Assembly (NCBI RefSeq): GCF_021554725.1
Contig: NZ_JAIZDP010000001.1
Span: forward strand, 496,001 to 560,000
Origin: Sinomonas notoginsengisoli
Lineage (GTDB): Bacteria > Actinomycetota > Actinomycetes > Actinomycetales > Micrococcaceae
Direction: 5' to 3'
DNA: 64,000 nt
Every line of letters begins with the position of its first letter. Position 1 is the stretch's first letter. Shown piece by piece: positions 1 through 64,000 of this stretch. The translations under genes and the position numbers were made by a program. The notes beneath the pieces are model-generated. The model was not told the origin of the DNA. It made no database searches and worked only from the letters and a program-made list of their open reading frames with translations.

Positions 1-734
1 CACCCTCGACCGATACCCCGGTCCCGGTCCGGATCACGTCCGCGCAGCTTGATGCCGCGGTGAGCACGTTCAACGGTCGGTTTCTCCAGATCGCCATCGC
101 GGTCGGGGTTGGACTCATTGTGTGGCTCGTCGCCACGTTCCTGATCCGGCAGGTCGTCCGGAGGATCCTCAGAGGTACCGGCCTCGCCGAGAACCGGATC
201 TTCAAGTGGGCCGCGCCAGCGCTGCGCGCGCTGGACTCCGAGCGGAGGGCCCAACGAGCCCGAACCATAGGTTCGCTCCTGAATTCAGTGGTCGCGGTCG
301 TGATCACCACCCTCGTTGGCCTGTACGTGCTCAAGGCCCTCGGCGTGGACCTCGCGCCGATCCTCACCAGCGTTGGGATCCTCGGCGTTGCCATTGGCTT
401 CGGCGCCCAGCAGCTCATCCGAGACTTCCTGGCCGGGATCTTCATCACGCTCGAGGACCAGTACGGAATCGGCGACTTCATCGAGACCGGTGCCGGAGAG
501 GTCTCGGGAATCGTGGAATCCGTGGGTCTGCGGACCACAAGGGTCCGGGCGGAGGACGGAACGATCTGGTACCTCCGCAATGGGGAGATCCTCCGCGTGG
601 GGAACCGGTCACAGGGCACGTACGTCCCGGCGGCGTCCCCGGCTGAGGGTGGCCCGGCTGAGGGTGCCCCGGAGGACAATGGTGCGGGCAGCACGGCCCA
701 GGACAGCAACGGAGGTCAGCATTCCCGTGAGTGA
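1..734 (+). CDS. MscS-family mechanosensitive ion channel (5' end outside window)
   Basis: Membrane channel of the small-conductance mechanosensitive family, which opens under membrane tension to release solutes. The frame is open to the left edge, so the real start is upstream; GTG at 60 is only the first start codon inside the window. Visible are a membrane segment (IAIAVGVGLIVWLVATFLI), a second one around VVAVVITTLVGLYVL, the pore-helix signature GFGAQQLIRDFLAGIF, and the start of the beta domain (GEVSGIVESVGLRTT, NGEILRVGNRSQG). The family's usual alpha/beta C-terminal domain is replaced by a roughly 40-residue tail rich in Ala, Gly, Pro and Glu. It overlaps the haemoglobin gene by 8 bases, so the two are probably co-transcribed. 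Confidence 0.88.
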   Translation, partial: PSTDTPVPVRITSAQLDAAVSTFNGRFLQIAIAVGVGLIVWLVATFLIRQVVRRILRGTGLAENRIFKWAAPALRALDSERRAQRARTIGSLLNSVVAVVITTLVGLYVLKALGVDLAPILTSVGILGVAIGFGAQQLIRDFLAGIFITLEDQYGIGDFIETGAGEVSGIVESVGLRTTRVRAEDGTIWYLRNGEILRVGNRSQGTYVPAASPAEGGPAEGAPEDNGAGSTAQDSNGGQHSRE

Positions 735-1134
735 CGCAACGGCACAGCCCCAGAAGACGGAGAGCTTCTACGACCTCGTGGGCGGCCACGAGACGTTCGT
801 GAAGCTTGTCGACATCTTCTACGAGGGGGTGGCCGAGGACCCAGTCCTCCGGCCGATGTACCCGGAGGAGGACCTCGGCCCCGCGCGCCGTCGGCTCACA
901 ATGTTCCTCGAGCAGTACTGGGGAGGACCGGGAACGTACAGCGTTGAGCGGGGTCACCCCCGCCTGCGGATGCGGCACGTGCCGTTCAAGGTGAATCCCG
1001 AGGCCCGTGACCGGTGGCTGCACCACATGCGCGCTGGCGTCGACGCCTTGAGCCTTCCTCCGGTGTACGAAGCCACGCTGTGGGACTACCTCGACAGGGC
1101 CGCGCACTCCCTCGTGAACAGCTTCGAGGACTGA
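727..1134 (+). CDS. glbO: group II truncated haemoglobin (TrHbO type)
   Basis: Small haem protein of about 135 residues that binds O2 and may act in redox or NO chemistry. It has the 2-on-2 globin signature of group II: FYDLVGGHETFVKLVDIFY near the N-terminus, PMYPEEDLGPARRRLTMFL, then QYWGGP, and a proximal histidine in RMRHVPFKV. I chose GTG at 727 because GGAGGT lies 10 bases upstream; the frame is open further left, but that part overlaps the channel gene in another frame. The 8-base overlap with the MscS gene suggests translational coupling. Confidence 0.9.
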   Translation: MSDATAQPQKTESFYDLVGGHETFVKLVDIFYEGVAEDPVLRPMYPEEDLGPARRRLTMFLEQYWGGPGTYSVERGHPRLRMRHVPFKVNPEARDRWLHHMRAGVDALSLPPVYEATLWDYLDRAAHSLVNSFED

Positions 1135-1156
1135 GGACGGCGCGACCCTGGGGCAG

Positions 1157-1831
1157 CTAGTGTCGGGTGAGGACCGCTGGCCGCCGGCACAGTACATGCC
1201 CTCGGCTGGACGAGAGCCGCAGCCACGGGCCACATGCGAAGCGGTACAGGAACTCCCCGGGCACAGCAAATCCGAGGACCTGGGCCGCGAAGGCGGCGCC
1301 TCTCGGAAGCCCCGGGCTCGACTGCATATCGGTGCTCCAGACCGCGGCACGCACACTCTGGACCATTGCCGCGCCCGGCTGCTCAGGTATGGCCGCAGCG
1401 ACCTCGGCGATGCCAGCCGCCGCAGCAGAAACGACGGCGTCGCCCGCGACCTCGCCATCGGGCTCCCACGGCCCGCGTGGGGGGCTCACCGCGGCCCAGG
1501 ATTGGCGCATCTGCGTCGGCGGAACTTCGAGTGCCGTCCCCGTCTCACCGAGGCGGGCGAGGCGATCGAAGACGGAAGACATGGAAACAGTCGTATCCAC
1601 CGTGGCCGGACGGGCGAGGGACATGGTGCGAAGGCCCAGGACTGTTGGAGTCGCCTCACCGATGACGCGGGCCCCCAGGACGCACACATAGGCAGCAAGC
1701 ACGGACCCCACCCCTTGTAGGCGCACCGCGCCGTCGTCAACGGCGCGTGCCCGGGAGAGGAACAAGCGCAGATCGGCGACTGCCCGCGGATCCCCGAGGT
1801 CGAGCACGGTGTCCGCTCCGGGCGCTCTCAT
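1157..1831 (-). CDS. hypothetical protein, coupled to the upstream thioesterase
   Basis: Protein of 224 residues that I do not recognise. It is rich in Ala, Val, Arg and Pro, has no clear signal peptide or catalytic motif, and has only two cysteines near the C-terminus (FACGPW, VLCRRP). Its ATG overlaps the stop of the upstream thioesterase as ATGA (1828-1831), which strongly suggests a two-gene operon and supports it being a real gene. A structural or accessory role next to acyl-CoA thioesterase is possible but is only a guess from position. Confidence 0.6.
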   Translation of the reverse strand: MRAPGADTVLDLGDPRAVADLRLFLSRARAVDDGAVRLQGVGSVLAAYVCVLGARVIGEATPTVLGLRTMSLARPATVDTTVSMSSVFDRLARLGETGTALEVPPTQMRQSWAAVSPPRGPWEPDGEVAGDAVVSAAAAGIAEVAAAIPEQPGAAMVQSVRAAVWSTDMQSSPGLPRGAAFAAQVLGFAVPGEFLYRFACGPWLRLSSSRGHVLCRRPAVLTRH

Positions 1832-2310
1832 GGATGCACGCTCCCTGCAGGGAGCGGCGGCCGGCGCCTAAACGGGATGTCGGGACCGGCGAACTCGGCG
1901 AACTCGGCGCGCATTGCGTCCGGAAGCCGAACGGGGCGGCCGGTCTCCCGGCTCACGAGAACCATAGAGGTCGAGCAGTTGGCACAGACGAGACCCTCGA
2001 GTGGGTCAGTCACGACGTAGCCCAAGTCAAAGCTCGACCCGCCGACCCGTGTGACCCACAGGTCCACGGTGACCGGATCCCGTCGGTATGGCAGCGGCGC
2101 GAGGTACTCGATCTCGTGTCTGCCCACCAGGGTGAAGTTCGCCGGCGTCACCAGTTCGGCAAGAGTGCCGGGGCCCGTCCTGAGGGGCTCACGGAACCAG
2201 TGCACACGCGCATCCTCAAGGAACTGAAGGAACCGGACGTTGTTGACATGGCCGTACGAGTCAACGTCGCCGAAGCGCAGCTGGAGGCGAAATCGGTAGG
2301 CTGAGGGCAT
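1828..2310 (-). CDS. acyl-CoA thioesterase, 4-hydroxybenzoyl-CoA thioesterase-like hot-dog fold
   Basis: Single hot-dog domain enzyme of 160 residues, expected to hydrolyse a small acyl-CoA. The N-terminal signature LRFGDVDSYGHVNNVRFLQF contains the Asp and the HVNN stretch typical of the 4HBT/YbgC group. I prefer ATG at 2310 over ATG at 2355: 2310 is preceded by GGAGG at 8 bases, while 2355 has no ribosome binding site. The gene is divergent from tesB and coupled by ATGA to the unknown gene downstream. Substrate not predictable from sequence. Confidence 0.82.
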   Translation of the reverse strand: MPSAYRFRLQLRFGDVDSYGHVNNVRFLQFLEDARVHWFREPLRTGPGTLAELVTPANFTLVGRHEIEYLAPLPYRRDPVTVDLWVTRVGGSSFDLGYVVTDPLEGLVCANCSTSMVLVSRETGRPVRLPDAMRAEFAEFAGPDIPFRRRPPLPAGSVHP

Positions 2311-2380
2311 ACGTCCATCCTCCCACCCTCGTGCGCCCGTCACCTCGCGGGTCATGCTGGCCGGGGCGGAATCGGGCGCC

Positions 2381-2386
2381 TAGTGT
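2381..2386 (+). promoter_or_regulatory. -10 element of a leaderless tesB promoter
   Basis: TAGTGT ends 7 bases before the ATG at 2394, with no purine-rich ribosome binding site between. This places the likely transcription start on the start codon. Confidence 0.5.
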
Positions 2387-2393
2387 CAGTGCC

Positions 2394-3296
2394 ATGACTT
2401 CACCCGTCCGCCCCCCGGGGCCCACCGGAACCCTCCTGACGCTCCTCGACCTCGACGATCTCGGCGGCGCCCGCACCGACAAGGACGTCTTTGTCGGTCC
2501 CAGCGAGCGCCAGCCACGGCACCGGGTCTTCGGCGGTCAGGTGCTCGCCCAGAGTCTCATCGCGGCATCCCGCACGGTTGCCGAGGGCCGTCCGGTCCAC
2601 TCGATCCACGCGTACTTCCTCCGACCGGGGGACGCCGACAAGTCGATAACCTTCGGCGTCGAACGCCTACGGGACGGGCGGTCCTTCTCGGCGCGTCAGG
2701 TCCACGCCTACCAGGACGGCACCCCGATCCTGTCGATGATCGCGTCCTTCCAGGTCGATGCGGAGGGGATCGAGCACCAGTCGACCATGCCCGAGGGAAT
2801 CCCGGACCCTGAGTCACTCCCCAGCACCGCGGACCTCCTCGGCTCGATCGACCATCCCGTTGCCCAGTATTGGGCCTATGACCGTCCTTTCGACGTCCGC
2901 CATGTCGACCCGGCCATCTACGTGTCCCCGGCGGGCCCGCAGGTTGCGCGCAACGCAGTCTGGATGAAGACGTTCGGTCCGATGCCCGACGACGACACCC
3001 TCCACCGGGCTGCCCTCGCCTTCGCGAGCGACTACACGCTGCTCGAGCCGGTGCTGCGACGCCACGGGCTCTCGTGGATCACGCCGGGCATGAGCGTAGC
3101 GAGCCTCGACCATGCGATGTGGTGGCACCGGCCCGCTCGGGTGGACGAGTGGCTTCTGTACGTCCAGGAGTCCCCCAGCGCGCAGGGGGCGCGGGGACTG
3201 GGTGCGGGGAAAATCTTCAACCGCCACGGAGCGCACGTCGCCAGTGTGGCCCAGGAGGGCATGATCCGCATTCCGTACCTGGAGGGCCCTGCCTGA
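2394..3296 (+). CDS. tesB: acyl-CoA thioesterase II (TesB family)
   Basis: Double hot-dog acyl-CoA thioesterase of 300 residues, near the family's usual length; it hydrolyses medium- and long-chain acyl-CoA to free acid and CoA. Family signatures are RVFGGQVLAQSLIAASRTV near residue 45, the HAYFLRPGD block and, in the second domain, SLDHAMWWHRP with the conserved Asp. ATG at 2394 follows a TAGTGT -10 at 7 bases, giving a leaderless transcript; the in-frame ATG at 2331 would start before this promoter. Divergent from the 4HBT-type thioesterase and followed by a strong terminator. Confidence 0.92.
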   Translation: MTSPVRPPGPTGTLLTLLDLDDLGGARTDKDVFVGPSERQPRHRVFGGQVLAQSLIAASRTVAEGRPVHSIHAYFLRPGDADKSITFGVERLRDGRSFSARQVHAYQDGTPILSMIASFQVDAEGIEHQSTMPEGIPDPESLPSTADLLGSIDHPVAQYWAYDRPFDVRHVDPAIYVSPAGPQVARNAVWMKTFGPMPDDDTLHRAALAFASDYTLLEPVLRRHGLSWITPGMSVASLDHAMWWHRPARVDEWLLYVQESPSAQGARGLGAGKIFNRHGAHVASVAQEGMIRIPYLEGPA

Positions 3297-3309
3297 GCGG
3301 CGCCGACTG

Positions 3310-3350
3310 AGACGTAAGGCCGGCCCCGAGATGGGACCGGCCTTACGTCT
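3310..3350. terminator. bidirectional terminator between tesB and ettA
   Basis: A 14-bp perfect stem (AGACGTAAGGCCGG at 3310-3323 with its complement at 3337-3350) lies between two convergent genes. Confidence 0.85.
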
Positions 3351-3381
3351 CCTCCGCAGGAGCATGCGCCGCTCTCGGCGG

Positions 3382-5064
3382 TCAGTCGCGCCTGAGCTTG
3401 CGGTGCGTCACGCGGTGGGGCTTCGCCGCGTCGGCGCCGAGGCGCTCGACCTTGTTCTCCTCGTAGGATTCGAAGTTGCCCTCGAACCAGTACCAGTTGG
3501 CCTCGTCCTCATCGGTGCCCTCGTAGGCGAGGATGTGGGTCGCGACCCGGTCCAGGAACCACCGGTCGTGGGAGACGACGACAGCACAGCCCGGGAACTC
3601 GAGCAGCGCGTTCTCGAGGCTTGAGAGCGTCTCGACATCCAGGTCGTTGGTCGGCTCGTCGAGGAGCAGGAGGTTGCCGCCCTGCTTGAGCGTCAGGGCG
3701 AGGTTGAGGCGGTTGCGCTCGCCGCCCGAGAGGACGCCGGCCTTCTTCTGCTGGTCCGGGCCTTTGAAGCCGAACGCCGAGACGTAGGCGCGCGAGGGCA
3801 TTTCGACCTGGCCGACCTGGATGTGGTCGAGCCCGTCCGAGACGACCTCCCAGAGAGTCTTGTTGGGGTCGATGCCGCCGCGGGACTGGTCCACGTAGGA
3901 GATCCTGACCGAGTCACCGATCCTGAGGTCGCCGCCATCGAGCGGTTCGAGGCCCACGAGGGTCTTGAACAGAGTCGTCTTGCCGACGCCGTTCGGGCCG
4001 ATCACGCCGACAATGCCGTTGCGCGGGAGCGAGAAGGAGAGCCCGTCGATCAAGACGCGGTCGCCGAAGCCCTTCTTAAGACCCTTGGCCTCGATGACGA
4101 GCTGGCCGAGGCGGGGGCCCGGCGGGATTTGGATCTCCTCGAAGTCGAGCTTGCGCGTGCGCTCGGCCTCGGCCGCCATCTCCTCGTAGCGGGCGAGGCG
4201 GGCCTTGGACTTGGTCTGGCGGCCCTTGGCGTTCGAGCGGACCCAGTCGAGCTCCTCGGAGAGGCGCTTGGCCATCTTGGCGTCCTTCTTGCCCTGGACT
4301 TCGAGGCGCGCACGCTTCTTCTCGAGATACGTCGAGTAGTTGCCCTCGTACGGGTACAGACGCCCGCGGTCCACTTCACAGATCCACTCGGCGACGTGGT
4401 CGAGGAAATAGCGATCGTGGGTCACAGCCAGCACCGCGCCGGGGTACGCGGAGAGGTGCTGCTCGAGCCAGAGGACGCTCTCTGCATCGAGATGGTTGGT
4501 CGGCTCGTCAAGGAGCAGGAGATCAGGCTTCTGGAGGAGGAGCTTGCACAGTGCAACGCGGCGCCGCTCGCCACCAGAGAGGACCTTGACGTCTGCATCC
4601 GGCGGCGGGCACCGCAGGGCGTCCATGGCCTGCTCGAGCTGCGAGTCGAGATCCCACGCGTCCGCGGCGTCTATGGCTTCCTGGAGCTTGCCCATCTCCT
4701 CGAGCAGCGAGTCATAGTCGGCGTCGGGGTTCGCCATCTCCTCCGAGATCTGGTTGAACCTCTGGATCTTGGCATAGATCTCGCCGACACCCTCCTGGAC
4801 GTTACCGAGGACGGTCTTCTCCTCATTGAGCGGGGGCTCCTGCTGGAGGATGCCGACCGAGTAGCCCGGCGAAAGCCGCGCCTCGCCATTCGACGGGGTG
4901 TCGAGCCCTGCCATGATCTTGAGGATGGTCGACTTGCCAGCACCGTTCGGACCTACGACACCGATCTTGGCGCCGGGGAAGAACGACATGCTCACATCGT
5001 CGAGGATGACCTTGTCGCCTACCGCTTTGCGGGCCTTGGTCATGGTGTAGATGAATTCCGCCAT
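3382..5064 (-). CDS. ettA: energy-dependent translational throttle protein EttA (ABC-F ATPase)
   Basis: ABC-F ATPase of 560 residues that binds the ribosomal E site and tunes early elongation to cellular energy state. It has two ABC domains without membrane segments: Walker A GPNGAGKST and signature LSGGERRR in the first, GPNGVGKTT and LSGGERNR in the second, each followed by LLLDEPTN. Between them is a long charged linker including the KGRQTKSKARL region typical of EttA. ATG at 5064 encodes MAEFIYTM, the usual EttA start; a TAGATT -10 ends 7 bases upstream, so the message looks leaderless. Confidence 0.95.
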   Translation of the reverse strand: MAEFIYTMTKARKAVGDKVILDDVSMSFFPGAKIGVVGPNGAGKSTILKIMAGLDTPSNGEARLSPGYSVGILQQEPPLNEEKTVLGNVQEGVGEIYAKIQRFNQISEEMANPDADYDSLLEEMGKLQEAIDAADAWDLDSQLEQAMDALRCPPPDADVKVLSGGERRRVALCKLLLQKPDLLLLDEPTNHLDAESVLWLEQHLSAYPGAVLAVTHDRYFLDHVAEWICEVDRGRLYPYEGNYSTYLEKKRARLEVQGKKDAKMAKRLSEELDWVRSNAKGRQTKSKARLARYEEMAAEAERTRKLDFEEIQIPPGPRLGQLVIEAKGLKKGFGDRVLIDGLSFSLPRNGIVGVIGPNGVGKTTLFKTLVGLEPLDGGDLRIGDSVRISYVDQSRGGIDPNKTLWEVVSDGLDHIQVGQVEMPSRAYVSAFGFKGPDQQKKAGVLSGGERNRLNLALTLKQGGNLLLLDEPTNDLDVETLSSLENALLEFPGCAVVVSHDRWFLDRVATHILAYEGTDEDEANWYWFEGNFESYEENKVERLGADAAKPHRVTHRKLRRD

Positions 5065-5071
5065 GGCGTTA

Positions 5072-5077
5072 AATCTA
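5072..5077 (-). promoter_or_regulatory. -10 element of a leaderless ettA promoter
   Basis: TAGATT on the minus strand, 7 bases from the ATG at 5064, with no ribosome binding site between. Confidence 0.5.
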
Positions 5078-5118
5078 GTGGGTAGCCGGGACGATCTCAC
5101 ATTTGCCCCGCTGGCCGC

Positions 5119-5158
5119 GGGGAGGACCACACCCGCCAAGCGGGCACGTGGCCTCCCC
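5119..5158 (-). terminator. terminator downstream of ssb
   Basis: Nested hairpin: GGGGAGG/CCTCCCC and CCAC/GTGG enclosing CCCGC-CAA-GCGGG. It lies between the ssb stop and the ettA promoter. There is no T-run. Confidence 0.55.
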
Positions 5159-5172
5159 ACGCCTGGCGACGC

Positions 5173-5784
5173 TCACGCGGAGAGGAGCCGGTCTTCTCCA
5201 GTGAGCCCATCCCGGCTCCGGCCGTCCCCGGCGGCCTCGCTGTCAGGCCCTTCCGTCGGATCTGCGGGCCGGAAGTAGTCGCAGGCCTCGTCGAACTCGG
5301 ACAGCTCAGCTCCGAGGGGATCCACGGGACCCGTGTCGTCCCGCACCTCGCCCGTTGCGGGATCCACCTCGCCGATACCCTCTACGTTGGCTGGACGAGC
5401 GGGGAGCGGGGTCACGGTCTGCTCATCCTTGCGTCGGTTCCAGATCCCCATCCCCATGGCAAGGTCCTGGCCCACCGACGAGGCGACAATCTCCGCGTCA
5501 GTGCCGAAAGTCCCGTCGGCCTTCTGGTAGGTGCGGATTTGGAGGCGGCCCATGACAATCGTCCGTTGGCCCTTGCGGATGCTCGCGGCCACGTTTTCGG
5601 CCATCTCGCCATAGCAGGAGACGGTGTACCAGCTCGTCAGGCCGTTCACCCAGGTCTGCCGGTCCCGATCGAAGTATCCGTCCGTCACCGACATCCGGAA
5701 CCGCGAGTAGCTCCTGTTGTTCTTCGTGACTCCCTTGGTCGGCTCAGTTCCTACCCACCCGCGCAGTGTGATCGTGTCCCTCAT
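5173..5784 (-). CDS. ssb: single-stranded DNA-binding protein (paralogue without the acidic tip)
   Basis: OB-fold ssDNA-binding protein of 203 residues. The OB domain (residues 1-110) starts TITLRGWVGTEP and includes WYTVSCYGEMAENV and KGQRTIVMGRLQIRTYQ. The C-terminal third is acidic and disordered but ends EDRLLSA, without the DDDIPF-like tip that recruits partners in replicative SSBs. This is probably an accessory SSB and not the rpsF-ssb-rpsR copy. ATG at 5784 has GGAGGA 9 bases upstream, so the longer frame to 5925 is not needed. Confidence 0.85.
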   Translation of the reverse strand: MRDTITLRGWVGTEPTKGVTKNNRSYSRFRMSVTDGYFDRDRQTWVNGLTSWYTVSCYGEMAENVAASIRKGQRTIVMGRLQIRTYQKADGTFGTDAEIVASSVGQDLAMGMGIWNRRKDEQTVTPLPARPANVEGIGEVDPATGEVRDDTGPVDPLGAELSEFDEACDYFRPADPTEGPDSEAAGDGRSRDGLTGEDRLLSA

Positions 5785-5985
5785 GGCTGCTGTCCTCCGG
5801 CTGATGGTCGCCGCTCCTGGACGACCTGGGACCAGCCTCCCGGAGCGCTCGCACGCGCAGAAGGCCGGCCCGTCCGTATGTGGACGACGTGCCAAAACCA
5901 GCTGATGTGGAGGACAAGTCGGCAATCAGCAAGGAGCCGTCCCCGCCGAAGGTGCGGCGGTGCGACTTTGGCCCCAAGCGCGGGA

Positions 5986-5991
5986 TAGACT
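5986..5991 (+). promoter_or_regulatory. -10 element of tRNA-Arg promoter
   Basis: TAGACT ends 11 bases before the mature tRNA 5' end. The same hexamer precedes tRNA-His. Confidence 0.45.
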
Positions 5992-6002
5992 TTCAGGGTC
6001 CT

Positions 6003-6075
6003 GCCCCAGTAGCTCAGAGGATAGAGCAGGAGCCTTCTAATCTCTTGGTCGGGGGTTCGATTCCCTCCTGGGGCG
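6003..6075 (+). tRNA. tRNA-Arg (anticodon TCT)
   Basis: Full cloverleaf: acceptor GCCCCAG/CTGGGGC, D-arm GCTC...GAGC, anticodon loop CTTCTAA (TCT), T-arm GGGGG-TTCGATT-CCCTC, discriminator G. The anticodon stem has a C-T mismatch next to the loop. CCA is not encoded. Confidence 0.95.
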
Positions 6076-6158
6076 CTTTGCGCGAGGAGTTCCACATCCG
6101 TGCATGCCTGCGCCCGGGTCCGCCCCCGGAGCATGCCGCTCGGCATCGTGACCGGCCC

Positions 6159-10642
<4,484 letters not shown>

Positions 10643-10771
10643 CAAGTCCCTACTCTTGCGAAGATCGCCAGACGGTGCCTGCCTCGACTGGGCATCCCCC
10701 CGTCGGCTTGACGAACGTTTCGATGCTATCAGGAGGACCAGTCGCGACCGGGGTGCGGTGGCACGCGCTGG

Positions 10772-10777
10772 TAGAAT
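10772..10777 (+). promoter_or_regulatory. -10 element upstream of the GT87-like gene
   Basis: TAGAAT, a good -10 match, lies 54 bases before the candidate ATT start at 10832. Its TAG is also an in-frame stop, so translation cannot begin further upstream. Confidence 0.5.
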
Positions 10778-10831
10778 GGCGGGCGGTCGCGAGCCCGCTG
10801 CGGCCCGCCGACCCAGCCGAGGAGAAGAACC

Positions 10832-12115
10832 ATTTCCATCCAGCGCGCCCGCTCCGCGGACAACAGCCAGACCGATCAGCCTCACCGCATCGGCGCTTGG
10901 CTCATGACGCCCCGCGGCCTCCTCACCGGTTACCTCGCGGTGCACCTCGGCTACCTCGCCTACCTCTCGATCTTCGTCTTCCAAGGGCAGGCCTTCAGCG
11001 ACACGACCATCTACCGGGACTGGGCCGCCGCCGGATTCCCCCAGGACGCGCAGCCTTCCCCCTGGGTGTACCCGATCGCAGGTCTGGCGCCGATCTGGAT
11101 CTCCGGCCTCGCCGGCCCGGGCCCCTTCCTGATCCTCTGGGTGCTGCTCACCTCCGTGCTGAACGGCGTAGCACTCGGCGTCCTCAGCCGCTGGGGCAAG
11201 AAGCGCGAAGGTGTGCTTGCGGCCTGGTGGTGGCTCGTCTTCATCGCCATCATGGGCCTCCTCGGCTTTGCAAGGGTCGACGGTGTCACCGCGCCGATCG
11301 TCCTCATGGGCCTGAGCCTCGGGGTGGCAAGCCCGCTGGCAGCCTCGGCAATCCTGGCGATTGCGACCTGGATGAAGGTCTGGCCCGCGGCGGCGCTGCT
11401 GCCACTCTTCGCCGTAGTGCGTGACCGCTGGAAGGTGATCGCGGGATCCGCGCTGGTGACGGCGGCCGTCGCCGGGGTCGCTGCCGCGCTCGGCGTCTTC
11501 CCCCATCTGCTCGACTTCCTCACAACCCAGGGTTCGCGGGGTATGCAGCTCGAGGCGACTTTCACCACGCCATGGCTCTGGATGTCCGTGCTCGGCATTG
11601 GCGATGCGCGGATGTACATGAACAACGAGATCAACTCGATGCAGGTGGACGGCCCCGGCTCCGCGGTTGCTTCGGCGCTCATGCAGCCGCTCTTCGTCCT
11701 CGTGGCCCTTGCGATCGCGGGCACCATCTTCTGGGCCCTCCACGAGGGCAAGAAGCGGGGCCACGAAGACCGCTCGGAGCTCCTCCTCGCGGGCGCGCTC
11801 GCGATGGTGTCCGCCTTCATCGTCTTCAACAAGGTGGGCTCGCCACAGTTCATGCTCTGGCTGGGCCCCGTCGTCGCGCTCGGGCTCGCCCAAGACCGCG
11901 CGGCCTGGCGTGTGCCGGCTCGGCTCCTGCTGGGCATCGCTGTCGCGACCTACTTCATCTACCCGCTGTTCTACGACGCCCTGAGCCACAACAACCCCCT
12001 CATGGCTCTCGTCCTGACGGTGCGGAATGTGCTGGTCGTAGTGTTGTTCGTCTGGTCCGCGATCCGGCTCACGCGGCTGGGCCGCAAGGGCGTGCCGGCA
12101 GCCGCGGAAGGCTGA
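10832..12115 (+). CDS. GT87/DUF2029-like membrane mannosyltransferase, candidate ATT start
   Basis: Polytopic GT-C glycosyltransferase of 427 residues related to the DUF2029/GT87 group, which uses polyprenyl-phosphate mannose. It shows about 10 membrane spans, an acidic residue in the first loop (SDTTIYRDW) and WMKVWPAAALLP, which resembles the K-W-P motif of these enzymes. Between the in-frame stop at 10772 and ATG at 10904 there is no ATG, GTG or TTG. ATT at 10832 has GAGGAGAAG just upstream, whereas ATG 10904 has no ribosome binding site. The longer form adds 24 mostly polar residues. If ATT is wrong, the gene starts at 10904. It is flanked by two MptA/B-like genes. Confidence 0.82.
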   Translation: MSIQRARSADNSQTDQPHRIGAWLMTPRGLLTGYLAVHLGYLAYLSIFVFQGQAFSDTTIYRDWAAAGFPQDAQPSPWVYPIAGLAPIWISGLAGPGPFLILWVLLTSVLNGVALGVLSRWGKKREGVLAAWWWLVFIAIMGLLGFARVDGVTAPIVLMGLSLGVASPLAASAILAIATWMKVWPAAALLPLFAVVRDRWKVIAGSALVTAAVAGVAAALGVFPHLLDFLTTQGSRGMQLEATFTTPWLWMSVLGIGDARMYMNNEINSMQVDGPGSAVASALMQPLFVLVALAIAGTIFWALHEGKKRGHEDRSELLLAGALAMVSAFIVFNKVGSPQFMLWLGPVVALGLAQDRAAWRVPARLLLGIAVATYFIYPLFYDALSHNNPLMALVLTVRNVLVVVLFVWSAIRLTRLGRKGVPAAAEG

Positions 12116-12127
12116 ACACCGCGCGGC

Positions 12128-12148
12128 CAGCGGGCTAGTGGCCCGCTG
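12128..12148. terminator. possible bidirectional terminator between convergent glycosyltransferases
   Basis: CAGCGGGC-TAGTG-GCCCGCTG, an 8-bp stem in the 19-base gap between two convergent genes, overlapping the minus-strand stop codon. Confidence 0.45.
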
Positions 12149-13697
12149 CCTCCACGCCGTGACGCCGCTGTCGAGAACGCTCGAACACGATGCGACGCGT
12201 CTTGGGGTCGAGCAGCACAAGGTACGCCACGAATGCGAACGCAACGAGGCCCGCGAGCGCATCCGGCGGGAGCGGGATGGTGACGAATCCGAAGACGTGC
12301 AGCTGGTCCTGTGCGCCGAAGACCACGAAGAACACCACGGTGAGGTACCAGAGCTTGACCTCCCAGTTGTCCCTGATACCCGTCGCCGCGAGGAACGGGA
12401 AGAACCACAGGACGTACCAGGGCTGGATGATCGGGCCCAGCACGACGATGGCCATGAAGGCGAGCCCGAGCCTGCGCACCACCGCGCGGTCGTCGCCACG
12501 CAGGATCAGGAGCACGGCAAGGCCAATTCCAATCCATTTCAGCACGCCCCTGAACACCTCGGCGATATACCCGCCGTCGAGGCCCACTGAGCTCAGGCCA
12601 GCCGCGACGATATTGCTCGTGAACCCAGAGGGTGTGTACGCGATGAACCCCGGAGTCGGGTCGACGATCGCATTGACCCAGCCGAATCCGAGCCCGTAGA
12701 CCACCGCGCTGGCCGCGAACAGCCCGAGGCTGACCAGCGCCGTCCCCGTCCAGCACAGGATCTTCCTCAGCCATGGAGACCCCGGCCCGGCCCAGAGGAG
12801 CCCGATGAAGGGCAGGACCACGGCGGTGATCGGCTTGATCCCGATCGAGAGCGTCGTGAGGACGATCCCCGCGAGCCAGCTTCCACGGGCGGCGTAGTAC
12901 ACGCCCGCGACTGCGAAACCGATCATCAGCGCCTCATTGTGTGCACTTGCGATGCACGAGATGAGGAAGAGCGGATTGGCCGCCGTGAGCCAGACGGTGC
13001 GTGCGCCGTCGACTCCGTGAAGCTCGGCGAGGCGGTAGCCGTAGTAGGCGCAGAGGGCGACGCCCGCGAGGGCAAGGACGCGGAACAGCAGCACCGAGGT
13101 GTCTGGCTGCCCGCCCGCGATCTGCACGACCCAGCGCTCGAGCCACAGGAAGTATGGCCCATAGGGGGTCCGGGTGGAGGCCCATGACGGGTCGGAGCCG
13201 AGCTCGAGCCAGTTGTTCAGGCTCGAGATGCCGTTCGTATACGGATTGAGGCCAGCAGCCATCAGGCGTCCCTGCCCGACGTAGGCGTAGACGTCCCGCG
13301 AATAGATGGGAAACGTGGCCATGAGGGGAAGGCCCCACAGGAGCACTGCCGCGACCGCCGGCCGCACAGTTCCCGGCCCCCAGTGGCGCAGCCGCTGCCC
13401 CAGGCGGAGCCAGGAGCGGGTCAGGAGCATCGCGCCGGCCACGAGGGAGATGATGCAGGTAGTCACACCCCACGTTTCAGTCCGCAGCATGATGAAGAAC
13501 GGATTGCGCGTGAACCCCGAGGCGTCGGCGAGCCAGCCGACTCCGAACGAACCGAAGACGATCAGGAGGGACCCCACGAATCCCTGTACGAGTGCCCAGT
13601 GCGGAGGCTGGTTGATCCCGACCGGCGGTAAGGATGTCCACAGTGAGCTCAGCCGCTCGAGAAGCCTCCCGGGCAGGCCAAGGCGCAGTGAGGACAT
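12135..13697 (-). CDS. polytopic mannosyltransferase, MptA/MptB-like (second copy)
   Basis: Membrane GT-C glycosyltransferase of 520 residues, a clear paralogue of the protein at 9104-10642: SRDVYAYVGQGRLMAAGLNP, TPYGPYFLWLERWV, IGIKPITAVVLPFIGLLWAG and IQPWYVLWFFPFL align in the same order. It probably extends an alpha-1,6-mannan backbone on a lipid carrier. ATG at 13697 has AAGGGTGA 5-6 bases upstream. A TAAAAT -10 at 13749-13754 gives a leader of about 45 bases holding a duplicated 13-mer. Which copy corresponds to MptA and which to MptB cannot be decided from sequence alone. Confidence 0.85.
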   Translation of the reverse strand: MSSLRLGLPGRLLERLSSLWTSLPPVGINQPPHWALVQGFVGSLLIVFGSFGVGWLADASGFTRNPFFIMLRTETWGVTTCIISLVAGAMLLTRSWLRLGQRLRHWGPGTVRPAVAAVLLWGLPLMATFPIYSRDVYAYVGQGRLMAAGLNPYTNGISSLNNWLELGSDPSWASTRTPYGPYFLWLERWVVQIAGGQPDTSVLLFRVLALAGVALCAYYGYRLAELHGVDGARTVWLTAANPLFLISCIASAHNEALMIGFAVAGVYYAARGSWLAGIVLTTLSIGIKPITAVVLPFIGLLWAGPGSPWLRKILCWTGTALVSLGLFAASAVVYGLGFGWVNAIVDPTPGFIAYTPSGFTSNIVAAGLSSVGLDGGYIAEVFRGVLKWIGIGLAVLLILRGDDRAVVRRLGLAFMAIVVLGPIIQPWYVLWFFPFLAATGIRDNWEVKLWYLTVVFFVVFGAQDQLHVFGFVTIPLPPDALAGLVAFAFVAYLVLLDPKTRRIVFERSRQRRHGVEAAGH

Positions 13698-13714
13698 ACG
13701 TCACCCTTCGTTCC

Positions 13715-13746
13715 GTGCGGGAGAGCCCCATCAGTGCGGGAGAGCC
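13715..13746 (-). repeat. two direct 13-bp repeats in the mannosyltransferase leader
   Basis: GTGCGGGAGAGCC occurs at 13715-13727 and again at 13734-13746 (19-bp period), between the -10 at 13749-13754 and the ATG at 13697. Confidence 0.8.
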
Positions 13747-13748
13747 TC

Positions 13749-13754
13749 ATTTTA
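13749..13754 (-). promoter_or_regulatory. -10 element of the second MptA/B-like gene
   Basis: TAAAAT on the minus strand, a near-consensus -10 in an otherwise GC-rich gap between divergent genes. Confidence 0.5.
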
Positions 13755-13809
13755 GCACCGGCGCCACCATGGACGGGGGCCCGGCGCCCGGGTGCCGGCA
13801 CGTGAGCGG

Positions 13810-13815
13810 TAGTCT
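13810..13815 (+). promoter_or_regulatory. -10 element of a leaderless orn promoter
   Basis: TAGTCT ends 6 bases before the GTG start at 13822. Confidence 0.5.
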
Positions 13816-13821
13816 TGGCGA

Positions 13822-14472
13822 GTGCCCATCAGCAACGAACACATCGTCTGGATCGACTGCGAAATGACCGGCCTCGACCCGGTTTCGGACGCCCTGATCG
13901 AGGTCGCGGTCCTCGTGACGGATTCAGAGCTCAATATCCTCGGCGACGGCGTGGACGTCGTCATCAGGCCCAGTGACGAGGCGCTGGCCGGCATGAGTGA
14001 CTTTGTGCGCGCGATGCACACCGAGTCCAAGCTCATCGATGAGCTCCCCCAGGGGGTGACCCTCGAGGCCGCCCAAACCGAGGTCATGCAGTACATCCGC
14101 ACGTGGGTGAGGGAGCCCAACAAAGCCCAGCTCGGGGGGAACTCGGTCGGCACAGACCGGCTGTTCCTGGCCCGGGACATGCCCGACGTCATCGAGCACC
14201 TCCACTACCGAGTGGTCGATGTCTCGACGATCAAGGAGCTGGCCCGGCGCTGGTACCCGCGCGCCTACTTTCAGGCCCCGGCGAAGACCGGGAACCACAG
14301 GGCCCTAGGGGATATCCGCGATTCGATCGACGAGCTGCGCTACTACCGCGAGACGGTCTTCGTCCCGGCCCCCGGTCCCGAGTCCGCGGCGGCCCGCGAG
14401 GTAGCCGAACGCATCGCGTCCGCCGTGTCTGGGACCGTTGCCGCTGCGCCAACCGACGAGGAAAAAAGTTAG
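13822..14472 (+). CDS. orn: oligoribonuclease
   Basis: 3'-5' exoribonuclease of the DEDDh family, 216 residues, which degrades 2-5 nt RNA fragments (including pGpG-type dinucleotides) to mononucleotides. It shows Asp-Glu in VWIDCEMTGLDP near residue 12, the middle Asp in GNSVGTDRLFLARDMP, and the final His/Asp in KTGNHRALGDIRDSI. The C-terminal 30 residues are a variable Ala-rich tail. GTG at 13822 lies at the probable transcription start of a leaderless message (TAGTCT -10). Confidence 0.95.
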   Translation: MPISNEHIVWIDCEMTGLDPVSDALIEVAVLVTDSELNILGDGVDVVIRPSDEALAGMSDFVRAMHTESKLIDELPQGVTLEAAQTEVMQYIRTWVREPNKAQLGGNSVGTDRLFLARDMPDVIEHLHYRVVDVSTIKELARRWYPRAYFQAPAKTGNHRALGDIRDSIDELRYYRETVFVPAPGPESAAAREVAERIASAVSGTVAAAPTDEEKS

Positions 14473-14515
14473 GTTCTGGCAGCTGTTTTGGTCACGAGCA
14501 CGCTTGGCGAGCAGG

Positions 14516-14521
14516 TAGACT
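14516..14521 (+). promoter_or_regulatory. -10 element upstream of tRNA-His
   Basis: TAGACT, the same hexamer as before tRNA-Arg, about 70 bases ahead of the mature tRNA. Confidence 0.35.
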
Positions 14522-14590
14522 ACTTCTCGTTGCTTTCACGGAGGAAGAACGGTGAGGCCGTTTCGGTCCAGCCTTCCCGTGAGCGCACGC

Positions 14591-14664
14591 GGTGGGTATA
14601 GCTCAGTTGGCAGAGCGTCTGGTTGTGGTCCAGAAGGTCGCGGGTTCGAGCCCCGTTACTCACC
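14591..14664 (+). tRNA. tRNA-His (anticodon GTG)
   Basis: Cloverleaf with the extra 5' G (14591) pairing the discriminator C, acceptor GTGGGTA/TACTCAC, anticodon stem CTGG-TTGTGGT-CCAG with anticodon GTG, and T-arm GCGGG-TTCGAGC-CCCGT. Confidence 0.95.
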
Positions 14665-14763
14665 CTAGAGGCCGGTCCGCCGGCCAGAACGAGGCCGCCA
14701 GGGAATCCCCCGGTGGCCTTGTGCCGTTCTGGCAGGTACTCGGAGCAGAGCAGGAGTCGCGTC

Positions 14764-15417
14764 GTGACCGTCCATCCCATCACCATCTGGGGCGAGCCCG
14801 TCCTGCACCGTCGGGCGGCTGAGGTGACCCGGTTCGACGACGGGTTGCGCACCCTCATCGCAGACATGCACGAGACCAACGACGCCGCGCACGGCGTGGG
14901 TCTCGCGGCACCTCAGATCGGAGTCGGACTCCGTGTGTTCGTGTACAAATTCCGCAACGACGACGGCGTGCCGCCTCGCGGTGCCGTCGTGAACCCGCGC
15001 CTGACCCTGTCCAAAGTGTCGGGTTCCGCGCCCGACCCCGAGGAGGATGAGGAGGGCTGCCTCTCGTTCCCCGGGGAGGGCTATCCGCTCCAGCGGGCCG
15101 AATGGGTCAAGGTCGAGGGGTTCGACGGCGAGGGCGGCCCGCTCGAGTTCGTGGCGACCGGATGGTTCGGGCGTGTCATGCAGCACGAGTACGACCATCT
15201 GGACGGGAAGCTCTATGTCGACCGCCTGATCGACCGGTACGCGAAGAAGGCCCGGCGGGCCGCGCGCAAACATGGATGGGGCGTTCCGGGACTCAGCTGG
15301 ATGCCGGGGGTCGACCCGGATCCCTTCGGGCACGGCGACCACGACGACGTGCACGAGCATGCGAGCCACGAACACCCAGACCATGAGCAGGGCGTGCACG
15401 AGGAGTCCGGCCTCTGA
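14764..15417 (+). CDS. def: peptide deformylase with histidine-rich C-terminal tail
   Basis: Metalloprotease of 217 residues that removes the formyl group from nascent N-formyl-Met. All three catalytic motifs are present: GVGLAAPQ (residues 44-51), EGCLS with the metal Cys99, and HEYDH (141-145) with two metal histidines and the catalytic Glu. GTG at 14764 has AGGAG 7 bases upstream; the upstream open frame runs through tRNA-His and is not coding. Unusually, the last 30 residues hold eight histidines mixed with Asp and Glu and may buffer or bind metal. A strong terminator follows. Confidence 0.94.
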   Translation: MTVHPITIWGEPVLHRRAAEVTRFDDGLRTLIADMHETNDAAHGVGLAAPQIGVGLRVFVYKFRNDDGVPPRGAVVNPRLTLSKVSGSAPDPEEDEEGCLSFPGEGYPLQRAEWVKVEGFDGEGGPLEFVATGWFGRVMQHEYDHLDGKLYVDRLIDRYAKKARRAARKHGWGVPGLSWMPGVDPDPFGHGDHDDVHEHASHEHPDHEQGVHEESGL

Positions 15418-15441
15418 GGCGGACGAGTCCCGCACCCAGCG

Positions 15442-15472
15442 AAGGGCGCCGCACCTCTGGTGCGGCGCCCTT
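15442..15472. terminator. bidirectional terminator after def
   Basis: Perfect 14-bp stem AAGGGCGCCGCACC-TCT-GGTGCGGCGCCCTT between convergent genes. T-rich on either strand only at the stem ends. Confidence 0.85.
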
Positions 15473-15483
15473 CGGCGTCTGGG

Positions 15484-15684
15484 CTACTGCTCGTGGGTCA
15501 CGCGCAGGAGGTCCTCGTCGGCGGCCCGCTTGAGTTCCTCCAGCTGGGCGACCCGCTCGGGAGTCACGTCTCCCCTCGCGAGGGCTGCCTTGGCGTGGTC
15601 CACCAAGAGTTTCGCCTGCTTGGCGTTGGCCTTGGCGAGATCGAGCGCGTGCTCGAGGGTGCTCTCATGCTCAGTTGCTTCCAT
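15484..15684 (-). CDS. small helical hypothetical protein
   Basis: Sixty-six-residue acidic and Ala/Leu/Lys-rich protein, predicted almost entirely helical (EHALDLAKANAKQAKLLVDH), with no cysteine and no membrane segment. It ends just before the def terminator and lies downstream of gapB on the same strand. Function unknown. Its ATG is preceded by AGGAGCAAGATGCACCT rather than a close ribosome binding site, so the start is not certain. Confidence 0.5.
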   Translation of the reverse strand: MEATEHESTLEHALDLAKANAKQAKLLVDHAKAALARGDVTPERVAQLEELKRAADEDLLRVTHEQ

Positions 15685-15773
15685 AGGTGCATCTTGCTCC
15701 TGTGGGCGCCCAAGAATCCAGCGTGCCGCGCAAGTTGTGACCGTCTTGCCGCCCAGTCACGCCGTAGCCGCTA

Positions 15774-17255
15774 CTACCGGGCGGCTGCCAGACTGGGCTC
15801 ATCTGCGGCGGTCTGGACGGGGTATGACGGCGCGTGGTCGCCCGCGAGATCCTCGAGCACCCGGACCACCTGTGTGGAGTAGCCGAACTCGTTGTCGTAC
15901 CAGACGTACAGCACGAGGTTCTTGCCCGAGGAGATCGTGGCCAGGCCATCGACAATTCCCGCGCGACGCGAGCCGACGAAGTCGGTGGAGACAACCTCCG
16001 GAGAGTCGATGTAGTCGATCTGCTTGCGCAGCTCGGAATGCAGCGACATCTCGCGCAGGTAGGCGTTGACCTCGTCCTTTGTCGTCTCCTTCTCCAGGCT
16101 GAGGTTGAGCACCGCCATCGAGACATCCGGGGTGGGGACGCGGATCGCGTTGCCGGTGAGCTTGCCCGCGAGCTCGGGAAGCGCCTTGGCAACGGCCTTC
16201 GCGGCGCCCGTCTCGGTGAGGACCATGTTGAGCCCGGCGGCGCGGCCGCGGCGGTTGCCCTTGTGGAAGTTGTCGATCAGGTTCTGGTCGTTGGTGAACG
16301 AGTGCACCGTCTCGACGTGCCCGTGGACCACGCCGTACTTGTCATTGATGGCCTTGAGGACCGGGGTGATCGCGTTGGTCGTGCAGGAGGCAGCCGTGAC
16401 GATCTTGTCGTCGGCGTTGATCGAGCGGTGGTTGATGCCGTGGACGATGTTGGGCAGATTGCCCTTGCCCGGCGCCGTGAGGAGCACCCGCGCAACGCCC
16501 TTGCTCTGCAGGTGCTGGGACAGGCCTTCCTCGTCGCGCCACCTGCCGGTGTTGTCGACGACGATCGCATCGTTGATGCCGTACTGCGTGTAGTCCACCG
16601 AGGCCGGGTTGTCCGAGTAGATGACCTGGATCAGGGTGCCGTTGGCGAGGATGGTGTTGTTCTCCTCATCGACCGTGATGGTGCCCTCGAAGGCGCCGTG
16701 CACCGAGTCGCGGCGGAGCAGGCTCGCGCGCTTGACCAGATCCTTGTCGGAGCCCTTGCGGACCACGATGGCACGGAGGCGAAGGCCGTCACCGCCGCCC
16801 GCGTGCTCGATGAGGATGCGGGCCACGAGACGGCCGATGCGGCCGAAGCCGTACAGGACCACATCGGTGCTCCTGCGGGGATCGGCGCCATGCTTGCCCA
16901 CGATGTCCGCGAGCTCCGTGCGGAGGAAGTCCTCGAGGCCCAGGGTCTGCCCCTCGGCGCGGAACGCCTCGTTCAGGCGGGCGATGTCCACCGATGCCGC
17001 TCCGAGCTCGAGGGTGTCGAGAGCCCTCAGGATCGGGAGGGTCTCCTCGAGCGCCAGCTCCTCGCTGTCAATCTGGCGCGCCCAGCGGTGTGCCTTGAGC
17101 AGGCCGACCACGGACTGGTTGATGAGGCTGCGGCCGTGGACCGAGGTGACCACGTTGTTCTGGCGGTAGAGGCGCCCGATGATCGGGATCATCTCCTCCG
17201 CGGCGGCCTCGCGTCCGATCCACGTACCGAGTGCGGATTCCGTCGTTGTGCTCAC
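15774..17255 (-). CDS. gapB: glyceraldehyde-3-phosphate dehydrogenase, GapB type with long N-terminal extension
   Basis: GAPDH of 493 residues, about 150 longer than glycolytic GapA. The first ~130 residues form a helical extension, followed by the Rossmann motif GFGRIGR (136-142), catalytic Cys291 in AASCTTNAITP and His in VHSFTNDQ. This matches the GapB class known from corynebacteria (about 480 residues), associated with gluconeogenesis and NADP use; the cofactor here is inferred from class only. GTG at 17255 has AGAAAGG 7-8 bases upstream and starts the natural extension STTTESALGTW. The longer open frame to 17447 has no better start. Confidence 0.9.
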   Translation of the reverse strand: MSTTTESALGTWIGREAAAEEMIPIIGRLYRQNNVVTSVHGRSLINQSVVGLLKAHRWARQIDSEELALEETLPILRALDTLELGAASVDIARLNEAFRAEGQTLGLEDFLRTELADIVGKHGADPRRSTDVVLYGFGRIGRLVARILIEHAGGGDGLRLRAIVVRKGSDKDLVKRASLLRRDSVHGAFEGTITVDEENNTILANGTLIQVIYSDNPASVDYTQYGINDAIVVDNTGRWRDEEGLSQHLQSKGVARVLLTAPGKGNLPNIVHGINHRSINADDKIVTAASCTTNAITPVLKAINDKYGVVHGHVETVHSFTNDQNLIDNFHKGNRRGRAAGLNMVLTETGAAKAVAKALPELAGKLTGNAIRVPTPDVSMAVLNLSLEKETTKDEVNAYLREMSLHSELRKQIDYIDSPEVVSTDFVGSRRAGIVDGLATISSGKNLVLYVWYDNEFGYSTQVVRVLEDLAGDHAPSYPVQTAADEPSLAAAR

Positions 17256-17474
17256 ACAGGTGCCTTTCTCTGCGTCTCGCGCGCACGCCATCGTGCGCAT
17301 GCCCGCCGTTGATGCCCAGGGTTGGTCAAGGGGCATGAAGAGAGCCGGTCCTGCGATCGCAGAGCCCGGCCCAAGGAGAACTTCTACGTTCCCTTCAATT
17401 GTACGTGGGGGCGGCAGAAAGCCGGAGCCACGTTTCTGTGAAGTCACTCACACGCTATCAGTTCGGCGGAGGGC

Positions 17475-17892
17475 GAGGACAGGCCGGCCTGTGAGCCGGG
17501 TTCTGTCTCCGCGTCGGGTTGCCCCGACGCGGGAGGCGACCATCCATCTAGGACCGCCGTTGCCGGCGGCCTCGAGCGGCCTACCCGGGCGCTCGGGCGG
17601 GCAGCCCTCGAACGCGCCCTGTCTGGCCTTGCTCCGGGTGGGGTTTACCGAGCCTCCCCGGTCACCCGGGGAGCTGGTGGTCTCTTACACCGCCGTTTCA
17701 CCCTTACCGCTTTGATGCTGCGCCGAAGGCGCCTCACCAGCGGCGGTCTGTTCTCTGTGGCACTGGCCTGCGGGTTACCCCGAGTGGGCGTTACCCACCA
17801 CCCTGCCCTGCGGAGCCCGGACTTTCCTCGCGACGCCCTGGATGCAGTGGATGCATCAAGGCGCCCCGCGGCCGCCCGGCCGACCTGTCCTC
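17475..17892 (-). ncRNA. rnpB: RNase P RNA, bacterial class A
   Basis: Catalytic RNA of RNase P, which matures tRNA 5' ends. On the minus strand it contains the conserved GAGGAAAGTCCGGGCTCC near the 5' end and AGAACCCGGCTCACAGGC near the 3' end. The P1 helix is visible: 17878-17892 pairs with 17475-17489 (GAGGACAGG.CGGCC with one G-U). Mature ends are set by P1 and are good to a few bases. It is divergent from yaaA. Confidence 0.95.
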
Positions 17893-17934
17893 GACCTCCA
17901 AGTGTACGTCCCCGCCACGCTGGGCCCCTCCGGG

Positions 17935-17940
17935 TAGGAT
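17935..17940 (+). promoter_or_regulatory. -10 element of a leaderless yaaA promoter
   Basis: TAGGAT ends 6 bases before the GTG at 17947, the second of two adjacent GTG codons. The first is too close to the -10 to be transcribed. Confidence 0.45.
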
Positions 17941-17946
17941 TCCGTG

Positions 17947-18711
17947 GTGCTCATCCTGCTGCCGCCCTCGGAGGGCAAGACTCCTGCACCGGCTGGCTCC
18001 GCCGTCAACCTGGCCTCGCTGAGCTTCCCGGAGCTCGCGGTGGCACGCAAGGAAGTCATGCGCGCCCTCTCCGAGGTGAGCGGACGCGAGGATGCCCTCG
18101 AGGCGCTCGGCGTCGGGGCCTCGCTGGCGCACGACGTCGAGCGGAACCGGCGGCTCCACGCCGAACCGGCGGCGCCCGCCCACCGCGTGTATTCGGGCGT
18201 GCTCTACGAGGCCTTGGGATACTCGACGCTCACGCCTGCGCAGAAGCGCCGGGCCGAGGACTGGATCGTCGTGGTCTCCGCCTTGTGGGGCGCGGTCGGC
18301 TTCGGGGATGCCGTGCCCTCGTACCGGCTGTCGATGTCGACAGCCCTGCCGGGTCTGGGCCGGCTCGCCTCGTACTGGAGGCCGCTGCTGGCCGAGGCCC
18401 TCGCCGACCGCGCAGGCGACGGGATCGTCGTCGACTGCCGTTCGAGCACGTACGCGGCTGCCTACGTGCCGCCTGCGGCCAGGACCGTGAGGGTGGACGT
18501 CTTCCGCGATCGAGGAGGCAGGCGCAGCGTCGTGAGCCACTTCGCGAAGCACCACCGGGGCGAATTCGTCCGTCACCTGCTCGCACACCGCGGCAAGGCG
18601 CCGTCCACGCCCGAGGCGCTGCTCGGCGTCGCGCGCGGGAAATGGGAGGCCGAGCTGCGCGAGGGGACCGCCAAACGGGCCCACTCGCTCGCGCTCATCC
18701 TGCGGGACTGA
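17947..18711 (+). CDS. yaaA: peroxide stress protein YaaA (DUF328 family)
   Basis: Cytoplasmic protein of 254 residues of the YaaA/DUF328 family, which in E. coli limits free iron and DNA damage during peroxide stress. Signatures are LILLPPSEGKT at the start, FPELAVARKEVM, the YSGVLYEALGY block, and C-terminal SHFAKHHRGEFVRHL. Two tandem GTG codons exist (17944, 17947); the TAGGAT -10 position favours 17947. Biochemical function in Actinobacteria is not established. Confidence 0.88.
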   Translation: MLILLPPSEGKTPAPAGSAVNLASLSFPELAVARKEVMRALSEVSGREDALEALGVGASLAHDVERNRRLHAEPAAPAHRVYSGVLYEALGYSTLTPAQKRRAEDWIVVVSALWGAVGFGDAVPSYRLSMSTALPGLGRLASYWRPLLAEALADRAGDGIVVDCRSSTYAAAYVPPAARTVRVDVFRDRGGRRSVVSHFAKHHRGEFVRHLLAHRGKAPSTPEALLGVARGKWEAELREGTAKRAHSLALILRD

Positions 18712-18748
18712 CCGCACCTGAGGCTGACGGGTCCTGGGAGCCCGGGCT

Positions 18749-19483
18749 TCAGCTCCACTCTGGCGAGCGGACGAGAATGCAGCCCGAATCGGGGCAGAAC
18801 ACCACCTCGTCCTCCGCCGCGGCCCGGATCGCAGCCAGGTCTCCCGGGCTCAGTGCCATGCCCGAACCCTCGGAAGTGCCGTGGAAGAGCCGCGCCGCGC
18901 CCACTCCGCGCTTGGAAAGGGTCTTCTCATAGAGGCTGAGAAGGCCCGCATCGATGGTGGCCGCATACTCTTCGCGCTCCGCGGCCACCGTCGCCCGTTC
19001 CTGCGCCACCTCAGCGATCTGAGCGTCCAGCTCAGCACGGAGAGCATCGCTCCCGGACTGTGCCGCGGCGAGTGCGCGCGCTGCCGAGGCTTGGGCTTCG
19101 CGGAGACCATCGAGCCGCTCCAGAATCTCGAGTTCGGCGTCCTCGAGGTCGCTCTTGCGCGCGGTGAGGGCCCCGATGTCCTTCTGGAGCGCCTCGAGAT
19201 CCTTCGAGAGACCACCCGCATAGAGTCGTTCCTCGTCCTTGCCGATCCTCGCAGACACCTCCGCGACCTTGGCCTCCGAGGCGACCAGCTCGCCGTCCGC
19301 GAGGGCCACGGCGTCATCGGCTGCCCGCGCGGCGAGGCTCGTGGCCTCGAGCTCCGCCATGGCCGGTGCGATCCTCGGGTCCTTGTCCAGTGCCCGGCGC
19401 GCCACATCGAGCGCGCGCAGTTTGGCATCGAGAGCCTGGAGGCCGAGCAGCTTGAGCTGTTCGGCGGCCGGGGCCTTGGGCAT
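18749..19483 (-). CDS. DUF164-type coiled-coil protein with a degenerate zinc ribbon
   Basis: Protein of 244 residues: a long antiparallel coiled coil (residues 10-190, heptads rich in Ala, Leu, Glu and Arg) followed by a C-terminal ribbon. Family members normally carry two Cys-x-x-Cys pairs. Here only CPDSGC near residue 233 remains; where the first pair is expected the sequence reads FHGTSEGSGMALSPGDL. Zinc binding is therefore doubtful. ATG at 19483 has AGGAGG 6 bases upstream. It lies just downstream of the Nif3-like gene on the same strand, a pairing common in Actinobacteria. Function unknown. Confidence 0.85.
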   Translation of the reverse strand: MPKAPAAEQLKLLGLQALDAKLRALDVARRALDKDPRIAPAMAELEATSLAARAADDAVALADGELVASEAKVAEVSARIGKDEERLYAGGLSKDLEALQKDIGALTARKSDLEDAELEILERLDGLREAQASAARALAAAQSGSDALRAELDAQIAEVAQERATVAAEREEYAATIDAGLLSLYEKTLSKRGVGAARLFHGTSEGSGMALSPGDLAAIRAAAEDEVVFCPDSGCILVRSPEWS

Positions 19484-19542
19484 CGGTTCCTCCTGCAGTG
19501 GGCGCCACGCTGGCGCAGCGGTGTCGGGACGGTCTGCGGACT

Positions 19543-20502
19543 CTACCCCTCGCCGGGGGTGAGGATGAAGTCCCACGGGTCGGTGTTGATGGTCGAGACC
19601 CGGATGTCGAGGCTGTGCCCCTGGTCCTTCAGGACGTTGTCCAGGGCCGCCGCAGCGGCGGGCAGCCACAGCCACTCGCTCGCAAAGTGGCTCACGTCGA
19701 TGAGATAGGGGCGCCCATCCGAGGAGGACGCGCGGGCCTCGGACGCCGGATGGTGGCGGAGGTCCGCGGTGACGTACACGTCCGCCTCCGCGGCGCGGAC
19801 GGCGTCGAAGAGGCTGTCCCCCGCTCCCCCGCACAGGGCGACGCGGCGCACGAGTCCGTCGCGGTCGCCGGACACCCGGACGCCGCCCGCCACGGCCGGC
19901 AGGATTCCGAAGAGGCGCCCGGCGAGGTCCCCGAGGCTCGTGATCTCGGGCAGGTCTCCCACGCGCCCGATCCCCTCCTCGGGAAGCCCGTTCGCGGCCT
20001 TGGTGAGCGGACCCACTGCATCGAGCCCGATCGCGTCGGCCAGGACGTCGGAGACTCCCCCGACGGCCGAGTCGCCATTGGTGTGGACGCTCACGAGGGC
20101 GATTCCGGACTCGATCAGGCGGTGCACGGCACGGCCCTTGGGAGTGTTCGCGGCAACGCTCGTGACACCGCGCAGCAGTAGGGGGTGGTGCGCCACAATG
20201 AGGTCGGCCTCCCATGCCGCCGCCTCATCAATGACCTCGAGGACGGGATCGACGCAGAAGAGGATCCTCCTCACGGGCTGGGAGGGCCGTCCCGTCACGA
20301 GCCCGACGGCGTCCCACTCCTCGGCTAGCGACTCGGGCCACAGCTCCTCGACAGCCAGCAGCACATCGGCGAGTGTGACGCCGCCGGAGGCCGCGCCGTC
20401 GTGCGTTCCCTCCGCCTCCGGAATGCTCTCGCCCGCCGCCTCGGCGCGCTGGTCTGGGGACTTCTCGTTCTCTGCTGGGGCGGGGCCGGTCTGCTCTGAC
20501 AC
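19543..20502 (-). CDS. Nif3-like dinuclear metal-centre hexameric protein
   Basis: Member of the Nif3/YqfO family (319 residues), often annotated as GTP cyclohydrolase 1 type 2 homologue, although true activity is unproven. Metal ligands are visible: HHPLLL (twin His) near residue 110, HTNGD, and near the C-terminus DVSHFASEW with the final His/Glu pair. The N-terminal ~45 residues are acidic and Pro-rich with no counterpart in the core fold. GTG at 20502 (GTG TCA GAG) follows GAGAGGA; the core begins at TLADVLLAVEELWP. It neighbours the DUF164 gene and is divergent from msrA. Confidence 0.85.
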   Translation of the reverse strand: MSEQTGPAPAENEKSPDQRAEAAGESIPEAEGTHDGAASGGVTLADVLLAVEELWPESLAEEWDAVGLVTGRPSQPVRRILFCVDPVLEVIDEAAAWEADLIVAHHPLLLRGVTSVAANTPKGRAVHRLIESGIALVSVHTNGDSAVGGVSDVLADAIGLDAVGPLTKAANGLPEEGIGRVGDLPEITSLGDLAGRLFGILPAVAGGVRVSGDRDGLVRRVALCGGAGDSLFDAVRAAEADVYVTADLRHHPASEARASSSDGRPYLIDVSHFASEWLWLPAAAAALDNVLKDQGHSLDIRVSTINTDPWDFILTPGEG

Positions 20503-20556
20503 CAGGGGCGGTCCTCTCTCGGGAATCTTCCGCGGGCTGCGGACATTGTAGGCAGC

Positions 20557-21081
20557 ATGAAGACTTTCATTCTGGGCGGCGGCTGCTTCTGGTGCCTGGA
20601 CGCGGTGTACCAGAAGACCAAGGGCGTCACTTCCGTGGTGTCCGGCTACATTGGCGGGCACTTCCCCGATCCCGACTACTACAGCGTGTGCAGCGGGATG
20701 ACGGGCCACGCCGAGGTCGTGGCCGTGACGTTCGACGAGGACGTCATTCCCGAGGAGACCGTCTTGGACATGTTCTTCGCGATGCATGATCCCACCACGC
20801 TGAACCGGCAGGGCTACGACGTCGGGACACAGTACCGGTCCTCGATGTTCTACCTGACGGACGATGAGAAAGCCCTGTTCGAAGACGCGATCGTGCGCAA
20901 TCAGGCGCTCTGGGGCGCGCCCATCGTCACCGAGGTGACGCGGGCCGCGACGTTCTACCCCGCCGAGGAGTTCCATCAGGACTACTACGGGAAGAACCCG
21001 GACGCCGGCTACTGCCACGTGATCATCAATCCCAAGCTGGCCAAGGCCCGCAAATATTACTCAGAGTGGCTCACCGCCTAG
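20557..21081 (+). CDS. msrA: peptide methionine-S-sulfoxide reductase
   Basis: Repairs methionine-S-sulfoxide in proteins using thioredoxin. It is 174 residues with the catalytic GGGCFWC motif (Cys10) at the very N-terminus, the GHAEVV and substrate-pocket YRSSMFY segments, and a resolving Cys in AGYCHVIINP. ATG at 20557 lies 53 bases from the divergent Nif3-like start and has no obvious ribosome binding site, so the message may be nearly leaderless. Confidence 0.95.
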   Translation: MKTFILGGGCFWCLDAVYQKTKGVTSVVSGYIGGHFPDPDYYSVCSGMTGHAEVVAVTFDEDVIPEETVLDMFFAMHDPTTLNRQGYDVGTQYRSSMFYLTDDEKALFEDAIVRNQALWGAPIVTEVTRAATFYPAEEFHQDYYGKNPDAGYCHVIINPKLAKARKYYSEWLTA

Positions 21082-21167
21082 CCGCCCTTCGGCCCGCTGA
21101 CTAGGCTGAAGCCGCAGCTGGCGCGCCGATTACACCGTCACGCCCAATTCCAGAAAGCTAAGGACTT

Positions 21168-22103
21168 ATGGCACGCATCTACGACGACGTCACGCAGCTG
21201 GTCGGCAACACCCCGTTGGTCCGCCTCAACCGGCTCACCGAGGGCCTCGAGGCCGAGGTCGCCGTGAAGCTCGAGTTCTACAACCCGGCCAACAGCGTGA
21301 AGGACCGCATCGGCGTAGCGATCGTCGACGCTGCCGAGCAGGCGGGTGCGCTCAAGCCGGGCGGGACGATCGTCGAGGGGACGTCGGGCAATACGGGCAT
21401 CGCACTCGCGCTCGTGGGCGCGGCGCGGGGCTACAAGGTCATCCTGACGATGCCTGAGACGATGTCCACCGAGCGCCGCGTCCTGCTCCGGGCGTTCGGT
21501 GCCGAGATCGTCCTGACCCCGGGCTCGGACGGCATGCGCGGGGCCGTTGAGAAGGCGCAGGAGATCGTGGCCAACACCGAGAACTCGATCTGGGCGCAGC
21601 AGTTCGCCAACCGCGCGAATCCTGAGATCCACCGCACCACGACGGGCGAGGAGGTCTGGAACGACACGGACGGCGGGGTAGACGTCCTCGTCGCCGGCAT
21701 CGGAACAGGCGGGACGATCACCGGCGCGGGGCAGCTGCTCAAGGAGCGCAAGCCGGACGTCCAGGTCATTGCGGTGGAGCCCAAGGACTCGCCCATCCTG
21801 AACGGCGGCGCCCCGGGTCCGCACAAGATCCAGGGTCTCGGCGCCAACTTCGTGCCGGAGGTCCTGGACACGAATGTGTACGATGAGGTGCTTGACGCAA
21901 GCCTCGAGGATTCTGTGGCGACGTCCCGCGCCCTCGCCACCAAGGAGGGGATCCTCGGCGGCATCTCGGCGGGTGCGGCTGTATGGGCCGCGCTCGAGCT
22001 CGCCAAGCGACCCGACAACAAGGGCAAGCTCATCGTCGCGGTGGTGCCCGACTTCGGAGAGCGCTACATCTCCACGGTCCTGTACGACGACATCCGCGGC
22101 TAG
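21168..22103 (+). CDS. cysK: cysteine synthase A (O-acetylserine sulfhydrylase)
   Basis: PLP enzyme of 311 residues that makes cysteine from O-acetylserine and sulfide. The PLP lysine is Lys45 in [11 protein letters not shown], the substrate loop [11 protein letters not shown] follows, and the phosphate-binding [10 protein letters not shown] is present. ATG at 21168 has AAGGAC 3-4 bases upstream. It is followed after 36 bases by the serine acetyltransferase gene, so the two steps of cysteine synthesis are made from one operon and the enzymes may form the CysE-CysK complex. Confidence 0.96.
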
Positions 22104-22139
22104 CCCGAGCCCACCTCTGGCCACAGCAGAAGGAAGCCT

Positions 22140-22727
22140 GTGTCTCTGATCAAACGCACTGTGGCCCGTCTGCGCGAGGACCTCGAGGCCGCAACCGCCC
22201 ACGACCCGGCGGCCCGCGGAAACGTGGAGAACTTCCTTGCGTACTCGGGGCTGCACGCCATCTGGATTCACCGCCTTACCCACGCCATGTGGCAGCGGGA
22301 GGAACTGCGTTTCCCCGCACGGCTCATCTCCCAGGCAGGCCGCTTCCTTACGGGCATCGAGATCCACCCCGGCGCGACGATCGGCCGCAGGTTCTTCATC
22401 GACCACGGGATGGGCGTGGTGATCGGCGAAACCGCCGAGATCGGCGACGACGTGTTCCTCTACCACGGAGTGACACTCGGCGGCCGCTCCCTGGCCAAGG
22501 TCAAGCGGCACCCGACCATCGGCGATGGCGTGACGATCGGCGCGGGAGCCAAGGTGCTCGGCCCGATCACCATCGGCGCCGGCAGCGCTATCGGCGCCAA
22601 CGCGGTGGTGGTGAAGGATGCGCCGCCCAACTCGATCGTGACGGGCGTCCCGGCCACATGGAGGCACCGGGACGCCGCCAGGGAGACCAAACCGGCCGTC
22701 GATCCCGCGGAGTACTACTACATCTGA
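22140..22727 (+). CDS. cysE: serine O-acetyltransferase
   Basis: Acetylates L-serine with acetyl-CoA, the first step of cysteine synthesis. It is 195 residues, the short (EpsC-like) form, with a helical N-terminal part and a left-handed beta-helix of hexapeptide repeats ([39 protein letters not shown]). The catalytic His is in FFIDHGMG. The C-terminus ends in Ile, as in SATs that insert their tail into CysK. GTG at 22140 is preceded by AGAAGGAAG. Same operon as cysK. Confidence 0.94.
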
Positions 22728-22750
22728 GGCGCCGTCGACGGGCCCTTGGA

Positions 22751-22796
22751 GCACGACGGCGCCGCTCGCCGCAGGCGGTGAGCGGCGCCGTCGTGC
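22751..22796. terminator. bidirectional terminator between cysE and gnd
   Basis: A 17-bp perfect stem (22751-22767 with 22780-22796; starts GCACGACGGCGCC) with a 12-base loop between convergent genes. Confidence 0.88.
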
Positions 22797-22817
22797 GTTG
22801 TCCTGTCCGGGTCGCGG

Positions 22818-24257
22818 TCAGTGCGTGTCGACCGCGGAGATCTCCGAGCGGTCCTCGCCCCACAGGGTGTGGAAGGTGCCCTCGGCGTCGACGCGGTGGT
22901 ACGTGTGAGCGCCGAACAGATCCCGCTGGCCCTGGATCAGCGCCGCCGGCAGGCGCCCTGCGCGCAGGGCGTCGTAGTAGGCCAGCGAGGAGGAGAACAC
23001 CGGCACCGGAATTCCCAGCTGCACGGCCGTGGCGACCACGCGGCGCCACGCCGGGACAGCCTTGCCCACGGACGCGACGAAGGCCGGAGCGAACAGGAGG
23101 TTCGCCGGGGCCTCAGAGCCCTTGTAGGCCTCCATGATCACCTTCAGGAGGTCGGCGCGGATGATGCAGCCTGCGCGCCAGAGCGAGGCAATCTGATCGA
23201 GCTTGAGGTCCCAGCCGTACTCCTTGGCCGCGCTTCCGAGCATGTCCAGGCCCTGCGCGTAGGAGATGAGCTTGGAGGCGTAGAGCGCCTGACGGACGTC
23301 CTCGACGAATCCCTCGGGGACCTCGACCTCGGCCTTGTGGCCCTCCAGCGTGTTCTGGGCGATAGCGCGCTGGGCGGTCTGGGAGGAGATCCCGCGCGCG
23401 AACACGGACTCCGCGATCCCTGATACCGGGGAGCCGAGGTCGAGCGCGGACTGGACCGTCCAGCGGCCCGTGCCCTTCTGGCCGGCGGCATCCACAACGA
23501 CATCGACGAACGGCTTGCCCGTCTTCACGTCGACATGCGCGAGGACCTCTGCCGTGATCTCGATCAGGAACGAGGACAGCTCGCCCCGGTTCCACTCCCC
23601 AAAGATCTTCGCCTGCTCGGCAGGCTCGATGCCGGCCGCGCTGCGAAGGAGGTCGTAGGCCTCGCCGATCACCTGCATGTCGGCATACTCGATGCCGTTG
23701 TGCACCATCTTCACGAAATGACCCGCACCGTCGGTGCCGATCCACGCACAGCACGGAGCGCCGTCGTCTGCCTTCGCCGAAATCTTCTCCAGCAGCGGCC
23801 CGAGGGCCTTGTAGGACTCCTCGGAGCCGCCCGGCATGATGGACGGGCCGTTCAGTGCGCCCTCCTCGCCGCCGGACACCCCTACCCCCACGAAGTGCAG
23901 GCCCTTCTCGGCCAGGGCGGCCTCGCGCCGACGAGTGTCCTGGAAGTGCGAGTTGCCGCCGTCAATCACAATGTCGCCCTCCTCCAGGAGGGGAACGAGC
24001 TGGTCCACGACCGCGTCCACCGGCGCGCCGGCCTTGACCATGATCAGCACCCGGCGCGGCTTCTCCAGCGCGTCCACGAGTTCCTGCAGGGTCTCGGTGC
24101 GCACGAAGTCGCCGTCATCTCCGTGCTTGGCGAGCAGGGCGTCCGTCTTCTCCATGGAGCGGTTATGCAGCGCCACGGTGTAGCCGTTGCGCGCGAGGTT
24201 TCGGGCAAGGTTGGCGCCCATCACCGCAAGGCCGGTGACGCCGATCTGTGCAGGCAT
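22818..24257 (-). CDS. gnd: 6-phosphogluconate dehydrogenase, decarboxylating (NADP)
   Basis: Oxidative pentose phosphate enzyme: 6-phosphogluconate to ribulose 5-phosphate plus CO2 and NADPH. It is 479 residues, the long form. Visible are the N-terminal dinucleotide fold GVTGLAVMGANLARNLARNG, the NADP-binding HNRSMEKTD segment, signature VDGGNSHFQDT, the catalytic Lys in HFVKMVHNGIEY, and KGTGRWTVQSALDLG. ATG at 24257 has GGAGAG upstream. A glucose-6-phosphate dehydrogenase paralogue lies at 50026-51564, but the genes are not linked. Confidence 0.96.
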   Translation of the reverse strand: MPAQIGVTGLAVMGANLARNLARNGYTVALHNRSMEKTDALLAKHGDDGDFVRTETLQELVDALEKPRRVLIMVKAGAPVDAVVDQLVPLLEEGDIVIDGGNSHFQDTRRREAALAEKGLHFVGVGVSGGEEGALNGPSIMPGGSEESYKALGPLLEKISAKADDGAPCCAWIGTDGAGHFVKMVHNGIEYADMQVIGEAYDLLRSAAGIEPAEQAKIFGEWNRGELSSFLIEITAEVLAHVDVKTGKPFVDVVVDAAGQKGTGRWTVQSALDLGSPVSGIAESVFARGISSQTAQRAIAQNTLEGHKAEVEVPEGFVEDVRQALYASKLISYAQGLDMLGSAAKEYGWDLKLDQIASLWRAGCIIRADLLKVIMEAYKGSEAPANLLFAPAFVASVGKAVPAWRRVVATAVQLGIPVPVFSSSLAYYDALRAGRLPAALIQGQRDLFGAHTYHRVDAEGTFHTLWGEDRSEISAVDTH

Positions 24258-24463
24258 GTACTCTCCGTCTCTTCACTGGGAATCCGAGGTCAAGGGTAGT
24301 TGACCGGGCGGCTCTTTGACATCGTATTTCGGTATGCCTCAATTTTGTGGCAAGCGATTGCCAGCAAACCTTCTACAGGAAGGCGCCAGGTAACCACGAT
24401 CGGAACGCGAGGGCTGCGTGTTCGATTTGAATCCTTGCGGGGCTCACCCTATATTCATCTGCA
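24258..24463. other. AT-richer intergenic region upstream of gnd
   Basis: No gene seen. The part at 24315-24370 is clearly less GC-rich than its surroundings and probably holds the minus-strand gnd promoter, but I could not fix a convincing -35/-10 pair. A short piece near 24418-24450 resembles a tRNA T-arm but does not fold as a tRNA. Confidence 0.4.
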
Positions 24464-24510
24464 GAGCCTCCCGCCGCGGCGAACCCCCCAATGGCCGCGG
24501 CGGGAGGCTC
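24464..24510. terminator. strong hairpin terminator
   Basis: A 17-bp perfect stem (24464-24480 with 24494-24510; starts GAGCCTCCCGCCGCGGC) with a 13-base loop, downstream of tRNA-Val on the minus strand. Confidence 0.8.
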
Positions 24511-24600
24511 ATTCCATGCCCGTACGCGCCCGCGCACCCCCTGCAACGGAAAACGCCCGCGACTCCGGAGCAGAACTCCGGACCACGGGCGGTGCAGCAG

Positions 24601-24673
24601 TGGGTCCTACCGGGATCGAACCGATGACATCCACGGTGTAAGCGTGGCGCTCTACCAGCTGAGCTAAAGACCC
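24601..24673 (-). tRNA. tRNA-Val (anticodon TAC)
   Basis: Cloverleaf with acceptor GGGTCTT/AGGACCC, anticodon arm CCACG-CTTACAC-CGTGG (TAC) and T-loop TTCGATC. A TAGTCT hexamer at 24712-24717 on the same strand is a candidate -10. CCA not encoded. Confidence 0.95.
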
Positions 24674-24783
24674 TGGCCTCCAGGACGAACACGGCGCCCT
24701 GACGGGCTCCAAGACTACCCCACACCGAGGTGAGGTCGAAACGACGGCGACCACCCATCGTCGTCAGGGCTATCGACCCAGGC

Positions 24784-25278
24784 CTAGGCGCTCGGAACGC
24801 CGACAATCTCTGCCAGCGCCTCCCAGTACGCCCCGATTTCCCGGGCCTGGCCACGCGGGTTGATCACCCGGTACCGGACCACGCCGCGGCCGTCGAGGAT
24901 GAATGTCCCGCGCAGTGCCATGCCGCTGTCCTCATCGAATACGCCGTAGCGGCGTGCCACGTCCCCGTGCGGCCAGAAGTCTGCCAGGAGCGAGAACTCA
25001 AATCCCTCCGCGGCCGCATACGCGCGCTGGACAAACTTGCTGTCCACGGACACGGCGAGAACCCGCGCATCGGCCCTCGCGAACGGTTCCCAGCCGTGAC
25101 GGATCTGGGACAGTTCCTCCGTGCAGATCCCGGAGAACGCGAATGGGAAGAAGTGCACCACCAGAGGGTGCCTACGGAGTGCCGACAGCCTGACGGGCTC
25201 ACCGAACTGGTTGGGCAGCTCGAAGTCCGGGGCGGCCTCGCCGAGACGCGGCGAACCGGCATCCGAAACTGTAGTCAT
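24784..25278 (-). CDS. 1-Cys peroxiredoxin (AhpE type)
   Basis: Thiol peroxidase of 164 residues that reduces peroxides. The peroxidatic cysteine is Cys52 in FPFAFSGICTEEL, the only cysteine in the protein, so it is a 1-Cys enzyme needing an external thiol such as mycothiol or mycoredoxin. The thioredoxin fold is otherwise standard (APDFELPNQFGEP, VLAVSVDSKF, GTFILDGRGVVRY). ATG at 25278 overlaps the DUF3052 stop as ATGA, with GGAAGAAG upstream, so the two proteins are coupled. Divergent from aceE. Confidence 0.9.
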   Translation of the reverse strand: MTTVSDAGSPRLGEAAPDFELPNQFGEPVRLSALRRHPLVVHFFPFAFSGICTEELSQIRHGWEPFARADARVLAVSVDSKFVQRAYAAAEGFEFSLLADFWPHGDVARRYGVFDEDSGMALRGTFILDGRGVVRYRVINPRGQAREIGAYWEALAEIVGVPSA

Positions 25279-25691
25279 TGCTTCTTCCGCACAAGCCGGG
25301 TTGCGCTCCAATCCTTGGACACGCCTACTGACGACGTCGAGTGGAGGCCCGCTGTAGGAGCGGCCTCCTGCACCTCGACAGGGCGAACATGCCCCTCGCG
25401 GCCCTGCTTGGGGGTAAGGAGCCACACGACGCCAGCCTCATTGAGCGTCGTCTGCGCGTCCATGAGCATGTCGACCAGGTCGCCGTCACCCTCGCGCCAC
25501 CACACGATGACCGAGTCGACCACGTCATGGTCTTCCTCATCGAGGAGATCGGACCCCACAGCCTCCTCGATCGCGTCGCGCAGTTCGAAGTCCACGTCCT
25601 CGTCGTAGCCGAACTCCTGGATCAGGTCGCCGTCCTTGAAACCCAATCGCGCCGCCACATTGCTATCCGCGGCGGTGTCGGTCTCGCCCAC
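25275..25691 (-). CDS. DUF3052 family protein
   Basis: Conserved actinobacterial protein of 138 residues. It has an N-terminal acidic domain (LGFKDGDLIQEFGYDEDVDFE) and a C-terminal region with VIVWWREGDGDL and WLLTPKQGREGHV, and no catalytic motif. GTG at 25691 is preceded by AAAGGAGGA at 6 bases, one of the best ribosome binding sites in the window, which decides the start over the ATG further upstream. It is coupled to the AhpE-type gene and divergent from aceE, a conserved neighbourhood. Biochemical role unknown. Confidence 0.85.
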   Translation of the reverse strand: MGETDTAADSNVAARLGFKDGDLIQEFGYDEDVDFELRDAIEEAVGSDLLDEEDHDVVDSVIVWWREGDGDLVDMLMDAQTTLNEAGVVWLLTPKQGREGHVRPVEVQEAAPTAGLHSTSSVGVSKDWSATRLVRKKQ

Positions 25692-26131
25692 GTCGTGTCC
25701 TCCTTTGTCTGCTGTGCGCATGGCACTTCTCGAGCGGGGCCATCGGGATGCCTCCACGAGGGAAGCGCGCCTTGACCGTGACGCCTGCCGTAGCTATAAG
25801 CCAACTACGTTTGGCCCGCTGCTTCAAGCGCGCGCTGCATCGACGGCCCCGCGCCACCGCGGAAACCACCCGCTCGGCCGCACCCAGCGCGCCTGCACCG
25901 CATTCCGTACCGCGCTCAAACATCGTGAACATGAACGGCCGTACCCTGTCCCGCTAACTATCCCTTCCCGCGCGCGGCTAGAGTGGCAACTGAACGGCTT
26001 GGACCCGAAAGACCTTGGGCTCCCGGACGCTCAGAGTACGAACGGCCCTGCACGCACAGGGCAACGCGACGAGACTGCCCGTTGGCGGCTGCCACCAGCT
26101 CCGGCCCACGGGCTCGAAAAGAGGTTTGGAC
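25692..26131. other. divergent intergenic region between DUF3052 and aceE
   Basis: 440 bases with no gene I can support. It holds the aceE promoter (candidate TAGAGT -10 at 25979-25984, leader about 140 bases) and an AT-richer patch near 25788-25812 that may carry the minus-strand promoter. The long aceE leader could hold regulation, but I see no riboswitch consensus. Confidence 0.5.
25979..25984 (+). promoter_or_regulatory. candidate -10 element of aceE
   Basis: TAGAGT about 148 bases upstream of the aceE GTG. No clear -35. Confidence 0.35.
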
Positions 26132-28873
26132 GTGTCTGTAGGAGAAGAAACCTCGCACATCCTCAGCGGCCTGACGGATCAGCTGCCGGACCGTGACCCC
26201 GAGGAGACCGGCGAGTGGATCGAGTCCCTCGACTCACTCATCGAAGATCAGGGGACGGCGCGCGCGCAGTACATCATGCGCAGCCTCCTCCAGCGGGCGG
26301 GCTCTCGGAGCGTGGGCGTGCCGATGGTCACGACCACGGATTTCGTGAACACCATCCCGGCGGACCAGGAGCCCGAATACCCGGGCAACGAGGAGTTCGA
26401 GCGCCGGTACCGCGCGTACATGCGCTGGAATGCCGCCATCATGGTGCACCGCGCCCAGCGGCCGGGCATTGGCGTGGGCGGCCACATCTCCACCTATGCC
26501 GGCGCCGCGACGCTATACGAGGTGGGGTTCAACCACTTCTTCCGAGGTAAGGACCACCCCGGCGGCGGGGACCAGGTGTTCTTCCAGGGCCACGCCTCCC
26601 CCGGCATGTACGCCCGGGCGTTCATGGAGGGACGCCTGTCAGAGGAGGACCTCGACGGGTTCCGCCAGGAGAAGTCGCGCGAGGGGCACGCCCTCTCGTC
26701 CTATCCGCACCCCCGCCTCATGCCGGAGTTCTGGGAGTTCCCGACGGTGTCGATGGGCATCGGGCCCATGAACGCGATCTACCAGGCCCAGACCAACCGG
26801 TACCTGCACAACCGCGGCATCAAGGACACCTCCGAGCAGCACGTCTGGGCGTTCCTGGGCGACGGCGAGATGGACGAGCCCGAATCGCGCGGCCTGCTCC
26901 AGCTCGCGGCGAACGAGAACCTCGACAACCTCACCTTCGTGATCAACTGCAACCTCCAGCGCCTGGACGGCCCTGTGCGGGGCAACGGCAAGATCATCCA
27001 GGAGCTCGAGGCGTTCTTCCGGGGCGCGGGCTGGAACGTCATCAAGGTTATCTGGGGCCGCGAGTGGGATTCCCTGCTGGAGCGCGACGACAACAACCAG
27101 CTCGTGAAGATCATGAACGAGACGCTCGACGGGGACTACCAGACCTACAAGGCCGAGTCCGGCGGGTTTGTCCGCGACCACTTCTTCGGCAAGACGCCCG
27201 AGACGAAGGAGCTCGTCGCCGACTACACGGACGAGCAGGTCTGGAACCTCAAGCGCGGCGGCCACGACTACTGGAAGGTCTACGCGGCCTACCGGGCCGC
27301 CACCGAGTTCACGGGCAAGCCGAGCGTGATCCTTGCCATGACCGTCAAGGGGTACGGCCTGGGTCCGCACTTCGAGGGCCGCAACGCGACCCACCAGATG
27401 AAGAAGATGACCCTGCAGGACCTCAAGGACTTCCGCGACCATCTGCGGATTCCGATCACGGACGAGCAGCTCGAGGCCAACCCCTACGAACCGCCGTACT
27501 ACCACCCGGGGCAGGACGCCCCTGAGATCCAGTACATGATGCAGCGCCGCAAGGAGCTCGGCGGCTTCCTGCCGGAGCGCCGTGACCCCCACGAGGGCAT
27601 CGTGCTGCCAGCCGAGAAGGCCTACGAGGTCGCCAAGCGCGGCTCCGGCAAGCAGCAGGCCGCGACCACCATGGCGTTCGTCCGCTTGCTCAAGGACCTC
27701 ATGCGGGACAAGGAGTTCGGCAAGCGGATCGTGCCGATCGTTCCCGACGAGGCGCGCACCTTCGGCATGGATGCGTTCTTCCCGACCGCGAAGATCTACA
27801 ACCCGAAGGGCCAGAACTACCTGTCCGTGGACCGGGACCTCGTCCTGGCCTACAAGGAGTCGCCCCAGGGCCAGATCCTCCACGCCGGCATCAATGAGGC
27901 CGGTTCGGTGGCCGCCTTCACAGCCGCCGGGACCTCCTACGCCACCCACGGCGAGACGCTCGTGCCCGTGTACGTCTTCTACTCGATGTTCGGCTTCCAG
28001 CGCACCGGCGACGGAATCTGGGCCGCAGGGGACCAGATGGCCCGCGGCTTCATCATCGGCGCCACTGCTGGCCGCACCACCCTCACGGGCGAAGGCACAC
28101 AGCACGCCGACGGCCACTCCCCCATTCTGGCGTCGACGAACCCGGCCGTCGTGGCGTATGACCCGGCGTACGGCTACGAGATCGGGCACATCGTCAAGGC
28201 CGGCCTCGAGCGGATGTACGGCGGGCAGCACCCGAACCCGAACGTCATGTACTACCTGACGGTGTACAACGAGCCGATCGTCCAGCCCGCCGAGCCGGAG
28301 GAGCTTGACGTGGAGGGCGTGGTCAAGGGCATCTACCTCCTCGCCCCGGCCAAGATCGATGGTCCTCGCACCCAACTCCTGGCCTCTGGAGTTTCCGTGC
28401 CGTGGGCGCTCGAAGCGCAAAAGATCCTCGCCGACGAGTGGGGCGTCTCCGCAGATGTGTGGAGCGTCACTTCATGGAATGAGCTGCGCCGCGATGGTCT
28501 CGCAGCCGAAGAGGAGGCCTTCCTCAATCCCGGACAGGAGCCGCGTGTTCCGTTCGTGACCCAGCAGATGGCTGGCGCAACCGGACCGATCGTCGCGGTC
28601 ACGGACTACATGAAGGCAGTGCCGGACCAGATCCGCCAGTTCCTGCCCAACGAGTTCGCAACCCTCGGCGCCGACGACTTCGGCTTCGCGGATACCCGCG
28701 CCGCTGCGCGCCGGTACTTCCACATCGACGCCCACTCGGTCGTGGTGCGGGCGCTGCAGATGCTCGCCCGCCGCGGCGAGGTCGACGCCGAGGCACCGCG
28801 CCAGGCGTTCGAGCGGTACCGCCTGCTCGACGTCAACGCGGGGACGACCGGAAACGCGGGCGGCGAGAGCTAA
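26132..28873 (+). CDS. aceE: pyruvate dehydrogenase E1 component (homodimeric, acetyl-transferring)
   Basis: Thiamine-diphosphate enzyme of 913 residues that decarboxylates pyruvate and passes acetyl to the lipoyl E2 of the pyruvate dehydrogenase complex. The ThDP/Mg motif runs from GDGEMDEPE to [12 protein letters not shown]. The [15 protein letters not shown] and [20 protein letters not shown] blocks and HADGHS identify the AceE type rather than the two-chain type. GTG at 26132 follows AGAGGTTTGGAC. E2 and E3 are not in this window. Its acetyl-CoA product feeds the fatty-acid operon just downstream. Confidence 0.96.
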
Positions 28874-28920
28874 CCCAAGTAGTCCGGCCCGCGAGCCTGC
28901 TGGCGTTCGCGGCCACCGCC

Positions 28921-28955
28921 GACGGCGGCCCGCCCCATCTGGGAGGGCCGCCGTC
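28921..28955 (+). terminator. aceE terminator
   Basis: GACGGCGGCCC (28921-28931) pairs perfectly with GGGCCGCCGTC (28945-28955), extended inward by CCC/GGG. Confidence 0.8.
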
Positions 28956-28989
28956 GTGCGTCTGGAGATGTGGCCTTGCACACGGCTGC

Positions 28990-29006
28990 TTGTAGCCTTC
29001 ACACAA
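28990..29006. promoter_or_regulatory. candidate operator in the regulator's own promoter
   Basis: TTGTAGCCTTCACACAA matches the fabD-promoter element TTGTAGACTTTCTACAA at 13 of 17 positions with identical spacing. It sits at about -51 to -35 relative to the predicted start at 29041. Confidence 0.5.
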
Positions 29007-29027
29007 AAGCCCGGGCCGAGCGCTCGC

Positions 29028-29033
29028 TATGCT
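29028..29033 (+). promoter_or_regulatory. -10 element of the FasR-like regulator (leaderless)
   Basis: TATGCT ends 7 bases before ATG 29041. Confidence 0.5.
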
Positions 29034-29040
29034 CTTGTCC

Positions 29041-30279
29041 ATGGCCCAGCCGCAGCACTCCCCCGGCAGCTCAGCGAACAGCAAGCTGACCATTTCCCCC
29101 GCCAAAGCGGAAACAGTCAAGAAGCTCCGGGCCAATGTCGGGCAGCTCTCGACGACCACGATGCGCGAGCTCGAGCGTGCGCTGCCCTGGTACTCGCGCC
29201 TCAGTGCGGACGAGCGCTCAGCCTTGGGGCTCGTGGCCCAGAACGGCATTGCGGCGTTCGTCACCTGGTATGAGCGGCCCACCCTGCCCACGTGGATCCT
29301 CTCGGACGTCTTCGGAGCGGCGCCGACGGAGCTCACCCGCTCGATCAGCCTTCAGAAGGCCCTCCAGCTCATCCGCATCGTGGTCGAGACGGTCGAGGAC
29401 CAAGTCCCACATCTGGCTCCCGAGGATGACCAGCCCGCGCTCCGCGAGGCCGTGCTGCGCTACTCCCGTGAGGTCGCGTTCGCTGCGGCCGATGTCTATG
29501 CGCGTGCCGCCGAGACCCGCGGCTCATGGGACACCCGGCTAGAGGCCCTGATCGTGGACGCAATCCTTCGCGGAGAGAACACCGATGCGCTGCGCTCACG
29601 CATCGCCGCCCTCGGATGGAAGGCCCAGGAGCGGTTCACGGTCATGGTGGGGTCGTCGCCGCTCGAGCCCAGCCCCACCTATGTGGGAGAGCTCCGCCGC
29701 ACAGCAGGACGATACGCGCAGGACGCACTCGTAGGCATTCAAGGTGATCGGCTCATCCTGATCCTCGGCGGACTCGAGGACGCTCAGCTCGCGATGTCCC
29801 GGCTCGCGGAGCTGTTCGCTCCCGGTCCGGTGGTCTACGGGCCCGAGGCGGCGACGCTGCCCGAGGCCAGCACGTCGGCCCAGGCCGCCTTCGCTGGCCT
29901 CTCGGCCGCGCGCGCATGGCCGAATGCTCCGAGGCCCGTCTCTGCTGACGACCTGCTGCCGGAGCGTGTCGTCGCAGGCGACGACGCGGCCCGCCGGGCG
30001 CTCGTGCAGAAGATCTACCGCCCGCTTGTGGCCGCGTCGAACGGACTCGTCGAGACCTTGGGCGCGTACCTCGAGCTGGGGCATTCGCTCGAGGCCACAG
30101 CCCGCCAGCTCTTCGTCCACGCGAACACCGTCCGGTACCGGCTGCGCCGGGTATGCGACGTCACCGGATGGGATCCGCTCCTTCCGCGCGAGGCCTTCGT
30201 CCTCCAGACCGCCCTCGTGGTCGGCCGCCTTGCCGCACCGCCGAAACCGCCGCCCGAACGGCAGCCGCAACGCTCCTGA
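29041..30279 (+). CDS. PucR/CdaR-family regulator, FasR-like, upstream of fatty-acid synthesis genes
   Basis: Transcription factor of 412 residues. The C-terminal PucR-type helix-turn-helix is clear (ETLGAYLELGHSLEATARQL, HANTVRYRLRRVCDVTG, around residues 340-390), after a GGDEF-like/CdaR central region. In Streptomyces a PucR-like protein, FasR, sits in the same place before fabD and activates the fab operon; by position and domain this is its homologue. ATG at 29041 fits a leaderless message (TATGCT -10). Its promoter and the fabD promoter share a 17-bp element, suggesting direct control of fabD and autoregulation. Confidence 0.88.
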   Translation: MAQPQHSPGSSANSKLTISPAKAETVKKLRANVGQLSTTTMRELERALPWYSRLSADERSALGLVAQNGIAAFVTWYERPTLPTWILSDVFGAAPTELTRSISLQKALQLIRIVVETVEDQVPHLAPEDDQPALREAVLRYSREVAFAAADVYARAAETRGSWDTRLEALIVDAILRGENTDALRSRIAALGWKAQERFTVMVGSSPLEPSPTYVGELRRTAGRYAQDALVGIQGDRLILILGGLEDAQLAMSRLAELFAPGPVVYGPEAATLPEASTSAQAAFAGLSAARAWPNAPRPVSADDLLPERVVAGDDAARRALVQKIYRPLVAASNGLVETLGAYLELGHSLEATARQLFVHANTVRYRLRRVCDVTGWDPLLPREAFVLQTALVVGRLAAPPKPPPERQPQRS

Positions 30280-30303
30280 GCTCGCTGTCCCGACCGGGCC
30301 GCG

Positions 30304-30320
30304 TTGTAGACTTTCTACAA
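30304..30320. promoter_or_regulatory. inverted repeat upstream of fabD, candidate FasR-like operator
   Basis: TTGTAGA-CTT-TCTACAA is a perfect 7-bp inverted repeat 69 bases before the fabD GTG. A degenerate copy precedes the regulator gene itself. Confidence 0.65.
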
Positions 30321-30388
30321 ACGGTGTTCTGGAGCTTGGTACGCGTTGCCCCCGCTTGGATGCCCCTCGATTTGGAAAGCTTGGTTAC

Positions 30389-31342
30389 GTGCTAGCAATT
30401 GTCTGCCCTGGACAGGGCTCACAGACGCCCGGGTTCCTCGCGCCTTGGCTCGAACTGCCCTCCGTCGCCGACCGCCTCGGCGTGCTCGGCGAGGTCGCGG
30501 GCCTCGATCTCGTGGCCCACGGGACCACGTCCAACGAGGAGACGATCAAGGACACGGCGGTTGCGCAGCCGCTGCTCGTGGCTGCGGGCATCGTTGCGGC
30601 AGAGGCGATGTTCGACGCCGAGCTCTCCGACCTTCCCGTCGTGCTCGCGGGGCATTCGGTGGGCGAGATCACGGCATCCGCCCTCGCCGGCGTCCTCAGT
30701 GCTGAGGACGCGATGCGCTTTGTGGCTGTCCGTGCGCGAGGCATGGCACGGGCCGCTGCCCTCACACCCACCGGCATGAGCGCCGTCGTGGGCGGAGACC
30801 GCGAAGAGGTCCTGTCTGCGATCGCTGCGGCGGGCGCCGAGCCCGCCAATGTGAACGGAGGTGGTCAGATTGTGGCTGCCGGGACGTTCGAGGCACTCCA
30901 GAAGCTCGCGGACAATCCGCCCGCCAAGACACGCGTCATCCCGCTCAAGGTGGCGGGTGCGTTCCACACGCAGCACATGGCCTCCGCGGTCGCCGATCTC
31001 GAGGCCCTCCGCCCGGACCTCACGGTTCGTGACCCAGATGTTCCACTTCTGTCGAATTTCGACGGCGCCGAGGTCACCTCGGGCGATGCCGCAGTCGCGA
31101 GCCTGGTGGCTCAGGTGTCGCGGCCGGTCCGGTGGGACCTCTGCATGGAGACCCTGGTGGACCGCGGGGTCACCGGCCTCATCGAGCTGGCCCCGGCCGG
31201 CACCCTCGTCGGCCTCGCAAAGCGAGGCATGCCGGGTGTGAAGACGGTGGCCCTCAAGACCCCTGCCGACGTCGATGCTGCCCTTGCGCTGTTCGCCGCC
31301 GACGCCATGGGCGACGCCCAGACCAACAAGGAGACAGTGTGA
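30389..31342 (+). CDS. fabD: malonyl-CoA:ACP acyltransferase
   Basis: Transfers malonyl from CoA to acyl carrier protein, supplying the extender for FASII. It is 317 residues; active-site Ser90 lies in the AGHSVGEITA elbow and the catalytic His193 in AGAFHTQHM. GTG at 30389 starts LAIVCPGQGSQTPG, the conserved N-terminus; GGAAAG lies about 10 bases upstream. It is first gene of the fabD-fabH-acpP-fabF operon, with the next start overlapping its stop. Confidence 0.95.
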   Translation: MLAIVCPGQGSQTPGFLAPWLELPSVADRLGVLGEVAGLDLVAHGTTSNEETIKDTAVAQPLLVAAGIVAAEAMFDAELSDLPVVLAGHSVGEITASALAGVLSAEDAMRFVAVRARGMARAAALTPTGMSAVVGGDREEVLSAIAAAGAEPANVNGGGQIVAAGTFEALQKLADNPPAKTRVIPLKVAGAFHTQHMASAVADLEALRPDLTVRDPDVPLLSNFDGAEVTSGDAAVASLVAQVSRPVRWDLCMETLVDRGVTGLIELAPAGTLVGLAKRGMPGVKTVALKTPADVDAALALFAADAMGDAQTNKETV

Positions 31343-32400
31343 ACATGCCCACGCTGAAGCAGGCCGAGACCCACCCCCACGCCCGGATCGTCGGCATCGG
31401 CGGATACCGTCCGTCCATCGTCGTCACCAATGACGACGTCTGCCAGTGGATCGACTCCTCTGACGAGTGGATCCGGCAGCGCACCGGCATTGTGACCCGC
31501 CGCCGGGCGCCTGAAGACGTCAGCGTCCTCGACATGGCCGAGGGCGCGTCCCGCGAAGCGCTCGTCTCGGCAGGGATTGACGGGAGCCAGCTCGGCGCGA
31601 TCATCGTCTCGACCGTCTCCCACCCGTACGCAACGCCGTCGGCCGCTGCGGCCCTCGCCGACCGCCTCGGCGCGACCCCTGCACCCGCCTACGACATCTC
31701 GGCAGCCTGCGCCGGCTACTGCTATGGAATTGCTCAGGGCGACGCGCTGGTGCGGGCCGGGGCCGCAGACTACGTCCTCGTGGTCGGCGCCGAGAAGCTC
31801 AGTGACTTCATCGACAACACCGAGCGGAGCATGTCCTTCCTGCTCGGCGACGGGGCAGGCGCGGTCGTGATCGGCCCGTCCGACACTCCCGGGATCGGCC
31901 CGTCCGTGTGGGGCTCCGATGGGAGCAAGTGGAACACCATCGGGATGACGCACTCCCTCCTGGACATCCGTGACCTCTCCGACGAGGCCGAGCGCAACGG
32001 AGCCGGCAACGCCGCCGCGGTCCTGGGCACGGAGGCCAAGATCTGGCCGACCCTCCGCCAGGACGGCCAAAGCGTGTTCCGCTGGGCGGTATGGGAGATG
32101 GCGAAGATGGCCAAGCGCGCGCTGGAGTCCGCCGGCATCGGCCCAGAGGACCTTGCGGCCTTCATCCCGCATCAGGCCAACATGCGGATTATCGACGAGA
32201 TGGTCAAGCAGCTCAAGCTGCCTGAGACGGTCCTAGTCGCCCGGGACATCGCCGACTCCGGCAACACCTCGGCGGCATCCATCCCGCTCGCCACGATTCG
32301 CCTGCTGGAGGAGCATCCGGAACTCCATGGCAAGCTCGCCCTGCAGATCGGCTTCGGCGCGGGCCTCGTATTCGGTGCCCAGGTCGTGGCCCTCCCGTAA
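31339..32400 (+). CDS. fabH: 3-oxoacyl-ACP synthase III
   Basis: Initiates fatty-acid synthesis by condensing a short acyl-CoA with malonyl-ACP. The catalytic triad is visible: Cys in SAACAGYCYG, His in IPHQANMR, Asn in DSGNTSAAS. The primer preference, probably branched acyl-CoA in this group, is not readable here. Two starts are possible: GTG 31339, with AAGGAG 5 bases upstream and a GTGA overlap with the fabD stop, or ATG 31345, which is 11 bases from the same site. I prefer GTG for spacing. 353 residues. Confidence 0.95.
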   Translation: MNMPTLKQAETHPHARIVGIGGYRPSIVVTNDDVCQWIDSSDEWIRQRTGIVTRRRAPEDVSVLDMAEGASREALVSAGIDGSQLGAIIVSTVSHPYATPSAAAALADRLGATPAPAYDISAACAGYCYGIAQGDALVRAGAADYVLVVGAEKLSDFIDNTERSMSFLLGDGAGAVVIGPSDTPGIGPSVWGSDGSKWNTIGMTHSLLDIRDLSDEAERNGAGNAAAVLGTEAKIWPTLRQDGQSVFRWAVWEMAKMAKRALESAGIGPEDLAAFIPHQANMRIIDEMVKQLKLPETVLVARDIADSGNTSAASIPLATIRLLEEHPELHGKLALQIGFGAGLVFGAQVVALP

Positions 32401-32501
32401 GACCATGGCGCACCCCGCCCGGGGTGAGCCGAGACCACGCCGCGGAACGCGGCTGGAACCCTGATCCGGCGGAGCGCCGGGAACCAAGAGAAGGAGCCGA
32501 C

Positions 32502-32747
32502 ATGGCAACGAACGAAGAGATCCTCGCCGGTCTGGCCGAGATCGTCAACGAGGAGACTGGCCTCGCCACCGACGCGGTCCAGCCCGACAAGTCGTTCACG
32601 GATGACCTCGACATCGACTCGATCTCGATGATGACCATCGTGGTCAACGCCGAGGAGAAGTTCGGTGTCCGCATCCCCGACGAGGAGGTCAAGAACCTCA
32701 CGACCGTCGGCGACGCTGTCGACTTCATTGCCAAGGCCCAGGCCTGA
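32502..32747 (+). CDS. acpP: acyl carrier protein
   Basis: Carrier protein of 81 residues that holds growing acyl chains on a phosphopantetheine arm attached to Ser40 in DDLDIDSISMM. Very acidic four-helix protein of standard length. ATG at 32502 has AAGGAG 5-6 bases upstream. It lies between fabH and fabF in the FASII operon. Confidence 0.96.
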   Translation: MATNEEILAGLAEIVNEETGLATDAVQPDKSFTDDLDIDSISMMTIVVNAEEKFGVRIPDEEVKNLTTVGDAVDFIAKAQA

Positions 32748-32845
32748 GGACGTCACCTCGGCGGCCGGCGCCCCGTGCGCCGGCCGCTTCCTTTCTCCCG
32801 CCGGAGCTTCTCTGGCATCCTCCGCACCACGGAAAGTAGCAATGC

Positions 32846-34081
32846 ATGGCTCGCAAAGTTGTTGTGACCGGCCTCGGCGCCACGACGCCGATCGGCGGCG
32901 ACGTACCCACCCTGTGGCAGAACGCCCTCAAGGGAGTCTCCGGGGTCAGCAGACTCACCGATGACTGGGTCGAGCAGTACGAGCTGCCCGTCAAGATTGC
33001 CGCCAAGCTTTCCACTCCCGCCGAAGAGGTCCTCAGCCGCGTCGAGATGAAGCGGATGGATCCCTCCACCCAGTACGGCGTCATTGCCGCACGGGAGGCG
33101 TGGAAGGATTCCGGGATCGAGGAAATCGACCACGACCGGCTCGCGGTGGCATTTGCCACCGGCATCGGCGGCGTGTGGACTCTCCTGAACGGGTGGGACA
33201 CCCTCAAAGAGAAGGGCCCCCGCAGAGTCCTGCCGATGACTGTCCCCATGCTGATGCCCAACGGTGTCGCTGCTGCCGTGAGCCTGGACCTCGGGGCTCG
33301 GGCCGGTGCCCACACGCCCGTTTCGGCATGCGCCTCCGGCACCGAGGCCATGGCTGTCGGGCAGGACCTCATCCGATCGGGCAAGGCTGACGTGGTCATG
33401 GTCGGCGGTGCGGAGGCGGCGATCCATCCCATGCCTCTTGCCTCGTTCGCCGCGATGCAGGCGCTGTCCAAGCGCAACGACGATCCCGAGCATGCCTCCC
33501 GCCCGTATGACATCGATCGGGACGGGTTTGTCATGGGCGAGGGCGCCGGGGCTCTCGTGCTAGAGGCCGAAGAGCATGCACTCGCCCGCGGCGCACGGAT
33601 CTACGCAGAGCTTGCCGGCACTTCCGTCACGGCCGACGCTTACCACATCACCGCCCCCGATCCCGAGGGTCTCGGTGCGACGCGCGCGCTCAAGGCAGCG
33701 ATGTTCGATGCGCGGGTCCAGCCTGAGGATGTCGTGCATGTCAATGCCCACGCCACGTCGACCCCTGTGGGCGACAAGCCGGAGTACACAGCGCTCAAGG
33801 CCGCCCTTGGCGCCCACGTGGACGGTGTGGCGGTCTCTGCCACCAAGTCCCAGATGGGGCATCTCCTCGGGGCGTCGGGTGCGGTCGAAGCTGTCCTCAC
33901 TGTTCTGGCGGTCAAGGAGCGGCGCGCACCCGCAACGATCAACCTCGACCATCAGGATCCCGAGATCCCGCTGGATGTGGTCACGACGGCGCGGGAACTT
34001 CCTGAGGGCGACATCATTGCCCTCAGCAACTCGTTCGGCTTCGGCGGGCACAACGCAGTCATCGTGATCCGCAACCACTGA
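32846..34081 (+). CDS. fabF: 3-oxoacyl-ACP synthase II
   Basis: Elongating condensing enzyme of 411 residues. The triad is Cys162 in SACASGTEAM, His in NAHATSTPVGD and His in KSQMGHLLGASG, with the C-terminal GFGGHN loop. ATG at 32846 follows GGAAAG; another ATG at 32842 is out of frame. Last gene of the operon, followed by a strong terminator. No fabG, fabZ or fabI is in the window, so the reductive steps are encoded elsewhere. Confidence 0.96.
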   Translation: MARKVVVTGLGATTPIGGDVPTLWQNALKGVSGVSRLTDDWVEQYELPVKIAAKLSTPAEEVLSRVEMKRMDPSTQYGVIAAREAWKDSGIEEIDHDRLAVAFATGIGGVWTLLNGWDTLKEKGPRRVLPMTVPMLMPNGVAAAVSLDLGARAGAHTPVSACASGTEAMAVGQDLIRSGKADVVMVGGAEAAIHPMPLASFAAMQALSKRNDDPEHASRPYDIDRDGFVMGEGAGALVLEAEEHALARGARIYAELAGTSVTADAYHITAPDPEGLGATRALKAAMFDARVQPEDVVHVNAHATSTPVGDKPEYTALKAALGAHVDGVAVSATKSQMGHLLGASGAVEAVLTVLAVKERRAPATINLDHQDPEIPLDVVTTARELPEGDIIALSNSFGFGGHNAVIVIRNH

Positions 34082-34092
34082 CCTGCATGCTG

Positions 34093-34132
34093 CAGCGAAG
34101 GGGACCCTCCGATCGGCGGGTCCCCTTCGCTG
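34093..34132. terminator. bidirectional terminator after fabF
   Basis: A 15-bp perfect stem CAGCGAAGGGGACCC (34093-34107) with its complement at 34118-34132, between convergent fabF and the DUF3145 gene. Confidence 0.88.
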
Positions 34133-34151
34133 TGGAGGATGGATCTGGACG

Positions 34152-34655
34152 TCAGCCGACCTGATGGAGCCAACGGACGGGCGCGCCCTCGGCCGCGTGG
34201 CGGAATGGCTCGAGTTCCTCGTCCCAGGCCTCGCCGAGGGCGAGGGAGAGCTCTTGATAGACGACGGCGGGGTCCCCTGCACCGGATTCGTACGCGTAAC
34301 GGATCCGATCCTCGGAGACGACGACATTGCCGTGGACGTCCGTCATGGCGTGGAAGATGCCGAGCTCGGGGGTGTGGGACCACCGGGCACCGTCCACGCC
34401 CGGGCTCGGCGCTTCGGTCACCTCGTAGCGCAGATGCGTCCAGCCGCGCAGCGCCGACGCCAGCCGCGCCCCGGTGCCGGGCTTGCCGGCCCAGGACATT
34501 TCGGCGCGCAACATTCCCGGAGCGGCAGGCTGGGCCGTCCAGTCGAGGTCCGTGCGCTTGTCAACGACCGAGCTGATGGCCCACTCGACGTGGGGGCACA
34601 GCGCGCTCGGTGCCGAGTGCACGAACAGCAGACCACGGGTCATCACTGCAGACAT
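34152..34655 (-). CDS. DUF3145 family protein
   Basis: Conserved actinobacterial protein of 167 residues, recognised by the N-terminal MTRGLLFVHSAPSALCPHVE and the LDWTAQPAAPGMLRAEMSW block. Often found beside fabF; function unknown. ATG at 34655 has GGAGG 5 bases upstream, which decides against the ATG at 34667 (which overlaps that site). Convergent with fabF, so not part of the FASII transcript. Confidence 0.85.
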   Translation of the reverse strand: MSAVMTRGLLFVHSAPSALCPHVEWAISSVVDKRTDLDWTAQPAAPGMLRAEMSWAGKPGTGARLASALRGWTHLRYEVTEAPSPGVDGARWSHTPELGIFHAMTDVHGNVVVSEDRIRYAYESGAGDPAVVYQELSLALGEAWDEELEPFRHAAEGAPVRWLHQVG

Positions 34656-34845
34656 TCCATCCTCCATCGCTGTCGGTACGTCTTCCCCTACGACCGTCAG
34701 CTGGCGGTGTCCATCGATCCGCGGCTATGAAATTGTCCCGCTCGGTTGCGACGCCCGCATGAAGTGTCTTCACGAGGGCCCGCACCAAGCGGTTTCCCAA
34801 CCATTCTGCCGGACGCCGTGGCGATGCGCCAGTGCGGCCCGCCGA

Positions 34846-35778
34846 CTATGCGCGCGGATGGGCCGCGATATAGCTGGCCCGGAGGCGCTCGACCGAAACG
34901 TGCGTGTACAGCTGGGTGGTCGCGAGGCTCGCATGGCCCAGTAGCTCCTGCACGCTGCGGAGATCAGCCCCTCCGTCGAGGAGATGGGTTGCCGCTGTGT
35001 GTCTGAGTGTGTGCGGCCCACGCGCCGACGTGTCGCCCAACCCGCGGAGCGCACGGTCGACGACCTCGCGCGCCTGCCTCTGCCCGAGCCGGGCACCACG
35101 CCTTCCGAGGAAGAGCGCGGCTCCGCTGTGGGCGTTCGCCAGCGCGACGCGTGCGCTTAGCCATTCGGTGAGGGCCTCACCGGCAGGTGCTCCGAAGGGG
35201 ACTGTGCGCTCCTTGTCGCCTTTGCCGAGGACCCTGAGGGTACGCCTTTCGAAGTCGACGTCGTCGACGTCCAGCCCCACGAGTTCACCGACTCGGACCC
35301 CGGTGGCATACAGCACCTCGATGAGGGCCAGATCGCGAACGGCGACCGCGTCGCCGCACCCCGCCTCAACCGCCGCATCATCGACGAGTCGCCGCGCCTG
35401 GCCTTGATGGAGGACCTCGGGAAGGTTCTGCTGCCGTTTGGGAGCCGCGAGGCGGATCGAGGGGTCCGAGTGGATGAGCGACTCCCGTGCGGCCCAGCCG
35501 AGGAATGACCTCGCCGCGGCAGATCTGCGCGCGAGCGTGGACCGGGAGAGCCCGGAGTCGCTCTGGCGCCCAAGCCACCGGCGCAGCATCGGCAGGTCGA
35601 TCGCCCCCAGATCTACCGCTCCATCCCCGGCGGCGGACTCAAGCATGGACCTCAGGTCGGACTCGTAGGCGCGGACCGTATGGGCTGACCGGGATCGTTC
35701 GAGGGAGAGGTACCGCAAGAAGGCTGCGAGAGGACGGTTCAGCGAATCCGTGACGGACGGCCTGTCCTCGCCTTCCAT
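34846..35778 (-). CDS. xerC: tyrosine recombinase XerC
   Basis: Site-specific recombinase of 310 residues that, with XerD, resolves chromosome dimers at dif. It has an N-terminal SAM-like core-binding domain ([19 protein letters not shown]) and a catalytic domain with Arg in ATGVRVGEL, Lys in [22 protein letters not shown] (His-x-x-Arg), a second His in LLGHASL and the nucleophile Tyr in [11 protein letters not shown] at 35778 has AGGAG 7 bases upstream. It follows dprA on the same strand. Not part of a mobile element as far as seen. Confidence 0.93.
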
Positions 35779-35957
35779 CGACCTCTCCTCCCGAGCAGAC
35801 CGCCGCGCATTGCGCTGATTCCCCTCCCAACGATCCCCCGAACGATGGGGTCCGCCAAGCCGACACGCCCCGAAGACCGGGATCCTGCTACCGCATGCCG
35901 CCGCTGGTCGAGGCCAACGTTCTCCATGGGGCCTGTAACTGCGGTCGGTTCCCGTCC

Positions 35958-37157
35958 TCAGGCGTCCTGGGTGCGCCGCCACCCGCCCTCGACGCGTTCG
36001 GCGAGGCCTGAGAGCGACAACCTCCCGAGCCCGGCCCGGGTCTCCGCTTCGCTCAGTCCGGCCACCACAGCGAGATGCCCGATCTCGGCGCCTCGGCGCA
36101 CCGGAAGCGCATCAAGGACCATGAGGTCGACGAGCGATAGCCCGTCATGTGGCTTCACGGGTACGGTCCTATCCTCTACAAGCCCCTCACCGGCTTGCCT
36201 GATAAGCTCGTAAGCTTCCTTTGCCTCGGTAACGCACGTTGCGCCATCGCGCAGAAGACGGTGGCATCCGGCCGAGTTGGCGCTGTACACGGAGCCGGGG
36301 ACCGCGGCGACGTGACGGCCTAGGTCCACGGCCCTACGCGCAGTGCTCAAGGCGCCGGACCGCCAGCGCGCCTCCACCACGATCGTCAGTGCCGACATCG
36401 CCGCGATGAGACGATTGCGCTTCAGGAATCGATGTTTTGACGGAGAGGCCCCCGGCGGGAGCTCGGACACAAGGTGCCCGCGCTTGGCGATCTCGCGCAG
36501 CAGGTCCTCATTGCCTGATGGGTAGTAGCGGTCTGCCCCTCCGGCAAGTACGGCGACGGTGGGCACAGCCGGGCCAGACGAGGTGAGCGCAGCCCGGTGT
36601 GCCTGCCCGTCGATCCCATATGCACCACCGCTGATCACCGTGAGGCCCTGGTCAGCGAGTCCCCGTGCCAGCTCGCCTGCGACGGACAGGCCATAGCCCG
36701 TGGCATCCCTCGAGCCGACGATTGCGACAGTTCGCTCATAGTGCGGCAAGGGCTCCTCACCGCGCACCCACAGGCATAGCGGAGCCTCCGCTCCAAGGTC
36801 CACGAGGCCCTCGGGCCATTCGGGGTCTTCCGGAATGACCAGCCGGCCCCCGAACCGGGCTATCGATTCCACGTCCCGTTCAGGTGCGAGATGCTCAACA
36901 CGAGGACGCCACCTCTCAAGCGCTGCCGACATGGTGCCAACGGCGTTCCCAGTCCGCTCCCCTGTTGATCCCCCACGGGTCCCGGCAGCCTCACCGAGGA
37001 CCCTCGCGAGGGATGTCATCTCCTCAGCAGTTGCCCGCCCACAGGCGATCCGAAGAGCGTCCTGAGGCCCAAGCGCCTCTACCAGGAGCGTTCCCATGGC
37101 ATCCAGCGGCTCGAAGAGCCTCGAAAGTGCCGCGCGCGCTAGCCGTGTCTGGTCCAT
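35958..37157 (-). CDS. dprA: DNA-processing protein DprA
   Basis: DNA-binding protein that, in transformable bacteria, protects incoming ssDNA and loads RecA. It is 399 residues: helical N-terminal part, Rossmann-like domain ([45 protein letters not shown]), then a winged-helix C-terminal domain ([18 protein letters not shown]). Two starts compete: ATG 37214 overlaps the comM stop as ATGA but has no ribosome binding site, while ATG 37157 has GGAGG 7-8 bases upstream. I chose 37157. No uptake machinery is in the window. Confidence 0.93.
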
Positions 37158-37210
37158 GGCCGCCCCTCCTGCGGTGCCGATCCAGCCGCCGCATACTCGA
37201 TGCTCGCTGC

Positions 37211-38761
37211 TCATGCCGCCGCCACCGCCTGCCGCAGGAGGAGGGCTTGACCCACTTCGTCGTCGCCGGGCCGATCGATCCCGCCCAAGTCAGCCACCGA
37301 CCAAGCCAAGCGCAATACCCTGTCGAATCCGCGCGCTGTCAGCGTGTTGTTGGCCATCGCGCGGTCCAATGACGCCGTGGTGGCGGAATCGAGCCTCAGT
37401 TGACCGCGCAGAAGCCGACCTGGGACTTGGGAATTGGTCTCGAGACCGAAGGGCCGGAGGCGCTCTGCCTGCCGCCGCCGCGCGTCCACCACTCGTGATG
37501 CGACGTCCGCCGTGGCTTCACCGGTGGGCCCGGCGCCGAAGTCGGCAGCCGACAGCTTGTTCACAGGGAGCTGTATGTCCACCCGGTCGAGGAGCGGCCC
37601 AGATATGCGGCTAAAGTAGCGGCGCTTCGCCTGGGCGGTGCAGGTGCATTCAAGGCCTTTTCCAATGCCCTTGCCGCAGGGGCACGGATTGGCAGCGAGG
37701 ATGAGCTGGAACCGCGCCGGATATGCGGCTGTGCCGGCAGCACGATGGATCACGAGCTCGCCGCTCTCGAGCGGCTGGCGCAGTGAGTCGAGGACTCGCC
37801 GCTCGTATTCGGGAGCCTCGTCGAGGAACAGAACTCCTCGATGCGCAAGCGAGGCGGCACCGGGTCTCGGGATACCGGACCCTCCGCCGATGATCGCCGC
37901 TGCGCTGGCGGTGTGGTGTGGGCTCTCGAAGGGGGGCCGCCGGATCAGTCCCCGACCGCTCCCCGCCACCGCCGAGAGCGAGTGGATCGCGGTCACCTCC
38001 ATGGCTGCCTCGTCCTCGAGATCCGGCAGGATTCCCGGAAGCCGCTCGGCAAGCATCGTCTTACCCGCCCCCGGGGGCCCCACCAGCATGAGGTGATGGC
38101 CTCCCGCGGCCGCTACCTCGAGCGCAGCGCGGGCCTCTGACTGCCCCGAGACATCGCGCAAATCCGGCTCCGCGAGCGGTGTGGGCCTCGCGCTCATCTC
38201 CGCCTCACTCCTGTCGACTGACTGAGCGGGTGGGACAGCCACCGCCTTGGGATCTGCGCCAAGGTCGAGCGCGAGCTGCCCTAGCGACGCGTAGGAATGC
38301 ACGCGCGCCCCGGGGACGAGCTCAGCCTCCTGCGCATTCGCGAGTGCGACCACGACGTCGGGACGACCGCAGCGCACGGCAGCCATGACCGCCGGGAGGA
38401 CGCCTCGCACGGACCGCAGCTGCCCATCGAGGCCGAGCTCTGCGAGGAACACGACGCCAGCGGGCGGCCTGAGGTCCCCCGCAGCAGCGAGGGACGCGAC
38501 CGCTATGGCCAGATCGAAGCCCGTGCCACGCTTGGGAAGCGATGCGGGAATCAGGTTCACGGTGAGCTTGCGCCTGCTCAACGGGAGCCCACTGTTCTTC
38601 GCCGCGCTTCGGATACGCTCACGGGCCTCGTTCAGCGCAGAGTCGGGCAGACCAAGCAGGACGAAGTTCGGGAGCGTCTGCCCGATATCGGCCTCGACTT
38701 CCACGAGATACCCGTTGAGGCCCACGAGTGCCACACCGAGAGCCCTGCCGACGCCGCTCAT
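37211..38761 (-). CDS. comM: YifB/ComM family Mg-chelatase-like AAA+ ATPase
   Basis: AAA+ helicase-like protein of 516 residues; ComM promotes branch migration during natural transformation in Gram-negative bacteria. It has the N-terminal ChlI-like domain (VGLNGYLVEVEADIGQTLPN), Walker A GPPGAGKTMLAERLPG, HHTASAAAIIGGG, Walker B GVLFLDEAPEY, a CPCG...CTC cysteine segment and a C-terminal helical domain. ATG at 38761 shares one base with the yraN stop (TGATG), so translation is coupled. Same unit as yraN and dprA. Confidence 0.93.
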   Translation of the reverse strand: MSGVGRALGVALVGLNGYLVEVEADIGQTLPNFVLLGLPDSALNEARERIRSAAKNSGLPLSRRKLTVNLIPASLPKRGTGFDLAIAVASLAAAGDLRPPAGVVFLAELGLDGQLRSVRGVLPAVMAAVRCGRPDVVVALANAQEAELVPGARVHSYASLGQLALDLGADPKAVAVPPAQSVDRSEAEMSARPTPLAEPDLRDVSGQSEARAALEVAAAGGHHLMLVGPPGAGKTMLAERLPGILPDLEDEAAMEVTAIHSLSAVAGSGRGLIRRPPFESPHHTASAAAIIGGGSGIPRPGAASLAHRGVLFLDEAPEYERRVLDSLRQPLESGELVIHRAAGTAAYPARFQLILAANPCPCGKGIGKGLECTCTAQAKRRYFSRISGPLLDRVDIQLPVNKLSAADFGAGPTGEATADVASRVVDARRRQAERLRPFGLETNSQVPGRLLRGQLRLDSATTASLDRAMANNTLTARGFDRVLRLAWSVADLGGIDRPGDDEVGQALLLRQAVAAA

Positions 38762-39117
38762 CACGCCACGCCCTTGAGGTGCTCGAGGACCGACTGCGCA
38801 CCTGCCGGGCCGGTCACAGCGACGACGTCGATGCGTCTCGCGTCGCTGCGCACTCCATGTCCCTCGGCCCACGCTCCCAGAAGGCGGATGATGCGTCCCA
38901 GCTTGCAGGCATCGACCGCCTCGAAAGGGTGCCCATAGTCCCACGAACGCCGCGCCTTGACCTCGACCGCCACGAGTGCGCCCGCATCGGCGGCGACGAT
39001 GTCCAGCTCGCCGCCCGAACCCCGCCAATTGCGGTCCAGAATCACCGCGCCCGTCGCCCGAAGGTACTCTTCCGCGAGTCGTTCCCCGCGCTGACCGAGT
39101 CTGTCCTTAGCTCTCAT
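38761..39117 (-). CDS. YraN/UPF0102 family putative endonuclease
   Basis: Small protein of 118 residues with a PD-(D/E)xK-type nuclease core: GSGGELDIVAADAG (catalytic Asp) and VAVEVKARR (Glu-x-Lys), after the helix RGERLAEEYLRATGA. Activity is inferred from fold only. ATG at 39117 lacks a clear ribosome binding site. First gene of the yraN-comM-dprA unit. Confidence 0.9.
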   Translation of the reverse strand: MRAKDRLGQRGERLAEEYLRATGAVILDRNWRGSGGELDIVAADAGALVAVEVKARRSWDYGHPFEAVDACKLGRIIRLLGAWAEGHGVRSDARRIDVVAVTGPAGAQSVLEHLKGVA

Positions 39118-39218
39118 GGGACCAGACTCGCCCCTCGGCGATCCGGCGGGGAACGGGGATTTTGCGCTATGTGGACGACTCGCCGAGGCATACTCCTGTG
39201 GAGGAGAAGCCAGCGGCC

Positions 39219-39542
39219 TCAGGTACCCAGGCCGCCCTTGGGAAGGCCCAGATCCTCAACCTTGGGAAGCTCCTCCACATTGACATCCTTGAAGGTGATG
39301 ACCCGCACGCTCTTGACGAAACGCGCACTCCGGTACACGTCCCAGACCCATGCGTCCTGGAGGGTGAGGTCGAAGTACACCTCGCCGTCGGCCGAGCGGG
39401 CTTGGAGGTCTACATGGTTGGCGAGGTAGAACCGGCGCTCCGTCTCCACCACGTAGCTGAACAGAGAGATGACGTCCCGATACTCGCGGTAGAGCTGGAG
39501 CTCCATGTCCGTCTCATAGTTCTCAAGGTCTTCGGCGCTCAT
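39219..39542 (-). CDS. DUF2469 family protein
   Basis: Actinobacterial protein of 107 residues, acidic and aromatic-rich (MELQLYREYRDVISLFSYVV, VYFDLTLQDAWVWDVYR), of unknown function. It is very well conserved in this phylum, always beside rnhB. Its ATG overlaps the rnhB stop as ATGA (39539-39542). Confidence 0.88.
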   Translation of the reverse strand: MSAEDLENYETDMELQLYREYRDVISLFSYVVETERRFYLANHVDLQARSADGEVYFDLTLQDAWVWDVYRSARFVKSVRVITFKDVNVEELPKVEDLGLPKGGLGT

Positions 39543-40324
39543 AGTCCTATCTTCCTCCCCGTGAAATCTGCGTCGGCCTCGAGGACGACCTCGTCCGCGA
39601 GCCCCTCGCACACTGCGGTGCCGAGATGCCACGAACGGCGATGCAGGACAGTGGGCCCATGCTCGAGGATCGCTGCCCGGTGCTCGGGAGTCGCGTAGCC
39701 TTTGTTCACAGCCCAGCCGAACCGGGGATCATCCGTGCCGTAGCGGATCATGAGTTCGTCGCGTGCAACCTTGGCCACGATGCTCGCTGCGGCGACCGCT
39801 TGGCACGAGAGGTCCGCCTTGATCGTCGTCTGGACGGGGAGCACCGGCAGTGCCATCGGCGGGTCGAAGAGTGAGCTCTGGCCGCCGCGCGAGAGCCAGT
39901 CGTAGTTCCCATCGAGATGGACGACGTCAGGAACGACGCCGGACGCTGCGAGCTCCTCGAGGGCCCGCACGCCGGCGAGGCGGAGCGCCTCCATGAGCCC
40001 GACCGCGTCGATCTCCTCGGCGCTGGCCTGCCCGACCGCGGCGCCGATGCCCCACGAGCGGATGAGCGGTACGAGCTCCACACGCCGCTCAGGCGTGAGG
40101 AGCTTGCTGTCCCGGAGGACCGTACGCGTCACCACACTGCGAGCATCGACCACGACGACACCGACGGTGACCGGACCGGCCAAGGCTCCCCGGCCCACCT
40201 CGTCGCATCCCGCGACGAGTGGCCCGTAGGCGGAGGCAAGCCTGTTGACGAAGCGCAGGGTCGGTGCTGAGGCCCTTCTCGGCACCGCTCCGTGTGCCTT
40301 CCCGGCTGCTACGCGGATACTCAT
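39539..40324 (-). CDS. rnhB: ribonuclease HII
   Basis: Endonuclease of 261 residues that nicks RNA in RNA-DNA hybrids and removes misincorporated ribonucleotides. Catalytic acids are visible in AGCDEVGRGALAGP (Asp41, Glu42), VHLDGNYDWL and the KVARDELM helix. The N-terminal ~30 residues are a basic extension. Its ATG overlaps the lepB stop as ATGA (40321-40324), so the order lepB-rnhB-DUF2469 is one coupled unit. Confidence 0.94.
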   Translation of the reverse strand: MSIRVAAGKAHGAVPRRASAPTLRFVNRLASAYGPLVAGCDEVGRGALAGPVTVGVVVVDARSVVTRTVLRDSKLLTPERRVELVPLIRSWGIGAAVGQASAEEIDAVGLMEALRLAGVRALEELAASGVVPDVVHLDGNYDWLSRGGQSSLFDPPMALPVLPVQTTIKADLSCQAVAAASIVAKVARDELMIRYGTDDPRFGWAVNKGYATPEHRAAILEHGPTVLHRRSWHLGTAVCEGLADEVVLEADADFTGRKIGL

Positions 40325-41076
40325 TTCGGTGCGGGCACGTCTTTGAACGTGTCGGGGTAGCTGTCGAGGGCATGGATCCGGTTCAGCGGCCACGCGATGA
40401 CCGCGGCTTGGCCCTCGACGTCTGCGATGGAGACGAAGCCTGAACCCGGCTGGGCGGCGTCGTGGTACCGGGAATCTGACGAGTGGTTCCGGTTGTCGCC
40501 CATGACCCAGATGTGTCCCGCCGGTACGGTGACATCGAACGGGACCACGCGGGGGACCTCCGCCGGATTGACGTACGGCTCGGTCAGCGCCTGGCCGTTG
40601 ACGGCGATGTGCTGGGACGTGTCGCAGCAGACGACATGGTCCCCCGGAAGCCCGATCACGCGCTTGATGAGGTGCTGCTGCGACGTGTCCGGGAGCAGGC
40701 CCACGAATTCCAAGGCGTCCGTCAAGGGGTTCGCAGGGGCCGACGGAACCGCCGGCAGCCAGCCCTTCGTGTCCTTGAACACGGCGACGTTGCCGCGCTG
40801 GAGGGCAAAGTTCCGGGGCACGAACAGGTTCACGAAGATCCGGTCGTTCTCCTCGAGGGTGGGAACCATCGACTCAGAGGGGATGTAGAACGCCTTGAAC
40901 AGGAATGTCTTGATGAGGAAGGACAGGACGATCGCGACCCCGAGGATGATGGCGACCTCGCGGATCCAGGCCATGAGTCCACCGCGCTTGGCGTCGTCGT
41001 CGTGCCCGCCGACACCTGTGCCCGCACGTTCCGGCACCGCCCCGGCGGCGTCGGATCCGGCGTGTCGGCTGCGCAT
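40321..41076 (-). CDS. lepB: signal peptidase I (first of two tandem copies)
   Basis: Membrane serine protease that cleaves signal peptides from exported proteins. It is 251 residues: cytoplasmic N-tail (about 35), one membrane segment (VAIILGVAIVLSFLIKTFLF), catalytic Ser69 in IPSESMVPTL and general-base Lys138 in HLIKRVIGLPGD, then GDNRNHSSDSR. Start is ATG 41076 or GTG 41079, both overlapping the stop of the second lepB; AAGGAC is in range of both. Tandem with a divergent paralogue. Confidence 0.93.
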   Translation of the reverse strand: MRSRHAGSDAAGAVPERAGTGVGGHDDDAKRGGLMAWIREVAIILGVAIVLSFLIKTFLFKAFYIPSESMVPTLEENDRIFVNLFVPRNFALQRGNVAVFKDTKGWLPAVPSAPANPLTDALEFVGLLPDTSQQHLIKRVIGLPGDHVVCCDTSQHIAVNGQALTEPYVNPAEVPRVVPFDVTVPAGHIWVMGDNRNHSSDSRYHDAAQPGSGFVSIADVEGQAAVIAWPLNRIHALDSYPDTFKDVPAPK

Positions 41077-41762
41077 CACTTGGTGTCCTTCTCCTTGGTG
41101 TGGGTGGTCAACCCGCCCAATCTATCAAGCGGCCAGAGGATCGCCACCGGCCTGCCAATCACCTTGTCCTCGCGTACGAGCCCCCCGCCGGGCGCGCCAA
41201 GCAGTGCCCGGGAGTCCGCGGACTCCGAGCGGTGGTCGCCGAGGAGCCACAGGCGCCCGGCCGGCACGACGACGTCGAACACCTGAGCGCTCGGCGCATC
41301 GCCGGGGTAGAGGTATGGCTCCTCGAGCGGCACTCCATTCAGCTCGATCTTCCCACCGGCCGTGCAGCAGCGCACACGGTCTCCGCCGACTCCCACCACT
41401 CGCTTCACGTACACCGTTTCATTGGGCACGAGGCCGAGCCACTCGGCGACGCCCCGCACGACGTCGGCGGGCCAGCCGCGGCCGGACGAGAGGGGGGCGA
41501 AGGAGCCACGCCCGTCGAAGACCACCACGTCTCCCCGGGCAATCGGGGCCGAGTCGAGAGTGGCGCGCACGACGGCGATGCGGTCGCCCTCGTCCAGGAG
41601 CGGCTCCATGGAGCCCGAGGGGATGTAGAAGGCCTCAAACAGTACGGCCCTGATCACGCCCCACACGACGAGGGCGAGAACCAGGGCGATAACGACCGAG
41701 CGCCAGCCCCGGAGTCGGGACTGGCGCTCTGTTGCTGCCCTGGAGACGGCGTTGTTGCGCAC
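41076..41762 (-). CDS. lepB: signal peptidase I (second copy)
   Basis: Signal peptidase paralogue of 228 residues with a single membrane segment (VVIALVLALVVWGVIRAVLF), catalytic Ser51 in IPSGSMEPLL and Lys120 in VYVKRVVGVGGD, and the C-terminal box GDHRSESADSR. It lacks the long N-tail of its neighbour and uses SGSM instead of SESM. GTG at 41762 lies 17 bases after the rplS stop and has no clear ribosome binding site. Co-transcribed with rplS and the next lepB. Confidence 0.92.
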   Translation of the reverse strand: MRNNAVSRAATERQSRLRGWRSVVIALVLALVVWGVIRAVLFEAFYIPSGSMEPLLDEGDRIAVVRATLDSAPIARGDVVVFDGRGSFAPLSSGRGWPADVVRGVAEWLGLVPNETVYVKRVVGVGGDRVRCCTAGGKIELNGVPLEEPYLYPGDAPSAQVFDVVVPAGRLWLLGDHRSESADSRALLGAPGGGLVREDKVIGRPVAILWPLDRLGGLTTHTKEKDTK

Positions 41763-41779
41763 GCTGGGCGCCGCGGGGA

Positions 41780-42139
41780 CTACTTGCCGGCGGTGTAGTC
41801 GCGCTTCTCCTTGATCTTCGCGGCCTTGCCACGGAGCTCGCGCATGTAGTAAAGCTTTGCGCGGCGGACATCACCCTTGGTCACAACTTCGATCTTGTCG
41901 ATGATCGGCGAGTGCACGGGGAACGTGCGCTCGACGCCGACACCGAAGGAGACCTTGCGGACCGTGAAGGTCTCGCGCACACCGTGGCCCTGACGGCCCA
42001 CGACGAAGCCCTGGAAGACCTGGACGCGGGAGTTCTTGCCCTCGATGATGTTCACGTGCACCTTGATGGTGTCGCCGGGACCGAAGCTGGGGACATCGGA
42101 GCGCAGCGAGGCGGCATCGACAGAGTCGAGGATGTTCAT
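41780..42139 (-). CDS. rplS: 50S ribosomal protein L19
   Basis: Large-subunit protein of 119 residues at the 30S-50S interface. Signatures are [28 protein letters not shown] and [16 protein letters not shown] at 42139 has AGGAGAAG at 3-4 bases. Its own promoter (42316-42345) allows expression separate from trmD. Confidence 0.97.
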
Positions 42140-42315
42140 GATCTTCTCCTGGCAGATGCCACAGGTCACCTGCTTTGGTGTACGGGCCGCACCGCACGAA
42201 AGCGACCGGACCCGAATCCTTGACCGCCTGCCGAAAGCCCCGGCGCGGCGGCGTGTCCTTCACCGTTGGCTCAGGCCCCCTGTGGCAGGTCCAAGCCCGG
42301 CAGACACAACGATCC

Positions 42316-42345
42316 ATTGTGCCACATCGACGGCTCGTCCGTCAC
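42316..42345 (-). promoter_or_regulatory. rplS promoter
   Basis: On the minus strand, -35 GTGACG (42340-42345), 18-base spacer, -10 CACAAT (42316-42321) in the context TGGCACAATGG. The rpsP promoter has the same TGGCACAAT block. Confidence 0.55.
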
Positions 42346-42365
42346 CTTCGCGGGCCGGAACAGGC

Positions 42366-43175
42366 CTAGCTCGCGACCCTGCGCAGCCGGCCGTCCACAA
42401 CCTCGTATCCGAGCTCGCGCAGCACGGCCCGCTCGCCCTTGCCGAAGGGCGCCGCCTCGGCTCCCTCGAGCAGTTCGGGGCGCCGCGCCACGGTGCGCCG
42501 CAGCTGCTGTTCAAGCCGCCATGACGCGATCTTCCCGTGGTTGCCTGAGAGGAGGACCTCTGGGATGTCCAAGCCCCGCCACGACGAGGGCTTCGTGTAG
42601 ACGGGGTACTCGAGGAGGCCAGCGGAGTGGGACTCCTCGACAAGCGACTCGGGATTGCCGACGACGCCGGGCAGGAGTCGCCCGACGGCCTCCACCATGG
42701 CCATCACCGCCACCTCTCCCCCATTGAGCACATAGTCCCCGAGGCTCACCGGGCGCACCTCGAACCGTTCGCCGGCCCAGTCCAGGACCCGCTCGTCGAT
42801 GCCCTCATAGCGCCCGCACGCGAACGCGAGCGTGGGCTCCTCTGCAAGCTCGTAGGCCATGGCCTGGGTGAAGACCGTGCCCGCCGGGGACGGCACGACC
42901 AGCACGGGGCGGCGCGGATTATCGGCGGCGCCGTGCGCACCGGCCTGCCTCTCGAGGACGTGCTCGAGGGCGAGCGCCCAGGGCTCGGGCTTCATGACCA
43001 TTCCGGCGCCGCCGCCGTAGGGCGTGTCGTCGACCGTGCGGTGGCGGTCGAACGTGAAGTCGCGCAAGTCGTGCACGGCCAGCGTCAAGAGCCCGTCCTC
43101 CTGGGCACGGCCCAGCAGGGAGAGTCGCAGCGGGGCCAGGTACTCCGGGAAGATGCTGACGACATCGATCCGCAC
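42366..43175 (-). CDS. trmD: tRNA (guanine-37-N1) methyltransferase
   Basis: SPOUT-fold enzyme of 269 residues that methylates G37 next to the anticodon and prevents frameshifting. The knot region is clear: [12 protein letters not shown] and [34 protein letters not shown] is the N-terminal signature. GTG at 43175 abuts the rimM stop directly, with GGGAGGG upstream. Standard rimM-trmD pairing. Confidence 0.96.
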
Positions 43176-43688
43176 CTAGCCCTCCCGGTTGAGCTCGAAG
43201 AGGCCCGGCGGCGGCACGACGACGATGAATCCGCCTTCGGGATCGACTTCGGGAACGATCTCGTCGACAAACGGCACGAGCACCTCGCCCTGGGGGGTAT
43301 CGACGACGAGGAGGTCCTGGACGGGCATCGTCTGCAGCGCCACCACCGTCCCAACGTCGCGCCCGTCGACGCGAGCGACCAGACCTACAAGCTCGTGCTC
43401 GTACCAGCCCGCATCGTCATCGTCCTCGAGCTCTTGGGTGTCCACGAACAGCTTCGCCCCGCGGAGCTCCTCGGCCCGGTTGCGGTCCGCAACTTCGGCG
43501 AACGAGAGGAGGAGGACGTCCTTGTTCCACCGCGCTCCGCGCAGGGTCAGCGGCCCGTGGGCCGCGGGCTCGACCGTGAACTCCGCGCCGGGGACAAACC
43601 GCTCGTCCGGGGCGTCGGTGAGGACATGGACGGTGACCTCGCCACGGATGCCGTGTGGCTTGCCGATCCTTGCGACCTGGACGTGCAT
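43176..43688 (-). CDS. rimM: 16S rRNA processing protein RimM
   Basis: 30S assembly factor of 170 residues that binds S19. N-terminal RimM domain VQVARIGKPHGIRGEVTV and C-terminal PRC-barrel (YEHELVGLVARVDGRDVG, VPFVDEIVPEVD). ATG at 43688 has only a distant GAGGAG, so initiation may be weak. A hairpin with a T-run lies between it and khpA. Confidence 0.93.
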   Translation of the reverse strand: MHVQVARIGKPHGIRGEVTVHVLTDAPDERFVPGAEFTVEPAAHGPLTLRGARWNKDVLLLSFAEVADRNRAEELRGAKLFVDTQELEDDDDAGWYEHELVGLVARVDGRDVGTVVALQTMPVQDLLVVDTPQGEVLVPFVDEIVPEVDPEGGFIVVVPPPGLFELNREG

Positions 43689-43759
43689 CGGGTTCTGCGC
43701 TCTCCTCGAAGTGGGCGGCCCCCAGGCCTTCGTACTGGCGGATTGGGGGTGCAAAAGCT

Positions 43760-43792
43760 CCGGCCCCTCACCCTAGCGGGCGGAGGGGCCGG
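43760..43792 (-). terminator. intrinsic terminator or attenuator between khpA and rimM
   Basis: CCGGCCCCTC/GAGGGGCCGG 10-bp stem; on the minus strand the stem is followed by AGCTTTTGC, giving a U-run. It splits the rpsP-khpA and rimM-trmD parts of the cluster. Confidence 0.7.
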
Positions 43793-43812
43793 TGTACTGT
43801 GGCGGACCGGTG

Positions 43813-44055
43813 TCAGCGGCGCCTGTCGGTGTCGACCACGTCGACGCGGACCGGCTCGCCGTCTGCAAGGGCAGCGATCACTGTCCGCAGCGCGCGGGCG
43901 GTGCGTCCCTGACGGCCAATGACCCGGCCAAGGTCGTCCTGGTGGACGCGCACCTCGAGGATGTCCCCGCGGCGATTGCTCTTTGTCTGGACCGCGACGT
44001 CATCCGGGTTGTCCACGATGCCGCGGACAAGGTGCCCGAGGGCCTCGGCGAGCAA
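43813..44055 (-). CDS. khpA: KH-domain RNA-binding protein KhpA
   Basis: Small RNA-binding protein of 80 residues with one KH domain. The RNA-gripping GxxG loop is in RVIGRQGRTARALR and the N-terminus ALGHLVRGIVDNPDDV is typical. TTG at 44055 is the probable start, one base after the rpsP stop; no ATG or GTG is available. It follows rpsP, as in most Gram-positive bacteria. Confidence 0.92.
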   Translation of the reverse strand: MLAEALGHLVRGIVDNPDDVAVQTKSNRRGDILEVRVHQDDLGRVIGRQGRTARALRTVIAALADGEPVRVDVVDTDRRR

Positions 44056-44056
44056 A

Positions 44057-44464
44057 CTACTCAGCCTCGGCCTCGGCGGGAGCCTCGGCCTTGGCCTCAG
44101 CCTCCTTGGACGCCTTCGGCGCCTCGGGAACGATCACGGAGCCCTTATCGGGAGCCACGAAGGCCTCCTTGCCCTTGGGCATCTTCAGCGTGCCCTCGGC
44201 ACCGGGAAGGCCCTTGAACTTCTGCCAGTCACCCGTGACCTTGAGGATCGCCGCGACCTGCTCGGTCGGCTGGGCACCGACACCGAGCCAGTACTGGGCG
44301 CGCTCGGAGTTGACCTCGATGAACGACGGGTCCTCGGTGGGGTGGTACTTGCCGATCTCCTCGATGGCACGGCCATCGCGCTTGGTGCGCGAGTCCGCGA
44401 CGACGATGCGGTAGTACGGGGCGCGCATCTTGCCGAAGCGCTTGAGTCGAATCTTAACGGCCAC
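44057..44464 (-). CDS. rpsP: 30S ribosomal protein S16
   Basis: Small-subunit protein of 135 residues. The core ([20 protein letters not shown] to [12 protein letters not shown]) is followed by an extended Ala/Glu/Lys tail of about 50 residues common in Actinobacteria. Two GTG starts are in frame: 44476 overlaps its own AGGAG, while 44464 lies 11 bases after it and gives the universal AVKIRLKR start. I chose 44464. Confidence 0.95.
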
Positions 44465-44602
44465 TGGTGTGGTCACTCCTGTTTCTGCACATAAGGCGAG
44501 CCCGGACTTTTCCGCTCCCGTGGGGCGGGCCGTACTTTGCCTGGGCTCCGATGGACGCGATGCGCACGGAGAGAGGGGACCGCGCGGATCGGGTACCTGT
44601 CT

Positions 44603-44608
44603 ATTGTG
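44603..44608 (-). promoter_or_regulatory. -10 element of the rpsP operon
   Basis: CACAAT in the context TGGCACAATAG on the minus strand, the same block as in front of rplS; about 140 bases of leader precede the rpsP start. Confidence 0.5.
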
Positions 44609-44658
44609 CCAGATGCGACGCCGTTTTGCATGCTGAGGGGCGCACGCGCCATAGCGCG

Positions 44659-45153
44659 TCAGGAACCCGCCCAGACGTAGAGCTCCTGCCGGTCCGAGTC
44701 GTCGACATCGGCCGCGAGCTTCGCGAGCTGCTCGACGTAGTCGTACGCTTCCTTGGAGTCGAACGGGAGGTCCTCCTGATCGACCCAGGCGGCGGCGACG
44801 AGCTCGACGGCGTTGCCCTCGCCCTCCTCCGACTCGTACCCGAGGAGTTCGGCCAGCGCGCGCACCATCGTTGGCGGCACGGCCAGGAGACTGTCGGAGG
44901 CGACGTCCACCATCGTGAGCTCGTAGTCCGCCCCGGGGGCGTGCACGGCTGCGCCCACGAGGGTCCCGAGCTGCTCGATCTCGTAGTCGGAGACGCCGGG
45001 AATGCGGAGTCCGCCGGCGTCGTCGGCAACTCCGACCTCGTCCAGCTGGGCCGCGCGCTGGAGCGCATCGGTGTGGGTGGAGACGAAGATTTCGGCGAAG
45101 GGACTGGGAGCGGACACTTCTTCCCCCTCTACGGGCGCTTGGCGGTTCGCCAT
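44659..45153 (-). CDS. acidic hypothetical protein
   Basis: Protein of 164 residues, strongly acidic and Ala-rich with no cysteine, membrane segment or known motif. The C-terminal half ([20 protein letters not shown]) looks helical. It lies upstream of the rpsP cluster and downstream of the VOC gene, on the same strand. ATG at 45153 lacks a clear ribosome binding site. Coding character (codon bias, lack of frame breaks) is convincing, but I do not recognise the family. Confidence 0.6.
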
Positions 45154-45162
45154 GGTTGAACG

Positions 45163-45199
45163 GCTCAACGTGCCCGCGGGAACCGCGGACACGTTGAGC
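45163..45199 (-). terminator. hairpin downstream of the VOC gene
   Basis: GCTCAACGTG/CACGTTGAGC 10-bp arms, one mismatch, then CCGCGG pairs around a GAA loop. It lies between the VOC stop and the next gene's ATG, so it could be a terminator or an operator. Confidence 0.6.
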
Positions 45200-45214
45200 G
45201 TAGCGCAGGGAGTC

Positions 45215-46108
45215 TCAGGCTTCCATGACAGCCATGCGGAGGTGGTTCCTCCACGGATCCTCGAAGCGGAGCTCCGCACCGGTGTGCGCTGTGGCGACGC
45301 CCGCGACCCTGAGTCGGTCCGCCGCAGCGAGCAGGTCATCCTGCGCTGGAACCCTGATCAGGACCTCGCCGAGGCCGAGTGTGTCCTTGCGGGGGCCCGC
45401 TCCTCGCGAGTTCCACACATTCATGGCCATGTGGTGGTGATACCGGCCTGCCGAGACGAAGAGGGCCTGGCCGTGCCACCCCGCCGTCCTCTCGAACCCA
45501 AGGGTGTCGACATAGAACTTCTCGGCCGTCGCGACATCGCCCACCTGGAGGTGGACATGGCCGATGCCGGCAATGGCCTCGCGCTGTCCGCCCAGCGAAG
45601 CCTCGGTGAGGTTCTGGTTCAAGAAGGCCTGGGGAGGCAGCGGGAGGCTGTCCATGACCACCTGGCCGCCCTTCCACTCCCAGGACTCGCGCGGCTTGTC
45701 GAAGTAGAGCTCGACCCCATTGCCCTCGGGGTCAGTGAAGTAGAAGGCCTCGGAGACGAGATGGTCGGCGCTGCCGGCGAAGAGCCGCGGATCGTACTGG
45801 GCGGCGGTGGCGACAGTCGCCGCGAGGTCCGCCCGGTTGTCGAACAGGATCGCGGTGTGGAAGAGCCCCGCTTCACCGCGTCCGGGAATCTGCAGGCCGG
45901 CGGCCGGGCTCAGGTGGATGACCGGGAGCCCCTTGCGGCCGAGGTAGACGCCGCCGAGCGATTCCGCGATCGGAACGAGGCCGAGGGCACGCTCGTAGTA
46001 GTCGAGCATGAGCTTCATGTCCCCGACCTTGAGCATGACGGTGCCCATGGAGAGGTCTGCGGGGAGAAGGTCCTCGGCGGGCAGTGCGGGTGCGGCGGGG
46101 GTGCTCAT
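45215..46108 (-). CDS. VOC-family ring-cleavage dioxygenase-like protein (CatE type)
   Basis: Two-module vicinal-oxygen-chelate protein of 297 residues, close in layout to Bacillus CatE catechol 2,3-dioxygenase. Second-module metal ligands are visible: His in GIGHVHLQVGD, His in SAGRYHHHMAMNVW and Glu near the C-terminus (GAELRFEDPW). First-module signatures are FYFTDPEGNGVELYFDKPR. ATG at 46108 has AGGAG at 5 bases. Substrate unknown; no other aromatic catabolism gene is nearby, so it may be a detoxification enzyme. Confidence 0.83.
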   Translation of the reverse strand: MSTPAAPALPAEDLLPADLSMGTVMLKVGDMKLMLDYYERALGLVPIAESLGGVYLGRKGLPVIHLSPAAGLQIPGRGEAGLFHTAILFDNRADLAATVATAAQYDPRLFAGSADHLVSEAFYFTDPEGNGVELYFDKPRESWEWKGGQVVMDSLPLPPQAFLNQNLTEASLGGQREAIAGIGHVHLQVGDVATAEKFYVDTLGFERTAGWHGQALFVSAGRYHHHMAMNVWNSRGAGPRKDTLGLGEVLIRVPAQDDLLAAADRLRVAGVATAHTGAELRFEDPWRNHLRMAVMEA

Positions 46109-46316
46109 GGCGGCTCCTGGATGGTCGGCGTCTGAAATCAAGGCTACGTTAACTTGAACCTTCAATCAACGTCGACTATTCCCTGGCGATTGGTCAGGCG
46201 CGTCCGATCTGCGCGCCTTCGCGGAACACCCGCAGCCCACGCCGCGCGCGGCTCCCGCGAGGATCCGCCCGGTGAGCCGGCCGACGTAACCCATGTACTG
46301 AGCGTAGCGATCATGC

Positions 46317-46322
46317 TAGGGT
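46317..46322 (+). promoter_or_regulatory. -10 element of thiC
   Basis: TAGGGT placed so that transcription would begin at about 46329, right at the 5' side of the riboswitch P1 helix. Confidence 0.45.
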
Positions 46323-46330
46323 CCAACGCG

Positions 46331-48183
<1,853 letters not shown>

Positions 48184-48232
48184 CCCGCCCTCCTCGGCTA
48201 ACTCACCCCGTGAGACGCCGAGGGTGGCGTGA

Positions 48233-48276
48233 GACGCCGAAGGGGCGCCTCCCAGCGGAGGCGCCCCTTCGGCGTC
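48233..48276. terminator. bidirectional terminator between thiC and ffh
   Basis: A 20-bp perfect stem (48233-48252 with 48257-48276) and CAGC loop, the strongest hairpin in the window. Confidence 0.92.
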
Positions 48277-48294
48277 GTGCTCAGGCTGTCGCTG

Positions 48295-49884
48295 CTACTT
48301 GCCGAGGTACTTCTCGAAGCCCTTGGGCAGGTTGAGGGACGCCGGATCGAAGTCCTCCGCCTGGGCGCCGAAGGACGAGCCCTGAGCCGCGCTGACCGCT
48401 TTCGAGGCTCCGGCGGCGCGGCGTGCCTCCGCCTCGCGCAGCTGCTGGGCGGCCTTGGCCGGGTTGCCGGACTTGGCCTTCTTCTTGCCCTTGGCGAGAC
48501 CCTTCTTGGAGCCGCCGAGCCCCCCGCGGAGGCCGGGCATCCCCGGCATGCCCGGAATGCCGCCGCCCTGGGCCATCTTGCGCATCATCTTCTGCGCCTG
48601 CCCGAAGCGCTCGAGGAGGCCATTCACCTCGGAGACGTGCACTCCCGAGCCCTTGGCGATGCGGGCGCGGCGCGATCCGTTGATGATCTTGGGGGCGACC
48701 CGCTCGTGCGGAGTCATGGACCGGACAATGGCCTCGACGCGATCGATCTCGCGCTCGTCGAACTGCTCGAGCTGCTGCCGGAAGTTCTGCGCACCCGGCA
48801 TCATCATGAGCATCTTCTTCATCGAGCCCATCTTGCGGATCTGCTGCATCTGGGCGAGGAAGTCCTCGAGGGTGAAGTCCTCCTGGTCGGCGAACTTCTT
48901 CGCCATCCGGGCGGCCTCGTCCTTGTCCCAGCTGGCCTCGGCCTGCTCGATGAGCGTGAGGACGTCGCCCATGTCGAGGATGCGGGAGGCCATGCGGTCC
49001 GGGTGGAACAGTTCGAAGTCGTCCAGGCCCTCGCCCATCGAGGCGAACATGACCGGACGGCCCGTCACGGACGCGACGGAGAGGGCCGCACCGCCGCGCG
49101 CATCGCCGTCGAGCTTTGAGAGGACGACGCCGGTGAAGTCGACGCCCTCCTCGAAGGCCTTCGCGGTGTTGACTGCGTCCTGTCCGATCATCGCGTCGAT
49201 GACGAAGAGAACCTCGTCGGGGTTGACGGCGGCGCGGATGTCCGCGGCCTGCTGCATGAGCTCGGCGTCAACGCCGAGACGACCCGCGGTGTCGACGATG
49301 ACGACGTCGTGTAGGCGGCTGCGTGCCTCGGCCACACCGTCCCGCGCGACGGCGACCGGATCGCCGGTCGGCGCCTCGAACTCGGACTGGACGCCCGGAT
49401 GCGGCGAGTAGACCGCCACCCCGGCGCGCCGCCCCACCACCTCGAGCTGGGTGACGGCGTTGGGGCGCTGGAGGTCGGCGGCGACGAGGATTGGCGAATG
49501 CCCCTGCCCCTTGAGCCACTTCCCGAGCTTGCCGGCGAGGGTGGTCTTGCCGGAGCCTTGGAGGCCAGCGAGCATGATCACGGTCGGGGGGTTCTTCGCG
49601 AGGCGCAGTCGGCGGGTCTCGCCGCCGAGGATCGTGACGAGCTCCTCATTGACGATCTTGACGATCTGCTGGCTCGGGTTGAGGGCGCCCGAGACCTCTG
49701 CGCCGAGCGCCCGTTCGCGGATGCGCGCAGCGAAGTCGCGGACTACGGGTACCGCGACGTCCGCATCGAGGAGCGCGCGGCGGATCTCGCGGACTGTGGC
49801 GTCGACGTCCGCCTCGCTCAGGCGGCCCTTGCCGCGGAGATTCTTGAACGTCGCAGTTAGACGGTCCGAAAGGGAGTTGAACAC
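48295..49884 (-). CDS. ffh: signal recognition particle protein Ffh
   Basis: SRP GTPase of 529 residues that binds hydrophobic signal sequences and 4.5S RNA and delivers ribosomes to FtsY. It has the N-domain helical bundle, the G domain (GLQGSGKTTLAGKLG, DTAGRLGVD, SKLDGDARGG) and the M domain from about residue 300 (MGSMKKMLMMMPG, RIAKGSGVHVSEVN). The C-terminal ~90 residues add a Gly/Met and Lys-rich tail. GTG at 49884; the ribosome binding site is weak. ftsY lies 7 kb away on the same strand. Confidence 0.97.
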   Translation of the reverse strand: MFNSLSDRLTATFKNLRGKGRLSEADVDATVREIRRALLDADVAVPVVRDFAARIRERALGAEVSGALNPSQQIVKIVNEELVTILGGETRRLRLAKNPPTVIMLAGLQGSGKTTLAGKLGKWLKGQGHSPILVAADLQRPNAVTQLEVVGRRAGVAVYSPHPGVQSEFEAPTGDPVAVARDGVAEARSRLHDVVIVDTAGRLGVDAELMQQAADIRAAVNPDEVLFVIDAMIGQDAVNTAKAFEEGVDFTGVVLSKLDGDARGGAALSVASVTGRPVMFASMGEGLDDFELFHPDRMASRILDMGDVLTLIEQAEASWDKDEAARMAKKFADQEDFTLEDFLAQMQQIRKMGSMKKMLMMMPGAQNFRQQLEQFDEREIDRVEAIVRSMTPHERVAPKIINGSRRARIAKGSGVHVSEVNGLLERFGQAQKMMRKMAQGGGIPGMPGMPGLRGGLGGSKKGLAKGKKKAKSGNPAKAAQQLREAEARRAAGASKAVSAAQGSSFGAQAEDFDPASLNLPKGFEKYLGK

Positions 49885-50025
49885 GTGCCCGAGTCGCTTT
49901 CAGTCGTGGTTCAGGGAGGTGAGCGCTGGACCCAGCGGTCCGGCGATCTGGTGCGGCTGAGCCGCGAGAGCGGTTCGAGCCATCCTTAAGGTTACCAACC
50001 TAGCGAAGGATGGCATGCTGGCCTC

Positions 50026-51564
50026 GTGACGACGCAGACAGGGAACACGGCCCAGAGGACCGAGCGCGTAGGCGAGGAGCCGGGCGGGGAACGGCGGGAA
50101 CGGCCAGCCACGGCCGTCCGGAGCCTCCTGATTCTGGGGGCGTCGGGAGACCTCACGGGCCGCTTGCTCTTCCCGGGCCTCGCCCGCCTCCTCGCCACCG
50201 GCAGGCATGCCGGCCTCACCGTAGTCGGCGCCGGTGCCGAGGATTGGACAGCGGAGCAGTGGCGGCAGCGTGTTCACGACGCGACGGCGGATGCCCTCCG
50301 GGACGCGACGCCCGAGGGCCGCACCGAGCTCGAACGTCTCCGCAGAGACTCGGCCTACCTGCAGGTCGACGTCACAGCCCCCGGCGCCCTCGCCGCCGCG
50401 ATCGCGAAGCTCCCGGCGCCGGTGGCCGTCTACTTCGCGCTGCCGCCGGCTGTGGCCCAGAAGGCCTGCGGGCTCCTGGCCCCCTCGGATCTCCCGGAGG
50501 GCACCCGCCTGGCGCTGGAGAAGCCCTTCGGCACCTCGGCGGACTCGGCGGCGAAGCTCAATGACGCGCTGCGCCGGCTCGTGCCGGAGAGCCAAATCCA
50601 CAGGGTGGACCACTTCCTGGGCAAGGGCACGGTCCTGAACATCCTGGGCCTGCGCTTCGCGAACAACTTCCTCGAGCCCGTCTGGAACCGGGACCACATT
50701 GAGAAGGTCGAGATCCTGTTCGACGAGGACCTGAGCCTCGAGGGCCGGGCCGGATACTACGACCGTGCCGGCGCGCTCCGGGACATGATCCAGAGCCACC
50801 TTCTCCAAGTCATGGCAGTCCTCGCCATGGATCCGCCCGCGCATCTCGACGAGCGCGACCTGCGGGACCGCATCAGCACACTGCTGCGCTCGGCGAGGGT
50901 CGACGCGCCGTTCAGTTCATCCACGCGTCGCGCCCGGTATACGGCCGGGAGCATCCATAGCCGCGACGTGCCGGACTACACGGCCGAGCCCGGCGTCGAT
51001 GCCTCGCGGAACACGGAGACCCTCGCCGAGGTGACAGTGACCCTCGCAAGCTGGCGCTGGGCGGGGGTGCCATTCATCCTCCGTTCCGGCAAGTCCTTGG
51101 GGGCCAGGCGGAAGGAGGCCGTGGTGACGTTCAAGCCGGTGCCCCATCTTCCGGTGGGGTTCCGCGGTGTCGACGAGCCCAATCGCCTCCGCATCGGCTT
51201 CGGCCCCGATGTGCTCCAGCTCGACGTTGACGTCAACGGTCCCGGCGACGTGCTGACCTTGAATCGAGTCACCCTCGACGCCGATCTCAGCGAGACCGCT
51301 CTGCTTCCGTACGGCGAGGTCCTCGATGGGGTGCTCAACGGCGACCCCCTCCTGTCCGTGCGCGGCGACACGGCCGAGAGCTGCTGGCGGATCGTGGAGC
51401 CCGTGCTGGAGGCCTGGGCCGCCGGCGACGTGCCGATGGACTCCTACCCCGCCGGAAGCCGTGGGCCAGAGGGGTGGGCGACGTCACAGCGTGGCGACGA
51501 CGGCACTGCCCCAGAGGATGGCACTTCCGCAGAGGATGGCACTTCCGCGGGCTCGCGCCGCTGA
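50026..51564 (+). CDS. glucose-6-phosphate dehydrogenase-like protein
   Basis: Member of the G6PDH family, 512 residues. The N-terminal NADP fold LILGASGDLTGRLLFPGLAR is preceded by a 30-residue polar extension. The substrate/catalytic stretch reads RVDHFLGKGTVLNI instead of the usual DHYLGKE, and later EKPFGTSADSA and RSGKSLGARRKE fit the family. Probably a paralogue, distinct from the zwf of the main pentose-phosphate operon; activity with glucose 6-phosphate is likely but not certain. GTG at 50026 has a CATGCT hexamer 6 bases upstream. The C-terminus contains an exact 18-bp tandem repeat encoding EDGTSA twice. Confidence 0.85.
   Translation: MTTQTGNTAQRTERVGEEPGGERRERPATAVRSLLILGASGDLTGRLLFPGLARLLATGRHAGLTVVGAGAEDWTAEQWRQRVHDATADALRDATPEGRTELERLRRDSAYLQVDVTAPGALAAAIAKLPAPVAVYFALPPAVAQKACGLLAPSDLPEGTRLALEKPFGTSADSAAKLNDALRRLVPESQIHRVDHFLGKGTVLNILGLRFANNFLEPVWNRDHIEKVEILFDEDLSLEGRAGYYDRAGALRDMIQSHLLQVMAVLAMDPPAHLDERDLRDRISTLLRSARVDAPFSSSTRRARYTAGSIHSRDVPDYTAEPGVDASRNTETLAEVTVTLASWRWAGVPFILRSGKSLGARRKEAVVTFKPVPHLPVGFRGVDEPNRLRIGFGPDVLQLDVDVNGPGDVLTLNRVTLDADLSETALLPYGEVLDGVLNGDPLLSVRGDTAESCWRIVEPVLEAWAAGDVPMDSYPAGSRGPEGWATSQRGDDGTAPEDGTSAEDGTSAGSRR
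51513..51548 (+). repeat. tandem 18-bp repeat in the G6PDH-like gene
   Basis: AGAGGATGGCACTTCCGC occurs twice without a gap, in frame; a weaker third relative (GACGGCACTGCC) precedes it. Confidence 0.85.
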
Positions 51565-51583
51565 CTGCCGGCAGCAGGAGCGG

Positions 51584-51603
51584 GCGCACGACGGCGCGTG
51601 CGC
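51584..51603. terminator. possible terminator between convergent genes
   Basis: GCGCACG-ACGGCG-CGTGCGC, a 7-bp stem in the gap between the G6PDH-like gene and the first glnK. Confidence 0.4.
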
Positions 51604-51637
51604 TCCCGCCGCTGGGTGCCTGCCCCGGTGCTCGGCT

Positions 51638-51976
51638 TCAGATCGCGGAGGCGCCGCGTTCTCCCGTGCGGACGCGAACGGCGTCGTGGACATCCAGAAT
51701 CCAAAGTTTGCCGTCGCCTTGGGAGCCGGTCGAAGCAGCCGTGATGATGGATTCGAGGACCTCCTCGGCCTGCTCGTCCGTGGTGAGGACCTCGACCCGG
51801 ATCTTGGGGATGAGGTCCACGCTGTACTCGGCGCCACGGTACACCTGGACGTAGCCACGCTGGCGACCGTAGCCGCTCGCGCCGCTGACGGTCAGGCCCT
51901 GGACGCCCTCGGACTCGAGCTGTTCACGGATGGCGTCGAGCTTCTCTGGCCGGACGATGGCGGTAATGAGCTTCAC
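51638..51976 (-). CDS. glnK: PII nitrogen regulatory protein (first copy)
   Basis: PII signal protein of 112 residues that senses ATP/ADP and 2-oxoglutarate and blocks AmtB when nitrogen is plentiful. T-loop Tyr51 in YVQVYRGAEYS is the usual modification site; in Actinobacteria it is adenylylated by GlnD. The B-loop region TGSQGDGK and C-terminal RVRTGERG are intact. GTG at 51976 overlaps the amtB stop as GTGA (51973-51976). Paralogue of 53674-54012. Confidence 0.94.
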   Translation of the reverse strand: MKLITAIVRPEKLDAIREQLESEGVQGLTVSGASGYGRQRGYVQVYRGAEYSVDLIPKIRVEVLTTDEQAEEVLESIITAASTGSQGDGKLWILDVHDAVRVRTGERGASAI

Positions 51977-53400
51977 GGGCCAACAGTACCCGCGGAGACC
52001 GCTCCGGCCAGCACCCCCTCTGGATGGGCCGCGGGGCGCGGGGCGCCGGAGGAGTGGAGCTTCTCGAGATGCTGCTCGAGGAGCGCCTCGACCGTGTGCC
52101 GGACGCCCTGCGGGTGAAAGCCGCCGCCCGTGGCAGACGAGGGCGAGGCGTACGCGGTCTCGGCGTGGATCACGAGGTCGACACCGGTCTCCTCGACGTC
52201 CCTGGCCACCCGGAAGCCCATGACCGCCTTGATCGCGAGACCGAGCCCGAGTGCGACGCTGAAGGAGTATGCGAGGACGACCACGGAGCCGAGGGCCTGG
52301 GTCCCAAGCAGGGCGAAGCCGCCGCCGTAGAACAGCCCCTGGCCGGGAACCGGTGCGGCCGGATCGGCGGCGAGGCCGATGAAGAGCGTGCCGACGATCC
52401 CGCCCACGAGGTGCACGCCCACCACATCCAGCGAGTCATCGAAGCCCAGACGGTATTTGAGGCCCACCGCGAGCGCGCACACGGCGCCCGCCACGAGGCC
52501 CAGGACGACGGACCACAGGGGATCGATCGTGGCGCACGACGGGGTGATGGCCACAAGCCCGGCCACCGCGCCGGAGGCCGCTCCGAAGGAGGTGGCGTGG
52601 CCATCCCGGATCCTCTCGACCGCCAGCCATGAGAGCACCGCGGCGCAGGGGGCCACGAGAGTGTTGATCCAGGCGAAGGCGGCCTCGCCATTCGCGCCGA
52701 GGGCGGAGCCGGCGTTGAAGCCGAACCAGCCGAACCAGAGGAGGCCGGCGCCGAGCATCACGAGCGGGAGGTTGTGCGGCCGGTGTTCGGGGTCCTTCCC
52801 GAACCCGACCCTGCGCCCGAGGACCAAGGCGAGCGCGAGGCCCGCGGCGCCCGCGAGGACCTCGACCGCCGTTCCGCCGGCGAAGTCGATGAGGCCGAGA
52901 TTATTGAGCCAGCCACCGATGAAGGTCCCGTTCGCGTCCTTCTTCGAGTCGAAGACCCAGTGGGCCACCGGGAAGTAGACGAGGACGGCGAAGGCCCCAG
53001 CGAACACCATCCACGAGCCGAACTTGGCACGGTCGGCGATCGCGCCAGAGACGAGCGCGACGGTGACGGTCGCGAAGACCCCCTGGAACCCGACGAATAC
53101 GATCTCGGGGATGGTGCCCACGAGCGGCATGTCCGCCCCGGTCGCAAGCAGGTTGTGCAGGCCGAACTCCTCGAACGGGTTGCCGAAGAGCCCGCCTCCC
53201 GCGTCAGTTCCGAACGCGATCGAGTATCCGAAGAGAACCCACAGGACACCGACGAGGGCGAGGGCCCCGAAGCTCATCATCATCATGTTCAGCATCGACT
53301 TCACCCGGGTCATGCCCCCGTAGAAGATGGCAAGGCCCGGGGACATGAGGAGCACGAGGGAGGCCGAGACGAGGACCCAGGCGGTGTCACCGGTGTTCAT
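51973..53400 (-). CDS. amtB: ammonium transporter AmtB (variant with Glu at the first pore histidine)
   Basis: Ammonium channel of 475 residues with 11 membrane segments. The pore has Asp172 in LIDFAGGTAVE, the hydrophobic gate GWFGFNAGSAL and His330 in VVGVHLVGG. Where AmtB normally has the first of the twin histidines, this protein has Glu180 (TAVEVLAGAAG). The same replacement is known in yeast Mep1/Mep3 and alters transport. The C-tail is longer and different from the paralogue (RHTVEALLEQHLEKLHSSGA). ATG at 53400; AAAGG lies 11 bases upstream. Coupled to glnK. Confidence 0.92.
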   Translation of the reverse strand: MNTGDTAWVLVSASLVLLMSPGLAIFYGGMTRVKSMLNMMMMSFGALALVGVLWVLFGYSIAFGTDAGGGLFGNPFEEFGLHNLLATGADMPLVGTIPEIVFVGFQGVFATVTVALVSGAIADRAKFGSWMVFAGAFAVLVYFPVAHWVFDSKKDANGTFIGGWLNNLGLIDFAGGTAVEVLAGAAGLALALVLGRRVGFGKDPEHRPHNLPLVMLGAGLLWFGWFGFNAGSALGANGEAAFAWINTLVAPCAAVLSWLAVERIRDGHATSFGAASGAVAGLVAITPSCATIDPLWSVVLGLVAGAVCALAVGLKYRLGFDDSLDVVGVHLVGGIVGTLFIGLAADPAAPVPGQGLFYGGGFALLGTQALGSVVVLAYSFSVALGLGLAIKAVMGFRVARDVEETGVDLVIHAETAYASPSSATGGGFHPQGVRHTVEALLEQHLEKLHSSGAPRPAAHPEGVLAGAVSAGTVGP

Positions 53401-53509
53401 TTCGGGGTGGCCTTTCGACGAGACGTGACCAGTCCTTCCAAGAATCGCTTCCCGGTGTTTCCTTCCGGCGCCACGCATGTTGCCCTCGTGTTACGGGATG
53501 TGGCGAGAA

Positions 53510-53547
53510 GTTAAGGGTTCATCACACCGACGTTAACGCGATGTTTC
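53510..53547. promoter_or_regulatory. GlnR-like operator upstream of the first amtB
   Basis: Four pentamers at exact 11-bp steps, plus strand: GTTAA-n6-ATCAC-n6-GTTAA-n6-GTTTC. This is the layout of actinobacterial GlnR boxes (pentamers separated by 6 bases), 110-147 bases ahead of the amtB start. Confidence 0.7.
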
Positions 53548-53595
53548 GCGGCTCTCGTCCGGCCTCCCTCTCCCTGCCCCCGCCACACAGAAGCA

Positions 53596-53625
53596 GACGA
53601 CGGCGGGGGGTGGCCCGCCGTCGTC
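53596..53625 (-). terminator. terminator between the two amtB-glnK units
   Basis: GACGACGGCGGG/CCCGCCGTCGTC 12-bp perfect stem with a 6-base loop, downstream of the second glnK on the minus strand. Confidence 0.8.
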
Positions 53626-53673
53626 CGTCGTGTTCTCCGCCCGACTCGCTACCCGTTCGGCGGTGCAACGCCG

Positions 53674-54012
53674 CTAGATGGCAGCCGCCCCGCGCTCGCC
53701 TGTCCTGACCCGGATCGCCTCGTGGACGTCCACAGTCCAGACCTTGCCATCGCCGGCCTGGCCGGTGTTGGACGTCGTGATGATCACGTCGAGGATGTCA
53801 TCCGTCTGGTCATCCGTGGCGAGGACCTCGATGCGGATCTTCGGGAGGAGGTTGACGCTGTACTCCGCGCCGCGGTAGACCTCGGTGTAGCCGCGCTGCT
53901 GGCCGTAGCCGCTCGCCGCACTCACCGTGATGCCCTGGACCCCGTAGGCCTCAAGGGCTTCACGGATCACGTCGAGCTTCTCGGGGCGCACGATCGCCGT
54001 GATGAGTTTCAT
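53674..54012 (-). CDS. glnK: PII nitrogen regulatory protein (second copy)
   Basis: PII protein of 112 residues, clearly a duplicate of the one at 51638-51976: the first 14 residues are identical and T-loop Tyr51 is kept (YTEVYRGAEYS). Differences cluster in residues 15-30 and 75-90. ATG at 54012 overlaps the amtB stop as ATGA, with AAGAGGAT upstream. The longer frame that continues through amtB is an antisense-like shadow, not a fusion. Confidence 0.94.
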   Translation of the reverse strand: MKLITAIVRPEKLDVIREALEAYGVQGITVSAASGYGQQRGYTEVYRGAEYSVNLLPKIRIEVLATDDQTDDILDVIITTSNTGQAGDGKVWTVDVHEAIRVRTGERGAAAI

Positions 54013-55397
54013 GCGTTGATCCTCTTTCCCTTGGGATTCGTCAGGAGATCGTCTGCATTGAATGCGTCGGCCTCGGCCTGGGCTTTCGAACCGAGCGGAT
54101 GGAAGCTGGCACCAGTCGAGCCTGCCGTTCCGGCCGAGTAGGCCGTCTCGGCGTGCAGCGCGATGTCGACGCCCGCCTCTTCGGCCTCCGTCGAGACACG
54201 GAAGCCCATCGTCTTGGAGATGATCCAGCCGATCACGAGGGAGAGGACGAACGAGTACACGAGCACCGTGCCGGCGCCTAGCGCCTGCTTGCCGAGGAGC
54301 TCGAAGCCACCGCCGTAGAAGAGGCCCTGGCCCTTGGACGGGGCGCCGGGGCCCGCCGCGAGGCCGATGAAGAGCGTTCCGACGATGCCGCCAACGAGGT
54401 GGACCCCCACCACGTCGAGCGAGTCGTCGTAGCCGAAGCGGTACTTGAGGCCCACGGCGAGAGCACAGACCGCGCCGGCAATGAGGCCGAGCACGATGGC
54501 CCACAGGGGCGAGATCGCCGCACACGCGGGGGTGACGGCCACGAGCCCCGCCACTGCGCCCGAGGCCGCACCGAGGGACGTCGCGTGGCCGTCGCGAAGC
54601 TTCTCCACGATGAGCCATCCGAGTACCGCCGCGCAGGGAGCCACGAGCGTGTTGATCCAGGCGAACGCAGCCACGCCGTTGGCCCCGAGGGCGGAGCCCG
54701 CGTTGAACCCGAACCACCCGAACCACAACAGGCCCGCGCCGAGCATCACGAAGGGGAGATTGTGCGGGCGGTGGTTGGGGTCCTTGCCGAAGCCGCTGCG
54801 CTTGCCGAGGATGATGGCGAGGGCAAGGCCAGCCGCGCCGGCGTTGATGTGGACCGCGGTGCCGCCAGCGAAGTCGATCACGCCGAGGCCGTTGAGCCAG
54901 CCCCCGATGAAGTTGCCGTCGGCGTCCTTGTTGGCGTCGAACACCCAGTGCGCGACCGGGAAGTAGACCAGGATCGCGAAGAAGAACGCGAAGACCATCC
55001 AGGCGCCGAACTTGGCGCGGTCCGCGATCGAGCCGGAGATGAGCGCCACCGTAATAATGGCGAAGACGCCCTGGAAGCCGACGAATGCCAGTTCCGGAAT
55101 CGTCCCGGCCAGCGGCATGTCGTCTCCCGTGGAGAGGGTCCCGTGGAGGGCGAACTTGTCGGCGTTGCCCACGAGCCCACCGAACCAGTCGGAGCCGAAG
55201 GACATCGAGTACCCGACGAGCACCCAGAGCACGCCCACGAGGGCAATGGCACCGAAGCTCATCATCATCATGTTCAGGACGGACTTGGCGCGCGTCATGC
55301 CGCCATAGAAGAACGCGAGCCCAGGCGTCATGAGCAGCACGAGCGCTGCCGAGGCGAGCACCCAGGCGGTGTCTCCCGCGCTGAGGGTGGGTGTCAT
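54009..55397 (-). CDS. amtB: ammonium transporter AmtB (canonical twin-His form)
   Basis: Ammonium channel of 462 residues with 11 membrane segments. Here both pore histidines are present: His183 in TAVHINAGAAG and His333 in VVGVHLVGG, with Asp175 in VIDFAGG and the GWFGFNAGSAL gate. ATG at 55397 has AAAGG 8 bases upstream. It is followed by its own glnK and a terminator, and preceded by a GlnR-like operator shared with a divergent MFS gene. Confidence 0.95.
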   Translation of the reverse strand: MTPTLSAGDTAWVLASAALVLLMTPGLAFFYGGMTRAKSVLNMMMMSFGAIALVGVLWVLVGYSMSFGSDWFGGLVGNADKFALHGTLSTGDDMPLAGTIPELAFVGFQGVFAIITVALISGSIADRAKFGAWMVFAFFFAILVYFPVAHWVFDANKDADGNFIGGWLNGLGVIDFAGGTAVHINAGAAGLALAIILGKRSGFGKDPNHRPHNLPFVMLGAGLLWFGWFGFNAGSALGANGVAAFAWINTLVAPCAAVLGWLIVEKLRDGHATSLGAASGAVAGLVAVTPACAAISPLWAIVLGLIAGAVCALAVGLKYRFGYDDSLDVVGVHLVGGIVGTLFIGLAAGPGAPSKGQGLFYGGGFELLGKQALGAGTVLVYSFVLSLVIGWIISKTMGFRVSTEAEEAGVDIALHAETAYSAGTAGSTGASFHPLGSKAQAEADAFNADDLLTNPKGKRINA

Positions 55398-55552
55398 GGC
55401 ATTGCCTTTCGAGGGGAGGACGGGGACCTGCACGGACCCTGCGCCGGGCGGTGTGCTCGCCGGCGTTTGGGCCTGATGGGACTAGATTCCTCCAACGGTG
55501 TTTCGATGAGGCGCGGGCCACATTGCGCGGCCGTTACAAGTGGCTTGCGGGC

Positions 55553-55590
55553 GTTAAGGGTCTGTCACGGGAACGTTTCAGAGGTGTTTC
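55553..55590. promoter_or_regulatory. GlnR-like operator between amtB and the MFS gene
   Basis: Plus strand GTTAA-n6-GTCAC-n6-GTTTC-n6-GTTTC at exact 11-bp steps. Compared with the first amtB operator, the pentamers match at 17 of 20 positions but the spacers only at 9 of 18. It ends 15 bases before the MFS start and overlaps its -35 region. Confidence 0.75.
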
Positions 55591-55592
55591 GT

Positions 55593-55598
55593 TAGGGT
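55593..55598 (+). promoter_or_regulatory. -10 element of the MFS gene (leaderless)
   Basis: TAGGGT ends 6 bases before ATG 55605 and begins 2 bases after the GlnR-like operator. Confidence 0.45.
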
Positions 55599-55604
55599 GG
55601 GTCC

Positions 55605-56828
55605 ATGCCGAGTGCCGTTCCCCGCACGCCCGTGCCCCGCGACGTCTGGGTGCTCGTGGCCGCGGCGTTCGTCATCGCGGTCGGCTTCGGACTTGTGGCC
55701 CCTGTGCTTCCGCAGCTGGCTACGAGCTTCGGCGTGGGAGCAACGGCCGCCTCGGTGATCGTGAGCGCCTTCGCACTCGCCCGGCTCACGCTGGCACCCA
55801 CCGCCGGCTCGCTGGTGGACAGGCTCGGGGAGCGGCCCGTCTACGTCATCGGCCTGCTGCTTGTGGCGGCTTCGAGCGCCGCATGCGCCTTCGCACCCGA
55901 CTACTGGACGCTCCTCGCCGTCCGGGGTCTCGGCGGGATCGGGTCCACGATGTTCACGATCTCGGCCTCGGGCCTCATCGTGAGGCTCGCCCCGCCAGAC
56001 GCCCGGGGCCGGGTGAGCGGCGTCTACGCGGCGTCGTTCCTCCTGGGCAATATTGCCGGGCCCGTGATCGGCGGGCTCCTGGCGGGCTTCGGCCTGCGGG
56101 TGCCGTTCCTTGTCTATGCGGCCGCACTGGTGGTCGCCGCCGCAGTCGTCCAGCTGCTCCTCGGTCGCGGATCGGTCACCGAGGCGCGCACGACGGCGGC
56201 CGGGCGGCCGCCGCTGCTCCTCACCGAGGCCCTCCGAGAGGCCCCCTACCGGGCCGCCGTCGGCTCCAACTTCGCCAACGGCTGGGCCGCCTTCGGCATC
56301 CGGATGGCGCTCGTCCCTCTCTTCGCGACCGCGGCGCTCGGGGCCGGCCCCCAAGCGGCAGGACTGGCGCTCGCCCTCTACGCCGGAGGCACCGCCGCAG
56401 CGCTCACCTTCTCGGGCAGGCTCGCGGACCGCTGGGGCCGCCGGCCCGTCGCGGTCCTGGGGCTCGTGGCCACGGCTGTTCCCACGGCCTTCCTGGGGTT
56501 CAGCGGCTCCGAGCCGGTCTTCTTCGCGCTCTCGGTGGCCGCAGGATTCGGGGCCGGGTTCCTCGGGCCGTCGCTCCAGGCCACTGTCGCCGACACTATC
56601 GGCTCCGACCGCAGCGGGGGCAAGCCGCTCGCGGTCTTCCAGATGGCCTCCGACGTCGGCAGCATCCTCGGACCGCTCGTTGCGGGAGCCCTGGCCGATG
56701 GGATCGGCTACGGCTGGGCCTTCGCGGTGTCCGGGGTCTGCCTGCTCCTCGCCGTGCCGCTGTGGGCTTGGCGCGCAGCGGCAGAACCAGAGAGGCGGCT
56801 CCACGTCCGCGAGGACAAGCACACCTGA
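55605..56828 (+). CDS. MFS transporter, DHA1-like
   Basis: Twelve-segment major facilitator of 407 residues, DHA1-type drug/metabolite efflux family by pattern. The loop 2-3 motif LVDRLGERPVYVIG and its repeat LADRWGRRPVAVLG are present, with motif C-like LLGNIAGPVIGGLLAGFG in segment 5. Substrate unknown. ATG at 55605 fits a leaderless message. Its promoter overlaps the GlnR-like operator of the divergent amtB, so nitrogen status may control it. Confidence 0.88.
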   Translation: MPSAVPRTPVPRDVWVLVAAAFVIAVGFGLVAPVLPQLATSFGVGATAASVIVSAFALARLTLAPTAGSLVDRLGERPVYVIGLLLVAASSAACAFAPDYWTLLAVRGLGGIGSTMFTISASGLIVRLAPPDARGRVSGVYAASFLLGNIAGPVIGGLLAGFGLRVPFLVYAAALVVAAAVVQLLLGRGSVTEARTTAAGRPPLLLTEALREAPYRAAVGSNFANGWAAFGIRMALVPLFATAALGAGPQAAGLALALYAGGTAAALTFSGRLADRWGRRPVAVLGLVATAVPTAFLGFSGSEPVFFALSVAAGFGAGFLGPSLQATVADTIGSDRSGGKPLAVFQMASDVGSILGPLVAGALADGIGYGWAFAVSGVCLLLAVPLWAWRAAAEPERRLHVREDKHT

Positions 56829-56919
56829 CACAGCCCAGCCCCATCAGGATCCGCTCAACCGTGCCGCGTGGCGATGGTGGGCGCCGGGTTTCCCGAGCGC
56901 CGTCGCGCCTTCAGCGGTG

Positions 56920-58140
56920 TCAGGCGAGGATCGCGTCCACGAAGTCCTCGGCGTCGAAGGGAGCGAGATCGTCCGGGCCCTCGCCGAGTCCCACGAGCTT
57001 GACGGGTACTCCGAGCTGCTTCTGGATCGCGACGACGATTCCGCCCTTGGCCGTGCCGTCGAGCTTCGTGAGGACGATGCCCGTGATGTCAACGACCTGG
57101 CCGAAGACCTTCGCCTGGGTGAGGCCGTTCTGGCCCGTCGTGGCGTCCAGGACGAGGAGGACCTCGTCAACCTCGGCCTGCTTCTCAATCACACGCTTGA
57201 CCTTGCCGAGCTCGTCCATGAGGCCGACCTTGTTCTGGAGGCGGCCCGCGGTGTCCACCATCACGACGTCGACCTCCTGCTCGATGCCGGCCTTGACCGC
57301 CTCGAAGGCGACCGAGGCAGGATCAGCGCCGTCGACGTCCGACTTCACGGTGGGGACCCCCACACGCGCGCCCCAGGTCGCCAGCTGCTGGGCAGCGGCG
57401 GCACGGAACGTGTCCGCAGCGCCGAGCAGCACATCCTTGTCCTCGGCGACGAGAACTCGTGCGAGCTTGCCCACGGTCGTGGTCTTGCCCACGCCGTTGA
57501 CGCCGACCACGAGCACGACGGCCGGCCTGCCATCCGCGCGGGAAACCTTCAGCGAACGATCCATGCCCGGATCGACGAGCTTGACGAGTTCTTCCCGGAG
57601 CATCGACTTGACTTCGTCGGGGCTGCGCGTGCCCATGACCTTGACGCGGTCGCGCAGGGTGTCCACGAGCTCGAGGCTGGGCTCAGTGCCGATGTCCGCG
57701 AGCAGGAGGGTCTCCTCGACCTCGTCCCACACGTTCTCGTCGATCGTGTCGCTCGCCAGCAGGGCGAGGAGACCCCTGCCGAACAGGTTGTTGCTCTTGA
57801 CGAGCCGCTCCCGCAGGCGCTGCAGGCGACCAGCGACGGGTGCCGGTGTCTCGGTGGGGACGCGCTCGATGACAGACTCGTCGAGCACATCCTGCTCGGG
57901 CGCCTCCCCCACGGGCCCGGACGGCGCCGGTAGGGTGCCGACGCCACCGGGTGGGGCCTGTTCGGCGTCGAGGGCGCTGGGGCGGTCCGACGTGATGACC
58001 GGATCGTTGGCGTCGCGAGGCCCGGTGTAGTCGATCTTCTTCCGGCGGCCACTCACGAGGCCGATGACGATCCCGGCGATGACCAGGACCACGATTGCAA
58101 TGATGATGATGACGGGCAGCAGGGCGGAGAGGTCTGTCAC
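56920..58140 (-). CDS. ftsY: signal recognition particle receptor FtsY
   Basis: SRP receptor GTPase of 406 residues. An N-terminal membrane helix (LLPVIIIIAIVVLVIAGIVI) anchors it, followed by an acidic/Pro-rich linker, the N domain and the G domain with GVNGVGKTTTVGKLA, DTFRAAAAQQL, DTAGRLQNKVG and TKLDGTAKGG. GTG at 58140 has a short AGGTG-like site close upstream. Downstream of smc on the same strand, as usual in Actinobacteria. Confidence 0.97.
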   Translation of the reverse strand: MTDLSALLPVIIIIAIVVLVIAGIVIGLVSGRRKKIDYTGPRDANDPVITSDRPSALDAEQAPPGGVGTLPAPSGPVGEAPEQDVLDESVIERVPTETPAPVAGRLQRLRERLVKSNNLFGRGLLALLASDTIDENVWDEVEETLLLADIGTEPSLELVDTLRDRVKVMGTRSPDEVKSMLREELVKLVDPGMDRSLKVSRADGRPAVVLVVGVNGVGKTTTVGKLARVLVAEDKDVLLGAADTFRAAAAQQLATWGARVGVPTVKSDVDGADPASVAFEAVKAGIEQEVDVVMVDTAGRLQNKVGLMDELGKVKRVIEKQAEVDEVLLVLDATTGQNGLTQAKVFGQVVDITGIVLTKLDGTAKGGIVVAIQKQLGVPVKLVGLGEGPDDLAPFDAEDFVDAILA

Positions 58141-58192
58141 GACACCTAGCTTCTCACAGCCCCACCACGCGCCTGAGCCGTGTGGGCACCCC

Positions 58193-61100
58193 TCACGCCT
58201 CGACCCGCTCGAGCTTCTGACCGATCACGGCCGAGACGCCGTCGCCCCGCATCGACACGCCGTAGAGCGCGTCCGCGACCTCCATGGTGCGCTTCTGGTG
58301 CGTGATCACAATGAGCTGGCTGGATTCGCGCAGTTCCTCGAAAATCGTGATGAGCCGGCCCAGATTGGTGTCGTCGAGGGCGGCCTCTACCTCGTCCATC
58401 ACGTAGAACGGCGAGGGCCTTGCCTTGAAGATCGCGACGAGCAGCGCGACGGCAGTGAGTGAGCGTTCCCCGCCGGAGAGGAGCGAGAGCCGCCTGATCT
58501 TCTTTCCGGCGGGACGGGCCTCGACCTCGATGCCGGTGCCCAGAAGATCCTCCGGGGCGGTCAGTACGAGCCGGCCCTCACCACCCGGGAAGAGGCGGCC
58601 GAATACCCGCTGGAACTGGACGGCTGTGTCCGCGAACGCTTCCGCAAAGACCTTCTGCACCCGCTCGTCGACCTCGGCGATGATCTGGAGCAGGTCCTTG
58701 CGGCTCTTCTGCAGGTCCTCGAGCTGCGACGCAAGGAACTGGTGCCGTTCCTCGAGCGCGGCGAATTCTTCGAGGGCGAGCGGATTGACCTTGCCGAGCG
58801 CGGCCAGGTCACGCTCGGCCTTCTTCAGGCGCTTCTCCTGCTCCGCCCGCACAAACGGCTTCCCCCTCGCGAGGGGCCGGCCGTCGTCGTCCACCTCGAC
58901 GCGGAGCGCAGCCCACTTGTCCTCATCCTCCCCGGGGGGAACCGGGACGGGCTGGTCCGGTCCGAACTCACGCACCAGATCCGCCGCTGCCACGCCCAGC
59001 TCGTCCACGGCGCGCTCGGCGAGGGACTCGAGGCGGAGCCGCTGCTCGGCCCTAGCAAGCTCGTCGCGGTGTGCGGCGTCGTTGAGATCAGCGAGCTCAC
59101 GCGTGAGCTCGTCGTTGCGGCGGCGCAGCACGCCGAGCCTCTCATCGAGCTCGGCGCGACGGGCCTCCGCCTCGTCCCGTTCCCGACCAGCATCGTCGAC
59201 GGCCCTGTCCATCCTTGCCAGACCGGTTTTCGCCGCTGCCGCAACGGAGCTCGCCCGGGCTGCATCCCTCGCCCTGCGTTCAGCCCGGCGGCGCGCTTCT
59301 TCTGCCGCACGTCGCTCGGACTCGGCCGCGCGCTCGAGCGACTGCACCCGGGCCTCGAGGGCACGGCGCTGCTCCTGCGCCGCACGCAGAGCGAGCCTGG
59401 CCTCGAGCTCGCGTGCGCGGGCCGTCGCCGCCTCGGCCTGGAGCCGGTCCCTGTCCCCCGAGTCCGGTTCCTCGGAGTCGGGGGCCTCCTCGGCGAGCTC
59501 GAGCCGCTCGGCCGCGGCCTCGAGGGCGAGCTGCTCGGTCTCGAGCTGTGCCCTAGCTGATTCGAGGGCGGCGCGGTGACGCTCTTCCTCGGCCGATGCC
59601 CCGCGCAGCTGAGTGCCGAGCGCCGCGAGCTTCTCAGCCACCGCAGCGAAGCGCGCATCCGAGTCGTTCAGGGCGGCCAGGGCTGCCTCCGCACGCTCCC
59701 GCGCCTCGCGCTCGCGCTCCTGGGCACCCGCGAGGGCGAACCCACACCGCTCGTACTCCGCCTGGGCCGCCGTGTGCTTCTCGCGGGCCGCGTCGAGTAG
59801 ACCCTGGAGCTCGATCGTCGAGGGTGCGCCGGGGGATCCTCCGCGCAGGCCCGCAGCGGTGACCACATCGCCGTCCTGCGTCGTCACTGTGAGCGTTGGA
59901 CGGGAGGCGACCATGTCGATCGCCTCCCCGAGGGTGGGCACGACGGCGGCCTCCCGGACCAAGCGGGCGACCGTACCGGCAATGCCGGGGTCCGCGTCGA
60001 CGACGTCGGCGAGCCACCGCGCTCGATCGGGGAGCACGTACCCGGGATCGGGACCCCGCGGACTCTGTGCCCGAGACACTGGAAGGGGGGAATCATCTGT
60101 ACCTGGGACATCGGGGGCGGCGACGAGCAGGGCAGCCTGGCCGGCGTCGTCCGCCTTGAGCTCGGCCAGCGCCGCGGCCGCAGCCTCCGTCCCAGCGATC
60201 GCGAGGCCCTCCGCAAAGGGGCCGAGCACGGCGGCGGCAGCAGCCTCGAAGCCGGGCTTGACGCTGATCAGTTCCGCTACCCGTCCGAGCACGCCCAAGG
60301 CGGTTGCCGCGACGGCGCCCGTTCCGTCACGATCCTTGAACCCGGCCGTAAGCGCCTCAATGCGCGCCTCCTGGGCGTGCCGCTCCGCGGCGGCCCTCCT
60401 CCGCCGCTCGAGGAGCACCTCCCGCTCGGACTCGGCGGCCGCCAGCTCGGCCGCGGCCTCCTCGTACTCGGTGTCGAGGTCCTCCTCGCCCGACTCCACA
60501 CCAGCAATCTGCGACTCGAGGACCGTGTACTCGATCTCCGCGGCACGCTGGCGCTCGGCGGCGCCTGCGAGGGTCTCGCGCAGGCGCCCTATCTCACCCT
60601 CGGCCGACTCGACGCGGCTCCTCGCTGCAGCGACCTGCCCTGCGAGACGGGCGAGCCCCTCGCGCCGGTCGGCCTGTGCCCGCAGGAGCGCGGTATGGCG
60701 ACGGTCCGCTGCGGAGGCGGCCTCCTCGGCGGTGAGCCGTGTCTCCTCGGCCTCGGCGAGGGCTTCGCCACGCAGCTCGACGGCATCGTCGACGGCCTCG
60801 AGCTCGAGCCGCAGCTCCCCCGCCTGCCGCTCGAGGGCCTCGGGGCTCCGTCCGCGGGCAGGAGGCTCCGAGGATCCAAGGAGGCGACGGCGCTCCTCGG
60901 CGAGCGAGGCGAGCGCCCTCAGCCGCTCGCGCCCCTGTGAGAGTCGGTACCAGGTCTCGCGCGAGGCGTTGACCAATGGTGTTGCGGCGGCAGCGGAGCG
61001 CTCGGCCTCGGCCTGGGTGCGCCGGCCGGCATCAAGCTCGCGCTGGACTGCGATGCGTCGCGCATCCAGGGCGCTCTGGTCCGCCTCCTCCTGCTCCATG

Positions 61101-61819
61101 GCTGTGCTCAGTGTGACGATGTCATCGGCAAGCAGGCGTGCGCGGGCGTCGCGGACGTCTGCCTGGATGCTCTGGGCACGGCGCGCGACCTGCGCCTGCC
61201 GGCCGAGAGGCCCCAGCTGGCGCCGCAGCTCCGCAGTGAGGTCGCTGAGCCGGGCGAGGTTCGCCTGCATGGCCTCGAGCTTGCGCACGGTGCGCTCCTT
61301 GCGGCGACGGTGCTTGAGGATCCCTGCCGCCTCCTCGATGAAGCCGCGGCGGTCCTCCGGGGTGGCGTGCAGGACGCGGTCCAGCTGCCCTTGGCCCACG
61401 ATCACGTGCATCTCGCGGCCGAGCCCGGAGTCGGAGAGGAGTTCCTGAATGTCCAGGAGGCGGCAGGGGCTGCCGTTGATGGCGTACTCGGATCCGCCCG
61501 CCCGGAACAGGGTCCGCGAGATGGTGACCTCGGAGTACTCGATCGGAAGGGCGCCGTCTGCATTGTCGATCGTGAGGGCCACATGGGCCCTGCCGAGCGG
61601 GGGGCGACCCGCGGTCCCGGCGAAGATGACGTCCTCCATCTTCCCGCCCCGGAGCGTCTTGGCACCCTGCTCCCCCATGACCCAGGCGAGGGCGTCGACG
61701 ACGTTCGACTTGCCCGATCCGTTGGGGCCGACGACAGCCGTGACCCCGGGCTCGAACTCGAAGGTCGTAGCCGAGGCGAAGGACTTGAAGCCGCGGATCG
61801 TCAGGGTCTTCAGGTACAA
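58193..61819 (-). CDS. smc: chromosome segregation ATPase SMC
   Basis: Condensin subunit of 1208 residues that organises the chromosome. It has the N-terminal Walker A GPNGSGKSNVVDALAW, two long coiled-coil arms, a hinge at roughly residues 500-660 and the C-terminal signature LLSGGERSLTAVALL followed by Walker B YVMDEVEAALDD. TTG at 61819 starts YLKTLTIRGFKSFAS, the family N-terminus; AGGAGG lies 12 bases upstream, so initiation may be weak. Many antisense frames run through the coiled coil but none is a gene. Confidence 0.97.
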   Translation of the reverse strand: MYLKTLTIRGFKSFASATTFEFEPGVTAVVGPNGSGKSNVVDALAWVMGEQGAKTLRGGKMEDVIFAGTAGRPPLGRAHVALTIDNADGALPIEYSEVTISRTLFRAGGSEYAINGSPCRLLDIQELLSDSGLGREMHVIVGQGQLDRVLHATPEDRRGFIEEAAGILKHRRRKERTVRKLEAMQANLARLSDLTAELRRQLGPLGRQAQVARRAQSIQADVRDARARLLADDIVTLSTAMEQEEADQSALDARRIAVQRELDAGRRTQAEAERSAAAATPLVNASRETWYRLSQGRERLRALASLAEERRRLLGSSEPPARGRSPEALERQAGELRLELEAVDDAVELRGEALAEAEETRLTAEEAASAADRRHTALLRAQADRREGLARLAGQVAAARSRVESAEGEIGRLRETLAGAAERQRAAEIEYTVLESQIAGVESGEEDLDTEYEEAAAELAAAESEREVLLERRRRAAAERHAQEARIEALTAGFKDRDGTGAVAATALGVLGRVAELISVKPGFEAAAAAVLGPFAEGLAIAGTEAAAAALAELKADDAGQAALLVAAPDVPGTDDSPLPVSRAQSPRGPDPGYVLPDRARWLADVVDADPGIAGTVARLVREAAVVPTLGEAIDMVASRPTLTVTTQDGDVVTAAGLRGGSPGAPSTIELQGLLDAAREKHTAAQAEYERCGFALAGAQEREREARERAEAALAALNDSDARFAAVAEKLAALGTQLRGASAEEERHRAALESARAQLETEQLALEAAAERLELAEEAPDSEEPDSGDRDRLQAEAATARARELEARLALRAAQEQRRALEARVQSLERAAESERRAAEEARRRAERRARDAARASSVAAAAKTGLARMDRAVDDAGRERDEAEARRAELDERLGVLRRRNDELTRELADLNDAAHRDELARAEQRLRLESLAERAVDELGVAAADLVREFGPDQPVPVPPGEDEDKWAALRVEVDDDGRPLARGKPFVRAEQEKRLKKAERDLAALGKVNPLALEEFAALEERHQFLASQLEDLQKSRKDLLQIIAEVDERVQKVFAEAFADTAVQFQRVFGRLFPGGEGRLVLTAPEDLLGTGIEVEARPAGKKIRRLSLLSGGERSLTAVALLVAIFKARPSPFYVMDEVEAALDDTNLGRLITIFEELRESSQLIVITHQKRTMEVADALYGVSMRGDGVSAVIGQKLERVEA

Positions 61820-61879
61820 GGGTCTACGGGCCTCCTCTCGTGTCGCTCATTGTGCCACCGGGGGCCGACAGAACGCGTG

Positions 61880-62839
61880 CTACCAGCGGGCGTTGCGCGG
61901 AACCGGCTGGCAGCGCGTGCACCGGTACGAGGAGCGGTTCATGAAGGGCTCCCGGACAATGAGCCCCGCTGCGCCCTCCTGGGCACACCGACGGCAGGCG
62001 AGGCCCACGCGGCCGTAGGCATCGAGGGAGCGGGAGAAGTACCCCGATGCTCCATTGACATTGACGTACAGCGAGTCGAAGCTCGTGCCCCCTGCGGCGA
62101 GGGCCCGGGCCATGACGTCCCGGACGGCTTCGGCAACGCGTTCTGTCTCCCGCCGCCGCAGCGTGTCCGTTGGCCTCGCGTAGTGCAGGCGCGCATTCCA
62201 CAGGGCCTCGTCCGCGTAGATGTTCCCAATCCCGGACACGAGGCGCTGGTCGAGGAGAGCGCGTTTGATGCCTGTGCGGCGCGAGCGCAGACGGTAGTGG
62301 AATGCGGCCGGGTCGAACAGGGGATCCAGCGGATCCCGTCCAATGTGGGAAACCTCAGGCGGGACGAGCGCGAGGGAGGATTCCGCGCGGCCGCCCGGAC
62401 CGCCGTCGTGCGTCGCCACGAGGGGGACCACGGCGAGGCCGCCGAAGATGCGCTGGTCCACGAACCGCAGCTCGGCGGGCATCCCCCGGACCTCGCTGAG
62501 CCGGAGACGGACCTTGAGGTGCTTCTCATCTGGCTGGCCCGCGTCCTCCACGAGGAGCTGGCCGCTCATGCCCAGGTGTGCAAGGAGCGCTGTATGCGGT
62601 ACGTAGGCGGGGTCCGCCGGATCGTCCTCCGGGCCCGCGAGGGGCATCCACAGGTACTTGCCACGGCGGACCGCATCGAGTACCCGCGCGTCCTCAAGCT
62701 GTCCGCGGAAGTCCTGGGCACCGCGTGCGTGCCGTCGAACAGAGCGGGGATCCACCACCTGCGCCGACTCGATGCGCCGGCCCACCACCCATGCGGCCAG
62801 ACCCCTGCGCACCACCTCGACTTCGGGGAGCTCCGGCAT
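61880..62839 (-). CDS. mutM: formamidopyrimidine-DNA glycosylase
   Basis: Removes oxidised purines such as 8-oxoguanine and cuts the backbone. It is 319 residues; Pro2 and Glu3 of MPELPEVE are the catalytic residues, Lys in GKYLWMPL, the DNA-binding H2TH region around [14 protein letters not shown], and a C-terminal zinc finger (CRRC, CTRC). ATG at 62839 overlaps no neighbour; GGGGAG is immediately upstream. It follows rnc. Confidence 0.96.
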
Positions 62840-62845
62840 CTCCCC

Positions 62846-63559
62846 TCAGCTGCTCTGCTGTTCGGCAACGCCCGCTGCGCCGTCGGGGCCGAGTACCTTC
62901 CACGCATTCGCCGCGGACTGCTGCTCGGCCTCCTTCTTGGAGTGGCCGGTTCCGGTCCCGTAGGCGGTGCCGCCGATGAGCAGTGTGGCCGTGTACACGC
63001 GGGCGTGGTCCGGCCCATCTCCGACCACCGCGTAGTGGATGGTGCCGAGCTGGCGGTTCGCGGCCAGTTCCTGGATGTGGGTCTTCCAGTCGGTGCCCGC
63101 GCCGAGCACAGCGGCATCCTCGAGGAGCGGCTTGACGAGCCGGACGACGAACTGCCGCGCCGTCTCAAGGTCATTGGAGATGAACGTGGCGCCGATGAGC
63201 GCCTCCATGGTGTCGGCGAGGATCGAGGACTTGTTCTTCCCGCCGGTGAGCTTCTCGCCCTGGCCGAGGAAGATGAAGTCGCCCACGCCGATGCGCCGCG
63301 CAATCGCGGCGAGCGCGCGCGTGCTCACGACGGCGGCGCGCCGCTTCGCGAGGTCGCCCTCGCTCAGGCTTGGGTGCTCACGGTACAGGAGCTCGGTCAC
63401 GGAGAAGCCGAGGATGGAGTCTCCGAGGAACTCGAGGCGCTCGTTGGTGGGGATCCCGCCGTTCTCGTAGGCGAAGGAACGGTGGGTCAGGGCAAGACGA
63501 AGCGTCTCGGCGTCGATGTCGACGCCGAGACGCTTCGCAAGCTCGTCATGAGGGCTCAT
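62846..63559 (-). CDS. rnc: ribonuclease III
   Basis: Double-strand RNA endonuclease of 237 residues that matures rRNA. Signature NERLEFLGDSILGF with catalytic Glu and Asp, second acidic pair in DTMEALIGATF, and a C-terminal dsRNA-binding domain (HYAVVGDGPDHARVYTATL, GHSKKEAEQQSAANAW). ATG at 63559. Between rpmF and mutM. Confidence 0.97.
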   Translation of the reverse strand: MSPHDELAKRLGVDIDAETLRLALTHRSFAYENGGIPTNERLEFLGDSILGFSVTELLYREHPSLSEGDLAKRRAAVVSTRALAAIARRIGVGDFIFLGQGEKLTGGKNKSSILADTMEALIGATFISNDLETARQFVVRLVKPLLEDAAVLGAGTDWKTHIQELAANRQLGTIHYAVVGDGPDHARVYTATLLIGGTAYGTGTGHSKKEAEQQSAANAWKVLGPDGAAGVAEQQSS

Positions 63560-63577
63560 GCGCGAGAGTCCACCGAA

Positions 63578-63781
63578 TCAGGCGTCGGCGACCTTGCGGC
63601 CCTTGTACTCGAGGAAGAGCTCGGTCCCTGCGGAGTCGGTGACGACCTTCGCCTGATGCGGCAGGCTGTACGTCACGCGGCCGTTCTCGACGGTCTTGAC
63701 CAGAGTCGGGACGGAAGCCTTCCACTGCGAGCGGCGGGCGCGGGTATTCGAGCGAGACATCTTCCGCTTGGGAACAGCCAC
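63578..63781 (-). CDS. rpmF: 50S ribosomal protein L32 (zinc-free form)
   Basis: Large-subunit protein of 67 residues, [20 protein letters not shown] at the start. It contains no cysteine, so it is the C-minus form that does not need zinc. GTG at 63781. It follows the DUF177 gene and precedes rnc, the usual order. Confidence 0.95.
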
Positions 63782-63811
63782 GGCTAACTCATTTCTCTAA
63801 AGTGCCAACAC

Positions 63812-64000
63812 TTACTCATCGTCGTGCCGGTCTGGCTTCGCCAGATCTGCCAAGGCAGCCCACCGGGGGTCGACGACCTCATGGTGGTGCCCCGGCTCGT
63901 CCGCGAGCCGCACTCCGCATTCGGAGCACAGGCCTTCGCAGTCTTCCCGGCACACCGGCTGGAACGGCAGCAGCGGTACCACTGCGTCCCGCAACACCGG
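63812..64000 (-). CDS. DUF177 (YceD) family protein, C-terminal part only
   Basis: The frame is open to the right edge of the window, so the start lies outside; the ATG-like codon at 63997 is internal. Visible is the four-cysteine zinc-type motif VCREDCEGLCSECGVRL followed by a charged tail ending DRHDDE. YceD proteins act with L32 in ribosome biogenesis and in accumulation of 23S rRNA precursors; here it immediately precedes rpmF. Confidence 0.88.
   Translation of the reverse strand, partial: PVLRDAVVPLLPFQPVCREDCEGLCSECGVRLADEPGHHHEVVDPRWAALADLAKPDRHDDE

Follow-up and report, generated by a model that had tools for sequence, protein, structure and literature searches.

Organization of the amtB–glnK locus

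The 64 kb stretch of DNA analysed here, referred to as the window and derived from the soil bacterium Sinomonas (Micrococcaceae), carries at a conserved ftsY–ffh locus two amtB–glnK units arranged head to tail, both on the minus strand. The upstream unit consists of an amtB gene (54009–55397), whose product retains both pore histidines, His183 and His333, and scores 453.9 bits against TIGR00836, followed by a glnK gene encoding a PII protein (53674–54012) with a 4-base overlap. In the downstream unit, the amtB gene (51973–53400) encodes a protein in which Glu180 occupies the first pore-histidine site (GAG codon at 52861–52863, minus strand) and His330 the second; its glnK gene (51638–51976) has a GTG start that overlaps the amtB stop by 4 bases. 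The twin-His motif is complete in the upstream protein (His copy) and incomplete in the downstream one (Glu copy). A terminator-like hairpin of 14 pairs (53594–53627, minus strand) separates the units, and both this feature and the gene coordinates agree with the earlier note's description of two complete tandem units with an intervening terminator. Two sites of this kind occur in the region versus 1.5 expected from shuffles. The hairpin stretch has a minimum free energy of −36.7 kcal/mol (z −2.0), and in 14/15 Sinomonas genomes, G001 being the exception, its stem sequence lies within the 300 bases that precede the Glu amtB.

The Glu copy is an ordinary full-length Amt (TIGR00836 428.9 bits, cut-off 343.3), and both copies exceed the PF00909 cut-off. 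Its AF2 model has a pLDDT of 90.7, and a Foldseek search gives PDB entry 2b2f as the best match (TM value of 0.97 by target length), with E. coli AmtB also at the top. The conserved pore residue Asp172, the Phe gate and His330 are retained. The incomplete twin-His motif does not exclude the Glu copy from the Amt family, because fungal Mep1 and Mep3 lack the motif too. By sequence, both copies are Amt-branch members of the Amt/Mep/Rh family; ammonium transport itself is predicted. The system shares with E. coli AmtB–GlnK the fold, the equivalents of Asp160, Phe107/Phe215, Trp212 and His318, and the presence of a PII partner gene, which in Sinomonas overlaps amtB with amtB first; it differs in having Glu for the first pore histidine, two tandem units and no GlnD found.

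A natural glutamate at the first pore-histidine site

A phmmer comparison with the protein data bank aligns Glu180 to E. coli His168 and His330 to His318, with no gap through the motif. The mapping is exact, and the alignment to E. coli AmtB bears out the earlier note's assignment of both pore histidines to one AmtB and of Glu180 plus His330 to the other. One of the aligned E. coli AmtB chains, 2now, also has Glu at position 168. This is the engineered H168E variant (PDB 2now; PMC9040831), which has the same residue at the same site; by comparison, the Sinomonas glutamate is natural, fixed and possibly attended by accommodating changes, such as Ser288 at E. coli Ala275. The literature passages retrieved name a natural Glu at this site in fungi alone.

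An erroneous codon, arising through sequencing or alignment, is a vanishingly improbable explanation of Glu180, and nothing was found in its favour. The Glu copy is found in 15/15 Sinomonas assemblies, and a change from CAY to GAR takes two base substitutions, so a sequencing error, which the earlier note had listed as a risk, does not account for it; the glutamate in many further taxa and the ungapped motif alignment likewise refute an artefact.

Promoter arrays and PII partners

Upstream of each amtB, on the minus strand, lies a GlnR-like array of repeats with an 11-base period: GAAAC-n6-GAAAC-n6-GTGAC-n6-TTAAC for the His copy (55553–55590) and GAAAC-n6-TTAAC-n6-GTGAT-n6-TTAAC for the Glu copy (53510–53547), the motif being compared with forms given in excerpts of PMC10704036. 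The His-side array has the highest score on either strand of the 64 kb; the Glu-side score is equalled by 6/1000 shuffles of the same stretch and by an unrelated position, 26170. Across the genus, the best upstream array scores at least 24 in 15/15 His and 15/15 Glu regions, versus 0/300 shuffles for each, the best Glu-side array of G006 being a shifted one. The repeats suggest that the units are putative GlnR-regulated operons.

The genome also encodes a GlnR-type regulator, whose best PDB matches, 8hig (1.5e-75) and 8hih (7e-75), are listed only as OmpR-type regulators and are presumably GlnR structures; 4o1h, listed as GlnR, matches at 1.3e-26. Gene order, GlnR-type repeats and a GlnR-type regulator are shared with the GlnR-controlled amtB–glnK–glnD operons of Streptomyces and Mycobacterium, from which Sinomonas differs by the lack of a detected glnD, duplication of the unit and alteration of one pore.

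Both PII proteins of the window genome exceed the PF00543 cut-off of 25 (95.6 and 94.9 bits), and their matches to two E. coli-type NCBIfam PII equivalogs fall below cut-off. In the window, the T-loop of the His-linked PII has E44 and Y51, and that of the Glu-linked PII has Q44 in place of E44 with Y51 retained. Across the genus, Tyr51 is present in 28/28 Sinomonas PII proteins, E44 in 15/15 of the His-linked and Q44 in 12/13 of the Glu-linked ones. The earlier note's statement that each AmtB has its own PII stands for 13/15 Sinomonas and fails in G001 and G009, where neither a second PII nor a remnant was found within the 11–12 kb searched. No GlnD match exceeds the cut-off of 519.4 in any of the 15 Sinomonas genomes (best 37.4 bits, with every match spanning less than a quarter of the model), a result to be read alongside a control that passes in E. 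coli and C. glutamicum, yet in only 2/14 genomes, so that a diverged GlnD is possible. Given that no GlnD was found, control of GlnK would be exerted by binding of ATP, ADP and 2-oxoglutarate alone.

The residue-44 difference between the T-loops hints at specialised Amt–PII contacts, which would fit a Glu copy that transports little ammonium on balance and serves chiefly to sense it, recruiting its own PII or letting it go. Bacterial Amt sensors such as Ks-Amt5 do exist, according to excerpts of PMC10433425. However, the Glu amtB reading frame contains no fused signalling domain, Phe gate, Asp172 and His330 are all kept, the second PII is missing from 2/15 Sinomonas, and H168E raises transport by E. 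coli AmtB rather than abolishing it (PMC9040831, excerpts). We regard a primary sensor role as quite unlikely.

Origin and selection within Sinomonas

A search of related genomes for the duplicated unit, as the earlier note had proposed, recovered the His and Glu AmtB pair in 15/15 Sinomonas. In stretches from five sister genera, one close amtB, of the His type, lies near ftsY in 7/7 cases, and ffh is also seen in all six stretches long enough to include it. In the tree, the Sinomonas Glu clade is nested inside the Sinomonas His copies. Because sister genera have one close copy, of the His type, and the Glu clade falls within the His copies, the tandem is, judging from gene order and phylogeny, the product of an in-place duplication of amtB–glnK near ftsY/ffh in the Sinomonas ancestor, followed by a His-to-Glu change in the downstream AmtB.

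Both AmtB copies are under purifying selection, with dN/dS medians across 105 genome pairs of 0.124 for the His copy and 0.139 for the Glu copy, which lends no support to a decaying duplicate. The Glu copy is the faster-evolving of the two, its dN exceeding that of the His copy in 93/105 pairs.

Glutamate-pored Amts across prokaryotes

Among prokaryotes, natural Glu-Amts are found in actinobacteria, proteobacteria, planctomycetes, verrucomicrobia, firmicutes and methanogens, and the His–PII–Glu–PII order is found at five other actinobacterial loci; the pairing is thus not peculiar to one bacterium, a breadth that the earlier note did not bring out. A fast tree of 206 rows, built with the site omitted, gives 12 His/Glu changes, of which 11 are forced by starred branches, and placing all 22 Glu rows in a single clade is rejected in a 47-row test (p-AU 1e-8). 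Together with the nesting in Sinomonas, these results rule out one ancient Glu-Amt subfamily; on phylogenetic grounds, Glu-Amts are judged to have had several independent origins, among both bacteria and archaea.

Pattern counts of Glu-Amts are lower bounds. The strict pattern misses TGVE (G008), GGLPVE (G316, G421) and GGNVVE (L378–L382), and since it misses some Glu forms, the phylum sample holds at least 4/149. In that sample the Glu pattern has two exact matches inside Amts (the window and G022) and two one-mismatch matches, located off the contigs that bear those genomes' Amts. Among the matches listed, 77/118 Amt-bearing genomes of the phylum sample have a single Amt match, and the ten other adjacent Amt pairs fetched, picked out by eye from their coordinates, are all His+His, one of them (L226) head to head; tandem pairing is accordingly rejected as a hallmark of Glu. 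Not counted as tandem pairs were L151 and L159, with an Amt in pieces, and L100, whose His partner is more than 4 kb away. No article evidently on tandem amtB–glnK duplicates, and none evidently relevant to Sinomonas ammonium transport, was found among the matches listed.

The second pore histidine is retained in 119/119 aligned Glu-Amts, and a twin-His Amt is also present in 28/28 other Glu-Amt genomes checked. In 222 aligned rows, from loci chosen in part by a Glu pattern, the first site holds Glu or His alone, with no Asp, Gln or Ala. These regularities bear on the possibility that the His-to-Glu change is tolerated and near-neutral, the gene being a spare one retained for its dosage, a reading consistent with the transport retained by E. 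coli AmtB H168E (PMC9040831, excerpts) and with the somewhat faster evolution of the Glu copy. Against it stand the restricted choice of residues at the site (albeit in a partly Glu-selected set), the two base changes required, the recurrence of the Glu state and its subsequent retention in 15/15 Sinomonas, and the twin-His companion in 28/28 genomes. A redundant copy is therefore unlikely.

Members of a pair share 43–78% identity in 15 non-window pairs and 73% in the window, which would be compatible with co-assembly of His and Glu subunits into hetero-trimers tuned by the Glu copy. In Rhodoluna and Aurantimicrobium the pair members lie close together, and no PII was found in the stretches examined. 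On the other side, a hairpin stands between the two Sinomonas units, both of which have a promoter array, and in many Glu-Amt genomes the His partner is far off or on another contig. Mixed trimers as the main explanation appear very unlikely from these comparisons.

Ser288, at E. coli Ala275 as counted along the alignment, tends to accompany Glu180. As the best of ten residue tests, it goes with Glu in a mean of 4.8/11 independent pairs and hardly ever in the opposite direction (mean 0.0), the uncorrected median p being 0.06.

A proposed prokaryotic parallel to the Mep1/Mep2 division

The earlier note's comparison with yeast, where Mep1 and Mep3 carry Glu and Mep2 His, is supported, as is its site mapping. 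Fungal Mep1/Mep3 and the prokaryotic Glu-Amts have the same Glu at the first site, keep the second histidine and are found with the other kind in the same genome. Although the Glu copy has the residue combination of fungal Mep1/3 (Glu first, His second), the position of its clade inside the Sinomonas His-Amts, in a tree built without fungal rows, speaks against a Glu ancestry shared with them. Bacterial and archaeal Glu-Amts also differ in their independent origin and frequent location beside PII genes, Sinomonas amtB in its GlnR-like promoter arrays, and no link with filamentation is known for the prokaryotic proteins.

Characterised transporters offer a guide to function. Excerpts of PMC9040831 report that E. 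coli AmtB H168E passes a current of 22.28 versus 3.38 nA, has a Km of 12.9 versus 0.8 mM and shows no K+ current; the strongly expressed variant was judged toxic to yeast, and no toxicity was seen with a weaker promoter in the same group's earlier work. Excerpts of PMC7048316 describe yeast Mep2 H194E as Mep1-like, with an increased Vmax and a shifted pH optimum, and record electrogenic transport for the yeast proteins. According to the same source, Mep2 H194E gave no current in oocytes, where the protein is unstable, and Mep1 with the histidine restored is inactive. Mep1 has a Km of 258 µM at −100 mV in oocytes (PMC7048316, excerpts), so that 'low affinity' may not hold for the Glu copy. An AmtB point mutant, moreover, may not predict the behaviour of a natural Glu-Amt with compensating changes. 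The purpose of the twin-His motif is described as still an open question in an excerpt of PMC10433425.

By analogy with these proteins, there is about an even chance that the pair parallels, in a prokaryote, the Mep1/Mep2 split of yeast, the Glu copy being the higher-flux, lower-affinity transporter. In such a two-speed uptake system, both units would be switched on by GlnR under nitrogen shortage. The His copy would bind ammonium tightly, transport it more slowly and serve when very little is present. The Glu copy would be a faster, lower-affinity, charge-moving transporter with a different pH optimum, useful at ammonium levels that are low without being vanishingly so, or on a shift of pH. 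Its own GlnK would plug the Glu pore once nitrogen is restored; the harm that unchecked flux through such a pore can do would explain why the Glu copy is usually coupled to a GlnK of its own.

The division of labour put forward in the earlier note, with pH, ammonium level and energy coupling as candidate axes, fits the two retained copies, their separate arrays and the twin-His companion in 28/28 genomes. More broadly, we tentatively propose, at somewhat less than even odds, a second, glutamate-pored Amt class that evolved repeatedly, by convergence, to accompany rather than replace a twin-His Amt. It would provide two-channel uptake with distinct energetics, like Mep2/Mep1, often in a His–PII–Glu–PII cassette and possibly with some contribution from mixed trimers or from a dedicated PII plug.

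In effect, nature has carried out the His-to-Glu exchange repeatedly, in both bacteria and archaea, with a matched His partner in the same cell. Close natural His/Glu pairs share 73–78% identity, and such native matched pairs allow direct tests of what the first histidine does, of electrogenicity and of PII gating.

Organization of the amt locus and conservation of the pore site

The amt cluster lies on the reverse strand and begins, in reading direction, with amtB(His) (54009-55397), whose product keeps both pore histidines, directly followed by the His-linked glnK (53674-54012). A terminator-like hairpin (53627-53594) separates this unit from amtB(Glu) (51973-53400), which encodes Glu180 at the first pore-histidine site, and the Glu-linked glnK (51638-51976). 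On one side the cluster is bordered by ftsY (56920-58140) and smc, on the other by ffh (48295-49884), all assigned by family model; a glucose-6-phosphate dehydrogenase gene (50026-51564; NF009492) sits between the cluster and ffh and is also present in five of seven sister-genus stretches. The two AmtBs share 73% identity over 457 aligned residues, both pass the curated Amt cut-off of the family model, and they are the only Amt matches in the window genome.

Consistent with the earlier note, a phmmer alignment equates Glu180 with His168 of E. coli AmtB, and His330 of the Glu copy with His318; 2now, one of the aligned E. coli AmtB chains, has Glu at 168. Among 222 aligned Amts, the equivalents of Asp160, Trp212, Phe215, Thr273 and His318 are invariant in Glu and His forms alike, that of Phe107 (F109) is nearly invariant, and the second histidine is retained in all 119 Glu-Amts, that is, Amts with Glu at the first site. 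The predicted structure of the Glu copy is confident (pLDDT 90.7) and matches AfAmt-1 and AmtB.

History of the pair in Sinomonas

An adjacent amtB pair, one His and one Glu, occurs in all 15 Sinomonas genomes. A family sample of 80 genomes contains a single close homologue in 13 genomes of five sister genera, each with His at the site (L232-L244); in the seven stretches fetched from these genera, one close amtB is located near ftsY, and the six that extend far enough have ffh on its other side. In a 66-row tree all 15 Glu copies group as a single clade within the Sinomonas His copies. The pair is thus the product of an in-place duplication followed by the H to E change, which takes two base changes. 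Median dN/dS over 105 genome pairs is 0.124 for the His copy versus 0.139 for the Glu copy, which has the larger dN in 93 of them. Two genomes (G001 and G007) encode a third, more distant Amt of the twin-His type, with His at both sites (L033, L034).

PII proteins and candidate regulation

The proposal that each AmtB has its own PII holds in 13 of the 15 genomes, which have two PII genes, and fails in G001 and G009, where only the His-linked gene is present and no remnant of a second glnK was found beside the Glu-Amt in the 11-12 kb searched. T-loop position 44 is Glu in all 15 His-linked PIIs and Gln in 12 of 13 Glu-linked ones, including the window glnK at 51638-51976; the Glu-linked PII of G012 keeps Glu44 and has Gln50. 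Tyr51 is retained in 28 of 28 PIIs, and its modification appears doubtful because no GlnD match exceeds the cut-off in any of the 15 genomes, although a control shows this cut-off to be strict.

The window genome encodes a GlnR-type regulator whose best PDB matches are 8hig (1.5e-75) and 8hih (7e-75), listed as OmpR-type and which we take to be GlnR structures; its match to 4o1h, listed as GlnR, is 1.3e-26. Arrays of 5-base half-sites with an 11-base period, candidate GlnR sites, precede both amtB(His) (GAAAC-n6-GAAAC-n6-GTGAC-n6-TTAAC) and amtB(Glu) (GAAAC-n6-TTAAC-n6-GTGAT-n6-TTAAC). When all positions on both strands of the 64 kb are ranked by a simple score, the His array comes first and the Glu array ties for third, level with an unrelated position (26170); shuffles of their own stretches reach the observed score in 0/1000 and 6/1000 cases, respectively. 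Upstream regions from all 15 Sinomonas genomes give a best score of at least 24 for the His and the Glu copy alike (15/15 each; shuffles, 0/300 each), the best Glu-side array in G006 being a shifted one. No sigma-70-type promoter passed the scan. The form of the arrays agrees with the GlnR motifs described in a review (PMC10704036).

Functional reading of the Glu copy

Published mutants at this site serve as an analogy for the Glu copy. As given in PMC9040831, E. coli AmtB H168E shows a raised current (22.28 versus 3.38 nA), a Km raised from 0.8 to 12.9 mM and no K+ current; it was judged toxic to yeast at strong expression and, in earlier work, not under a weaker promoter. According to PMC7048316, yeast Mep2 H194E has a raised Vmax and an altered pH optimum and no longer signals; it gives no current in oocytes, where the protein is unstable. 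Effect sizes of these mutants may differ in a natural Glu-Amt with compensating residues. In view of their behaviour, we favour a reading in which the Sinomonas pair would act as a two-speed uptake system, the Glu copy being faster, leakier and under PII control.

Distribution and origins of Glu-Amts

The excerpts of PMC9040831, PMC3647058 and PMC7048316 name fungi alone as having natural Glu at this site, those of PMC10794816 and PMC10433425 are silent on it, and within the literature searched prokaryotic Glu-Amts were not found as a subject in titles or abstract beginnings. A scan of GTDB genomes with the pattern DFAGG[TSA][AV]VE returned at least 117 stretches, and 109 of the 117 listed contain an open reading frame for a Glu-Amt, truncated or fragmented in some cases; the other eight are chance matches. 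The listed taxa include actinobacteria, planctomycetes, verrucomicrobia, proteobacteria, Desulfosporosinus, Sulfurihydrogenibium, Methanobrevibacter, Methanoregula and others. In three Desulfosporosinus loci (L090, L176, L177) the Glu-Amt gene and an opposite-strand PII gene lie end to end with adjoining stops.

Within the family the pattern occurs in 38 of 295 genomes, 24 of them outside Sinomonas, across 8 of 32 genera. The 21 Micrococcaceae loci examined outside Sinomonas (L038-L058; DFAGG[AT]VVE...) fall on the tree as a different paralogue, a second, independent Glu-Amt; no PII was found in 3 kb about each, and most come from one genus. A looser pattern matches 69 of 394 genomes of the class, with 27 of 30 inspected loci being Glu-Amts, and at least 4 of 149 genomes in the phylum sample have one. 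The strict pattern misses a form with Pro before Glu, mostly DFAGGLPVE, seen in about a dozen genomes of a large-genome actinobacterial genus (g36); three loci fetched from it (L403, L404, L405) are Amts adjoining a PII.

Phylogenetically, Glu-Amts are of many origins. Built without the site itself, a FastTree covering 206 Amts, a fast method with long branches, needs 12 H/E changes, gains or losses, of which 11 are forced by starred branches; a mixture-model tree of 47 rows with the site left in needs eight. A single clade of all 22 Glu rows is rejected on the latter (p-AU 1e-8).

Companion Amts and tandem pairs

Forty of the 109 listed loci lie outside Sinomonas in records not titled MAG, and 28 were picked. 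Each of these 28 genomes has at least two Amt matches, among them one or more twin-His Amts, part of the extra matches having been classified; a single match is found in 77 of the 118 Amt-bearing genomes of the phylum sample. Under random spread over Amt genes, finding 0/28 in single-Amt genomes has a probability of 1e-7, or about 0.003 with ten lineages taken as independent, values that serve only as a guide, as the two sets are not matched by taxon.

A His neighbour lies within about 2 kb at no fewer than 14 of the 109 listed loci (2 Sinomonas and 12 others), a minimum, given how many stretches are truncated; the class sample adds five tandem pairs, and two further loci end too early to tell. 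Every such pair is His+Glu, with no Glu+Glu pair among them. Adjacent Amt pairs as such are common, and all ten fetched from the phylum sample are His+His. In Sinomonas and in the 14 actinobacterial pairs from outside this genus, it is the His gene that stands upstream; the Glu gene takes that place in both verrucomicrobial pairs and in the Methanoregula pair. Five loci from other genomes (L158, L178, L412, L415 and L416) repeat the order His-PII-Glu-PII.
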